Shown here one piece after another: positions 1-44,637 of a stretch of 44,637 bases of DNA; position 1 is the stretch's first letter, and the number at the start of each line of letters is the position of its first letter. The notes beneath the pieces are model-generated. The model had not been told where the DNA came from, did not search any database, and saw nothing but the letters and a program-made list of their open reading frames with translations. The DNA lies in NCBI GenBank assembly GCA_017482205.1, contig JAFUNK010000015.1, positions 1-44,637 of the forward strand. Direction: 5' to 3'. A program made the translations under genes and the position numbers. The DNA comes from Lachnospiraceae bacterium. Lineage in GTDB: Bacteria > Bacillota > Clostridia > Lachnospirales > Lachnospiraceae.

Positions 1-53
1 AATGTAGGTCTTTGATTGTAAACAGCGCTGTCCTAACCTTAACCTAATGGCAT

Positions 54-117
54 AAAAAAATAGGACTAAATCAGTGCAAACCCTTGATTTTGTTGGGTTT
101 CTCTTAATTTAGTCCTA
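54..117 (-). terminator. Rho-independent terminator-like hairpin behind the HTH stump
   Basis: TAGGACTAAAT and ATTTAGTCCTA form the outer stem and AAACCC/GGGTTT an inner stem. On the minus strand a run of seven T follows. The stop codon of the HTH stump lies inside the stem. Confidence 0.5.
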
Positions 118-226
118 TTATAACAGGTCCATGACGGCTGATTCCTAATTTTTCAGCCAGTGCTTCTTGGGATAAATTATTCTGCTTTCTTAAATTCACC
201 AGCCTGTTTGCTATTTCAATATTCAT
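104..226 (-). pseudogene. Truncated XRE-family HTH regulator (40 aa)
   Basis: A good AGGAGG ribosome binding site precedes an ATG and a 40-codon frame. The product begins like a Cro/CI-type helix-turn-helix protein (LRKQNNLSQEALAEKLGISR). After the recognition-helix start, where such proteins normally continue with AISKWERG, the reading changes to HGPVIIGLN and stops. Half of the HTH and any dimerisation part are therefore missing. The frame ends inside an inverted repeat that also contains an AAAATCAAGGGTTT motif shared with the 3' end of rpsR at about 38.7 kb. I read it as a regulator cut short by a recombination event. A genuinely tiny DNA-binding protein is the alternative. Confidence 0.55.
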
Positions 227-449
227 AATCTGCCTCCTAATATCTCATATAAATATTCTTTTTATTTTTATGAGACACATCCTCAAGGTTAAATGTCACC
301 TTAACCTTAATCTGCACGTATATTGGTTTTCCGGAAACACCGTCCATGCGGTTACAAGGCACAGTATAAAAAATCTCTTCCGGTTGCGCCATACATTCTG
401 GTTTTCAATTCCTTATTTTCTTAGCAACTATTGGTTGCAAGTGCCGATT

Positions 450-2969
450 TTACCGTATATACGTGATAAAGCAGTTACCATTTTCAGCAAACCATTCCGT
501 TGCGTCATTCTTTCCCATTTTTTTAACATCGCCGCTCTGCGGATTCATCAGTACCACATTGTACTCATTAAATCCCACCACCAACACGGCACTGCCATCC
601 TGTAAAATTGCCAGTACCGGAATATCCTGATTGACGTAGTACAAAGTAGAATCCAGCGAACATCCCTCCAAATCCAACATCTGCACATCCTCCAGATTTT
701 CCTCCAGAATGCTATAAGCCGTTTTTCCCTGTGCCAGTAAATATTCTGTATTGCGGATTATGCCTTCATATTGAAGCATGACATCCAGGCAGACCGCCAG
801 ACTGTTTTTATCTTCCGTCTCTTTTACGCCTTCAATAGCCATAATTTGATTTCTAATGGCGCGATTGCCACGCATCCAAACATAATCTCCGGTGGAATTC
901 ATGACAATTCCGGCTTCTGACTCTGCTGCTATAATAGCCCCTGCCGGCTGTCTGTAAGTACCTGCTGCTCCATACAGCCCATACACATAATACCGCTCAG
1001 GCGGATTTTCATTCTCCAATACTAATTCTCTGCCACCTTCAAATAAAACTTCTTTAGGCGTCAATATCTGAATCCCCTTAGCATCAATTTCTTTTCTTAC
1101 CGCTATCTGGATATATTCTCCGTAATTTTCTGTAATTACCGTTTTTATCGTATTCTTGCCAACAACCACCTCATTACTGTTCATAATATAATCCGGTGTG
1201 GTCTCTTCATAACCGCCATCTGCCGTCTTTATAAGTCTGCTTAAATATATCTGATTGTTTTGCAAAAGGCACCCTGCAATATAAACCTCTTCCTGCCGAT
1301 ATGTTTTCAAAATCTGTCCACCGGTGCTTCTGATGCATACCGCATACATAGGAAAAATAATCTTACCTGTACTATCCGTTAAAACATCTTCCTTCCTTGC
1401 CATTCCATAAATAAAATCTTCTCCCATAAATTCCAGAGGCATAATATACTCTCCCTCATAAGCTTTTATGGAAATTTTATCACGGGTTGCCAAATTCATT
1501 AAAATCAATTCACCGGATTCATACAAACCTCCCCTCTGCCAAACTATCATTTGCTGACTGTCTGACACTTTAAGCCCATCATCCGTTACGCCTTCTACCA
1601 ATTTGACATAATTCCGTTCCAACAAATTGATTTCATATACTACACCATCCAATGTAAGATACAAATATCCTTCCCTATTAAGATAAAGCAACTGCTCCAT
1701 TTCAGTCTTCAACACCTGATAAGTTTTGTCATAAGGAACATAAAGCACCTCTTCTATGGTATTCAAGGCACTGTCATACTGATAAATCTGTATGCCCACT
1801 TCTCCCTCATGCCTTCCTCTGTTCATATATCCATATACCGCAAAACGAATATTACCGCCTTCGTCAATATCCAACACTTTAATGGTATGTTGATTATACC
1901 AAGTTCTGGCATCCGCATGTTCACTGTCATAAAATCCAAACACCACGGAAAGCTTATTGGTAGTTACATTGTAACAATACAATTTGTTCTGTACTTCAAA
2001 AGCAAATACATTACCATCTTCGCTTTCTACCAAGGGCAACGCTTCCGACTCCACACCAATCATAATCTTATCATTGACATATATGTCATCTTTTTCATCC
2101 AGCATGCTGTTCATTACTCTGTTATAATCTAACAGATACATGCGCTCGGCAGTATACCTCACTCTATAAAATTCTTCTACATAAAAATACTTGATATCCT
2201 TGCCTTCTCCGGTAGAAACCACATAATGTGATGTCAGACTTGCTGTCTGTGCCGCCAGCTCCGTCACATTAAAAACAGGTTCAGTAACAGGTGTTACAGA
2301 AAGTTTCCCCCATGAAACCTGATTCAATGTACAATGAATATCCACCTCATGCAAAGTGGAGTTGTCTCCCTCAGCACTGGTTTCCATATAAATTGCCAAA
2401 TCCTGTGCCGTCTCTTTATCAAAGGTTTTTGCCGTAAATTCTTGGGCAAAAGCCAGTTTCTCCGGCAAATGATATCCTTCCGGATATATTACCCTTGTAT
2501 AGTAACGTATATTATTATCTTGAGTGGTAGAGATATTAAAAATCAATTCATACTCTTGATTTTTCTCAATCAAGTCCTTTATGACAATTGTACCGGTAAT
2601 GATACCGTCTTCCACCACATAATCCTTTATCTGTGTATTTTCTATCAGACGTTCTCCGTCTAAACTCCGTACTTCATAATAAATTTCCGTGATGGTTTCC
2701 CCATAGGTATCAATCGTAAACTCCGTACTGCGCCCTTCGTCCAGTGCCGTTATGGTATCACGCATAAAAGCAGTATCCATAGCCACCGCATAACCATGGA
2801 GTTCATTGTATATCATCCCCTCTGTTCCCATATAAACAACTGGGAATCCGGCATCCGGCATTTCTGCAGTCAGGTCATTATTTCCTTTATTCATTATTTT
2901 ACTGATAACAACAACTGCCACAAAAAAGGTCAGTACAAAACCAATCCCTTTTATTATTGTTTTTTTCAA
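450..2969 (-). CDS. Membrane-anchored extracytoplasmic protein of unknown function with C39-like C-terminus
   Basis: I do not recognise a characterised family for most of this 839-residue protein. Residues about 7-24 are one hydrophobic segment following KK, so it is probably anchored with the bulk outside. Residues 50-700 are rich in beta-strand-like repeats (YCYNVTTNKLSVVFGF, LYLNREGYLYLTLDGVVYEI) that suggest a propeller or similar sheet fold. The last ~115 residues read like a C39/papain-like peptidase domain: a Cys at about 727 in LAVCLDVMLQYEGI, then PVLAILQDGSAVLVVGF and NPQSGD. The position where the catalytic His would be expected is Ser (GSAV rather than GHxV), so it is probably not an active protease. 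The start codon overlaps the stop of the upstream methyltransferase gene by 4 nt, so the two are translationally coupled. Confidence 0.8.
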   Translation of the reverse strand: MKKTIIKGIGFVLTFFVAVVVISKIMNKGNNDLTAEMPDAGFPVVYMGTEGMIYNELHGYAVAMDTAFMRDTITALDEGRSTEFTIDTYGETITEIYYEVRSLDGERLIENTQIKDYVVEDGIITGTIVIKDLIEKNQEYELIFNISTTQDNNIRYYTRVIYPEGYHLPEKLAFAQEFTAKTFDKETAQDLAIYMETSAEGDNSTLHEVDIHCTLNQVSWGKLSVTPVTEPVFNVTELAAQTASLTSHYVVSTGEGKDIKYFYVEEFYRVRYTAERMYLLDYNRVMNSMLDEKDDIYVNDKIMIGVESEALPLVESEDGNVFAFEVQNKLYCYNVTTNKLSVVFGFYDSEHADARTWYNQHTIKVLDIDEGGNIRFAVYGYMNRGRHEGEVGIQIYQYDSALNTIEEVLYVPYDKTYQVLKTEMEQLLYLNREGYLYLTLDGVVYEINLLERNYVKLVEGVTDDGLKVSDSQQMIVWQRGGLYESGELILMNLATRDKISIKAYEGEYIMPLEFMGEDFIYGMARKEDVLTDSTGKIIFPMYAVCIRSTGGQILKTYRQEEVYIAGCLLQNNQIYLSRLIKTADGGYEETTPDYIMNSNEVVVGKNTIKTVITENYGEYIQIAVRKEIDAKGIQILTPKEVLFEGGRELVLENENPPERYYVYGLYGAAGTYRQPAGAIIAAESEAGIVMNSTGDYVWMRGNRAIRNQIMAIEGVKETEDKNSLAVCLDVMLQYEGIIRNTEYLLAQGKTAYSILEENLEDVQMLDLEGCSLDSTLYYVNQDIPVLAILQDGSAVLVVGFNEYNVVLMNPQSGDVKKMGKNDATEWFAENGNCFITYIR

Positions 2970-4183
2970 CCCTCTGTTTCCTCCTTAAAGAGCTTTTGCA
3001 AGGTAGTTTCCACATGCAAAAAATCCGTTGCTCGGCGGATATCTCCGCCCTTAGGTCTGAAGCCTTCCTTTCGTACTGCGCGAATCAGTAAATTTTTAGG
3101 AGTATGCTCCATATCAATAAATTCTAAAATTTGTGTTTCATAGCCCAGCTCTTCCAACAAATTAGCTCTGACTGCATCCGTAATCAGCGCAGACACTCTT
3201 TCCTTTATTAAACCATACTTTAATATTTGCTTTAGTTCATCGCAAACTATCTGCTTATTTACTTCATGTTGACAGCATGGCACTGCCAATATAACCTTTG
3301 CTCCCCATTGTACGGCTTTGTACATTGCATAATCCGTAGCTGTATCACAGGCATGTAAAGTTACCACCATATCCACAGTCTGTGCACCCTCATAGGTACT
3401 GATATCGCCCTTTTCAAATTGCAGATACTCATACCCGTATTCTTTGGCAAGTCTGTTGCACAAATCAATAACGTCTTCTTTCAAATCCAGTCCCGTGACT
3501 CTGACCTCATACCCTCTAAGCTCATGCAGATAATAGTACATGGCAAAAGTCAGATAGGATTTACCGCATCCAAAATCAATGATTCTTACAGGTCGGTCCG
3601 TTGGCAGCTTTTTCAAAATATCCTCTATAAATTCCAAATAACGGTTAATCTGGCGGAACTTATCATAGCGGGCTTTCACAATTTTGCCCTCAGGGGTCTG
3701 CACACCTAATCCTACCAGAAAGTTTACCGGTTTACCTTCTTCCAGAATATATTTTTTGGAACGGTTATGTTGTAATGCTGCCAGCCTGAACTCTTCATTT
3801 TCCTTTTCTGTTCCTGCATTTTTACCGCCTGTGCACATACTTCCACTGCCATCACAACCTGCCATGTGTTTCTTTTTTACCGTTACTTTTCCTTTTTTGC
3901 TGACAAGCACCGTAGCTACACATTCTGTTGAAGTCAGTTCTGCCTGTTTAAAATTCTTTTCAATATATGATAACAGGCGTTCTTTTATTTCCTCCACCGT
4001 GCAATTACAATGAAAAACCTGTTTGCCGCGATATAAAGTTTCCTGAAAGCAAAGTTTCCCTTTTAATAATACAGGACGTACCTTTACTTTACTCCCCTGC
4101 TCTGCATCTGTGGGATTGCTCAAAATAATCCTCTCTAGCTTTTCATCGATCATCTCATTTAATAACGCCTGTATTTCTTTCAT
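2966..4183 (-). CDS. SAM-dependent methyltransferase (class I, METTL25/GSTCD-like domain)
   Basis: The C-terminal half has a Rossmann methyltransferase core: RIIDFGCGKSYLTFAMYYY is the SAM-binding motif I, VTGLDLKEDVIDLC is motif II with the acidic residue for the ribose, and VVTLHACDTATDYAM followed by AVPCCQHEVNKQ is the motif IV region. The HACDxATD and PCCQHE signatures are those I associate with the PF13679-type domain, probably acting on RNA or protein; the substrate is unknown. The N-terminal ~150 residues are family specific, with a short Cys-containing stretch (MAGCDGSGSMCTGG). I chose the start at 4183 because GGAGG lies 5 nt upstream; a longer frame begins at 4213. The gene overlaps the downstream 839-residue protein by ATGA. 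Confidence 0.8.
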   Translation of the reverse strand: MKEIQALLNEMIDEKLERIILSNPTDAEQGSKVKVRPVLLKGKLCFQETLYRGKQVFHCNCTVEEIKERLLSYIEKNFKQAELTSTECVATVLVSKKGKVTVKKKHMAGCDGSGSMCTGGKNAGTEKENEEFRLAALQHNRSKKYILEEGKPVNFLVGLGVQTPEGKIVKARYDKFRQINRYLEFIEDILKKLPTDRPVRIIDFGCGKSYLTFAMYYYLHELRGYEVRVTGLDLKEDVIDLCNRLAKEYGYEYLQFEKGDISTYEGAQTVDMVVTLHACDTATDYAMYKAVQWGAKVILAVPCCQHEVNKQIVCDELKQILKYGLIKERVSALITDAVRANLLEELGYETQILEFIDMEHTPKNLLIRAVRKEGFRPKGGDIRRATDFLHVETTLQKLFKEETEG

Positions 4184-4292
4184 TATGTCCTCCACGCACA
4201 TAAATATAGCCATAGCATCCTTTATCCATCCCTTGTGGCCGGACTATACGACACTATGACTATATTGTACTGACTTTATGCGAAAACCACAA

Positions 4293-4685
4293 CTAAAATT
4301 TTAAGAAACCTCTTCTGTTTCCGTGTCTTCTTTTGTATATTTCATAATACAGCACCAGTTGTACCATATCTCTTATCCATTCCCACTTTTCCGGCGAGGT
4401 GCGTTCCGACTCTTCTTTTTCCATATCTTCTCTTTTCAGAATTTCCACCACGCTGTCCCCCAACCTGTACAACTGCCATTTATCCGGATATTCATCATAC
4501 AGCAGGCTTCCTTCGTAATCCATTTTATCTAAAATTCCTGCGACCCGTACCTGTAACATTTTTGCCTGTTCAGGATACATCTGCTGCAAATATTCCAAAT
4601 CCCTTAATACACTGTCTTCTTCTTTCATAAAATATGGAGTAGGATGCGCCATGTAGAAAGGAATTACTCTATGCTGATAGTCCAT
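4293..4685 (-). CDS. Conserved-looking hypothetical protein, 130 aa
   Basis: No family is recognised. The protein is charged and probably soluble, begins MDYQHRVIPFYMAHPTPYF, has a helical middle (VLRDLEYLQQMYPEQAKMLQ) and ends with a basic tail (KRRHGNRRGFLKF). The start at 4685 is preceded by AGGAAA at suitable distance; the reading frame extends 19 codons further upstream without a good ribosome binding site. It is transcribed divergently from the small membrane protein at 4802. Its size and composition resemble uncharacterised Lachnospiraceae proteins, but that is an impression only. Confidence 0.65.
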   Translation of the reverse strand: MDYQHRVIPFYMAHPTPYFMKEEDSVLRDLEYLQQMYPEQAKMLQVRVAGILDKMDYEGSLLYDEYPDKWQLYRLGDSVVEILKREDMEKEESERTSPEKWEWIRDMVQLVLYYEIYKRRHGNRRGFLKF

Positions 4686-4801
4686 ATTTTTCCTGCATTC
4701 TTTCTTTTCTATAACATATGCAGAACCACACATTTCTGCCACATTTCCATATTGAAAAGCCTGTTTCCATTTGCTATGATAAAAGCAGGAGGGTGTTGCA
4801 T

Positions 4802-5074
4802 ATGAAGAAAAAATTTTTTATATTGCTGATTTTATTATTTTTTCTATGGCTGGGTTTGCTCATTACCGATTTCATTCGCGTTAATCATTTTGAAAAACCG
4901 CTTTTTGCCCTTGCAACAGAAACCGCCGATGATGGCGGCTCCGGTAAATATATTGGTTTGGGCTATTCCTTTCACATTAAAGGAAATTTTTTACCCGAAG
5001 ATGAATTCCCCGGTGTCACTTCCTTTACAGCGTATATATTTGGCATTGAAATCGCAAACGGAGTGCGGGACTAA
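4802..5074 (+). CDS. Small membrane-anchored protein, 90 aa
   Basis: The start is set by GGAGGG 8-10 nt upstream of ATG. Residues 2-27 (MKKKFFILLILLFFLWLGLLITDF) form one strong hydrophobic segment, an uncleaved anchor or signal peptide with no lipobox. About 60 residues outside include GSGKYIGLGYSFHIKGNF, which looks like one compact beta domain. Function unknown. It is followed by the shared terminator with the convergent ATP synthase operon. Confidence 0.65.
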   Translation: MKKKFFILLILLFFLWLGLLITDFIRVNHFEKPLFALATETADDGGSGKYIGLGYSFHIKGNFLPEDEFPGVTSFTAYIFGIEIANGVRD

Positions 5075-5146
5075 GCGACACTGTAAGAGAACATATTATA
5101 TCACACAGACACTTTTGCACTCCTGCCAACGTGAGCACTTAATGAT

Positions 5147-5182
5147 AAAAAGCGCCGTAAGAATTTCTTACGACGCTTTTTT
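5147..5182. terminator. Bidirectional terminator between small membrane gene and atp operon
   Basis: AAAAAGCG(C)CGTAAGAA pairs with TTCTTACG(A)CGCTTTTTT, giving a strong hairpin with A/T runs on both sides. It ends both the rightward small gene and the leftward atp operon. Confidence 0.85.
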
Positions 5183-5191
5183 GATTTTAGC

Positions 5192-5587
5192 TTACTTTAA
5201 CACGGATATTCTGGCAATGGCACGAAGCAATGCAGTTTCCGCACGAGCCATATCCGTCTCCGGTGTATGGCTTCTGATGCGTTCCTCCGCACGCTGTCTC
5301 GCAGCTTCAGCTCTCTCTGCATCAATTTCCGAAGGCCACTCTACCACTTCTGCCAGTATTACGACACCTTCCGGAAGAATTTCAGCAAAGCCTGAATGCA
5401 GAGCGGCTTCCTTAGTCCCCTCTGACTCTGTGATAGTCAGAATACCTGGTTTTATTACTACTGTCATAGGGATATGTCCGGGCAGAACACCCACTTCACC
5501 CTCAGTAGTATTAAACTCTACCATATCAATATCGCCTTCATAAAATACCCTTTCAGGGGTAATAATCCGCAATTTAAACTGTTCCAT
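5192..5587 (-). CDS. atpC: ATP synthase F1 subunit epsilon
   Basis: Part of the F1 central stalk; it couples gamma rotation to the catalytic hexamer and inhibits ATP hydrolysis. The N-terminal beta sandwich is clear (FKLRIITPERVFYEGDIDMVEFNTTEGEVGVLPGHIPMTVVIKPG), followed by the C-terminal two-helix hairpin (EIDAERAEAARQRAEERIRS). At 131 residues it has the normal length. It is the last gene of the operon, 8 nt behind atpD, and is followed by a terminator. Confidence 0.96.
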   Translation of the reverse strand: MEQFKLRIITPERVFYEGDIDMVEFNTTEGEVGVLPGHIPMTVVIKPGILTITESEGTKEAALHSGFAEILPEGVVILAEVVEWPSEIDAERAEAARQRAEERIRSHTPETDMARAETALLRAIARISVLK

Positions 5588-5595
5588 AGCTGCTC

Positions 5596-7883
<2,288 letters not shown>

Positions 7884-7902
7884 AAAAAATCACCGCCTGT
7901 CT

Positions 7903-9969
<2,067 letters not shown>

Positions 9970-9982
<13 letters not shown>

Positions 9983-10515
9983 GTGCTCTCACCCATCTCT
10001 TTCAAAGTCTCATCAATCAGACCTTCCTGCACGGACATATCAATAGCTCCTGAAACTACTTTGCCCGCCATTGCAGTCGCTACTGCAATCATTTCCTTCT
10101 TCACATCATCAGCTGCCTTCTGTTTTTCCAGTTCAGCCTCAGTACGGGCTCTTTCCATAATACGGGCAGCTTCTTCCTTTGCTTCATTGATGATCTGTGT
10201 TTCGCTCATCATGGCTTTCTTACGTGCCTGTGCCATGATTTCATCTGCTTCCTTCTGAATGTCACGCAGCTTGGCTTCATATTCTTCCTTCATAGCCTTA
10301 GCCTGTTCCATATCATTTGCAGCCTGCTCCAGCTCACCCTTGATTTTTTCCTTACGTCCATCCAACATTTTTCTTGCCGGATTAAACAGGAAAAAGGACA
10401 ATGCCCAGAATAAAAACAGGATTGCTATCATTGTCAGAACGGAATCTGCAATTAACTGCATATCCAGATTGAACAATCTGCTCATACTCTCTCCGGACGT
10501 CAATAAAATCTTCAC
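9970..10515 (-). CDS. atpF: ATP synthase F0 subunit b
   Basis: Peripheral stalk of the F0 motor. One transmembrane helix (residues ~22-47, SVLTMIAILFLFWALSFFLF) is followed by a long charged coiled coil (RKMLDGRKEKIKGELEQAANDMEQ...). The listed start is GTG, preceded by AGGAGG at 8 nt. A second candidate ATG ten codons later has GGAGAG nearby. The 3' end overlaps atpH. Confidence 0.94.
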
Positions 10516-10596
10516 CCTTTAAGCCTCCTTTCTTTCTCCCTCATGTGCCTAAAATGCATACCGCACCTTCGGCAAAAATCTCCTTAAAGGAAACGA

Positions 10597-10869
<273 letters not shown>

Positions 10870-10930
10870 TTAAAGTTCTTCATTTTTTAATTTTGATATA
10901 CAAATGTGCTTGTGCACTGTAAACCCTTTT

Positions 10931-11665
10931 TTACTCTGCATCTCCGATGGCATTGGTAATATATGTCATCGTCAGCATACAGAACACGTATGTCTGGATT
11001 GCTCCTGAGAAAATATCCAGATACACATGCAATGCGGCCGGCCAAATCAGTGCCAGTTGTCCAATCAATCCGTAAACCAGTGCCATCATAACCACACCGG
11101 ACAGAATGTTTGCAAACAAACGCAACGACAAAGATATCGGCACCGCAATATCACCAATCAGGTTAATCGGCAGCCAGATTGGCAGCCAGGGCGGCAGGGG
11201 TGAACATTTATCTACCCATACTTCCTTGATGGAATGATGCTTAAACGTATTGAAGTGAATCAATGTAAATGTCATCAGACCCAAAGGCAATGTCACACCA
11301 TAATCAGCTGTGGGAGGACGCAGTCCCAAAAGTCCCGAAAGATTGCTTATCAGAATGAATATAAAAATCGTACCGATATAATTGCGGAACTTTGCGGCAT
11401 GCTTACCCATGGTTCCTTCCGCCATACCGTCAAGTTTCTCCACTATCAGTTCCACTACATTCTGAAATCCGGTGGGCACCTCACTTGCCCGTCGCATGGT
11501 AATATTGGCAGCTATTGCGAATGCCAGAATCAACAGTATGACTATCAGGGTGCATACGTGGGAAGTTGTAATCCAAACCTCATGTCCAAAAAAGGAATAT
11601 TTAAACAATCCCTTAATCATAAAATCCACTTCATCGCCTGCCGACATCAATATTCCGTATCCCAT
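10931..11665 (-). CDS. atpB: ATP synthase F0 subunit a
   Basis: Stator channel subunit. Several membrane helices are visible, the essential arginine lies in ISLSLRLFANILSG, and the C-terminal helix has DIFSGAIQTYVFCMLTMTYI. At 244 residues it has the size typical of Firmicutes. AGGAGG lies 7 nt upstream of the ATG. Confidence 0.95.
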   Translation of the reverse strand: MGYGILMSAGDEVDFMIKGLFKYSFFGHEVWITTSHVCTLIVILLILAFAIAANITMRRASEVPTGFQNVVELIVEKLDGMAEGTMGKHAAKFRNYIGTIFIFILISNLSGLLGLRPPTADYGVTLPLGLMTFTLIHFNTFKHHSIKEVWVDKCSPLPPWLPIWLPINLIGDIAVPISLSLRLFANILSGVVMMALVYGLIGQLALIWPAALHVYLDIFSGAIQTYVFCMLTMTYITNAIGDAE

Positions 11666-11677
11666 GCTCTCACCTCC

Positions 11678-12136
11678 TTACTCCTCATCCTCAGAAACTT
11701 CTTCCGTCTCCAAAAGCGGTTCGGCAACAGGGTCCGTTTCATGAAAAACAAAATTGTAAAACTTATGTGACACAGGTTGCAGATACGCTCCCGCTTTCAA
11801 GCCAAGTACGCCTAAAAAACCTGCAAGCGGATATCCTATCCCCGTGTAATATAACAATATCAAAACAACTCCCGTCAGCAGATACCGCAGAATATAACCT
11901 CCCGCCATAATACTGACCGCCCCCTTTTCATCCCTTGTAAAAGCTTTATTTAAAGAGCGCCACATATGCACTGCCGAAAACAGTGCCAGTATAATACCTG
12001 CCCAAAGACCGATGGTATACTTTAACCGGTCCATCGGAAACAAGATTCCCACAAACTGGCAGACCAGTGCAAATACCCATATACCCGTCACCAGTTCCAA
12101 CAGTGCCCTGTCCACCTTTTTTAAACTATCTGTCAT
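11678..12136 (-). CDS. ATP synthase subunit I-like membrane protein
   Basis: Four hydrophobic segments (WVFALVCQFVGILF; IGLWAGIILALFSAV; YILRYLLTGVVLILLY; PLAGFLGVLGLKAGA) in a protein of about 150 residues with an acidic tail (ETEEVSEDEE). It sits between atpZ and atpB, the place of AtpI, which is thought to help c-ring assembly. Sequence identity of this family is low, so the call rests on position and topology. The start at 12136 has TAAGGA upstream; a longer frame starts at 12154. Confidence 0.75.
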   Translation of the reverse strand: MTDSLKKVDRALLELVTGIWVFALVCQFVGILFPMDRLKYTIGLWAGIILALFSAVHMWRSLNKAFTRDEKGAVSIMAGGYILRYLLTGVVLILLYYTGIGYPLAGFLGVLGLKAGAYLQPVSHKFYNFVFHETDPVAEPLLETEEVSEDEE

Positions 12137-12368
12137 TTTTATCCTTACTTTCATATATCTGTTTTGCCATGATATAAATATTTCTGAATCCGGCCAACGC
12201 TCCTATAAAGAACAGGATAATCGTCCAATAAGAAGTACCCAGTTTGCCATCCAGCCAATAACCTACAAAGAAACACAGAAAAACCGGAACTATCATATTG
12301 ATTCCAAACTGCGTAATCAACACCATTGACCGGTATACACTTTTGTCATATTTCCCGCGTTTAGCCAC
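12126..12368 (-). CDS. AtpZ/AtpI-family small membrane protein
   Basis: An 80-residue protein with two transmembrane helices (MIVPVFLCFFVGYWLDG and YWTIILFFIGALAGFRNIY), matching the AtpZ type that opens many Firmicute atp operons and has been linked to cation transport or c-ring assembly. The reading frame extends to 12443, but that part contains the promoter. A GTG at 12368 preceded by AGGAGAT gives the normal length and is the better start. It overlaps the next gene by 11 nt. Confidence 0.8.
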   Translation of the reverse strand: MAKRGKYDKSVYRSMVLITQFGINMIVPVFLCFFVGYWLDGKLGTSYWTIILFFIGALAGFRNIYIMAKQIYESKDKNDR

Positions 12369-12420
12369 TTTTTCATCTCCTATGGGCACATCCGTTTCCA
12401 AAAAAGAAAACCTACTGTAA

Positions 12421-12449
12421 ATTATACCCATTTTTACTGACAATGTCCA
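12421..12449 (-). promoter_or_regulatory. Promoter of the atp operon
   Basis: On the minus strand, TGGACA and a perfect TATAAT are separated by 17 bp. It lies about 50 nt upstream of the GTG start of atpZ, which supports that start. Confidence 0.75.
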
Positions 12450-12492
12450 GTTACTTTCCGTTATATTTACACAATTTTTATTGAAATTACAT

Positions 12493-12521
12493 TTGACTTC
12501 ATTGCTTTACTGATGTAGTAT
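12493..12521 (+). promoter_or_regulatory. Promoter of the DUF402 gene
   Basis: TTGACT, 17-bp spacer, TAGTAT, about 60 nt before the ATG. It is divergent from the atp operon promoter. Confidence 0.6.
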
Positions 12522-12583
12522 TTTAATAATCATTAAATTTATACTAAAATACAGCTTTTCAATGCTTTTACGGAGGATTTCCC

Positions 12584-13063
12584 ATGAATGTACAAAAGTT
12601 CTACCGCCGCAGACTCATTCCTGATGAATGCATCCTGTTAAAAGACGATATCATTGTCAAATCTACTGATGAGGTTATTGTAACCAGTTGGAAAACCTTA
12701 AATCCCAAAACCGCCTTCAGCTACGGTGCTTCCTGTTTTTTCCTGAAAGAAGGCATCAAGGTCAGCAAATTTTATCGCGCAGACGGACAGTTGTACCATT
12801 GGTACTGCGATATTGTGGACTATGATTACAACGAAGCAGAAAATACCCTTACTGCCATTGATTTATTAGCAGATGTTATTATTCACCCCGACGGTTTTGT
12901 CAAAGTAGTGGATTTGGACGAACTGGTCGAAGCATTGGACAAAAATCTGATTTCCGCAGATACCATGAAATCCGTGTTACTTCGGGTAAACAAACTGCTT
13001 ACCATTATTTACGAAGGACGTTTTGCAGAACTTACCGCCGAAATGGATAACTTGAATTTGTAA
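12584..13063 (+). CDS. DUF402-domain protein (possible nucleotide phosphatase)
   Basis: 159 residues with the DUF402 signature: LYHWYCDIVDYDYNEAENTLTAIDLLADVIIHPDG, followed by VVDLDELVEALDKNLIS. The tyrosines, acidic residues and the repeated D/E positions are those seen in the domain, members of which (staphylococcal SA1684 type) hydrolyse nucleoside di- and triphosphates using divalent metal. Activity here is inferred from family only. GGAGG lies 7 nt upstream. It is a monocistronic gene with its own promoter. Confidence 0.85.
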   Translation: MNVQKFYRRRLIPDECILLKDDIIVKSTDEVIVTSWKTLNPKTAFSYGASCFFLKEGIKVSKFYRADGQLYHWYCDIVDYDYNEAENTLTAIDLLADVIIHPDGFVKVVDLDELVEALDKNLISADTMKSVLLRVNKLLTIIYEGRFAELTAEMDNLNL

Positions 13064-13204
13064 AAGTAAAGGTGCTTTTCAGAGTGGTTCTTCCAATAAG
13101 GTAAATGCAAAATTTGAATTTGTTATTCCGACAACCTGAAAGTTCTTATTTTGACAAACTGAAATTTTCGCTTGCTTTGCAAAATTGGGATTTGTAGAAC
13201 TAGT

Positions 13205-13459
13205 TCCGACCGACTAAATGTATTTTTTTACTTTATTAGTCGGACGCATTTCTCTTCACGTGTCCGACTAAATCGTGCTTTCTCACTTTTAGTCGGAGAA
13301 AATTTGCTGCCTATCCCCACTAAACAAGGCTTTTTCGCCTTCCAGTCGGCTTTTTGACACTACTTTATCCCGACTAGATTAGCTTTTTCTCCTATCTGGT
13401 CGGATTGAACCCGACACTGTGCCCCGACCGCCACGAACTTTCTCTATATCCAGTCGGTC
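13205..13459. repeat. Array of alternating CCGACTAAA / TTTAGTCGG short repeats
   Basis: Within 250 bp the core CCGACTA or its complement occurs repeatedly: CCGACTAAAT at 13210, ATTAGTCGG at 13235, GTCCGACTAAAT at 13262, TTTTAGTCGG at 13287, CAGTCGG at 13343, CCGACTAGATT at 13370, GGTCGG at 13398, CCGAC at 13411 and 13424, CAGTCGG at 13451. Orientation alternates roughly every 25-30 bp, so neighbouring copies can pair into hairpins. Copies to the right are more degenerate. No gene is seen in 13064-13598. Confidence 0.6.
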
Positions 13460-13598
13460 TCTAACTGCCTCTACTCTCTCCGCTCCACTAAAACATTTGC
13501 AAATTCAACGTTTGCCCATACAATCGAACTGCGTTCAATTGTCATCGCTCGCAAAAGAACTCGCTCAATCAGAATTTTACGCATAGAAAAAATAAGTG

Positions 13599-13629
13599 TT
13601 GACTCTCTCGTTACGTAACCCTTTAGAAT
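13599..13629 (+). promoter_or_regulatory. MerR-type promoter with 19-bp spacer and dyad operator
   Basis: TTGACT and TAGAAT are separated by exactly 19 bp, and the spacer contains the perfect palindrome GTTACGTAAC. A long spacer with a central dyad is the hallmark of promoters untwisted by MerR-family activators, so the downstream regulator probably controls itself. Confidence 0.75.
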
Positions 13630-13652
13630 AAAATTCGAAGGAGGCGTATGTC

Positions 13653-14462
13653 ATGAAAACAGTAAAAGAAATATCAGAATTAACAGGTATCAGTATCCGA
13701 GCATTGAGATATTATGATGAAATAGGTTTGCTTGTTCCCACAGACAGAACAGATGCAGGATATAGGCTTTATGACGATGAGGCTTTAGAGAAACTAAGGG
13801 CAATATTGTTTCTGAAGGAATTGGATATACCACTTGATACTATTAAAGAAGTGGTAAATGCTAAAAACTGTGATTATGGTGCGGTGTTGAAAAACTACCG
13901 GAAAAACATTGTGCAGAAAATTAGCAGACTGCAAGGTTTACTTGGAGTTGTAGACGGTATGGAATTAGAGGATGCTACTATTAGTTTTAAGGCATTTCAG
14001 GTGGAGGATGCAGAGAAAGTAACAGAGACGATAGTAAGCAGTCAGGATATGGACGATTCTGCAATTTCCGAAATAAGTGAGCTGGTAAAAAGCAATATGG
14101 TTAATGGAAAAGTCGGTATTGAGTTGTTACAAATATATGGCAGTCGAGAAAAATATTTAAGTGCGGTAGAGGAAAGTGAACAGCATCCGGAAGTTACCGA
14201 AAAACTTCAAGAGGAATTAAAGAATATTTATTTTTCGTTCAGGGATTCTACCGGAGGGAATAGCGAAATATTGGAACTTGTAAAACGATTGGAAGATAAT
14301 ACAAAGAAGATGTACCGAACTGCAAATGCAAGGTATATTTTATTAAAAATAGCAGAAGGATATTTAACAAATGATAAACCGGCACAAGTTCTGGATGGTC
14401 TTTATGGTGTTGGAGTAACTGCAACTATAGGAAAAGCTATCAATGAATATTATGGTGTATGA
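13653..14462 (+). CDS. MerR-family regulator with TipAS-like effector domain
   Basis: The N-terminal winged helix is canonical: TVKEISELTGISIRALRYYDEIGLLVPTDRTDAGYRLY, then a coiled-coil linker (LKNYRKNIVQKISRLQGLL). The C-terminal ~120 residues (NARYILLKIAEGYLTNDKPAQVLDGLYGVGVTATIGKAINEYYGV) resemble the TipA antibiotic-recognition fold that traps thiopeptides and other drugs. AGGAGG lies 8 nt upstream. No efflux pump or target gene is adjacent; the promoter structure points to autoregulation. The ligand is unknown. Confidence 0.85.
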   Translation: MKTVKEISELTGISIRALRYYDEIGLLVPTDRTDAGYRLYDDEALEKLRAILFLKELDIPLDTIKEVVNAKNCDYGAVLKNYRKNIVQKISRLQGLLGVVDGMELEDATISFKAFQVEDAEKVTETIVSSQDMDDSAISEISELVKSNMVNGKVGIELLQIYGSREKYLSAVEESEQHPEVTEKLQEELKNIYFSFRDSTGGNSEILELVKRLEDNTKKMYRTANARYILLKIAEGYLTNDKPAQVLDGLYGVGVTATIGKAINEYYGV

Positions 14463-14505
14463 TACTAAGTCTTAAGCAAACAACAGACTATCACAAGAAC
14501 AAAGT

Positions 14506-14575
14506 AAAACCGATTGAAAAACTTCCTGCATGAGACACCGTGCCTCTAAAAGGAAACTTTTTTCAATCGGTTTTT
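14506..14575. terminator. Long-stem bidirectional terminator
   Basis: AAAACCGATTGAAAAA pairs perfectly with TTTTTCAATCGGTTTT across a ~36-nt loop that holds a smaller hairpin. It separates the MerR gene from the convergent SleB-like gene. Confidence 0.75.
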
Positions 14576-14613
14576 AGTTATACTCTAATGGAAATCCTTC
14601 ATATATTTAATCA

Positions 14614-15825
14614 TCAGTAAAATACATGCCCACCAATATTGATACCGGTAAGTCCCGGAATCGGCGTTCTGAAATACAGGCAGCTTCCCACATTAGTTAC
14701 GCCTGACATTGCCTCCTGCGCAGCCTGATAGCAGCTTGCGGTTGCACGATTCGTAGTCAAGACCAGTTCCAATCTGCCGCTTCCCACAGGTGAAAACTGT
14801 TTTCTCTGGTAAATAACCTCCACCATGGTATCCGGATATCTGGAACTTAGCATACGGTTGATAACCACTGCGCCAACCGCCAGCTGTCCTTCATAGGGTT
14901 CACCGCCTGCTTCACAGTAAATAATACTTGCCAGCAGTTTCAAATCTCCGTCTGCAAACTCTATTTCAGAAATATCCCGCCATGTGGAGTTAAGTGCCAG
15001 TTGGGACAGTCTCTTTTCTTCCTCAATCTGTTTTCGCAGTGCCTCTATATCTTCTTCCGTTTGTCTTCTCTCTGCTTCCAGCCGCTTCATTTCTTCTTCG
15101 GCTGCTGCTATTTCATCCTCATTGGCAGTAATTCTGTCTGCCGTCTGGCTAATCAGTCCGGCAATCTTGCTCTTTTCGCTTTCTGCTTCCAGCACCAGAC
15201 TTTCTAATTCCAGTTTTTCCTGTTGTAAAAGAGCTTCCTTTTCTTCAATCAGCATACGGGTCTCTTCGTATGACGCAAGCATTTTCTGGTCATATTCTGC
15301 TATCGCTTCCAAATAATCCGCGGAGTTTAACAGTGCACTGAAACTACCCGCCGAAAATAAAATCTCCAAATAATCCGTTTCGCCGCTTTCATAAATATAC
15401 TGAATACGTTCCACCATACAAGTATACTGCCACGCCTCGGTTGCTCTTGCTTCCTCTAAAGCGGCTTCCGTTTCCGCAATTTCCAGCTCTTTCTGTGCAA
15501 TCTGTCCGTTCAGTTCCGTAAGCCTTTCACTGATTTCCGTAAGCTGTGTATTTAAGTCCTGCAAATCCTCCTTCAGACCAGCTCCCACACCCTCCAGGCC
15601 ATCCAGAGTTTCCTGGTTTTCGTCTATTTTATTATCTAACTCTTCCTTTTCTTCCAAAGCTTCATCCAATTGTTCCTGAGTAGTTGCCGCATAAACAATG
15701 GAAGGCACATCACAGAACAAAATCACAGCAATCAACGCCAGTGCAATCCGCCCTTTATGCCGGTATCTGAAAATTCTTTCCGCCAACAGTCTGCCGTGTT
15801 TTTTCTTAAAACTTTTTCTTTTCAT
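14614..15825 (-). CDS. Secreted coiled-coil cell wall hydrolase (SleB/CwlJ-like)
   Basis: After a basic N-terminus and a signal segment (IALALIAVILFCDVPSIVYAA, likely cleaved) come ~230 residues of coiled coil (QLDEALEEKEELDNKIDENQ...), as in PcsB/CwlO-type regulators of cell separation. The C-terminal ~130 residues form a Hydrolase_2 domain: LLASIIYCEAGGEPYEGQLAVGAVVINRM contains the catalytic Glu in CEAGGEP, and later CLYFRTPIPG and GGHVFY. Spore cortex-lytic SleB has this catalytic fold without the coiled coil, so this may act on growing or septal peptidoglycan. The start at 15825 follows a GGAGG; a longer frame runs to 15897. Confidence 0.85.
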   Translation of the reverse strand: MKRKSFKKKHGRLLAERIFRYRHKGRIALALIAVILFCDVPSIVYAATTQEQLDEALEEKEELDNKIDENQETLDGLEGVGAGLKEDLQDLNTQLTEISERLTELNGQIAQKELEIAETEAALEEARATEAWQYTCMVERIQYIYESGETDYLEILFSAGSFSALLNSADYLEAIAEYDQKMLASYEETRMLIEEKEALLQQEKLELESLVLEAESEKSKIAGLISQTADRITANEDEIAAAEEEMKRLEAERRQTEEDIEALRKQIEEEKRLSQLALNSTWRDISEIEFADGDLKLLASIIYCEAGGEPYEGQLAVGAVVINRMLSSRYPDTMVEVIYQRKQFSPVGSGRLELVLTTNRATASCYQAAQEAMSGVTNVGSCLYFRTPIPGLTGINIGGHVFY

Positions 15826-15937
15826 CCTATGGTGCTCCTCCTTTCTCTCAGGTTTTAACCGAATGTTACTTTGTCTAAAAATCCGGCACGTCATCACTCA
15901 ATGACACAAGTGTCACTTTGTCGTCCTGCCCCGTTCT

Positions 15938-16429
15938 CTATACATCCAATTCCATTCTGCGACCGCTTCTCTGATACTGCTCCAGTTCCACGCCGGCTGC
16001 ATTTAACATTCTCTTAGATGCAAGCGTAGAAGGTGTTGTTGCATACTTATCACTGTCATATACGATTTTCTTAATACCTGCCTGAATAATGGCTTTTGCA
16101 CATTCATTACAAGGAAACAGGGATACATACAGCTTGGTTCCCTCTAAAGAACCGCCTCTGTAATTCAAAATAGCATTCATCTCCCCATGGGTCACATAGG
16201 GATACTTTGTTTCCAACTCGTCGCCTTCTCTGTCCCATGGAAACTCATCATCCGAGCAACCGATAGGAAAACCATTGTACCCTACGGACAAAATTTTATT
16301 GTCCATACTCACAATACATGCCCCCACCTGTGTATTGGGATCCTTGGAACGCATACCCGACAAGTGTGCAATCCCCATAAAATACTCATCCCAACTGATA
16401 TAGTTCTCTCTTTTTCTCATCTTTGTCAT
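15938..16429 (-). CDS. comEB: dCMP deaminase / ComEB-type cytidine-deaminase family protein
   Basis: Zinc deaminase that converts dCMP to dUMP for thymidylate synthesis. The zinc ligands and proton shuttle are visible as HGEMNAIL (HAE-type motif) and PCNECAK (PCxxC). KDPNTQVGACIV is the usual nucleotide-binding start. The long reading frame (to 16711) runs into rpiB, so I place the start at 16429, with GAGGGG 7 nt upstream and a product of 163 residues, the usual size. It is the last gene of the yqeY-sua5-rpiB cluster. Confidence 0.9.
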   Translation of the reverse strand: MTKMRKRENYISWDEYFMGIAHLSGMRSKDPNTQVGACIVSMDNKILSVGYNGFPIGCSDDEFPWDREGDELETKYPYVTHGEMNAILNYRGGSLEGTKLYVSLFPCNECAKAIIQAGIKKIVYDSDKYATTPSTLASKRMLNAAGVELEQYQRSGRRMELDV

Positions 16430-16527
16430 TTGCATACCCCTCTTACTTTCTTTATTATTATCACAGGTCTTTTTCCTGCAAAGTTCCTTCTCCCAATATA
16501 CTGTATCCTCCCCTGATACACTTTTCT

Positions 16528-16953
16528 TTACTCCAACAGTCCAATTCTGCGGCAGTGCTTCTCCTCCTCGGAAAAGGGTGTGTTTAAAAATGTTTCCACA
16601 ATATCCAGTGCCAGATTGGGACCAACTATACCGCCCCCCAGTGCCAGCATATTGGCATTGTTGTGTAGTCTGGTCATTTTGGCAGAAAAAGTATCCTGAC
16701 AAAGTGCACATCTTACCCCTGCAACTTTATTTGCTGCTATGGAAATACCGATTCCCGTAGTACAAACTACAATACCCTTTTCGCATTCGCCACTTGCCAC
16801 CGCCTCTGCTGCCGCCTTTCCGAACAAAGGATAATCGCAGGAATTTTTGTCATAGCAGCCAAAATCCCTGTATGCAATGCCCTGCTCTTCCAAATACTTA
16901 ATTACCACCTGCTTCAAATCATATCCGCCGTGGTCACTTCCGATTGCTATCAT
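16528..16953 (-). CDS. rpiB: Ribose-5-phosphate isomerase B
   Basis: Interconverts ribose 5-phosphate and ribulose 5-phosphate in the non-oxidative pentose phosphate pathway. MIAIGSDHGGYDLK, DFGCYDKNSCDYP and GIVVCTTGIGISIAANKVAGVRCALCQD (with the catalytic Cys) are diagnostic of the RpiB/LacAB family. GAGGAGG precedes the ATG at 16953. The product is 141 residues, normal length. Confidence 0.95.
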   Translation of the reverse strand: MIAIGSDHGGYDLKQVVIKYLEEQGIAYRDFGCYDKNSCDYPLFGKAAAEAVASGECEKGIVVCTTGIGISIAANKVAGVRCALCQDTFSAKMTRLHNNANMLALGGGIVGPNLALDIVETFLNTPFSEEEKHCRRIGLLE

Positions 16954-17021
16954 AAATAATGTCCTCCTCAATCAAACTATTTTTCCGTTCCGAACACTGT
17001 TTTTTTCTTTTCGGCTCAGCT

Positions 17022-18086
17022 TCAGACCTCTATCACATGATGTCCCGCTGCCTTTAACAGCCTGTTCATAACAGCCTGCCCAATACCTGCCTCGGCAAAT
17101 GCTTCCGAATACATCAATTCCACATCTTCATCATCAAATTCTCTTAATATGGTATACAAACGTTTCGCTACTGTCAACTCGTCACTTCGCTTGCCTGCAG
17201 ACTTCACTGCATCTGCCTGATAAAATGCTGCCGTTTCGTCAGTCGCAATTACACCTGTCTTTTTCCCCAGTGCCTTCGCTTCCTTAAGCTTTTCATTTAC
17301 ATATGTCACCACTCCGTCAACGTTTCCTGACACGATTGTCAGTTCTCCTTTTGGTGCATAATGTCTGTACTTCATGCCCGGTGCCTTAGGTGCCTGCCCA
17401 CTTTTATCGCTTAAAATTGTAATATCCGTTTCCACAGTGCCCAACACTTCTGCAAGCATTTCCCGGGTAATATACCCCGGACGCAGAATTTCCGGTGGTT
17501 CCACCGTTAAATCGACGATGGTTGACTCCAGACCGATACCCACTTCGCCACCATCTACAATCATATCAATACGGCCATTCATATCCTCAGCTACATATTT
17601 TGCCAAAGTAGGACTGGGTTTTCCGGAAGTATTGGCACTGGGAGCTGCCACATAGCCGCCCGCTTCCGCAATCAATGCCTGTGCTGTCTTGTGGGACGGA
17701 AAACGCACCGCCACAGTGGAAAGCCCTCCTGTCGTTTCCGCGGGAACAATCTCCGATTTAGGTAAAATCATAGTGAGTGGTCCCGGCCAGAATACATCCG
17801 CCAGTTTTTTTGCCCTTACCAACATATCTGCATGCTCCGGTGCATCCGACACAATCCTGTAAATATCCTCCCATTTACAAATGTGCACAATAAGCGGGTT
17901 GTCCGAAGGTCTTCCCTTCGCTTCATATATTCTTTTGGAAGAAGAAGGATTCAATGCATCCCCACCCAGTCCGTACACGGTTTCTGTAGGAAAAGCCACC
18001 AGTCCACCAGCCTTTAATATCTGACCGGCTTCCTTTAAACAGGTTTTATCCTCCGACTCCATACATGTTACAAATCTTGTTTCCAC
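17022..18086 (-). CDS. ywlC: L-threonylcarbamoyladenylate synthase (Sua5/YwlC)
   Basis: Makes threonylcarbamoyl-AMP from Thr, bicarbonate and ATP for t6A37 modification of tRNAs. The YrdC domain occupies residues ~15-215 (GGLVAFPTETVYGLGGDALNPSSSKRIYEAKGRPSDNPLIVHI; SANTSGKPSPT; STIVDLT), followed by the linker GMKYRHYAPKGEL and the C-terminal Sua5 domain. The GTG at 18086 has AGAGG at 8 nt; a TTG two codons upstream is also possible. It lies 17 nt behind yqeY. Confidence 0.94.
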   Translation of the reverse strand: METRFVTCMESEDKTCLKEAGQILKAGGLVAFPTETVYGLGGDALNPSSSKRIYEAKGRPSDNPLIVHICKWEDIYRIVSDAPEHADMLVRAKKLADVFWPGPLTMILPKSEIVPAETTGGLSTVAVRFPSHKTAQALIAEAGGYVAAPSANTSGKPSPTLAKYVAEDMNGRIDMIVDGGEVGIGLESTIVDLTVEPPEILRPGYITREMLAEVLGTVETDITILSDKSGQAPKAPGMKYRHYAPKGELTIVSGNVDGVVTYVNEKLKEAKALGKKTGVIATDETAAFYQADAVKSAGKRSDELTVAKRLYTILREFDDEDVELMYSEAFAEAGIGQAVMNRLLKAAGHHVIEV

Positions 18087-18103
18087 TGCCAAAGCCTCTC
18101 TGC

Positions 18104-18541
18104 TTATTTACACAATTCTGCTACTACTTCGTTGATGACCTTACCGTCTGCTTTACCTTTCAAAGAACCCATTACAGCCTTCATAATCTGTCCTTTGTTT
18201 TTGGTTTCCAGTTCTGCTGCAAAGTGCTCTTTTAAATAAGCAGTCACTTCTTCTGCCGACATCATCTTCGGTGCATACTCCGCAATCACATCATGACGCA
18301 GTTTATATTCTTCCAACAAATCCTCTCTTCCCGCAGGGCAGGTATCAATCTGCTCTTTTACGGTCTTTAACTCTTTCAAAATCACTCTGTCTACCAGTTC
18401 TTCAGGGATATCTTCTCTACACCCTTCATCGATACCTGCTTTCTTTACCGCAGACACCAATGCAGAGATTGCATCTTTTCTGGATTTATCTCTTGCTTTC
18501 ATTGCTGCCATCATATCTGTTCTTAATTGTTCTAATTGCAT
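18104..18541 (-). CDS. yqeY: GatB/YqeY-domain protein
   Basis: 145 residues matching the YqeY family (QLRTDMMAAMKARDKSRKDAISALVSAVKKAGID; KNKGQIMKAVMGSLKGKADGKVINEVV), related to the C-terminal tRNA-binding domain of GatB amidotransferase; its precise cellular job is not established. I prefer the ATG at 18541, where GGAGG lies 8 nt upstream, over one five codons earlier. It is the first gene of the yqeY-sua5-rpiB-comEB cluster, with an extended -10 element upstream. Confidence 0.92.
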   Translation of the reverse strand: MQLEQLRTDMMAAMKARDKSRKDAISALVSAVKKAGIDEGCREDIPEELVDRVILKELKTVKEQIDTCPAGREDLLEEYKLRHDVIAEYAPKMMSAEEVTAYLKEHFAAELETKNKGQIMKAVMGSLKGKADGKVINEVVAELCK

Positions 18542-18577
18542 TTTGAGTTCCTCCATCAGACTTGTTCATTTTGGCAT

Positions 18578-18586
18578 AGTATAACA
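18578..18586 (-). promoter_or_regulatory. Extended -10 promoter of the yqeY operon
   Basis: On the minus strand TGTTATACT (TGn plus TATACT) lies about 37 nt before the yqeY start. No convincing -35 is seen. Confidence 0.45.
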
Positions 18587-18662
18587 CACTTTCTCTGGGA
18601 AATCCATGGTTTAGGGGATTTTTCTGCCTGCATAAGGTTTCTGTGTGTGCTATATTGAAATC

Positions 18663-18764
18663 AGAAAAGGGAAAGCAGAGTTACGGCTTACCCAACCAAT
18701 AAAGCAAAACCTTATAAAAGGTCAGCCGTCATTAGTGCGAGTAATGGCGGCTATTTTCGTTTTT
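18663..18764 (+). ncRNA. Candidate small antisense RNA of a type I toxin-antitoxin-like locus
   Basis: An extended -10 (TGCTATATT, hexamer 18651-18656) would start a transcript near 18663. It ends at a hairpin GCCGTCATTA/TAATGGCGGC (18725-18751) followed by a T-rich tract. The RNA would overlap the 3' end of the convergent toxin-like frame on the other strand. The stretch TTGGTTGGGTAAGCCGTAAC on the complement resembles, from memory, sequence behind holin-like toxin genes in Firmicutes. Confidence 0.35.
18725..18764 (+). terminator. Rho-independent terminator
   Basis: GCCGTCATTA, 7-nt loop, TAATGGCGGC, then TATTTTCGTTTTT. It ends the candidate rightward small RNA. Confidence 0.7.
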
Positions 18765-18939
18765 CCTTAAAAATCTGATGACACAGATTCACAAGTGCAA
18801 CAATGAGTTTTAAGTCGTGTTTCCATTGTGCAATCTGTAGAATTTTACCTCCGCTTTTTCCCAAAAGAAAGGGGGCAAACTCATTGCCTCCTATCCTAAA
18901 TTGTGCTAAAATATCAAAATACAGGATATGTAAAAGCAA
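18751..18939 (-). pseudogene. Degenerate holin-like small toxin frame
   Basis: The 62-codon frame ends LKLIVALVNLCHQIFKEKRK, which resembles the hydrophobic-then-basic end of small holin-like (Hol_Tox/TxpA-type) type I toxins. The usual start (MVTYxDL) is not seen; QWKHDL stands in its place and there is no properly placed ribosome binding site. The stop codon touches the hairpin that terminates the convergent RNA. I consider it a decayed toxin; it may equally be chance. Confidence 0.3.
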
Positions 18940-19015
18940 TTACTCTATAAACATTTGCAACACCATAGTTGGATAATACTTAAATACGAAACCATTTAAG
19001 AAACGGAGACCTATT

Positions 19016-20149
19016 ATGAATCCTAATACAAATTTAAAAACCTATTCTTTAAAAGAAGTTCCTTATTACAAACTTCACGGCAGAACAGATACCACCCAGT
19101 ATCCCCTGCCTTTGTTCTGGAACGGCAGTGCCATCGAGGTCAATGTAACCGGTACAGAACTTTGGATTGATATTGATGTTGACTTTGATTTCCATGAACC
19201 TTGGGTTGGCACTTCCATTGACGGTGCTGTAATGAGCCGCCAGATGTTGATGCCCGGCAGTTATTCTATCTGCTTATTCCGCAACATGACCCAGGAACCG
19301 GTAAAGAATGTGCGCTTTTTCCGCGAACTACAGGCTATGTCTGAAGACAATGCCTGCCACGTACTGATTCGTGGTTTTCAGACGGACGGTGAATTTTCAC
19401 CTGTTGCTGACAAGCCTATAAAGTTAGAATTCATCGGCGACAGCATTACCTCCGGTGAGGGTACATACGGTGCGAAAGGCGACTATCCCTGGATTACCAT
19501 GTTTATGAGTTCCAGCAAACACTATGCCACCATGACCGGCGAAGCATTAAACGCTGACATCCGCTTGATTTCCCAAGGCGGATGGGGTGTTCTCTGCGGT
19601 TGGGACAACGACCCAAGACACAGCATTCCCACCCGTTACGAAGCAATCTGTGGTTTGGCAGAAGGCGAGTTCAATGAACAACTGGGTGCCCAGAAGCCCA
19701 ACCCCTTCGACCAATGGCAGCCGGACGCCGTCATTGTCAATTTAGGCACCAATGATGCCAGTGCTTTTGAACAGCCCGCTTTTACAGTTCCGGAAACCGG
19801 CGAAGTTTTCAAACAGCGCAAAAACGAAGACGGCTCTTTCAACACTGAAGATGTTGCCCGTTTTGAAAAAGCCGTAGTGGATTTCCTTTATATGTTGCGC
19901 CGCAACAACCCCAACTCCCATATTGTCTGGACTTATGGTATGTTAGGCTACAATCTTTCCCTGCCGATTGCCCACGCAGTAAGCACCTATCGTGCCGAAA
20001 CCGGTGATAATAAGGCATACTTTTTACAGTTACCCAACACCACCGAAGAAACCATCGGCAGCCGTTTCCATCCGGGTGTAAAATCCCACGAACGTGCTTC
20101 CAAAGTCCTGATTGAATATTTGCAGGAGTTATTACAGATTCCCCAATAA
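19016..20149 (+). CDS. SGNH-fold carbohydrate esterase, CE2-like
   Basis: 377 residues without signal peptide. The N-terminal ~135 residues form the beta-sheet domain that precedes the catalytic part in CE2 deacetylases (WNGSAIEVNVTGTELWIDIDVDF). The SGNH core follows: block I FIGDSITSGEG with the nucleophile Ser, block III NLGTND, and block V FHPGVKSH with the catalytic His. The position three before His is Ser, not Asp, consistent with the Ser-His dyad described for CE2. It probably removes acetyl groups from plant glycans or their fragments inside the cell. A paralogous architecture occurs at 42987-44024. Confidence 0.85.
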   Translation: MNPNTNLKTYSLKEVPYYKLHGRTDTTQYPLPLFWNGSAIEVNVTGTELWIDIDVDFDFHEPWVGTSIDGAVMSRQMLMPGSYSICLFRNMTQEPVKNVRFFRELQAMSEDNACHVLIRGFQTDGEFSPVADKPIKLEFIGDSITSGEGTYGAKGDYPWITMFMSSSKHYATMTGEALNADIRLISQGGWGVLCGWDNDPRHSIPTRYEAICGLAEGEFNEQLGAQKPNPFDQWQPDAVIVNLGTNDASAFEQPAFTVPETGEVFKQRKNEDGSFNTEDVARFEKAVVDFLYMLRRNNPNSHIVWTYGMLGYNLSLPIAHAVSTYRAETGDNKAYFLQLPNTTEETIGSRFHPGVKSHERASKVLIEYLQELLQIPQ

Positions 20150-20159
20150 GATCTAATAC

Positions 20160-20187
20160 GAAACCGGTGCTATTCTGCACCGGTTTC
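20160..20187. terminator. Bidirectional terminator overlapping the end of cwlD
   Basis: GAAACCGGTGC pairs perfectly with GCACCGGTTTC around a 6-nt loop. The cwlD stop codon lies at the edge of the stem, so its last codons are part of the terminator shared with the convergent esterase gene. Confidence 0.65.
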
Positions 20188-20877
20188 ATTTAAATACTGA
20201 ATAATTCCCAAATGGATTTCCCACGCCAGTTCCCTCTGATACGCGGGGTCTGTGAGTTTTTCCGCCTCTGTTGCATTGGACAAAAAACCACACTCTACTA
20301 TTACAATAGGCGTGGCTGTTTTTTTCAACAGATAATAACTGTCATTGGCTTTAATCTGCCTTGTGTTCTCCGGGTCAACTCCCGCAACAAGTCTGTTCTG
20401 TATTTTTTCGGCCAGCTTCTGTCCTTCACGGCTGCCCGTATAATAAAACACCTGTGCACCATGCACATATTCTTCCGGGTAGCTGTTCTGGTGAATGCTT
20501 ACGGTAACATCCGGCTGTATGTCTTCTATAATGGCAATTCGCCGCTTCATATCCTGCACCTTCTTGTTAGAAGCATTGGCATCATAAAGTCCGGCTTCCG
20601 TTTCTCTGGTCAATACCACCCGCACATCATCCATTTCCAGATACTTTTTCACCAATAATGTAATTTCCAGATTTAAATCTTTCTCCAGTGCACCGTTTAT
20701 ACCCACTTTTCCCGGATCGTCGCCACCATGTCCCGCGTCCAGCACTACACAGGGCCGATTATCTGCTTCTGCATTCCCCGCAGTTTCATGCACACCTGCT
20801 TTTCTGAAAATATGTAAAACTACTGCCAACATAAGGACTGCTGCCAACCCAAACATGATATATTTCTGAGATTTCAT
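20170..20877 (-). CDS. cwlD: N-acetylmuramoyl-L-alanine amidase, CwlD-like
   Basis: Zinc amidase of the Amidase_3 family. After a signal anchor (IMFGLAAVLMLAVVLHIF) the catalytic domain shows VVLDAGHGGDDPGKVG (first His ligand), LEKDLNLEI (Glu ligand), VSIHQNSYP (second His) and VECGFLSNATEAEKL (catalytic Glu). The pattern and 235-residue length fit CwlD, which makes muramic-delta-lactam in the spore cortex. Sporulation is therefore possible but not shown. The start at 20877 follows AAGGGG. It lies 72 nt behind the GH18 gene, probably in one transcript. Confidence 0.88.
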   Translation of the reverse strand: MKSQKYIMFGLAAVLMLAVVLHIFRKAGVHETAGNAEADNRPCVVLDAGHGGDDPGKVGINGALEKDLNLEITLLVKKYLEMDDVRVVLTRETEAGLYDANASNKKVQDMKRRIAIIEDIQPDVTVSIHQNSYPEEYVHGAQVFYYTGSREGQKLAEKIQNRLVAGVDPENTRQIKANDSYYLLKKTATPIVIVECGFLSNATEAEKLTDPAYQRELAWEIHLGIIQYLNETGAE

Positions 20878-20949
20878 AAAAGCCCCTTGTTTTCTTCTAT
20901 TATCAAAATGTATGAAGAAAACAGGGGGCTTAGACCGCAATATTCTATT

Positions 20950-22668
20950 TTACTGTGCTAAATATCCGCCGATCGCCTCCCACACGCCGGCAGGTTCATA
21001 ACCCAATCTCCATGCCGCTACACCACCCAAATCATAGGTCTGCATAACGTTCAATTTTACACTGATGGACTGAACATCTTCCACCCAAATCTGATACCAT
21101 ACATCATCAATATTGACCTCTGCATAGTTCTGTCCGCTCTCGTCATCCCATTCTGCTTCCATGCCGTACTTACTCAATACATTTTCCACACTGGTCATGG
21201 GATATGCTTCACTGGAAACCTCAGTGCCCTCGGTTTTCCAAAGTCTGGTATAGAAAGGCAGTGCATTGACAATCTTTCCGGAAGGTACATACTCCAGAGT
21301 CTTCTCAATACCGTACCTTACATATCCGATACTTGCTACGGAACCCGCTTCATCAGAACCTGCCCAGTGCTCATCATAACCCATAATAATAACGTAATCT
21401 GCCACTACACCCTGTTCCGCAAGGTCATAATAAGAGTTAAAGTTGTAAGGTACATAGTTGTCCACGGAAAGCACCAGTCCTTCCGCCCTGCAACGAATGG
21501 ACAGCTCTCTCAAGAACTGTACAAAATGCTCTCCCGAATTGGCATCAATATTTTCAAAGTCAATATTGATACCGTCCATACCGCAGTTTGCCGCCTCTTC
21601 CATAATCCGGTCAATGAGATTGGTTCTGGTAGTGGTGGTGGCAAGCAGTGTATAAATATCAATCGCTACATCATTATTTGCCGCATAGTTAAAATCGTCT
21701 ACCACGCCCCAAACTTCCACACCTTTGTCATGTGCCTTTTCTACATAAGAAGCAGAAGCAAAGCTCTGCAAATTTCCTTCATTGTCCTTTAAGCTGAACC
21801 ACGTAGGTGCAATAACCGTCAGACTGCTTGCATTGGCAAGCACTTCATTCAATGTATCATTGCCGCTCTTGGCAAAAATAGCATGCCAGCCCAGACAAAT
21901 CTTGTCATCTCTGGTCAGCGAAGTGTATTCCGGCACCACATAATCCGTTACCGGCTCCTGTGCCTCTACTCTTTCATTCGTCAGATATTTATTCTCCACA
22001 TACCCAATATAGGCATCATCAGTTTTCACCTTGCACCATGTTTCCATCTTTTCCAGAATAACTACGGTTTCTGCCTCTGCAAGCTGTCTGAGGATGGGGC
22101 TCTTAACACCGCCCAATACTCGTAGTGCAGTTTCACCGGAAATATCCGCCACCTGCTGTTCTCCCCACTGGGTATAAACCTGCATATGATTGGGATTTTC
22201 ATACAATGCATAATAAAAATTGGTATACTGCTTCACAAAATCTGCCGCAATATAATAAGTAACCTCTTCACCCGAAGACACTGCATAACTCAATGTATAA
22301 CCTGCATTCTGCACCTCGCCGCCCACCTGGTACTCCGCGGTTCCTATGGATGACCGGATAATATCAGTAGGAGTGGTATACAACAATAACTGCTCTACCT
22401 CATCCACATAGAACCTGTCGTTAAAATAAAGATGCACGGTAGCCAGGTCAAAATAGCAAAGACCGTCCTTTAAAACCGCCTTAGCCTCTATCAGTTCATT
22501 TTGCAATATAATAGAAACCTCATTCTCCCTCATAACATTAAAATGCTCATACAAATCTGCCTGTTCCTGAGAATAAGAATATTTTTCAATAATCTGGGAG
22601 CCGAAAGTAACGCCTCCTATAATAAGAATTAACACAATTGCAATCAATACGGGTATGGCTTTCTTCAT
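20950..22668 (-). CDS. Anchored glycoside hydrolase family 18 protein with SH3 domain
   Basis: An N-terminal membrane anchor (AIPVLIAIVLILIIGGVTFGSQII) is followed by a copper-amine-oxidase-N-like segment (YFNDRFYVDEVEQLLLYTT). Next comes a bacterial SH3 domain at ~185-230 (VVILEKMETWCKVKTDDAYIGYV) and a GH18 barrel from ~250 to the end. The catalytic DxxDxDxE motif appears as DGINIDFENI with the acid/base Glu; YVIIMGYDEHW and GGVAAWRLGYE are other GH18 landmarks. Related proteins (YaaH/SleL types) are N-acetylglucosaminidases of peptidoglycan and spore cortex. Adjacent cwlD supports a cell wall role. Confidence 0.9.
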   Translation of the reverse strand: MKKAIPVLIAIVLILIIGGVTFGSQIIEKYSYSQEQADLYEHFNVMRENEVSIILQNELIEAKAVLKDGLCYFDLATVHLYFNDRFYVDEVEQLLLYTTPTDIIRSSIGTAEYQVGGEVQNAGYTLSYAVSSGEEVTYYIAADFVKQYTNFYYALYENPNHMQVYTQWGEQQVADISGETALRVLGGVKSPILRQLAEAETVVILEKMETWCKVKTDDAYIGYVENKYLTNERVEAQEPVTDYVVPEYTSLTRDDKICLGWHAIFAKSGNDTLNEVLANASSLTVIAPTWFSLKDNEGNLQSFASASYVEKAHDKGVEVWGVVDDFNYAANNDVAIDIYTLLATTTTRTNLIDRIMEEAANCGMDGINIDFENIDANSGEHFVQFLRELSIRCRAEGLVLSVDNYVPYNFNSYYDLAEQGVVADYVIIMGYDEHWAGSDEAGSVASIGYVRYGIEKTLEYVPSGKIVNALPFYTRLWKTEGTEVSSEAYPMTSVENVLSKYGMEAEWDDESGQNYAEVNIDDVWYQIWVEDVQSISVKLNVMQTYDLGGVAAWRLGYEPAGVWEAIGGYLAQ

Positions 22669-22774
22669 AAATATAGTCCTCCAATTCTGTTCTTCATTAT
22701 AACAAACTATCCCCGCTTCGTCATTAAATTTTTCGACAATTTATTTTAATTTTATCTTAAATCATTTTATTTAT

Positions 22775-22862
22775 CGTTTCCCGCAGCCGGTCAGGACAGC
22801 GTGGCAACATACAAGAGAGGCGTTCCCCGATGTAATAACCCTGCCTGACCGTAACGGGACGT
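22775..22862 (-). ncRNA. Candidate structured RNA or leader upstream of the GH18 gene
   Basis: The 220-nt gap contains a GC-rich island in AT-rich DNA. CCGGTCAGGACAG pairs with CTGCCTGACC with one bulge, TCCCG with CGGGA outside it, and GGCAACAT with ATGTAATAACC inside, giving a long interrupted stem with an inner hairpin (GAGGCGTTCCCC). It fits no riboswitch or SRP/6S consensus I know. The strand is assigned from the flanking genes. Confidence 0.35.
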
Positions 22863-22888
22863 GACCTTTTGGAGGCACTGACATAAAA

Positions 22889-23101
22889 CTATTTCCAGTG
22901 GGTCACCCTGTCATAGCGCAGTTCTTTTAAAGTTCCGGTTTCATCCATTACATAGTCGGCCATATATACCGACTCTTCACAGACGCAGCAATCCGCTATC
23001 TGCTCCGGTGTTGCCGGCTGTCCTTCCAAAAAAAGACAAACACCTGAACTGCTGATAATTTCCAGTTTTTTCTTTAAAGACCGCTCCTCAGTTTCGTGCA
23101 C
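22889..23101 (-). CDS. Small hypothetical protein, 70 aa
   Basis: A GTG start at 23101 is preceded by AGGAGG at 6 nt; the frame without it extends to 23140. The product is acidic and soluble, KKKLEIISSSGVCLFLEGQPATPEQIADCCVCEESVYMADYV, with an adjacent CCVC cluster. No domain is recognised. Its good ribosome binding site and codon pattern support a real gene. It sits upstream of the GH18 gene with a 220-nt gap. Confidence 0.6.
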   Translation of the reverse strand: MHETEERSLKKKLEIISSSGVCLFLEGQPATPEQIADCCVCEESVYMADYVMDETGTLKELRYDRVTHWK

Positions 23102-23602
23102 GATTTTCCTCCTTTTCCAAGATACATCGGTAAAAAACATAAGTCTTTTTCGTGATATACTTTCCTTTTATGTATCTCTTCAAACTTGTAAATTAAGATG
23201 CCCCGGCGTACAAAATATAAAACTACCTGTAAATTGAATTAAAACGAGCAAAGAAATTTGGAAATAATTAAATTAGACACAGACACATAAGCCTGCAAGA
23301 CATCCGCATACTATTATATAACTGCTACATGCGGACAAGAATCCTAACTTTTCACAAAATTAAATGCTTGATAAAATACTTTCTAATCCGGAATACTGCT
23401 TTGAAAAATAAAGCATACTGAACAAATAAGATAATCCTGAAACTTAGAAAGAAATAAAAAGATGTACTGCCATGCCTCCCTTCCGTACAGATTGCCGGAG
23501 GCACCTTGGAATTTTATTATACGCAATTGTCCCATACTTTGCAAGATAATTATGATAATTTTTCCAAATTTATTAAAAGAGTGTGAAACTGCACCGCTAC
23601 TC
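23102..23602. other. AT-rich intergenic region with two hairpins, no gene
   Basis: No supported gene is seen here. TCCGCAT/ATGCGGA (about 23303-23337) and TGCCTCC/GGAGGCA (about 23472-23505) are inverted repeats of 7 bp. Neither is followed by a clear T run. Confidence 0.5.
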
Positions 23603-23631
23603 TTGACTAAACTCACGGAAAAGTATAATAT
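23603..23631 (+). promoter_or_regulatory. Probable mecA promoter
   Basis: TTGACT, 17-bp spacer, TAATAT (an overlapping TATAAT gives 15 bp), about 80 nt upstream of the start. Confidence 0.55.
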
Positions 23632-23711
23632 ACTTTTAATCAGATTTTTACGGGAGTTTCAGTCACCGGACAAACAAAAGTGCAGTATCTTAACAGTAAG
23701 GATGTGATAGC

Positions 23712-24476
23712 ATGAAAATTGAAAAAGTGAATGAAAACCAGATACGATGTACGCTGACCCGCGAGGATTTAGCTGACCGCGAATTAAAAATCAGCGAGCT
23801 TGCTTACGGTACAGAAAAAGCCAAGGATTTATTCCGCGACATGATGCAGCAGGCTTCTTTTGAATGTGGCTTTGAAGCGGAGGACATTCCGCTGATGATA
23901 GAAGCAATTCCCCTCAACTCCGAATGTATTGTTTTAATCATTACCAAGGTTGAGGATCCGGAAGAGCTGGATACACGTTTTTCCAAATTTGCCCCCTCCG
24001 TCCACGATGACGATGCGGAGGATACTGTTTCCGAAAACAGTGACGGTGCGGACGAAGTGCTTGATTTATTCAAACGCCTGCACGAAAGCCGTAAGGCTGC
24101 CGCCGCAGAGACATCCGATACCACTGACACTGAAAAGAGTCTTCCCAAGGAAACACAACCTTCCGGCGAAGAAGAAAAAACTGACCTGACCCGAATTTTT
24201 GTATTTGATTCCCTGCACAACCTAATCCGTCTTGCCGGCATGCTTGCCGGAAATTATCACGGTGAAAACTCTCTGTATAAAGATGAATCTGAGGGACAAT
24301 ATATATTGATTATCCAGAAAGGGGAGCACTCTGCCAAAGAGTTTAACCGTCTCTGCAATATTTTGTCCGAATACGGAAGTGCTAAAAAAAGTCTTCCTGC
24401 CACCCGTGCATATCTGGAAGAACACTATACTGCAGTCATTGCGGATTGTGCTATTCAGGCGTTGGCAAAGATGTAG
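23712..24476 (+). CDS. mecA: Adaptor protein MecA
   Basis: Adaptor that delivers substrates to the ClpC-ClpP protease. The N-terminal target-binding domain (MKIEKVNENQIRCTLTREDLADRELKISELAYGTEKAKDLFRDMMQQA) is diagnostic. A variable acidic linker (~100-160) follows, then the C-terminal ClpC-binding domain (FDSLHNLIRLAGMLAGNYHGENSLYKDESEGQYILII; LSEYG). At 254 residues it has standard length. It is monocistronic, with its own promoter and terminator. Confidence 0.93.
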   Translation: MKIEKVNENQIRCTLTREDLADRELKISELAYGTEKAKDLFRDMMQQASFECGFEAEDIPLMIEAIPLNSECIVLIITKVEDPEELDTRFSKFAPSVHDDDAEDTVSENSDGADEVLDLFKRLHESRKAAAAETSDTTDTEKSLPKETQPSGEEEKTDLTRIFVFDSLHNLIRLAGMLAGNYHGENSLYKDESEGQYILIIQKGEHSAKEFNRLCNILSEYGSAKKSLPATRAYLEEHYTAVIADCAIQALAKM

Positions 24477-24518
24477 CCTTTTATTCAACATTATTACAAT
24501 TCAATATGATTACAACAC

Positions 24519-24553
24519 AAAAAGCACCTCACCCAACCGGGCGTGGTGCTTTT
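24519..24553. terminator. Terminator behind mecA
   Basis: AAAAGCACC and GGTGCTTTT flank CCCAACCGGG, which itself can pair; a T run follows. Confidence 0.75.
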
Positions 24554-24631
24554 ACTTGTCTGAAAAGTTCTTACGCTGAAACCGGAAAATGTCTCAACAG
24601 CCGAAAATACTATTCCTCTGCTATTTCCACA

Positions 24632-24823
24632 TTACAGTGCTGCAATCTTTTCCATCAGCACATCGATGTCCATGCCATGTACCATAGCTGCTTCCTCAAG
24701 AGACTCTCCCTGTGCAGAAGGGCATCCTAAGCAATGCATGCCGGACTCTAATAAAATAGGTGCCACTTCGGGTGCCTTGCGTAAAATTTCACCAATTGTC
24801 ATATCTTTAGTTATATTTTCCAT
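24632..24823 (-). CDS. DUF1858-domain small protein
   Basis: 63 residues, [56 protein letters not shown]. This is the DUF1858 (ScdA N-terminal-like) pattern, with the HCLGCPSA pair of cysteines that may bind a metal or cluster or act in redox chemistry. The role is unknown. A GGAGG-type site precedes the start. It is divergent from the pfl operon, and an association with anaerobic metabolism would fit but is not demonstrated. Confidence 0.88.
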
Positions 24824-24852
24824 GTTGTTTACCTCCTTTTTTGTACATGCTT

Positions 24853-24881
24853 AGTATAATACTTTCCCACACGGTTGGCAA
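24853..24881 (-). promoter_or_regulatory. Promoter of the DUF1858 gene
   Basis: TTGCCA, 17-bp spacer, TATACT on the minus strand, about 30 nt before the start. Confidence 0.65.
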
Positions 24882-24970
24882 GTCATTCCGACATGGTAAT
24901 TTTTCTTGTATTTTTTCGAAAACATTTGCAAAATTAAGCATTTGTATAGAAAAAAGTACACTGCTTTACC

Positions 24971-24999
24971 TTGACGTGTATACACGTTTTTCATATAAT
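24971..24999 (+). promoter_or_regulatory. pfl operon promoter with palindromic operator in the spacer
   Basis: TTGACG, 17-bp spacer, perfect TATAAT. The 14-bp perfect palindrome ACGTGTATACACGT (24974-24987) overlaps the -35 and spacer, as expected for a repressor site. The GTATAC core resembles operators of GntR-family regulators, which is only suggestive. Confidence 0.75.
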
Positions 25000-25068
25000 A
25001 TTTTCATAGGATTAGAAAAGTTTTAACTATACATTCACTAATTCAAATTTTATAGGAGGCATTTCAAA

Positions 25069-27108
25069 ATGAGACCAGAATGGAATGATTTTGTAGGCGG
25101 CAAATGGGAAAGCGAAATTAACGTTCGTGACTTCATCCAGAAGAACTACACCCCTTATGACGGTGATGAGTCTTTCTTAGCCGACGCTACACAGAACACA
25201 AAAGATTTATGGCAGCAGGTACTTGAGCTGCAGAAGCAGGAAAGAGAAGCAGGCGGCGTTCTTGATATGGACACCAAGGTTATCTCTACCATCACTTCTC
25301 ACGGCCCCGGATACCTTGACAAAGACAAAGAAACCATCGTAGGTTTCCAGACTGACAAGCCTTTCAAGCGTTCTTTACAGCCTTACGGCGGTATCAGAAT
25401 GGCAGAAAAAGCTTGCTCTGACAACGGTTATGAAGTAGATCCTGAAATCAGCGAGTTCTTCTCTACTCACAGAAAAACTCACAACGCAGGTTGTTTCGAT
25501 GCTTACAATGCAGAAATGAGAGCTTGCCGTTCTTCCCACATCATTACCGGTCTTCCTGATGCTTACGGCCGTGGTCGTATCATCGGTGACTACAGACGTA
25601 TCGCTCTGTACGGTATTGACAGACTGATTGAAGACAAGATTGCACAGAAGGATTCTACCGGTCGTGTTATGACTGATGACGTAATCCGTCTTCGTGAAGA
25701 AATCTCCGAGCAGATGGTTGCTCTTAAATTAATGAAAGAAATGGCTGCTTCTTACGGCTGCGATATTTCCAAACCCGCTACCAACGTTAAAGAAGCTATC
25801 CAGGCTACTTACTTCGGTTATCTGTGTGCAGTTAAAGAGCAGAACGGTGCTGCTATGTCCTTAGGACGTACTTCTACTTTCCTTGACTGCTTCGCTCAGA
25901 GAGACTTAAAGAATGGTACATTTACCGAAGATCAGATTCAGGAATTCGTTGACCACTTCATCATGAAGTTACGTTGCGTCAAGTTTGCCCGTACTCCTGA
26001 ATACAACCAGATCTTCGCCGGTGACCCTGTATGGGTAACCGAATCTTTAGGTGGTGTTGGTGTTGACGGTCGTCACATGGTTACCAAGATGTCTTTCCGT
26101 TATCTGCACACCTTAACTAACCTTGGTGCTTCTCCTGAGCCTAACCTGACCGTACTGTGGTCTACCAGACTTCCCGAGAACTTCAAGAGATACTGTGCAA
26201 AGATGTCTATCCAGACTTCTTCCATCCAGTATGAAAACGACGACTTAATGAGAGTATCCCACGGTGATGACTACGGTATCGCTTGTTGCGTATCTTCCAT
26301 GGTTATCGGTAAGGAAATGCAGTTCTTCGGTGCTCGTGCTAACTTAGCTAAGTGTCTGTTATACGCATTAAACGGTGGTATTGACGAAGTTACCAAGAAG
26401 CAGGTTGGTCCTAAGTACCGTCCTGTAAGCGGTGACGTTCTTGATTATGATGACGTTATGGATAAGTTCATCGATATGATGGAATGGCAGGCAGACGTTT
26501 ATGTAAACACCTTAAACGTAATCCACTACATGCATGACAAGTACTGCTATGAAAGAGCACAGATGGCTCTTCATGACAGAGATGTTAAGCGTTACTTCGC
26601 AACCGGTATGGCTGGTCTGTCCATCGTAGCAGACTCCTTATCCGCTATCAAGTACGCTAAGGTTGAAGTTGTTCGTGACGAAGACGGTATCATCGTAGAC
26701 TTCAAGACTACCGGTGAATTCCCTAAATACGGTAACGACGATGACCGTGTAGACAGCATCGCTCGTGATATCGTAGCTAAGTTCATGACTGCTATCAGAA
26801 GACATCATACCTACAGAAACGGTATTCCTACCATGTCCGTTCTTACCATTACTTCTAACGTAACTTATGGTAAGGCAACCGGTAACACACCTGACGGACG
26901 TAAGAAAGGACAGCCTTTCGCACCCGGTGCTAACCCTATGCACGGACGTGATACCCACGGTGCAGTAGCTTCCCTGTCTTCCGTAGCTAAATTACCTTTC
27001 AACCACGCAGAAGACGGTATCTCCAATACCTTCACCATCATTCCCGGTGCTCTTGGTAAAGAAGATAAAGTATTCTCCGGCGACATCGAATTAGATTTAA
27101 ACAAGTAA
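25069..27108 (+). CDS. pflB: Pyruvate formate-lyase body lacking the glycyl-radical domain
   Basis: Converts pyruvate and CoA to acetyl-CoA and formate. The barrel is complete: [14 protein letters not shown], the active-site pair Cys406-Cys407 in [27 protein letters not shown], and [24 protein letters not shown] near the end. The protein stops after [19 protein letters not shown] at 679 residues, where ordinary PFL of ~750-760 continues through a linker into the glycyl-radical domain. That domain (RVSGYAV) is encoded separately at 27486-27728, and 679+80 gives the usual total. Codon use is strongly biased as in highly expressed genes and there is no frameshift, so this is not a decaying gene. 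TAGGAGG precedes the ATG. The pflA activase is downstream. An assembly or sequencing error is unlikely, because each part has its own ribosome binding site. Confidence 0.95.
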
Positions 27109-27162
27109 TTCAAAGCAAATCGAGATGACGCTCGACATCAAATTAGATTTAAACAACTAATT
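27081..27162 (+). repeat. Imperfect direct repeat of the pflB 3' end
   Basis: The last codons and stop of pflB (27081-27110, starting CGACATCGAATTAGATTT) recur 52 bp later (27133-27162) with 28 of 30 positions identical. The second copy is out of frame and untranslated. It lies exactly at the point where the gene is split. Confidence 0.85.
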
Positions 27163-27196
27163 TGACAGGTTGAGAATTAAACTTAAATTAACAGGT

Positions 27197-27215
27197 CGGG
27201 CGGCTGCGCCGCCCG
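27197..27215 (+). other. GC-rich hairpin between pflB body and the 75-aa gene
   Basis: GGGCGGC and GCCGCCC form a very stable 7-8 bp stem with loop TGC. No T run follows; the AGGAGG of the next gene is about 10 nt downstream. It could set mRNA processing or stability, or act as a partial attenuator, between the body and the small genes. Confidence 0.6.
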
Positions 27216-27236
27216 GTCATAACAAGGAGGAACACC

Positions 27237-27464
27237 ATGGACGAAAAAGCTATGATTGACGATTTGATAAAATTGTTGGACTCCGGTATGGCAAGTGGCG
27301 TAGGTCACGTAAATGTCAACTTTGATGAAAACAACAACAGTCAAAAGAACGTTCAGACAATGGGTTGTACGGATTGTTCCAGAACCCCCTTAGCATGCAG
27401 TGTTCCTACACTTCATCAAGGACTTGATGATTATAGCGGTCGCAAAGACAGCGACAAAAATTAA
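27237..27464 (+). CDS. 75-aa protein related to the front of the glycyl-radical domain, with CxxC-x6-C
   Basis: AGGAGG lies 6 nt upstream of ATG. Residues 7-29 (IDDLIKLLDSG...GVGHVNVNF) align with the start of the separate radical domain next door ([11 protein letters not shown]...GGHHLNVNV), sharing the LLD, G, H and NVN positions. The second half has no RVSGYA motif and so no radical glycine. Instead it has MGCTDCSRTPLACSVPTLHQGLDD, with Cys44, Cys47 and Cys54. I do not know this family. Inference: a paralogue of the detached domain that may dock in the same cleft as a cap, chaperone or redox sensor. Confidence 0.8.
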   Translation: MDEKAMIDDLIKLLDSGMASGVGHVNVNFDENNNSQKNVQTMGCTDCSRTPLACSVPTLHQGLDDYSGRKDSDKN

Positions 27465-27485
27465 ATTAACAGGAGGATCAAAACA

Positions 27486-27728
27486 ATGGCAGCAGCAAAT
27501 GCACAGGTTGATAACTTAGTAGCTTTACTTGATGGCTATGTTGTTAAAGGTGGTCATCACTTAAACGTAAACGTACTTAACAGAGATACCTTATTAGATG
27601 CTCAGCAGCATCCTGAGAAATATCCTCAGCTGACTATCCGTGTATCCGGATACGCAGTTAACTTCATTAAGTTAACCGCTGAACAGCAGGCAGACGTTAT
27701 TTCCCGTACTTTCCATGAGGCTATCTAA
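27486..27728 (+). CDS. Detached glycyl-radical domain of pyruvate formate-lyase (GrcA-like)
   Basis: 80 residues corresponding to the whole C-terminal domain of [28 protein letters not shown], then [18 protein letters not shown] with the radical glycine at Gly55, and the end [23 protein letters not shown] precedes the ATG. Escherichia coli GrcA/YfiD is a comparable free domain that rescues damaged PFL. Here no fused copy is seen in the window, so this protein should be an obligatory subunit that pflA activates. It is the last gene before a strong terminator. Confidence 0.93.
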
Positions 27729-27748
27729 TCCGACCTTAAGAAAAGTCT

Positions 27749-27782
27749 TAAAAGACTGTCACATATGTGGCAGTCTTTTTTT
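27749..27782 (+). terminator. Terminator behind the radical-domain gene
   Basis: AAAAGACTGTCAC, loop ATAT, GTGGCAGTCTTTTTTT: a long stem ending in a T run. Confidence 0.9.
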
Positions 27783-27946
27783 GCTTTACAAAGAATTCCT
27801 GTGAAGCAAAAAGACCGCAGGCACCTTGTACTGAATTTTATCCATTGTATTTTCTTCAAAAGACTGGTGTTTTGTGTTTAGACTGTGTATACTGATATTA
27901 GATACATGATATTTTTTGTTTCTTACAGCGAAGGGAGATATTTAAT

Positions 27947-28213
27947 ATGCCCGCACTATCTATGTTTTTTGGAATTATTGTACGAATGCAAAGTGAAATG
28001 GGTGGAAAACATAACAAACCACACATCCACGCTCTGTATGGAGAGCATGAAATTGTAGTAGGAATAGATGGTGAAGTTTTAGAAGGAAGTTTCCCAAATA
28101 AGCAAATGAAATTGTTGTTAGCATGGATGGCGATTCACGAAGAAGAATTACAGGCAAATTGGAGACTATTGAGCAATGGTGATGGCTATTTCAAAATAGA
28201 ACCGTTGCGTTAA
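27947..28213 (+). CDS. DUF4160-domain protein
   Basis: 88 residues with the DUF4160 pattern MPALSMFFGIIVRM...HNKPHIHALYGEHEIVVGIDGEVLEGSFPNKQMKLLLAWMAIHEEELQANW. The PHIHA histidines are conserved in the family. These genes are commonly paired with DUF2442 genes, and the pair has been suspected of toxin-antitoxin behaviour without, as far as I know, a firm function. AAGGGAG lies upstream. Base composition is more AT-rich than the surrounding pfl genes, which points to insertion into the operon. Confidence 0.9.
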   Translation: MPALSMFFGIIVRMQSEMGGKHNKPHIHALYGEHEIVVGIDGEVLEGSFPNKQMKLLLAWMAIHEEELQANWRLLSNGDGYFKIEPLR

Positions 28214-28233
28214 TGGATTGGGAGGAATTTACT

Positions 28234-28476
28234 ATGCTAAGACCAACCGCAATTCGAGTAGATGTATTTTGTGCATATCAGATTGTAGTCACTTTTGATA
28301 ATGGTGAAAAAAAATGTTTTGATGTCGAGCCCTATATAAAAGGGGACTGGTATGGACTACTACGGTCTTATGAATATTTTAAACGTGTTACTACGGATGG
28401 CTATACAGTGGTATGGCCCGACGGACAGGATATATGTCCGGATGAATTATATGATTTGGGAAAACCTATACCATAA
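28234..28476 (+). CDS. DUF2442-domain protein
   Basis: 80 residues, LRPTAIRVDVFCAYQIVVTFDNGEKKCFDVEPYIKGDWYGLLRSYEYFKRVTTDGYTVVWPDGQDICPDELYD: the DUF2442 signature. The start at 28234 follows GGAGG at 8 nt; an ATG at 28213 overlapping the DUF4160 stop is also open. It is co-transcribed with the DUF4160 gene and is its probable functional partner. Confidence 0.9.
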   Translation: MLRPTAIRVDVFCAYQIVVTFDNGEKKCFDVEPYIKGDWYGLLRSYEYFKRVTTDGYTVVWPDGQDICPDELYDLGKPIP

Positions 28477-28513
28477 CTTAGTTGTAACGATATAATAAAA
28501 GAAAGGACTTATT

Positions 28514-29266
28514 ATGCAAGGAAGAATTCATTCAATAGAAACCTTTGGCACTGTTGATGGTCCCGGTGTACGCTTCGTAGTATTTGTGCAGGGTTGCCCC
28601 ATGCGTTGTGCTTATTGCCACAACCCGGACACCTGGGCAATGACCGGTGGCACAATGATGGAACCGGCTGATATTATAGAACAATACGAGAGAAACAAAG
28701 GTTTTTATCGTGGCGGCGGTATTACCGTAACCGGTGGCGAGCCCTTAATGCAGGTAGATTTTTTAATTGATTTGTTTACTCTGGCAAAAGAAAAAGAGAT
28801 TCACACCTGTATCGACAGCTCCGGTATTGCTTTTAACCGTAGCAACACTGACTACGTAGAAAAACTGGATAAACTGATGACACTAACTGATTTGGTTATG
28901 TTGGACATCAAACATATCAACCCTGAAAAGCACAAAGAATTGACCCAACAGCCTAATGAACACATTCTGGATTTTTGTAGATATCTGGATGAAAAAGGCG
29001 TGGATATGTGGATTCGTCACGTAGTAGTTCCCGGCATTACCGATGATGACAAATATCTGGAAGAACTGGGCTACTTTATCGGCCAGTTCCATAATTTAAA
29101 GGCGTTAGATGTACTGCCCTACCACACCATGGGCGAGAAGAAATACGAATCCCTGGGTATGGAGTATAAATTAAAGGGTGTTCCCGCCATGGATAAAGAA
29201 AAGGTCGTAGACAAGAAAGCGGTTATTTTACAGGGTATCAAAAAGAGACGTGCTGACATGGCGTAA
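28514..29266 (+). CDS. pflA: Pyruvate formate-lyase activating enzyme
   Basis: Radical SAM enzyme that abstracts a hydrogen from the PFL glycine. The cluster motif CPMRCAYCHNPDTW (CxxxCxxC), the FGTVDGPGVRFVVFVQGC start, the GGEP-type motif VTGGEPLMQ and VMLDIKHIN are diagnostic. Length 250 is typical. Its substrate here should be the detached 80-residue domain. It is separated from that gene by a terminator and the DUF4160/DUF2442 pair, so it probably has transcription of its own. AAAGGA precedes the ATG. Confidence 0.97.
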   Translation: MQGRIHSIETFGTVDGPGVRFVVFVQGCPMRCAYCHNPDTWAMTGGTMMEPADIIEQYERNKGFYRGGGITVTGGEPLMQVDFLIDLFTLAKEKEIHTCIDSSGIAFNRSNTDYVEKLDKLMTLTDLVMLDIKHINPEKHKELTQQPNEHILDFCRYLDEKGVDMWIRHVVVPGITDDDKYLEELGYFIGQFHNLKALDVLPYHTMGEKKYESLGMEYKLKGVPAMDKEKVVDKKAVILQGIKKRRADMA

Positions 29267-29304
29267 GACTATGCTTGTTCCGACACACGAATGATATAAA
29301 CCAC

Positions 29305-29340
29305 AAAACCGTCCACTCAGAAAAGTTGAGCGGACGGTTT
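29305..29340. terminator. Terminator behind pflA
   Basis: AAAACCGTCC(A)CTCA pairs with TGAG(C)GGACGGTTT around AGAAAAGT-type loop. Confidence 0.75.
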
Positions 29341-29413
29341 CCTTGTTGTAAATTAGGGATTTTGCTAAATCCGTAATCTATTGTATCCAGACTTGTATAT
29401 CGACACTTCAAAT

Positions 29414-29953
29414 TTAATCTTCCAATTCTACAGTATAAATTTCTTCCACAGGAAATGTTATTTTTACTAAGCCTACGGAAACAAACTTCCCACTCATTTT
29501 TCTAAACTCACGCAAAATCAGTTCACTGGCCTTATAAAAAACCTCTTCTTCATCTTCCCCGGTAAGTGCCAATGTACAATGCGGCACCCATCTGTTAGGA
29601 CAATACCATTCCCAGCCGGTTGTATCAAAATCTTGCAAGTATTCATGCAATTCTCTTTGAAATTGATACATACCGTCATTCATTACAGGCGAAGCAAAAA
29701 TTGTCCTTGTATCATTGAACATTCCGACAGAGCCAATATATGCAGGCATGGATCGATGGGTTTGTGCAAACCGGTTTAATTGTTCCATACATTTTGCTTC
29801 ATCCACATCATTGAAACAAGCCAATGTTAGATGTGGTCTGGTTTTCCATTTCAGAAACTTTGTACTCAATTTTTCTTCTGCTATCCGATTAGCCAAATTA
29901 AAAAGTTTTTGTTCCGTTTCCTTATCGTAATATAATTCTATTGCATATTGCAT
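29414..29953 (-). CDS. 2H phosphoesterase (2'-5' RNA ligase / cyclic phosphodiesterase-like)
   Basis: 179 residues with the two HxT motifs that define the superfamily: RPHLTLACF and WVPHCTLALT. Each supplies the His and Thr for catalysis on 2',3'-cyclic or 2'-5' phosphate ends. The substrate cannot be told from sequence. AAGGAGG precedes the ATG. It is 20 nt downstream of a collapsed GNAT gene and, further upstream, a T-box leader on the same strand, so it may be expressed in response to uncharged tRNA. Confidence 0.87.
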   Translation of the reverse strand: MQYAIELYYDKETEQKLFNLANRIAEEKLSTKFLKWKTRPHLTLACFNDVDEAKCMEQLNRFAQTHRSMPAYIGSVGMFNDTRTIFASPVMNDGMYQFQRELHEYLQDFDTTGWEWYCPNRWVPHCTLALTGEDEEEVFYKASELILREFRKMSGKFVSVGLVKITFPVEEIYTVELED

Positions 29954-29972
29954 AATTCTTACCTCCTTAAAC

Positions 29973-30126
29973 TTATATCAATTTTTCCATATACCCACAG
30001 GTAAAAGGAAAGAAATCAAATTTCTTTGTACCTGTGTGCACAAAACCCATTTCTTCATACCAGAAAGCTTTCTCTAATGACTTTTACACATTCGCTGATA
30101 TCCTTTTCCTCTACTTTTCTTATCAT
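29973..30126 (-). pseudogene. Collapsed GNAT acetyltransferase
   Basis: The frame starts well (ATG with GGAGG upstream): MIRKVEEKDISECVKVIRESF, the usual first helix of a GNAT enzyme, then stops. In the next frame the sequence resumes as FWYEEMGFVHTGTKKFDF and ends CGYMEKLI, the usual C-terminus of such enzymes with the YEKMGF motif. The middle ~100 residues are gone and the junction is frameshifted. An internal deletion is the simplest explanation. Confidence 0.8.
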
Positions 30127-30159
30127 ATCAGTCTACCTCCATTTCTTTTTAATTTTAAA

Positions 30160-30423
30160 AAGTAAAAAAACACCCTCAAAGACACAATACCTGTATCTTT
30201 AAGGGTGCAGTATGCACGGTTCCACCTTATTTTTTCACTTCAGATTCTAACAAATCCTAATCTTTAACGCAGATATACGTCAATGCTTACCTCTACTTTC
30301 AGCATTGCAGCTCTGGAATGGTTTTCACATATCATGTGTATAAGCATCTTTCACCATATGATGCTCTCTCTGGATACGTCAAATACGCTACTTGTTTCCG
30401 TCGTCGCTTTTCTTATGTTAATT
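30160..30423 (-). promoter_or_regulatory. T-box leader
   Basis: On the minus strand the T-box AAGGTGGAACCGTG (30215-30228) is present. It is followed by a terminator hairpin CACCCTTAAAGATAC/GTGTCTTTGAGGGTG and seven T (30164-30207). Upstream are AGAGAG and GGTGAAAG elements typical of stem I. Such leaders bind a specific uncharged tRNA and then permit read-through. I could not decide the specifier codon. The leader feeds the collapsed GNAT gene and the 2H phosphoesterase. Confidence 0.88.
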
Positions 30424-30429
30424 TAGGAA

Positions 30430-30458
30430 AGTATAACACTCTGTTTTTTTCATGTCAA
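30430..30458 (-). promoter_or_regulatory. Promoter of the T-box transcript
   Basis: Perfect TTGACA, 17-bp spacer, TATACT on the minus strand, just upstream of the leader. Confidence 0.85.
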
Positions 30459-30628
30459 GTTATTTGTTTACATTAAATCTTTTCCGTTTTACCAGGAGCC
30501 CTCTTTGCTTAGTAAATGCCCAAATCTGGAAACTTACGGAAAGGGCTTGTATTTATATATATTTTGTATTAAAATATTATTAATGATAAATTTATATCAA
30601 TACATGATGTATTAAGGAGGATATTATT

Positions 30629-30799
30629 ATGGCATTTGTTATTAATGATACTTGTGTTGGCTGCGGTGCTTGTGAATCTCAGTGCCCCGTTGGTGCTATC
30701 AGCATGGGCGATGGCAAGATGGAAATCGATCCTAACACCTGCATCAACTGCGGTTCTTGCGCAGGTTGCTGCCCTGTTGGCGCTATTGTAGAAGAATAA
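30629..30799 (+). CDS. 2[4Fe-4S] ferredoxin, 56 aa
   Basis: MAFVINDTCVGCGACESQCP opens the protein; the second motif is CINCGSCAGCCPVGAI. Both CxxCxxCxxxCP cluster motifs are complete (the second with an extra Cys), as in clostridial electron-carrier ferredoxins. AGGAGG lies ~8 nt upstream. It is a monogenic transcript with a terminator behind it. It carries low-potential electrons, for example from pyruvate oxidation or to radical SAM enzymes. Confidence 0.96.
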   Translation: MAFVINDTCVGCGACESQCPVGAISMGDGKMEIDPNTCINCGSCAGCCPVGAIVEE

Positions 30800-30812
30800 T
30801 TATAGCAAACGT

Positions 30813-30852
30813 AAAACAGTCTGTAGACCGCTTGGTTTACAGACTGTTTTTT
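30813..30852. terminator. Terminator between ferredoxin and the MerR-type gene
   Basis: AAAACAGTCTGTA pairs perfectly with TACAGACTGTTTT and a T run follows on both strands. Confidence 0.9.
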
Positions 30853-30854
30853 AA

Positions 30855-31523
30855 TTACTTCTTAAACAACCTTCTCTTCTTCCTGAGAAGCTCATCTATC
30901 TTCTTGTAATGCTCTTCGTCACGTTTTATTTTCTGTGCATTACGCTCTTCTTCTTTTTCCTCCTGCATTCTAAACTGGTAATCCAATTCCTTTAATACGC
31001 TTTCTTTCATCTCCTGACAAAGGGTTGCATTATTTTCCTGCACAACCTCCCTAAACATTTGCTGCAAGAGCCACTGAAGGCGTTTTATCTTATCTTCACC
31101 GTTTTCTGTGCGGAGTGCTTGTCCCGTTGAAATCACTTGTAAAGTATCAGTATGTTCTTCTGTCTGCGGCTCTTCAAAATTACTTTCCTGCTCTTTCATT
31201 TGATTTTTTTCTTCCTTCAATATTGCTTTTTCCGTGCCTGTTCTCTCCGATGTTACCTGCGTAATATTTTTTTCCTCTTCCACCGGTGTCAGCCTGTCCA
31301 ACTTACCGTTTTTCAATACCATTCTGATTGCTTTCAATTGCAGTCCCCTCTCTTTTAAATCCTTTATTTCCATAAATCTGCGGATGTCCTCTTCTGTATA
31401 GTAACGGTGTCCCAGTTCGTTTCGTTTGATAGGAAGTTTCAATTCTTCCTCCCAGTAACGAAGCACATGAGCCTCCACGCTCACCTGTTTTGCCGCATCT
31501 GAAATCAAAAATGTACTGCTCAT
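30855..31523 (-). CDS. MerR-type HTH protein with C-terminal coiled coil
   Basis: The N-terminal ~70 residues are a MerR-like winged helix (FLISDAAKQVSVEAHVLRYWEEELKLPIKRNELGHRYYTEEDIRRFMEIKDLKERGLQLKAIRMVL). The rest is charged and predicted coiled (LLQQMFREVVQENNATLCQEMKESVLKELDYQFRMQEEKEEERNAQK) with no effector domain. The layout recalls RacA-like or similar structural DNA-binding proteins more than a drug sensor. The start could be 31529 or 31523. A terminator separates it from dnaB. Confidence 0.8.
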   Translation of the reverse strand: MSSTFLISDAAKQVSVEAHVLRYWEEELKLPIKRNELGHRYYTEEDIRRFMEIKDLKERGLQLKAIRMVLKNGKLDRLTPVEEEKNITQVTSERTGTEKAILKEEKNQMKEQESNFEEPQTEEHTDTLQVISTGQALRTENGEDKIKRLQWLLQQMFREVVQENNATLCQEMKESVLKELDYQFRMQEEKEEERNAQKIKRDEEHYKKIDELLRKKRRLFKK

Positions 31524-31617
31524 ATTCATCCTTCCTTTCTTTTTTGTTTTCCTTTCTAACTCCTTAAGAATCTCCTGTAAATCATTCCTTAATCAGAGTC
31601 AACGGTTCCCCGTTAAA

Positions 31618-31664
31618 ATAAAAAGAGAACAAACCACAGGCTGTTCCTGTAACTGTTCTCTTTT
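31618..31664. terminator. Terminator behind dnaB
   Basis: AAAAGAGAACA...CACAGG pairs with CCTGT...TGTTCTCTTTT; T runs lie on both sides. It ends the gdpP-rplI-dnaB transcript. Confidence 0.8.
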
Positions 31665-31749
31665 GTATTCTTTGTATGATGTTTTAATATGTATCTGCAT
31701 GTTTACTGCTGTACTGCCACGGCTTTGCCTATCGTTATCATAAATGCTT

Positions 31750-33087
31750 CTATTTTTCCAGATTGGCAAACTTGGTGTAATTGGGCAGCCATGCCAGTTC
31801 TACCGTACCGATAGGACCGTTTCTCTGTTTCGCAATAATAATTTCCGCAATATCCTTACGCTCTGTATCGTGGTTATAGTAGTCATCACGATAGATAAAC
31901 ATAACCACGTCAGCATCCTGCTCGATTGCTCCCGATTCACGAAGGTCGGAAAGCATGGGACGATGATCCGGTCTCTGTTCAACTGCACGGGACAACTGGG
32001 ACAACGCCAGTACCGGTACAGACAACTCTCTCGCTACCGCCTTTAAGGAACGGGAAATATCGGAAATTTCCTGCTGTCTGGAGTCGCTTCTGCCACTACC
32101 TGACATCAACTGTAAGTAGTCGATGATAATCATGGACAAATCCTGTTCCAGCTTGTACTTTCTACATTTACTTCTAAGCTCTGCAATACTGATACCGGGA
32201 GTATCATCTATAATCAGGTTGGAACGTCCGATAACGCCTGCACTTTCAATCAGCTTCTCCCACTCCTGGTCAGAAAGCTGACCGGTTCTGATATGCTGGG
32301 AGTCTACTTTGGACTCCAGCGAGAACAAACGGTTTACCAACTGTTCCTTTGACATTTCCAAACTGAAAATGGCTACAGTTTTATTCTGTCTGAAAGCTAC
32401 GTGCTCTGCAATATTAAGTACAAACGCGGTCTTACCCATGGAAGGACGTGCCGCAATCAGTACAAGGTCTGAAGGCTGCATACCGGCAGTGCGGTAATCC
32501 AAATCGATAAAGCCCGTAGGAATACCCGTTACGGCACCTTTGTTTTTGGATGCCTTTTCGATCTTGTCCATGGCGTTCATAACCACCTGACGAATGGGTA
32601 CGAATTCACCGGTATTGCGCTTCTGTACTACTTCAAATATTTTCTTTTCCGTTTCTTCCAAAATAACTTCCAGATTTTCCTTACCTGCATAACAGGTATT
32701 GGCAATCTCTTCATTTAAACGAATCAGCTTACGCAGGGTTGCCTTTTCCGCCACAATATTTGCGTAATATTTGATATTAGCAGAAGTAGGCACTGCCGTA
32801 ATCAAGTCCCTGACAAATTCCAGACTGCTGACCTCAGGCGGTACATCCTTTTCCTTAAGCCTGTCCTGTAAAGTCACAAGGTCTACCGGTCTACCCTCTT
32901 CGTTTAATTCCACCATAGTTTCAAACAGAATACCATACTGCTTGTTGTAAAAATCGTCGCCGGTAATAATTTCGGAGGATACTACAATAGCCTCTCTATC
33001 CATAATCATGGAACCGATAACCGACTGCTCCGCTTCTACGCTATGGGGCAATATTCTTTTTAAGACTGTTTCTTCCATTGTCGGCAT
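31750..33087 (-). CDS. dnaB: Replicative DNA helicase
   Basis: Hexameric helicase of the replication fork. The N-terminal helical domain (LPHSVEAEQSVIGSMIMD) and RecA-like core are present: Walker A ARPSMGKTAF, Walker B SMIIIDYLQLM, and the DLRESGAIEQDADVVMFIYRDDYY region. At 445 residues it has normal length. It lies 17 nt behind rplI. Confidence 0.97.
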   Translation of the reverse strand: MPTMEETVLKRILPHSVEAEQSVIGSMIMDREAIVVSSEIITGDDFYNKQYGILFETMVELNEEGRPVDLVTLQDRLKEKDVPPEVSSLEFVRDLITAVPTSANIKYYANIVAEKATLRKLIRLNEEIANTCYAGKENLEVILEETEKKIFEVVQKRNTGEFVPIRQVVMNAMDKIEKASKNKGAVTGIPTGFIDLDYRTAGMQPSDLVLIAARPSMGKTAFVLNIAEHVAFRQNKTVAIFSLEMSKEQLVNRLFSLESKVDSQHIRTGQLSDQEWEKLIESAGVIGRSNLIIDDTPGISIAELRSKCRKYKLEQDLSMIIIDYLQLMSGSGRSDSRQQEISDISRSLKAVARELSVPVLALSQLSRAVEQRPDHRPMLSDLRESGAIEQDADVVMFIYRDDYYNHDTERKDIAEIIIAKQRNGPIGTVELAWLPNYTKFANLEK

Positions 33088-33104
33088 GACAGTTTCCTTT
33101 CGTC

Positions 33105-33551
33105 TTAGCTTTCAGATACATGTACCTTTAATTTCGCGGTTACCTTGGGATGCAGTTTTACACCAACTTCATATACACCAAAACTCTTGATAGCATCCGC
33201 CATTACGATTTTCTTCTTGTCCAGTTCAATACCATGCTGCTCTTTACATGCAGCTGCAACTTCCTTCGATGAAATAGAGCCAAAAGTTCTGCCACCTTCA
33301 CCGGCTTTCATCTTTACTTCTACGGTCTTGGTTTCCAAGGTTTCTGCCAGTGCCTTTGCTGCATCCAGCTGTTCCTGTGCCACCTTGTCCGCATTGGCCT
33401 TCTGGAGTTTCAAATCATTTAAGTTCTTTGGGGTTGCTTCTACACCGATTTTCTTGGGTAAAATAAAGTTTCTTGCATATCCTTCGCTGGCTTCAATAAT
33501 ATCGCCCTTTTTACCCAGTTTCTTTTCATCCTGTAATAAAATAATCTTCAT
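33105..33551 (-). CDS. rplI: Ribosomal protein L9
   Basis: MKIILLQDEKKLGKKGDIIEASEGYARNFILPKKIG is the canonical N-terminal 23S-binding domain, followed by a long helix and the C-terminal domain ending VKLHPKVTAKLKVHV. 148 residues with the ATG at 33551, preceded by AGAGG; a longer frame starts four codons upstream. Confidence 0.97.
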   Translation of the reverse strand: MKIILLQDEKKLGKKGDIIEASEGYARNFILPKKIGVEATPKNLNDLKLQKANADKVAQEQLDAAKALAETLETKTVEVKMKAGEGGRTFGSISSKEVAAACKEQHGIELDKKKIVMADAIKSFGVYEVGVKLHPKVTAKLKVHVSES

Positions 33552-33613
33552 AACGCCTCTCATTCCGCCGCCGATGCGGCTTCAAATCTATTGTAACACT
33601 TCTTTTGCTATCC

Positions 33614-35665
33614 TCAAATAGCACCCTCTTCTATCATAATATCAATAGTTGATTTCAGGTTACCGATGGCTTCTGCCATACTTACGCCTTCTAACTGACA
33701 ACCGGCAATACTCATATGACCACCGCCGCCTAATCTTTCCATAATAATCTGTACATTGACTTCATCAATGGAGCGGGCAGATACAAATATCTTTCCCTGA
33801 TACTCCGTCATCACAAAGCTGGCTTTTACACCGCGGATATTCAGAAGCTCGTTTGCTGCCTGCGCGCCTACTACGGTAGGGCTCTGGATATCCTCACTGG
33901 TACAAATAGAAATCGCATAAGACTGTCTGTAAATTTCAGCCTGACTGACTGCATCCGCTTTCGCCTTGTATTCATTGGCATCTTCCCTGAACATCTTTCT
34001 GACACGGGTCACGTCTGCACCGTTTCTACGCAGGAATGCTGCCGCCTCAAAGGTTCTGACACCGGTTTTACTCATAAAGTTATTGGTATCGATCATAATA
34101 CCGGAATACATGCAATCCGCTTCTTCGATACGAATCTTAATACCGTCACTGGTATACTGTAAAATCTCAGATACCATTTCACAGGCAGAAGATGCATATG
34201 GCTCCACATAGGACAATGTCGCATTTTCAATGGTTTCTGCTCCCTGTCTGTGATGATCCAATACTACGATGGATTTACATACCTTTAACAAATCCGGGCA
34301 CTCTGTAATAGTCGGCTTATTTACGTCCACCACTACCAGTACTGCATTGTTACCTGCCAATTCAATTGCCTGTGTACTTCCCACAATCATGTCTGCATCA
34401 TATTCGGGATTGTTCTTAAACAAATCTACCAAGGGCTGCAGGGTATTGGAAATATCGTTTAATACGATATGGGCTTTCCTATCCAGAGTCTGGGCAATGC
34501 GGTAAATACCCACTGCGGCACCAAAACTGTCCACATCAGCCAGACGGTGTCCCATAATAATAACCTTGTCCTTGCCGGCAATGATTTCTTTTAAAGCATG
34601 TGCCTTTACACGGGCCTTTACACGGGTATTCTTTTCTACCTGCTGACTCTTACCGCCATAGTACGTAATACTGTCAGGGGTCTTAATAACCGCCTGGTCA
34701 CCGCCACGTCCCAATGCCAAATCGATGGCATTACGCGCAAATTCATAGTTCTGGGCATAGGTCAATCCGTCCAGTCCCATACCGATACTGATGGTAACTG
34801 CCATCTCATTACCGATATTTACGGTTTTTACATCCTCTAGCAAGTCAAAACGGGTTTCCTGCAACTGTGTCACGGACTTTTTACGCATAATAACCAGATA
34901 CTTGTCTTTCTCCAGCTTCTTAACAATACCGTCCAGTGCAGAAATATATTTATTTACCTTTCGGTCAATCAATGCAATCAGCAGGGAACGTCTGACTTCT
35001 TCAACACTTTCCAGTGCTTCCTCATAGTTGTCCAGATACAGAAGTCCTACGGTCAGGCTCTGGTCGTCCACTTCCTGTAATGCAATATGCAATGCCGTCT
35101 CATCGAATAAATAGACCGCAATCAGATAGCCGTCATAGCCCTGTGCCTGAATCATATCACTGTTTTCTGCCATTTCCTTCAGTGATATCTTCTTAAATTT
35201 CGCTATGTATTCTTTTCCGTCATAAGTCAAATCATACTGGGTTTCTTCCACACCCTTATCATCAGGAAGCTTATCTCTGGTAATGGACGGGAACACTGCC
35301 ATAATAGACTTATTAAAGCCCTTGGGCTGTTTAATTACTTCTTCAAAAGCCAGGTTTGTCCAAATTACTTTACCGGTATCGTCCAACAAAGCATACGGCA
35401 GTTCCAAATCCCTTAGTAAACGCTTTTGAATCTGTCCGTACTGAGTTGCAAAGCTGACCAATTCATTGATAATAACAGGCTTATTATAAAAATATAAAGC
35501 CAAAGTTACTACAAAATAGAAAAGGGTAAAAAAGCCCAGTAACAAGCCTGCCCGCAAATCCAATGCCAACATACCGGCATTGATTACCAGCAACAGCACT
35601 CCCAGATATATGGAAAACTGCAAATATGTCTTTATGCGTCCTTTTAATCTGATTCTTTTCTTCAT
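33614..35665 (-). CDS. gdpP: Cyclic-di-AMP phosphodiesterase GdpP
   Basis: Hydrolyses c-di-AMP and so influences potassium balance and cell wall homeostasis. Two transmembrane helices (YLQFSIYLGVLLLVINAGML; LLLGFFTLFYFVVTLALYFY) are followed by a PAS domain (YALLDDTGKVIWTNLAFEEV), a degenerate GGDEF domain (TVGLLYLDNYEEAL... ) and the DHH/DHHA1 phosphoesterase: GHRLADVDSFGAA, VVLDHHR, GIMIDTNNF and GGGGHMSIAG. The ATG at 35665 follows GGGGG. It is first in gdpP-rplI-dnaB, the usual Firmicute order. Confidence 0.95.
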   Translation of the reverse strand: MKKRIRLKGRIKTYLQFSIYLGVLLLVINAGMLALDLRAGLLLGFFTLFYFVVTLALYFYNKPVIINELVSFATQYGQIQKRLLRDLELPYALLDDTGKVIWTNLAFEEVIKQPKGFNKSIMAVFPSITRDKLPDDKGVEETQYDLTYDGKEYIAKFKKISLKEMAENSDMIQAQGYDGYLIAVYLFDETALHIALQEVDDQSLTVGLLYLDNYEEALESVEEVRRSLLIALIDRKVNKYISALDGIVKKLEKDKYLVIMRKKSVTQLQETRFDLLEDVKTVNIGNEMAVTISIGMGLDGLTYAQNYEFARNAIDLALGRGGDQAVIKTPDSITYYGGKSQQVEKNTRVKARVKAHALKEIIAGKDKVIIMGHRLADVDSFGAAVGIYRIAQTLDRKAHIVLNDISNTLQPLVDLFKNNPEYDADMIVGSTQAIELAGNNAVLVVVDVNKPTITECPDLLKVCKSIVVLDHHRQGAETIENATLSYVEPYASSACEMVSEILQYTSDGIKIRIEEADCMYSGIMIDTNNFMSKTGVRTFEAAAFLRRNGADVTRVRKMFREDANEYKAKADAVSQAEIYRQSYAISICTSEDIQSPTVVGAQAANELLNIRGVKASFVMTEYQGKIFVSARSIDEVNVQIIMERLGGGGHMSIAGCQLEGVSMAEAIGNLKSTIDIMIEEGAI

Positions 35666-35837
35666 GTATGCCCCCATTTAATAAATGATGCATTCTTAAT
35701 TAATCTAGTTCGTCCAAAGCACCCCATAGCCTCAAACAAACTTATACGGATATAGTATATCATTTTTTATCTCATCTTTCCACAGTATAATTTGTCGAAT
35801 ATGGAAGATTGTATAAATTTTTTTACTTTTCTGCAAT

Positions 35838-35890
35838 AAAATGCACCTCCAAATGCCAGATTTAATCCATCTAACATTTGAGGTGCACTT
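35838..35890. terminator. Terminator behind the SH3-domain protein gene
   Basis: TGCACCTC(C)AAATG and CATTTGAGGTGCA form a 13-bp stem with T runs on the minus strand. Confidence 0.8.
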
Positions 35891-35909
35891 CCTTTACAGT
35901 CCCTTTTGT

Positions 35910-37046
35910 TTACCAGTCATAAGTTGTGAAAACCAATTTTCCATTTTGCAAAGAAGCTATCAGCATGGTATCCGGATCATTGTCGTCATACCAAATATCA
36001 TTACCTACATAAACCCTGTTAAAATCATATCCAAGGCTATGACATAACATGGTATCTCCCGGCTGATATCCGACTCTCTCAGATACCGGCTGCTCACCCG
36101 GTTTTGCAAAAATCCCCGGTGCAAACTCTATATATCCGTTTCCATTATCTTTTACCACTGTATACGCCCGGGAATCCTCCGTCATCCATACATCTCCACC
36201 CTGATATGTCACAGATGTATACATACCTATAATCATCTGATCTCCCACTTGGTATCCGTTTCTTTCTGATATGTACGTCGAATCCGAATTGACACTACCA
36301 CTATTTGTTCCCGGTGTAGCAACATCTGTTTCCGGAACCTCTACCATATTGGGACCCAAATATGCGTCTGATACATAACCTATACCACCCTCAAACTCTA
36401 TCCGATACCATCCGGTTTCGCTACTTTGCCCGGTTACAGCTACTTCCTGATTGGTTGTTAACGAACCAATCTTCTCATAATCCGCTGAATGTCCAATACG
36501 CACATTTACTGAACTTTGAGCATACATTATTGCCTCCATGGGTACAATGCCATCCTGCCACGAAGGCAACGTTTGTGCATATTGAAATAATGCTCTATCT
36601 ACATCGCTGTTTTCTTCCATGTTGTACAATTCTTCAATATTTGTCTCAACATACGCTATCATATCTTCATTGGATACTCCAAAGCTACCTGCTATAATGC
36701 CTGCAAACTCAAGCAAAAAATCATACTCATATCCATCTTCAGTTCTTGTAATATAAGATTGTCTTGACTTTTCTTCTTCCACCTCCGGTGTCGGCTCAGG
36801 TGTCGGTGTCGGCTCAGGTGTCGGTTCCGGCGTTGATGTTGGCTCTACCGTTGTGACCGGCTCTACTGTTGGTTCTAAAGTCAGCTCCGCCGTTGGTTCC
36901 GGTGTATCTATCGCTATGTATTCTGAAGTTTCAACTGAATTGTTTAAGTTGGTACTCTCTTGCTTATTGAAGTACATACCCACTATTGCTACGGCAAGTA
37001 TTACTATAACTACTGCCAAAATGATGTGTCCTGCGTACTTTTTCAT
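35910..37046 (-). CDS. Anchored extracellular protein with Pro-Thr linker and SH3 domain
   Basis: An N-terminal transmembrane anchor (HIILAVVIVILAVAIVGMYF) is followed by a ~70-residue PT/EP-repeat linker (PEPTPEPTPTPEPTPE) that would span the wall. Next is a helical segment of unknown type (~100-165), then a bacterial SH3 domain at ~180-230 (VNVRIGHSADYEKIGSLTTNQEVAVTG...GWYRIEFEGGIGYVSDAYL). Two similar copies of a short module follow (YQVGDQMIIGMYTSVTYQGGDVWMTED; YQPGDTMLCHSLGYDFNRVYVGNDIWYDD). The function is unknown, perhaps cell wall binding. It lies 44 nt behind the leucine-rich lipoprotein gene. Confidence 0.8.
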   Translation of the reverse strand: MKKYAGHIILAVVIVILAVAIVGMYFNKQESTNLNNSVETSEYIAIDTPEPTAELTLEPTVEPVTTVEPTSTPEPTPEPTPTPEPTPEVEEEKSRQSYITRTEDGYEYDFLLEFAGIIAGSFGVSNEDMIAYVETNIEELYNMEENSDVDRALFQYAQTLPSWQDGIVPMEAIMYAQSSVNVRIGHSADYEKIGSLTTNQEVAVTGQSSETGWYRIEFEGGIGYVSDAYLGPNMVEVPETDVATPGTNSGSVNSDSTYISERNGYQVGDQMIIGMYTSVTYQGGDVWMTEDSRAYTVVKDNGNGYIEFAPGIFAKPGEQPVSERVGYQPGDTMLCHSLGYDFNRVYVGNDIWYDDNDPDTMLIASLQNGKLVFTTYDW

Positions 37047-37090
37047 AGCTGCTTTCTCCTTGGTTATTTTTTAGCTTTTATAATAGTTGT

Positions 37091-38158
37091 CTATTCATCA
37101 AGGTCAACTTTTTCATCATTGATTTTTAGATACTCAAGATTGCCAAATTTGTCAAAGTCAATGGCATAGTTTGCATCATCGGTAAATATACCCTCTCCAC
37201 CCTTAATTTTTATGTATGTCAGATTAGTGAGGTTGGCTATTGCACTGATATCTGTCAGGTCATCTCCACCCTTGATAGTTAATTCAGTGAGATTTGTAAG
37301 GTTGGCTACTCCGCTGATATCTGTCAAACCATTATTACTATCAACCTTTAAATACATAAGGTTTGTCATATTTCTCAATGCATTTATATCCTCAAAATAA
37401 CCGCTAATATCTAAATATGTAAGGTTAGTCATATTTTTTAATGCACCTATGTCTGTAAATTTTCCATGAATATGTAATTCTATAAGGTTAGTGAGGTTGG
37501 TTAATGCACTGATATCCGTGAAATCGTCACTAATACTTAAATAGGTAAGATTTGTTAAATTCTTTAATGCACTTATGTCTGTTAAACTGCCATTATCATC
37601 ACTATCACTATTAATATCTAAGTATGTAAGATTCGTAAGGTTGGCTATTGCACTGATATCTGTTAAGTTATCACCACTAACACTTAAATATGTAAGATTT
37701 GTAAGGTTTTGCAATCCCTCCAAATTTGTTGCAGTTGTACTTACAGTCAATTTTTCAAGAGATGTAAAATACTTAAATGAATCCAACGTTGAAAAGTCAT
37801 AATAGTCCCATGTAGTACTAAACTCTTTAATATTTTTAACATCTCCGTAGGTTATATCACTGGATTTACCCGTAATTTCTTGAACCCTGCTAAAGAAATC
37901 TTCATCAGTAAATGCGATTATATAATCGTCTGCCCATGTTTCCGGCCCTGATGTTTCCAACTGTTGTTCTTCGTTCCCCTTCAGTTCTGCTATCTCTTTT
38001 TCCAATCTCTCGTTTTCTTCCTGCAATTCATCTATCAGTTCTTGCATTTCCTCTACCGAAAGATTTGAACTATCTGCATGTGTTATGTCTGATGAACCAC
38101 ACGCCACTGCGGTTACTGATAATAATAATGTTAATACTACTAATAATTTCTTATTCAT
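37091..38158 (-). CDS. Leucine-rich-repeat lipoprotein (internalin-like)
   Basis: A lipoprotein signal (LLVVLTLLLSVTAVACGSS, Cys as lipidation site) is followed by a short coiled coil (MQELIDELQEENERLEKEIAELK) and then about ten 21-23-residue repeats of the form LTNLTYLxIxxxxLTDISAIAN. This is the internalin-A type consensus. Such solenoids bind proteins or glycans at the cell surface. The repeats are also alike at DNA level (GTTGGCTATTGCACTGATAT occurs more than once), so copy number may vary. The GAGGAG site is close to the ATG. Confidence 0.9.
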   Translation of the reverse strand: MNKKLLVVLTLLLSVTAVACGSSDITHADSSNLSVEEMQELIDELQEENERLEKEIAELKGNEEQQLETSGPETWADDYIIAFTDEDFFSRVQEITGKSSDITYGDVKNIKEFSTTWDYYDFSTLDSFKYFTSLEKLTVSTTATNLEGLQNLTNLTYLSVSGDNLTDISAIANLTNLTYLDINSDSDDNGSLTDISALKNLTNLTYLSISDDFTDISALTNLTNLIELHIHGKFTDIGALKNMTNLTYLDISGYFEDINALRNMTNLMYLKVDSNNGLTDISGVANLTNLTELTIKGGDDLTDISAIANLTNLTYIKIKGGEGIFTDDANYAIDFDKFGNLEYLKINDEKVDLDE

Positions 38159-38195
38159 TACCTCGTCTCCTCTTTAGTTTATCTTTGTATCATTT

Positions 38196-38211
38196 TACTA
38201 CTTTTAGTAGC
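38196..38211. promoter_or_regulatory. Palindromic operator candidate between LRR and XRE genes
   Basis: CTACTTTTAGTAG is a perfect dyad around a 3-nt centre in the divergent intergenic region. It could be bound by the XRE regulator next to it. This is position-based inference. Confidence 0.35.
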
Positions 38212-38279
38212 ATTTTGCAACCTACTGTGAGTCGCAAGCCTATACAATGAGTACACTAACATATACAAGGAGGTATTCT

Positions 38280-38594
38280 ATGATTAACAGTCTCGGTGAA
38301 AAGTTGAAATCAGCTCGCGTCAGTCGCAACCTTACACGTAAGCAGGTTGCAGAATTAGTCGGTGTTACTGCTTCCGTTATCGGTCATTATGAAACCGGCG
38401 AACGTATGCCTTCTGTGCCCATTCTTTTAAAACTTGCCACCCAGTACAAGGTATCGCTTGACTATTTGCTCGACCATACTGTTATCAGCAATAATACCTT
38501 ATCTTTAGATGGCTTAACCGATAAACAAATCAATGTGTTAAAGCAAACTGCTGACTGTTTCCGCAACCTTCCGGAAAACAACGTTCTTAAATAA
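38280..38594 (+). CDS. XRE-family transcriptional regulator
   Basis: The HTH_3 domain is complete: LGEKLKSARVSRNLTRKQVAELVGVTASVIGHYETGERMPSVPILLKLATQYKVSLDYLLD, followed by a ~40-residue tail (DGLTDKQINVLKQTADCFRNLP) of the sort that mediates oligomerisation. AGGAGG precedes the ATG at 38280, which I prefer to a start 11 codons upstream. It is divergent from the leucine-rich lipoprotein gene, its likely target. Confidence 0.9.
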   Translation: MINSLGEKLKSARVSRNLTRKQVAELVGVTASVIGHYETGERMPSVPILLKLATQYKVSLDYLLDHTVISNNTLSLDGLTDKQINVLKQTADCFRNLPENNVLK

Positions 38595-38596
38595 AT

Positions 38597-38632
38597 GGCT
38601 CTAAACTTTACCCCTACTCTTGACAAAGAGCC
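38597..38632. repeat. Short inverted repeat resembling a leftover IS end
   Basis: GGCTCT and AGAGCC close a 36-bp segment containing CTTTACCCCTACTCTTGACA. Read on the minus strand (GGCTCTTTGTCAAGAGTAGG) it recalls, from memory, terminal repeats of ISL3-family elements. No transposase is present. Confidence 0.3.
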
Positions 38633-38667
38633 AAAAAAAGACCAACTACCCTTTCGAGTAATTGGTC
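38633..38667 (-). terminator. Terminator of the rpsF-ssb-rpsR operon
   Basis: GACCAATTAC and GTAGTTGGTC form a 10-bp stem on the minus strand, followed by CTTTTTTT. Confidence 0.8.
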
Positions 38668-38721
38668 AATTCTCTTAAAATCTCGTGTCAAAGTTGTGTC
38701 AACTTTGAACCTCACGTCCCG

Positions 38722-38749
38722 AAACCCTTGATTTTACTGGGTTTAGTCC
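38722..38749. other. Attachment-site-like sequence at the 3' end of rpsR
   Basis: Immediately at the rpsR stop the minus strand reads GGACTAAACCCAGTAAAATC, then AAGGGTTT. The 14-bp core AAAATCAAGGGTTT and the neighbouring GGACTAAA also occur at 78-117, where an HTH gene is truncated. Such cores at the 3' end of conserved genes are typical targets of tyrosine recombinases; no integrase is present here. Confidence 0.4.
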
Positions 38750-39006
38750 TGAACGTAAGGCATAAGTGCTACGTGACGTGCTCTCTTGATAGCAACGGTA
38801 AGTGCTCTCTGATGTTTTGCACAGTTGCCGGTGATTCTTCTGGGAAGAATCTTGCCTCTTTCAGATACGTATCTCTTTAACTTGTTTGTATCTTTGTAAT
38901 CAATTACGTTGTCCTTGCCACAAAATACACAAACTTTTTTTCTTCTACGCATGCCGCCCTTTTTTCTCATAGGCGCATCTGCTTTGTCTGCTTTATTGAA
39001 TGCCAT
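38743..39006 (-). CDS. rpsR: Ribosomal protein S18
   Basis: Small-subunit protein that pairs with S6. [62 protein letters not shown] is diagnostic, including a CxxC and a later Cys of the zinc-type paralogue. 87 residues. GGAGG precedes the ATG. It is the last gene of rpsF-ssb-rpsR. Confidence 0.97.
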
Positions 39007-39033
39007 GTCAGTGCCTCCATTCTTAAAAATTAA

Positions 39034-39480
39034 TTAGTTAAACGGTAATTCTTCATCAATACCGTCCGGGATGTTCATAAAGCCATCACCTGCACCACTG
39101 GGCTCAGGTCTTGAATAGCTGTTTCCTCCCGTGTAACCACTGTTGTCTCCATTGGAAGCATTCTTGCTTTCAGCAAACTCGATTTCATCAACCATGATAC
39201 GAACACTGTAAACCATCTGGCCATCCTTATTCGTATAATTGTCATTCTGAATATTGCCGCTTACCAGAATCTTGGTGCCTTTACGCAGATAACGTTCTAC
39301 GAACTCTGCCTGACGACCAAATGATGTACAATTGAAAAAGTCTGCATCAGGCTGACCCTCTCTCTTGAATCTTCTGTCTACTGCAATGGAAAATCTTGCT
39401 ACTGCTGTCTGATTGCTTCCCTGAGAATATCTTACTTCAGGATCTCTGGTTAATCTGCCCATAAGAATTACTTTATTCAT
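39034..39480 (-). CDS. ssb: Single-stranded DNA-binding protein
   Basis: OB-fold protein of replication and repair: MNKVILMGRLTRDPEVRYSQGSNQTAVARFSIAVDRRF, then DFFNCTSFGRQAEFVERYLRKGTKILVSGNIQ. A Gly/Ser-rich disordered linker ends in the acidic tip MNIPDGIDEELPFN that recruits partner proteins. 148 residues, normal length and order between rpsF and rpsR. Confidence 0.97.
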   Translation of the reverse strand: MNKVILMGRLTRDPEVRYSQGSNQTAVARFSIAVDRRFKREGQPDADFFNCTSFGRQAEFVERYLRKGTKILVSGNIQNDNYTNKDGQMVYSVRIMVDEIEFAESKNASNGDNSGYTGGNSYSRPEPSGAGDGFMNIPDGIDEELPFN

Positions 39481-39518
39481 ATTAAGTCCCTCCTCCGGTA
39501 TACCTAGGATCCTCTGCT

Positions 39519-39570
39519 ATGGTATCTGCCGATACCGGGTGTTTCTGCACCCCGGATACCCGGTATGCCT
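39519..39570 (-). other. Structured intercistronic region between rpsF and ssb
   Basis: GGTATC/GATACC and CCGGGTG/CACCCCGG inverted repeats allow one long or two alternative hairpins in the 91-nt gap. The motif GGTAT or ATACC occurs five to six times. It may be an RNA target of the S6:S18 complex, which is known to bind leader RNAs of this operon in other bacteria, or a processing site. Confidence 0.4.
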
Positions 39571-39571
39571 T

Positions 39572-39859
39572 TTACGCTTCGTCTTTAACAATTAAATATC
39601 TGATAACGTTGTCCATAATGCGGATACGGCTCTCGATTTCAGCGGGAGCTTTGGTATCAGCTTCGAACTTGATGAAATAATAGAAAGCTTCCTTCATCTT
39701 CTGAACTTCGTAAGCTAACTTCTTCTTACCCCATTCATCAACGTTGGTGATGTTTCCGCCGAATCTCTCAACCAGTGCCTTGCACTTGTCAACTACGGCT
39801 GCTCTTTCATCATCTTCGATTTTAGCACTAACAACAACTGTCATTTCATATTTGCTCAT
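39572..39859 (-). CDS. rpsF: Ribosomal protein S6
   Basis: SKYEMTVVVSAKIEDDERAAVVDKCKALVERFGGNITNVDEWGKKKLAYEVQKMKEAFYYFIKFEA and RIMDNVIRYLIVKDEA match S6 over its 95 residues. The ATG at 39859 follows GGAGG; the frame extends 20 codons upstream into the leader. First gene of the operon. Confidence 0.96.
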   Translation of the reverse strand: MSKYEMTVVVSAKIEDDERAAVVDKCKALVERFGGNITNVDEWGKKKLAYEVQKMKEAFYYFIKFEADTKAPAEIESRIRIMDNVIRYLIVKDEA

Positions 39860-39927
39860 GCTTTTTACCTCCTTATGGTCTCTGGCCCCTATATATAGGA
39901 GCAAGGAATTATATATCACGGAGAATT

Positions 39928-39956
39928 ATGATACCACATAATTCCGCTATTTTCAA
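39928..39956 (-). promoter_or_regulatory. Promoter of rpsF-ssb-rpsR
   Basis: TTGAAA, 17-bp spacer, TATCAT on the minus strand. The -35 overlaps the stop of the DUF951 gene, and the -10 sits in an inverted repeat GAATTATG/CATAATTC (39923-39944). Confidence 0.65.
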
Positions 39957-40135
39957 GCCTTTTTGCGGATTTCTCTTACATTTTTTTCAACTAATTTACG
40001 TGCAATCATAATCTGATGACCACAACCGGCACATTTTAGTCTGAAATCCGCTCCGATACGCAACACTTCCCATTCCTGACTGCCACAGGGGTGCTGCTTT
40101 TTTAGTTTTACAATATCTCCAACCTGAATATCCAT
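39953..40135 (-). CDS. DUF951-domain protein, 60 aa
   Basis: MDIQVGDIVKLKKQHPCGSQEWEVLRIGADFRLKCAGCGHQIMIARKLVEKNVREI fits DUF951, with HPCG and CAGCGH as a probable zinc or metal site. The function is unknown; it is commonly found near ribosomal or chromosome-segregation genes in Firmicutes. GGAGG precedes the ATG. Confidence 0.92.
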   Translation of the reverse strand: MDIQVGDIVKLKKQHPCGSQEWEVLRIGADFRLKCAGCGHQIMIARKLVEKNVREIRKKA

Positions 40136-40145
40136 GTTACCTCCG

Positions 40146-40874
40146 TTACACCGCCGAAAACACCTCGCCGATACTGCCCTGTATTACCAAATCCGCCATA
40201 TTATCTCTGGGCGTTGGCGCCTTATTTATCAACACCAGATATTTGCCGCTAAAGTAATCAATCAGTCCTGCCGCGGGATAAACCGCTAAAGAGGTCCCAC
40301 CGATAATCAGCAAATCAGCATTGCGGATAGCCTTTACCGATTCCTTTAAGGTAGTATCGTCCAGCCCTTCCTCATACAAAACCACATCCGGCTTTACAGT
40401 GCCTCCACATTTGGCACAAATAGGAACTCCCTCTGCACCTTTTATATAATTCACATCATAAAAAGCCTTACAGTCCTCACAATAATTACGAAGTACGCTG
40501 CCATGGAGTTCCCAGACCTTCTCATTGCCGGCAGCCTGATGTAAACCGTCTATATTCTGCGTAATCACCGCTTTTAATTTTCCTTCTTTTTCCCACTCTG
40601 CCAGTTTTTTATGGGCTGCATTGGGCTCGGCATCCAGAAACAGCATCTTATTTTTATAAAAACGGTAAAATTCCTCTGTATTCCTTCTATAAAAGGTATG
40701 ACTCAAAATAGTTTCCGGCGGATAATCATACTGCTGGTGGTACAAACCGTCCACACTTCTGAAATCCGGAATACCGCTTTCCGTAGAAACCCCGGCTCCG
40801 CCAAAAAATACCATATTGTTGCTTGCCGCTATCATTTCTCTTAAACGGGCTATTTTTTCTTCATAGGTTTCCAT
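40146..40874 (-). CDS. NAD-dependent protein deacylase (sirtuin)
   Basis: Removes acyl groups from lysines using NAD+. The NAD-binding motif FFGGAGVSTESGIPDFRS, the catalytic His in TQNIDGLHQAAG...VWELHGS, the zinc ligands CEDCKAF and CAKCGG, and IIGGTSLAVYPAAGL are all present. 242 residues with the ATG at 40874 and AAGGA upstream; a longer frame exists. Located 10 nt upstream of DUF951 and probably co-transcribed. Confidence 0.94.
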   Translation of the reverse strand: METYEEKIARLREMIAASNNMVFFGGAGVSTESGIPDFRSVDGLYHQQYDYPPETILSHTFYRRNTEEFYRFYKNKMLFLDAEPNAAHKKLAEWEKEGKLKAVITQNIDGLHQAAGNEKVWELHGSVLRNYCEDCKAFYDVNYIKGAEGVPICAKCGGTVKPDVVLYEEGLDDTTLKESVKAIRNADLLIIGGTSLAVYPAAGLIDYFSGKYLVLINKAPTPRDNMADLVIQGSIGEVFSAV

Positions 40875-40952
40875 GCCAGCATTTCCTTTCTTCTTTATAT
40901 CACTGTTTTCACAGGTTATAAGCATTCTCATAGCTTTTGTACTATCAGATTT

Positions 40953-41693
40953 TTAATTCAAATTTCCCGTAAAAAAATCCTTAAGTATACCAAAAAACTC
41001 CCGAAACATATTGTTGGGCAGATATCCCACATGTGACCTTGCAGGCAGTCCATATACTTCTGTATATCCTGCCGCCTCTGCTAAATGTGTGGCACGGAAA
41101 ATGTGAAAATTATTACTTACAATACCTACACTGTTATTTTCCGCATCTAAATACTGCATACTAAAACGAATATTTTCGCTGGTATCCGTAGATTGGTCTT
41201 CCTTGATAATACGCTCAGGTGCAATGCCTCTGCCCACCAGATACTCATACATCCCCTGAGCCTCGGTATCCGGCTCATCACTGCCCTGCCCACCGGACAC
41301 AATTACCAATGTATCCTCATTATCAATCAGATACTCGTAAGCTTCATCCAATCTCATCTGTAACACATAACTGGGACCACCGGGTTTTAACTGAGCACCC
41401 AAGACCACCAGATAATCCAAGTCCGCAGGTGCTTTGGCAAAAAAGCCACTGATAATCAATGCTTCCACCATAATAAAAATTACAAATCCAATGGTTACAC
41501 AAGCATAAAAAGTTTTTCTTATCCACTTAGACAGGCGGAAAAGTATCTTTTTTCCCCACAACGCCCAGACAATACACACAATTCCCAGTACTGCCCAGAT
41601 AAGGAAAAATTTTGTACCATAACCTCCCAACAGGAACAGTACTCCGCAATATACGATTAAAATAATTCCCAAAAGTATTAAAAATAATTTCAT
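40953..41693 (-). CDS. YdcF/SanA-family membrane protein (DUF218)
   Basis: Three or four N-terminal hydrophobic segments (LFLILLGIILIVYCGVLFLLGG; FFLIWAVLGIVCIVWALW; FYACVTIGFVIFIMVEALIISGFF) precede the DUF218 domain: YLVVLGAQLKPGGPSYVLQMRLDEAYEYL, VSGGQGSDEPDTEAQGMYEYL, DQSTDTSENIRFS and VSNNFHIFRA. Related proteins act in envelope biogenesis or vancomycin resistance; the substrate is unknown. Confidence 0.88.
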   Translation of the reverse strand: MKLFLILLGIILIVYCGVLFLLGGYGTKFFLIWAVLGIVCIVWALWGKKILFRLSKWIRKTFYACVTIGFVIFIMVEALIISGFFAKAPADLDYLVVLGAQLKPGGPSYVLQMRLDEAYEYLIDNEDTLVIVSGGQGSDEPDTEAQGMYEYLVGRGIAPERIIKEDQSTDTSENIRFSMQYLDAENNSVGIVSNNFHIFRATHLAEAAGYTEVYGLPARSHVGYLPNNMFREFFGILKDFFTGNLN

Positions 41694-41754
41694 TCTATCC
41701 TACCGACTATCACCGCTGAAATCCATATCACGTTTGAAGCAATTATTTTTCTTA

Positions 41755-42951
41755 TTACTCTACATGTGTCATCATTGCTTCAACGATTTCAGGATACTGC
41801 CACTTACAGCTTACTCTGTTTAAAAGTCCGAAATTCTCTCCCTTACCAATAAAGGCATTGTTGTCCCACCAGCAACAGGTCATACCGCGGGCCCGGGCTG
41901 CCTCCACATAATATGCTGCAAATTCGGTACGTGCCTCATTGTTATTGTATTTGTTTCTTGCCCCAAATTCTCCGATTACGACAGGAATCCCTTTGGTAAT
42001 AAACTTGTCGTAGAGCTTATCCATAAACCCAACCATATTGTTGATATCGCTCTGATTTTCCATACTCCAAGTATCCGTTCCTGCTGCTTCCAATGCAAAA
42101 TTGTACGGCGTATAGGCATGCACGGAAACAATCAGTCTGTGTTCCACCGTATCCGTAGGAAGCTTAAACCCTTCATTCAACGCTCCGTCCGACGATGCAG
42201 CATATCCGGGGCACATAAGGTAACGGTTGGCATTATTGCCGCCACTGTTTCTTATTAAGTCCACAAAAACCTGATTATAACGGTTAATACAGGCAATTGC
42301 CTCTATACAGTCCTCATTATCAGGATTAATCCACCACTCATTTTCATGTCCCACCAATCTGGGCTCATTCATTGCTTCAAATATCAAATGCTCGTCATAC
42401 TCTTTATATCTTTCGGCAAGCTGAGTCCAAATCGCAGTGATATACTTAATGGACTGCTCCGCATATTCCTCCGACGGATACAGGTACTCCGTACTGTTAT
42501 CATGATGAATGTTTAAAATTACATACAAATCTCTGTCAATACACCAGTCAACCACTTCATTGACTCTGTCCATCCACGCTTCACTGACAGTATAATCATC
42601 ATCCGTCAAATGATTGTGCCATGAAACCGGTATACGAACCGTATTAAATCCGGCCTCCTTGACAGCATCAATCATCTCTTCCGTGGTATAACTGCCGTTC
42701 CATGCCCTTTCATACTCCAGTTCATCCGTCAAACTGTTATTATCAATAGCATCAAAGGTATTACCCAGATTCCAGCCAATTTTCAGCTCTTCCACAAATA
42801 GCATAGCTTCATTGTCCGGAATATCCTTTGCTTCTAAAGGATTTTCAGCACCGGTTCCTCGGGTATTATCAGCGGCTTTGCATGCAGTGAAATTCGTAAC
42901 CAATATTATAAATGTAAGTATCAGCGCAATATATTTTTTATATCTTCTCAT
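41755..42951 (-). CDS. Glycoside hydrolase family 5 endoglucanase-like lipoprotein
   Basis: The signal YIALILTFIILVTNFTACKA suggests a lipoprotein. The GH5 barrel begins WNLGNTFDAID; it has GFNTVRIPVSWHNHL, the acid/base Glu in IFEAMNEPRLVG, HAYTPYNFA, and the nucleophile Glu in VVIGEFGARNKYN. WWDNN near the end lines the substrate cleft. Likely cleaves beta-1,4-glucans or mixed-linkage glucans at the cell surface. It lies 35 nt behind the CE2 esterase gene and is probably co-transcribed. Confidence 0.92.
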   Translation of the reverse strand: MRRYKKYIALILTFIILVTNFTACKAADNTRGTGAENPLEAKDIPDNEAMLFVEELKIGWNLGNTFDAIDNNSLTDELEYERAWNGSYTTEEMIDAVKEAGFNTVRIPVSWHNHLTDDDYTVSEAWMDRVNEVVDWCIDRDLYVILNIHHDNSTEYLYPSEEYAEQSIKYITAIWTQLAERYKEYDEHLIFEAMNEPRLVGHENEWWINPDNEDCIEAIACINRYNQVFVDLIRNSGGNNANRYLMCPGYAASSDGALNEGFKLPTDTVEHRLIVSVHAYTPYNFALEAAGTDTWSMENQSDINNMVGFMDKLYDKFITKGIPVVIGEFGARNKYNNNEARTEFAAYYVEAARARGMTCCWWDNNAFIGKGENFGLLNRVSCKWQYPEIVEAMMTHVE

Positions 42952-42986
42952 ATAAGTTTACGTTCCGCCCATTTACTAATAAGATA

Positions 42987-44024
42987 TTACAAAATCTGTT
43001 TTTTGATAAAGGAAACCACTTCTCCAGAAGCCTGCAAATGAGATGCATATGTAGGGTGGTAATCCACTACCACTCCATTTTCATCAGGTTGCACACTCAG
43101 TTTAAGAGAATAAATCCTCTCTTCCCCGGTTTCCTCTTTAAATCTGCTCACAGTCTGTTCTACATAATCACACAGTTCCTGCCCCATCAGTCCCAATACA
43201 CAAAGGATATGTGCCTGCGGATTTTTTTCTCTCACAACACCTAAAAATTTGCAGTATTCTCTTACATATTCCTGACATCTTTCTTCATTATCTCTTGCAT
43301 AAGAAGTATCATTGGTTCCCAAATTAATAACTACAATATCGGGAGTAAACTCTGAAAAGTCCCACTCAACCTCCTTAGGTGCCATCCCACCATCAAATGT
43401 ACCGTAAGAATTACCCAGTTTATTGTAATAGGGTGGCACTAACTGATGCGCCACCTTTTCGCCATTATCAGTATAGCCGGAAATAATGCCGTGTCCGGAA
43501 TAGGAAACCATACTGTAATCTGCATCCAACGCCTGTGCCGTCAAATATGCGTATGCTTTTGTAACATTTTCATTGTGTGTGGAATAGGTATCTTCCAATG
43601 TACCGTCTACGCCATATCCACAGGTAATGGAATCACCAATAAATTCAATTGCCAGTTTTTTCTTTTCTGTGGGAGAAATCACTGCCTCCTCATCACACAC
43701 TATATCTTTAATACCCATAGTGGAATCTGAAGACTCGGATAACTTAATCAGCCGGATAATGGATTTGGTTTTTACATCACTGTCAATTGCACAGACTTCT
43801 TTTTCTTCACAATTCATCACGTCATCTGCCACCATTGTATCATTTACATAAACAGCAAATCTTGCCTGATGCATTTCTTCATTATAGATAGAGTCGCTTC
43901 TCAGCACAAAGGTACATTTTTTCCCTTCAAAATGAAACTCCACACCTGCACCGGACAAAGAAAACCACAAAGTATCCTTAATTAATTTTGTTCTTCCAAT
44001 TCGCTTTACCTTATCTGTTGTCAT
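42987..44024 (-). CDS. Carbohydrate esterase family 2 (acetylxylan/glucomannan deacetylase-like)
   Basis: N-terminal beta domain (TLWFSLSGAGVEFHFEGKKCTFVLRSD...YVNDTMVADDV) followed by the SGNH domain: EFIGDSITCGYG with the nucleophile, VVINLGTND, and VVDYHPTYASH with the catalytic His. This is the CE2 arrangement. No signal peptide is visible, so it may deacetylate imported oligosaccharides, while the GH5 partner works outside. The ATG at 44024 follows AGGAG at 8 nt; a frame exists to 44048. Confidence 0.9.
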   Translation of the reverse strand: MTTDKVKRIGRTKLIKDTLWFSLSGAGVEFHFEGKKCTFVLRSDSIYNEEMHQARFAVYVNDTMVADDVMNCEEKEVCAIDSDVKTKSIIRLIKLSESSDSTMGIKDIVCDEEAVISPTEKKKLAIEFIGDSITCGYGVDGTLEDTYSTHNENVTKAYAYLTAQALDADYSMVSYSGHGIISGYTDNGEKVAHQLVPPYYNKLGNSYGTFDGGMAPKEVEWDFSEFTPDIVVINLGTNDTSYARDNEERCQEYVREYCKFLGVVREKNPQAHILCVLGLMGQELCDYVEQTVSRFKEETGEERIYSLKLSVQPDENGVVVDYHPTYASHLQASGEVVSFIKKQIL

Positions 44025-44170
44025 CACTTTATCTCCTTTTCCATGCATGTTTTTCTATATACTATTTATATATTTAAATCCCTATCTAATTTTTAATTAT
44101 ATCATTTCTCTAAATATAAAGATACCTTATTTATTTTAAAAATCTTTAGTTTATTCTTAATTTTAATATC
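44025..44170. other. AT-rich promoter region, no gene
   Basis: Very AT-rich stretch between the CE2 start and the tRNA terminator. It should hold the CE2-GH5 promoter, but several TATA-like hexamers make an assignment arbitrary. Confidence 0.4.
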
Positions 44171-44203
44171 AAAAAACCCTCAGAGAAAATCTCTGAGGGT
44201 TTT
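44171..44203 (-). terminator. Terminator of the rRNA-tRNA operon
   Basis: AAAACCCTCAGAG and CTCTGAGGGTTTT form a perfect 13-bp stem with a T run on the minus strand, directly after tRNA-Cys. Confidence 0.92.
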
Positions 44204-44205
44204 AG

Positions 44206-44276
44206 AGGCGACAACCAGATTTGAACTGGTGATCAGGGTGTTGCAGACCCACGCCTTACCGCTTGGCTATGTCGCC
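44206..44276 (-). tRNA. tRNA-Cys (GCA)
   Basis: The cloverleaf GGCGACA...TGTCGCC closes, the anticodon loop reads CTGCAAC (anticodon GCA), the T loop is TTCAAAT and the discriminator base is U, the Cys identity element. CCA is not encoded. Confidence 0.95.
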
Positions 44277-44279
44277 AGA

Positions 44280-44351
44280 CTCCCCGAGTAGGGCTCGAAC
44301 CTACAACCCCACGGTTAACAGCCGTGTGCTCTACCATTGAGCTATCGAGGA
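44280..44351 (-). tRNA. tRNA-Asn (GTT)
   Basis: Acceptor stem TCCTCGA/TCGGGGA, anticodon loop CTGTTAA (GTT), T arm GGTTCGAGCCC, discriminator G. It directly abuts tRNA-Glu. CCA is not encoded. Confidence 0.95.
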
Positions 44352-44423
44352 TGACTCCAACGGGAATCGAACCCGTGTTACCGCCGTGAAAGGGCGATGT
44401 CTTAACCGCTTGACCATGGAGCC
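44352..44423 (-). tRNA. tRNA-Glu (TTC)
   Basis: Acceptor stem GGCTCCA/TGGAGTC, anticodon loop CTTTCAC (TTC), T arm GGTTCGATTCC. First tRNA behind the 23S gene. Confidence 0.95.
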
Positions 44424-44548
44424 AAATAACTACTATATAGTATATGCTCTATTCAGTTAAATATACCATACATTGAAAAATCTGTATTGTACCTTGAAAA
44501 CCGAACACTGAATTACTCTCTTCATCCACCGATTCTTCCTACCTGTTC

Positions 44549-44637
44549 AGGATAAGCCCTCGACCGATTAGTAAATGTCAGCTGAACACATTACTGTGCT
44601 TACACCTCATTCCTATCTACCTCATACTCTCTAAGGG
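44549..44637 (-). rRNA. 23S rRNA, 3' end (partial)
   Basis: On the minus strand the end of the window reads through GAGGTAGATAGG, GTGTAAGCACAG and CTAATCGGTCGAGGGCTTA, which match the last ~85 nt of bacterial 23S rRNA. The 3' boundary is estimated by analogy and may be off by a few bases. The rest of the gene lies outside the window. Confidence 0.9.

Follow-up and report, generated by a model that had tools for sequence, protein, structure and literature searches.

The current analysis has identified, in the genome of a Lachnospiraceae bacterium, a pyruvate formate-lyase (PFL) encoded in separate pieces. Judged by its sequence, the enzyme is a PFL in two-gene form, in which the catalytic body is the product of one gene and the radical glycine resides on the product of another, the radical subunit GrcA3. 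Between the two genes lies a third, which encodes a small protein with a cysteine module, and in related genomes a counterpart of this module is found in the tail of the body itself. No other feature of the system is as unusual as this middle gene with its body-tail counterpart. In anaerobes PFL provides a main route by which pyruvate is converted into acetyl-CoA and formate; the enzyme is vulnerable in that the whole chain is lost when oxygen meets the radical. The split of PFL described here is real, conserved and old.

The body and radical subunit genes in the window

The window, the whole stretch of 44,637 nucleotides that was analysed, encodes on the forward strand a PFL body of 679 residues (25069..27108, ATG start) which matches the formate C-acetyltransferase model TIGR01255 with 1096.8 bits against a cut-off of 994.2, over positions 2-665 of 744. 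Its residues Cys406-Cys407 align with the catalytic cysteine pair of E. coli PFL (IACCVS), the catalytic residues are intact and the tail is devoid of cysteine. The Pfam family Gly_radical is represented in the body by its positions 1-51 of 106 only, and the radical glycine is absent from the body chain. The GrcA3 gene (27486..27728, forward strand) encodes a protein of 80 residues with the motif RVSGYAV, including Gly55, that matches Gly_radical over positions 50-106 (E 3e-23) and the NCBIfam model NF038360, GrcA3, with 159.3 bits, passing the cut-off of 158 by 1.3 bits. The coverage of the 744 positions of the PFL model is thus complementary, with 2-665 in the body and 663-743 in the small protein; with reference to E. 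coli PflB (Met counted) the homology of the body extends to V681, and N685 is the first residue matched by GrcA3. GrcA3 is a separately encoded radical domain and most probably the working one.

These comparisons confirm the first-pass annotation where it described a body with Cys406-Cys407 but no radical domain at its end, and a gene of 80 residues with RVSGYAV and Gly55, each gene having its own AGGAGG. The two-part layout which it proposed stands as regards the split between body and radical domain; a gene of 75 residues situated between the two had been overlooked. This middle gene (27237..27464, forward strand) encodes a helix and a strand like those at the start of the radical domain, followed by C-x2-C-x6-C, and is the trans form of the cysteine module. 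AGGAGG motifs precede the body gene (25054..25059), the middle gene (27225..27230) and the GrcA3 gene (27471..27476), all on the forward strand. The activating enzyme gene pflA follows on the same strand (28514..29266, 250 residues; TIGR02493 303 bits, cut-off 231.75).

A promoter-like site, TTGACG-17-TATAAT (11/12 matches; 24971..24999, forward strand), is located upstream of the body gene; its position is its sole support, the region containing 8 such sites against a mean of 8.3 in shuffles, which is no excess. A terminator-like hairpin with a T run (27750..27779, forward strand) lies 3' of the GrcA3 gene, terminator-like sites numbering 6 against 3.0 (sd 1.7) in shuffles. The gap 3' of the body gene contains a repeat of the final 30 nucleotides of this gene, including its stop codon, with 93% identity (27133..27162, forward strand), and a remnant resembling this repeated end is also seen at another locus (L033).

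Further genes flank this group. A divergent gene upstream of the body (24632-24823, reverse strand) encodes a small DUF1858 protein (PF08984, E 3.4e-25) containing GMHCLGC. Among 49 related loci with sufficient flank, 40 have a similar gene, recognised by pattern, upstream of the body; the protein may be a redox partner. A DUF4160 gene and a DUF2442 gene (27947-28476, forward strand) are found between the terminator of GrcA3 and pflA.

The assembly to which the window belongs comprises 2.16 Mb in 28 contigs and is 73.7% complete. At this completeness the body matched only itself in the assembly and no full-length PFL was found there. A complete pflB elsewhere in the genome, which the first-pass annotation had named as evidence against its proposal, has therefore not come to light in the part of the genome that is available. 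A 749-residue frame on another contig (C18) passes the Gly_radical cut-off barely (22.3 against 22.2 bits) and is not listed by the PFL model. A second GrcA3 gene of 79 residues, also detected by Gly_radical, has been identified at an unlinked position (L002, G000:C27:158847-159086), and several genomes of the same genus likewise have two GrcA3 genes.

Distribution and age of the split

A survey of 37 genomes of the same genus, including the present one, revealed split bodies over the cut-off that end near position 665 in 24 genomes; one genome (G006) has a full-length PFL instead, and none has both forms. The same layout of body and GrcA3 with in-frame stops has been seen again in loci of this genus. 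Open frames of 868-919 residues in relatives were considered as candidate fusions of body and radical domain and have been rejected, because stop codons separate the two in all three loci that were translated.

At the level of the family, 112 of 150 genomes have a PFL match over the cut-off. A split body is encoded in 58 genomes and a full-length PFL in 59, with both present in 3, so that the split form is about as common as the full-length form in this sample, and 55 of the 58 split-body genomes are without a full-length PFL over the cut-off. The split body is found in one piece in 54 genomes, in two pieces in 2 and cut by a contig end in 2; the counts omit genomes with mere PFL pieces on broken contigs, the four split cases in pieces being those which still show the end of the body. 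Bodies with the same end and a neighbouring short RVSGYA gene, for which the first-pass annotation had suggested a search, recur in loci of the genus, and bodies and small proteins are kept across hundreds of species. The match list for the class reaches down to 1117 bits, a score below which most split bodies fall, and the proportions given here are accordingly those of the genus and the family.

The split bodies form one main clade in the trees. A well-supported branch sets them apart in a tree of 52 rows, thinned from 126 (support 100/99), and in another of 61 rows (100/97), both built without the split body of one genome (G399). In a tree of 67 rows this body is placed outside the clade, weakly beside a full-length group (94/84), and this placement raises the possibility of a second, independent split.

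A cysteine module in trans and in cis

The middle protein of the window has the cysteine motif GCTDCSRTPLACSVPTLHQGLDDY where the glycyl loop would stand, the loop itself being absent. A profile of ten middle proteins, searched against 84,980 species genomes, revealed 433 stretches that encode a relative, of which 80 loci were fetched and analysed; the records are nearly all of Lachnospiraceae or uncultured relatives. A GrcA3 gene follows the middle gene in all 80, and in all 73 whose contig includes the end of the body, this end is at the same position and the tail is free of cysteine. C-x2-C-x6-C is conserved in 80 of 80 loci and the longer form VQTMGCxDCSRTPxACSVPTL in 78. Of the 80 loci, 60 have a ribosome-binding motif in front of the middle gene and all 80 have one in front of the GrcA3 gene, as compared to 61 of 1600 random places, and in two loci the middle gene has a TTG start behind AGGAGG. 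The pN/pS ratio is 0.178 for the middle protein, pN being the lower of the two in 1890 of 1891 pairs (62 sequences out of 81, 19 whose start was missed by the search pattern being excluded), and 0.114 for GrcA3 (81 sequences). These values indicate that the middle protein is under selection.

Residues 1-27 of the middle protein correspond in the alignment to the opening segment of the radical domain, comprising the helix NLVxLLDGY and the strand HHLNVNV. The comparison of this N-terminal region with radical domains by hhalign gave E 2e-8 and a score of 43.4, the best of 200 column shuffles reaching 17.5; a comparison based on closer sequences yielded an E value of 3.3e-4 and a score of 24.9, with 13.8 as the best of 50 shuffles. 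Positions 2-34 of the middle-protein model also match the radical domain of full-length PFLs in a survey of the class. In the window protein the three cysteines are separated from a conserved histidine by 20 to 30 residues, and in GrcA3 the same histidine lies 30 residues from Gly55. The middle protein is accordingly described, by homology, as a mimic of the start of the radical domain. It has no match in Pfam and no sequence match in the PDB at E up to 10.

A further family of small proteins (L148, L151-L154) has the same helix-strand start and ends in AYHHGRCDVGSPWAxG. Its genes are unlinked to PFL in the stretches seen, and two members are without a Pfam match.

The 58 split genomes of the family fall into two groups. 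In 37 of them a separate middle protein is encoded and the body tail is without cysteine (trans systems); in the other 21 the body tail has at least two cysteines and no separate middle protein was found at E up to 1e-3 (cis systems). None has both forms of the module and none has neither. The tails of the cis systems, exemplified by CGDMACKVPTLHKGIDDDD, CGNQACNIPNIMESIDNE, CPDEACRIPNLMEGLDREF and DCACCEPN, are devoid of the helix-strand mimic; many have two cysteines only, and seven show other cysteine spacings. A comparison of cis with trans tails by hhalign gave E 1e-7 and a score of 34.0, the best of 200 shuffles scoring 14.8. The first shuffle controls of the hhalign tests had given outliers (best shuffle 128.6), and 2 of 100 shuffles had equalled the observed score when cis was compared with trans; on repeating the controls with match columns only, none of 200 shuffles did so in either comparison. 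Cis and trans systems interleave on the trees, where well-supported branches force at least five changes. The cysteine motif has been exchanged repeatedly between a free protein and the body tail.

Departures from the common arrangement are few. The middle gene is unlinked in 2 of the 37 trans genomes (G062 and G190); that of G062 (L227, G062:C64) is situated directly 5' of a gene which we take to encode a MoxR-type ATPase. The middle proteins of two family genomes (G072 and G086) end after C-x2-C, without the ACxVPTL part. Beyond the family survey, trans systems have been identified in G046, G057 and G359 and cis systems in G402 and G493. Of 12 further split loci in the class survey, four are cis and five trans, and no module was found at three, namely G362 (82% complete), G399 and G461. 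The proposition that the module is obligatory wherever PFL is split, which holds in 58 of 58 family genomes, fails in these 3 of 12 loci and has been rejected; the module is hence not needed everywhere.

Proposed working, rival explanations and known systems

We consider it probable that PFL in these bacteria is assembled from parts, with the cysteine module acting at the site vacated by the radical domain. The body with its catalytic cysteines and GrcA3 with its glycyl radical would complement each other to a full PFL chain with its fold. The first-pass annotation had PflA acting on the free 80-residue protein; this is not supported by the results for E. coli YfiD (PMC8683613), according to which YfiD alone was not activated and a radical was detected on it only with a PFL body present. 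The likelier course is for this reason an activation of the docked complex, GrcA3 most likely receiving its radical from PflA while seated on the body. By analogy with YfiD, GrcA3 broken by oxygen would be replaceable by fresh GrcA3, and such an exchange of the damaged radical part would be in keeping with the two GrcA3 genes of the genome.

The middle protein keeps the helix and the strand that join the radical domain to the barrel and should therefore dock at the same slot, so that its cysteines would come to lie roughly where the glycyl loop is otherwise situated. Such docking is suggested for the trans form only, because the cis tails are without the mimic. In our view the cysteine module would act at the vacated slot, protecting the body as a thiol cap or a redox guard up to the arrival of a new GrcA3. 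A thiol role is preferred to pure recognition, as the cysteine motif is the sole element common to the cis and trans forms. In a more specific form of this proposal the middle protein is a decoy that occupies the slot, places its cysteines beside Cys406-Cys407, and gates or guards the body until an undamaged radical subunit displaces it. The decoy proposal is put forward tentatively, as possible rather than probable. If it is true, PFL activity would be set by the exchange of the radical subunit and the thiol subunit, and in the other lineages the switch would be built into the body tail. The AlphaFold2 models of the read-through chains are poor, with a pLDDT of 33.3 for body-middle and a pLDDT of 61.6 and pTM of 0.63 for body-middle-GrcA3. 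Structure searches with the latter model retrieved PFL and other glycyl radical enzymes, a result that does not show the docking place of the middle protein.

Other explanations of the middle protein have to be weighed. It could be a recognition element supplied in trans, its spare strand acting like residues 696-733 of oxygen-cleaved E. coli PFL, which recruit the radical subunit and render it activatable, and its cysteines being secondary. The same helix and strand are present in the middle protein, and PMC8683613 reports that without these residues YfiD binding is undetectable and activation is down 32-fold; however, the 21 cis systems among the 58 of the family have neither a separate middle protein nor a second strand, possessing the cysteine tail only, and the explanation is regarded as unlikely. 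The module could also bind a metal or an Fe-S cluster, in the manner of the small subunits of 4-hydroxyphenylacetate decarboxylase and benzylsuccinate synthase. The conservation of the three cysteines in all 80 trans loci would suit such a role, and solved complexes of other glycyl radical enzymes include small partner subunits, as their entry titles indicate. We nevertheless find metal binding doubtful, in view of the many cis tails with two cysteines only and of a middle protein that matches neither Pfam nor the sequences of the PDB. That the middle protein is a decaying, functionless copy of GrcA3 is hardly credible: its N-terminal half does copy the start of the radical domain and its glycyl loop is gone, yet the low pN/pS, the near-invariant motif, the frequency of ribosome-binding sites far above that at random places, and the cis tail that takes its place where it is absent all argue against decay.

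A decayed state could likewise be supposed for the body, GrcA3 being then a spare part and the real full-length PFL lying in the missing quarter of the genome. The incompleteness of the assembly leaves room for this, and a full-length PFL does occur in 3 of the 58 family genomes with a split body and in G006 of the same genus. Such a supposition is very improbable in the face of the 55 split genomes where no full-length PFL passes the cut-off, the conservation of bodies and small proteins over hundreds of species and the intact catalytic residues.

On the preferred reading, that of a PFL assembled from parts, many gut bacteria produce a central enzyme of their fermentation in pieces. If the parts do exchange, these bacteria would repair PFL by replacing 80 residues, and the small cysteine part may guard the body while the radical part is absent. 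The repeated movement of the module between a free protein and the body tail points to an unexplained step in the assembly or protection of glycyl radical enzymes.

The split of PFL is partly known already. The GrcA3 family has been named (NF038360, autonomous glycyl radical cofactor GrcA3), a name that refers to the small protein only and not to the middle protein or the cysteine tails, and two recent PDB chains labelled 'Formate acetyltransferase' look like split bodies by their sequences. The chain 38lb_A (739 residues) has 44 residues past the last matched position of the window body, containing ECDMCEM, and its residues 1-206 match bodies of the split clade best among the best 25 matches listed; the last residues of 38la_A are LGKED, as in the body of G399. 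Searches of the open-licence papers of PMC yielded no recognisable description of a split PFL or of the cysteine module, and no paper on 38lb or 38la. The part without a description in this literature is the cysteine module with its cis/trans exchange.

E. coli GrcA/YfiD and phage T4 Y06I, spare parts for oxygen-cleaved PFL, resemble GrcA3 in being free radical domains that complete a PFL lacking its end, and share the RVSGYAV loop. GrcA3-like proteins of 68-81% identity are also encoded in 15 viral contigs of IMG/VR (L192-L206), some of them longer than 100 kb, which may be compared with Y06I of T4. The GrcA/YfiD model TIGR04365 scores 98.3 bits on the 80-residue protein, below its cut-off of 170. 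YfiD, as described in PMC8683613, has 127 residues with a disordered first half and occurs beside an intact PFL, whereas the body of the present system never has a radical domain of its own.

A laboratory counterpart of the natural split is the truncated E. coli PFL 1-695 (tPFL) combined with YfiD, in which the body also ends before the radical domain and the radical protein is free. In the work of Andorfer and co-workers (PMC8683613) this pair is as active as the wild type once activated; no binding was observed by ITC, and activation was 32-fold below that of YfiD with PFL cut at 733 (cPFL). A bare split of such kind thus works badly in E. coli, and these results indicate that a split PFL can work, that activation takes place on the complex and that something more than the bare body helps. 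The natural cut is situated before the helix, at about residue 680 and 15 residues earlier than in tPFL, and a cysteine module is added in the natural systems. This module may be the helping element beyond the bare body in the present bacteria.
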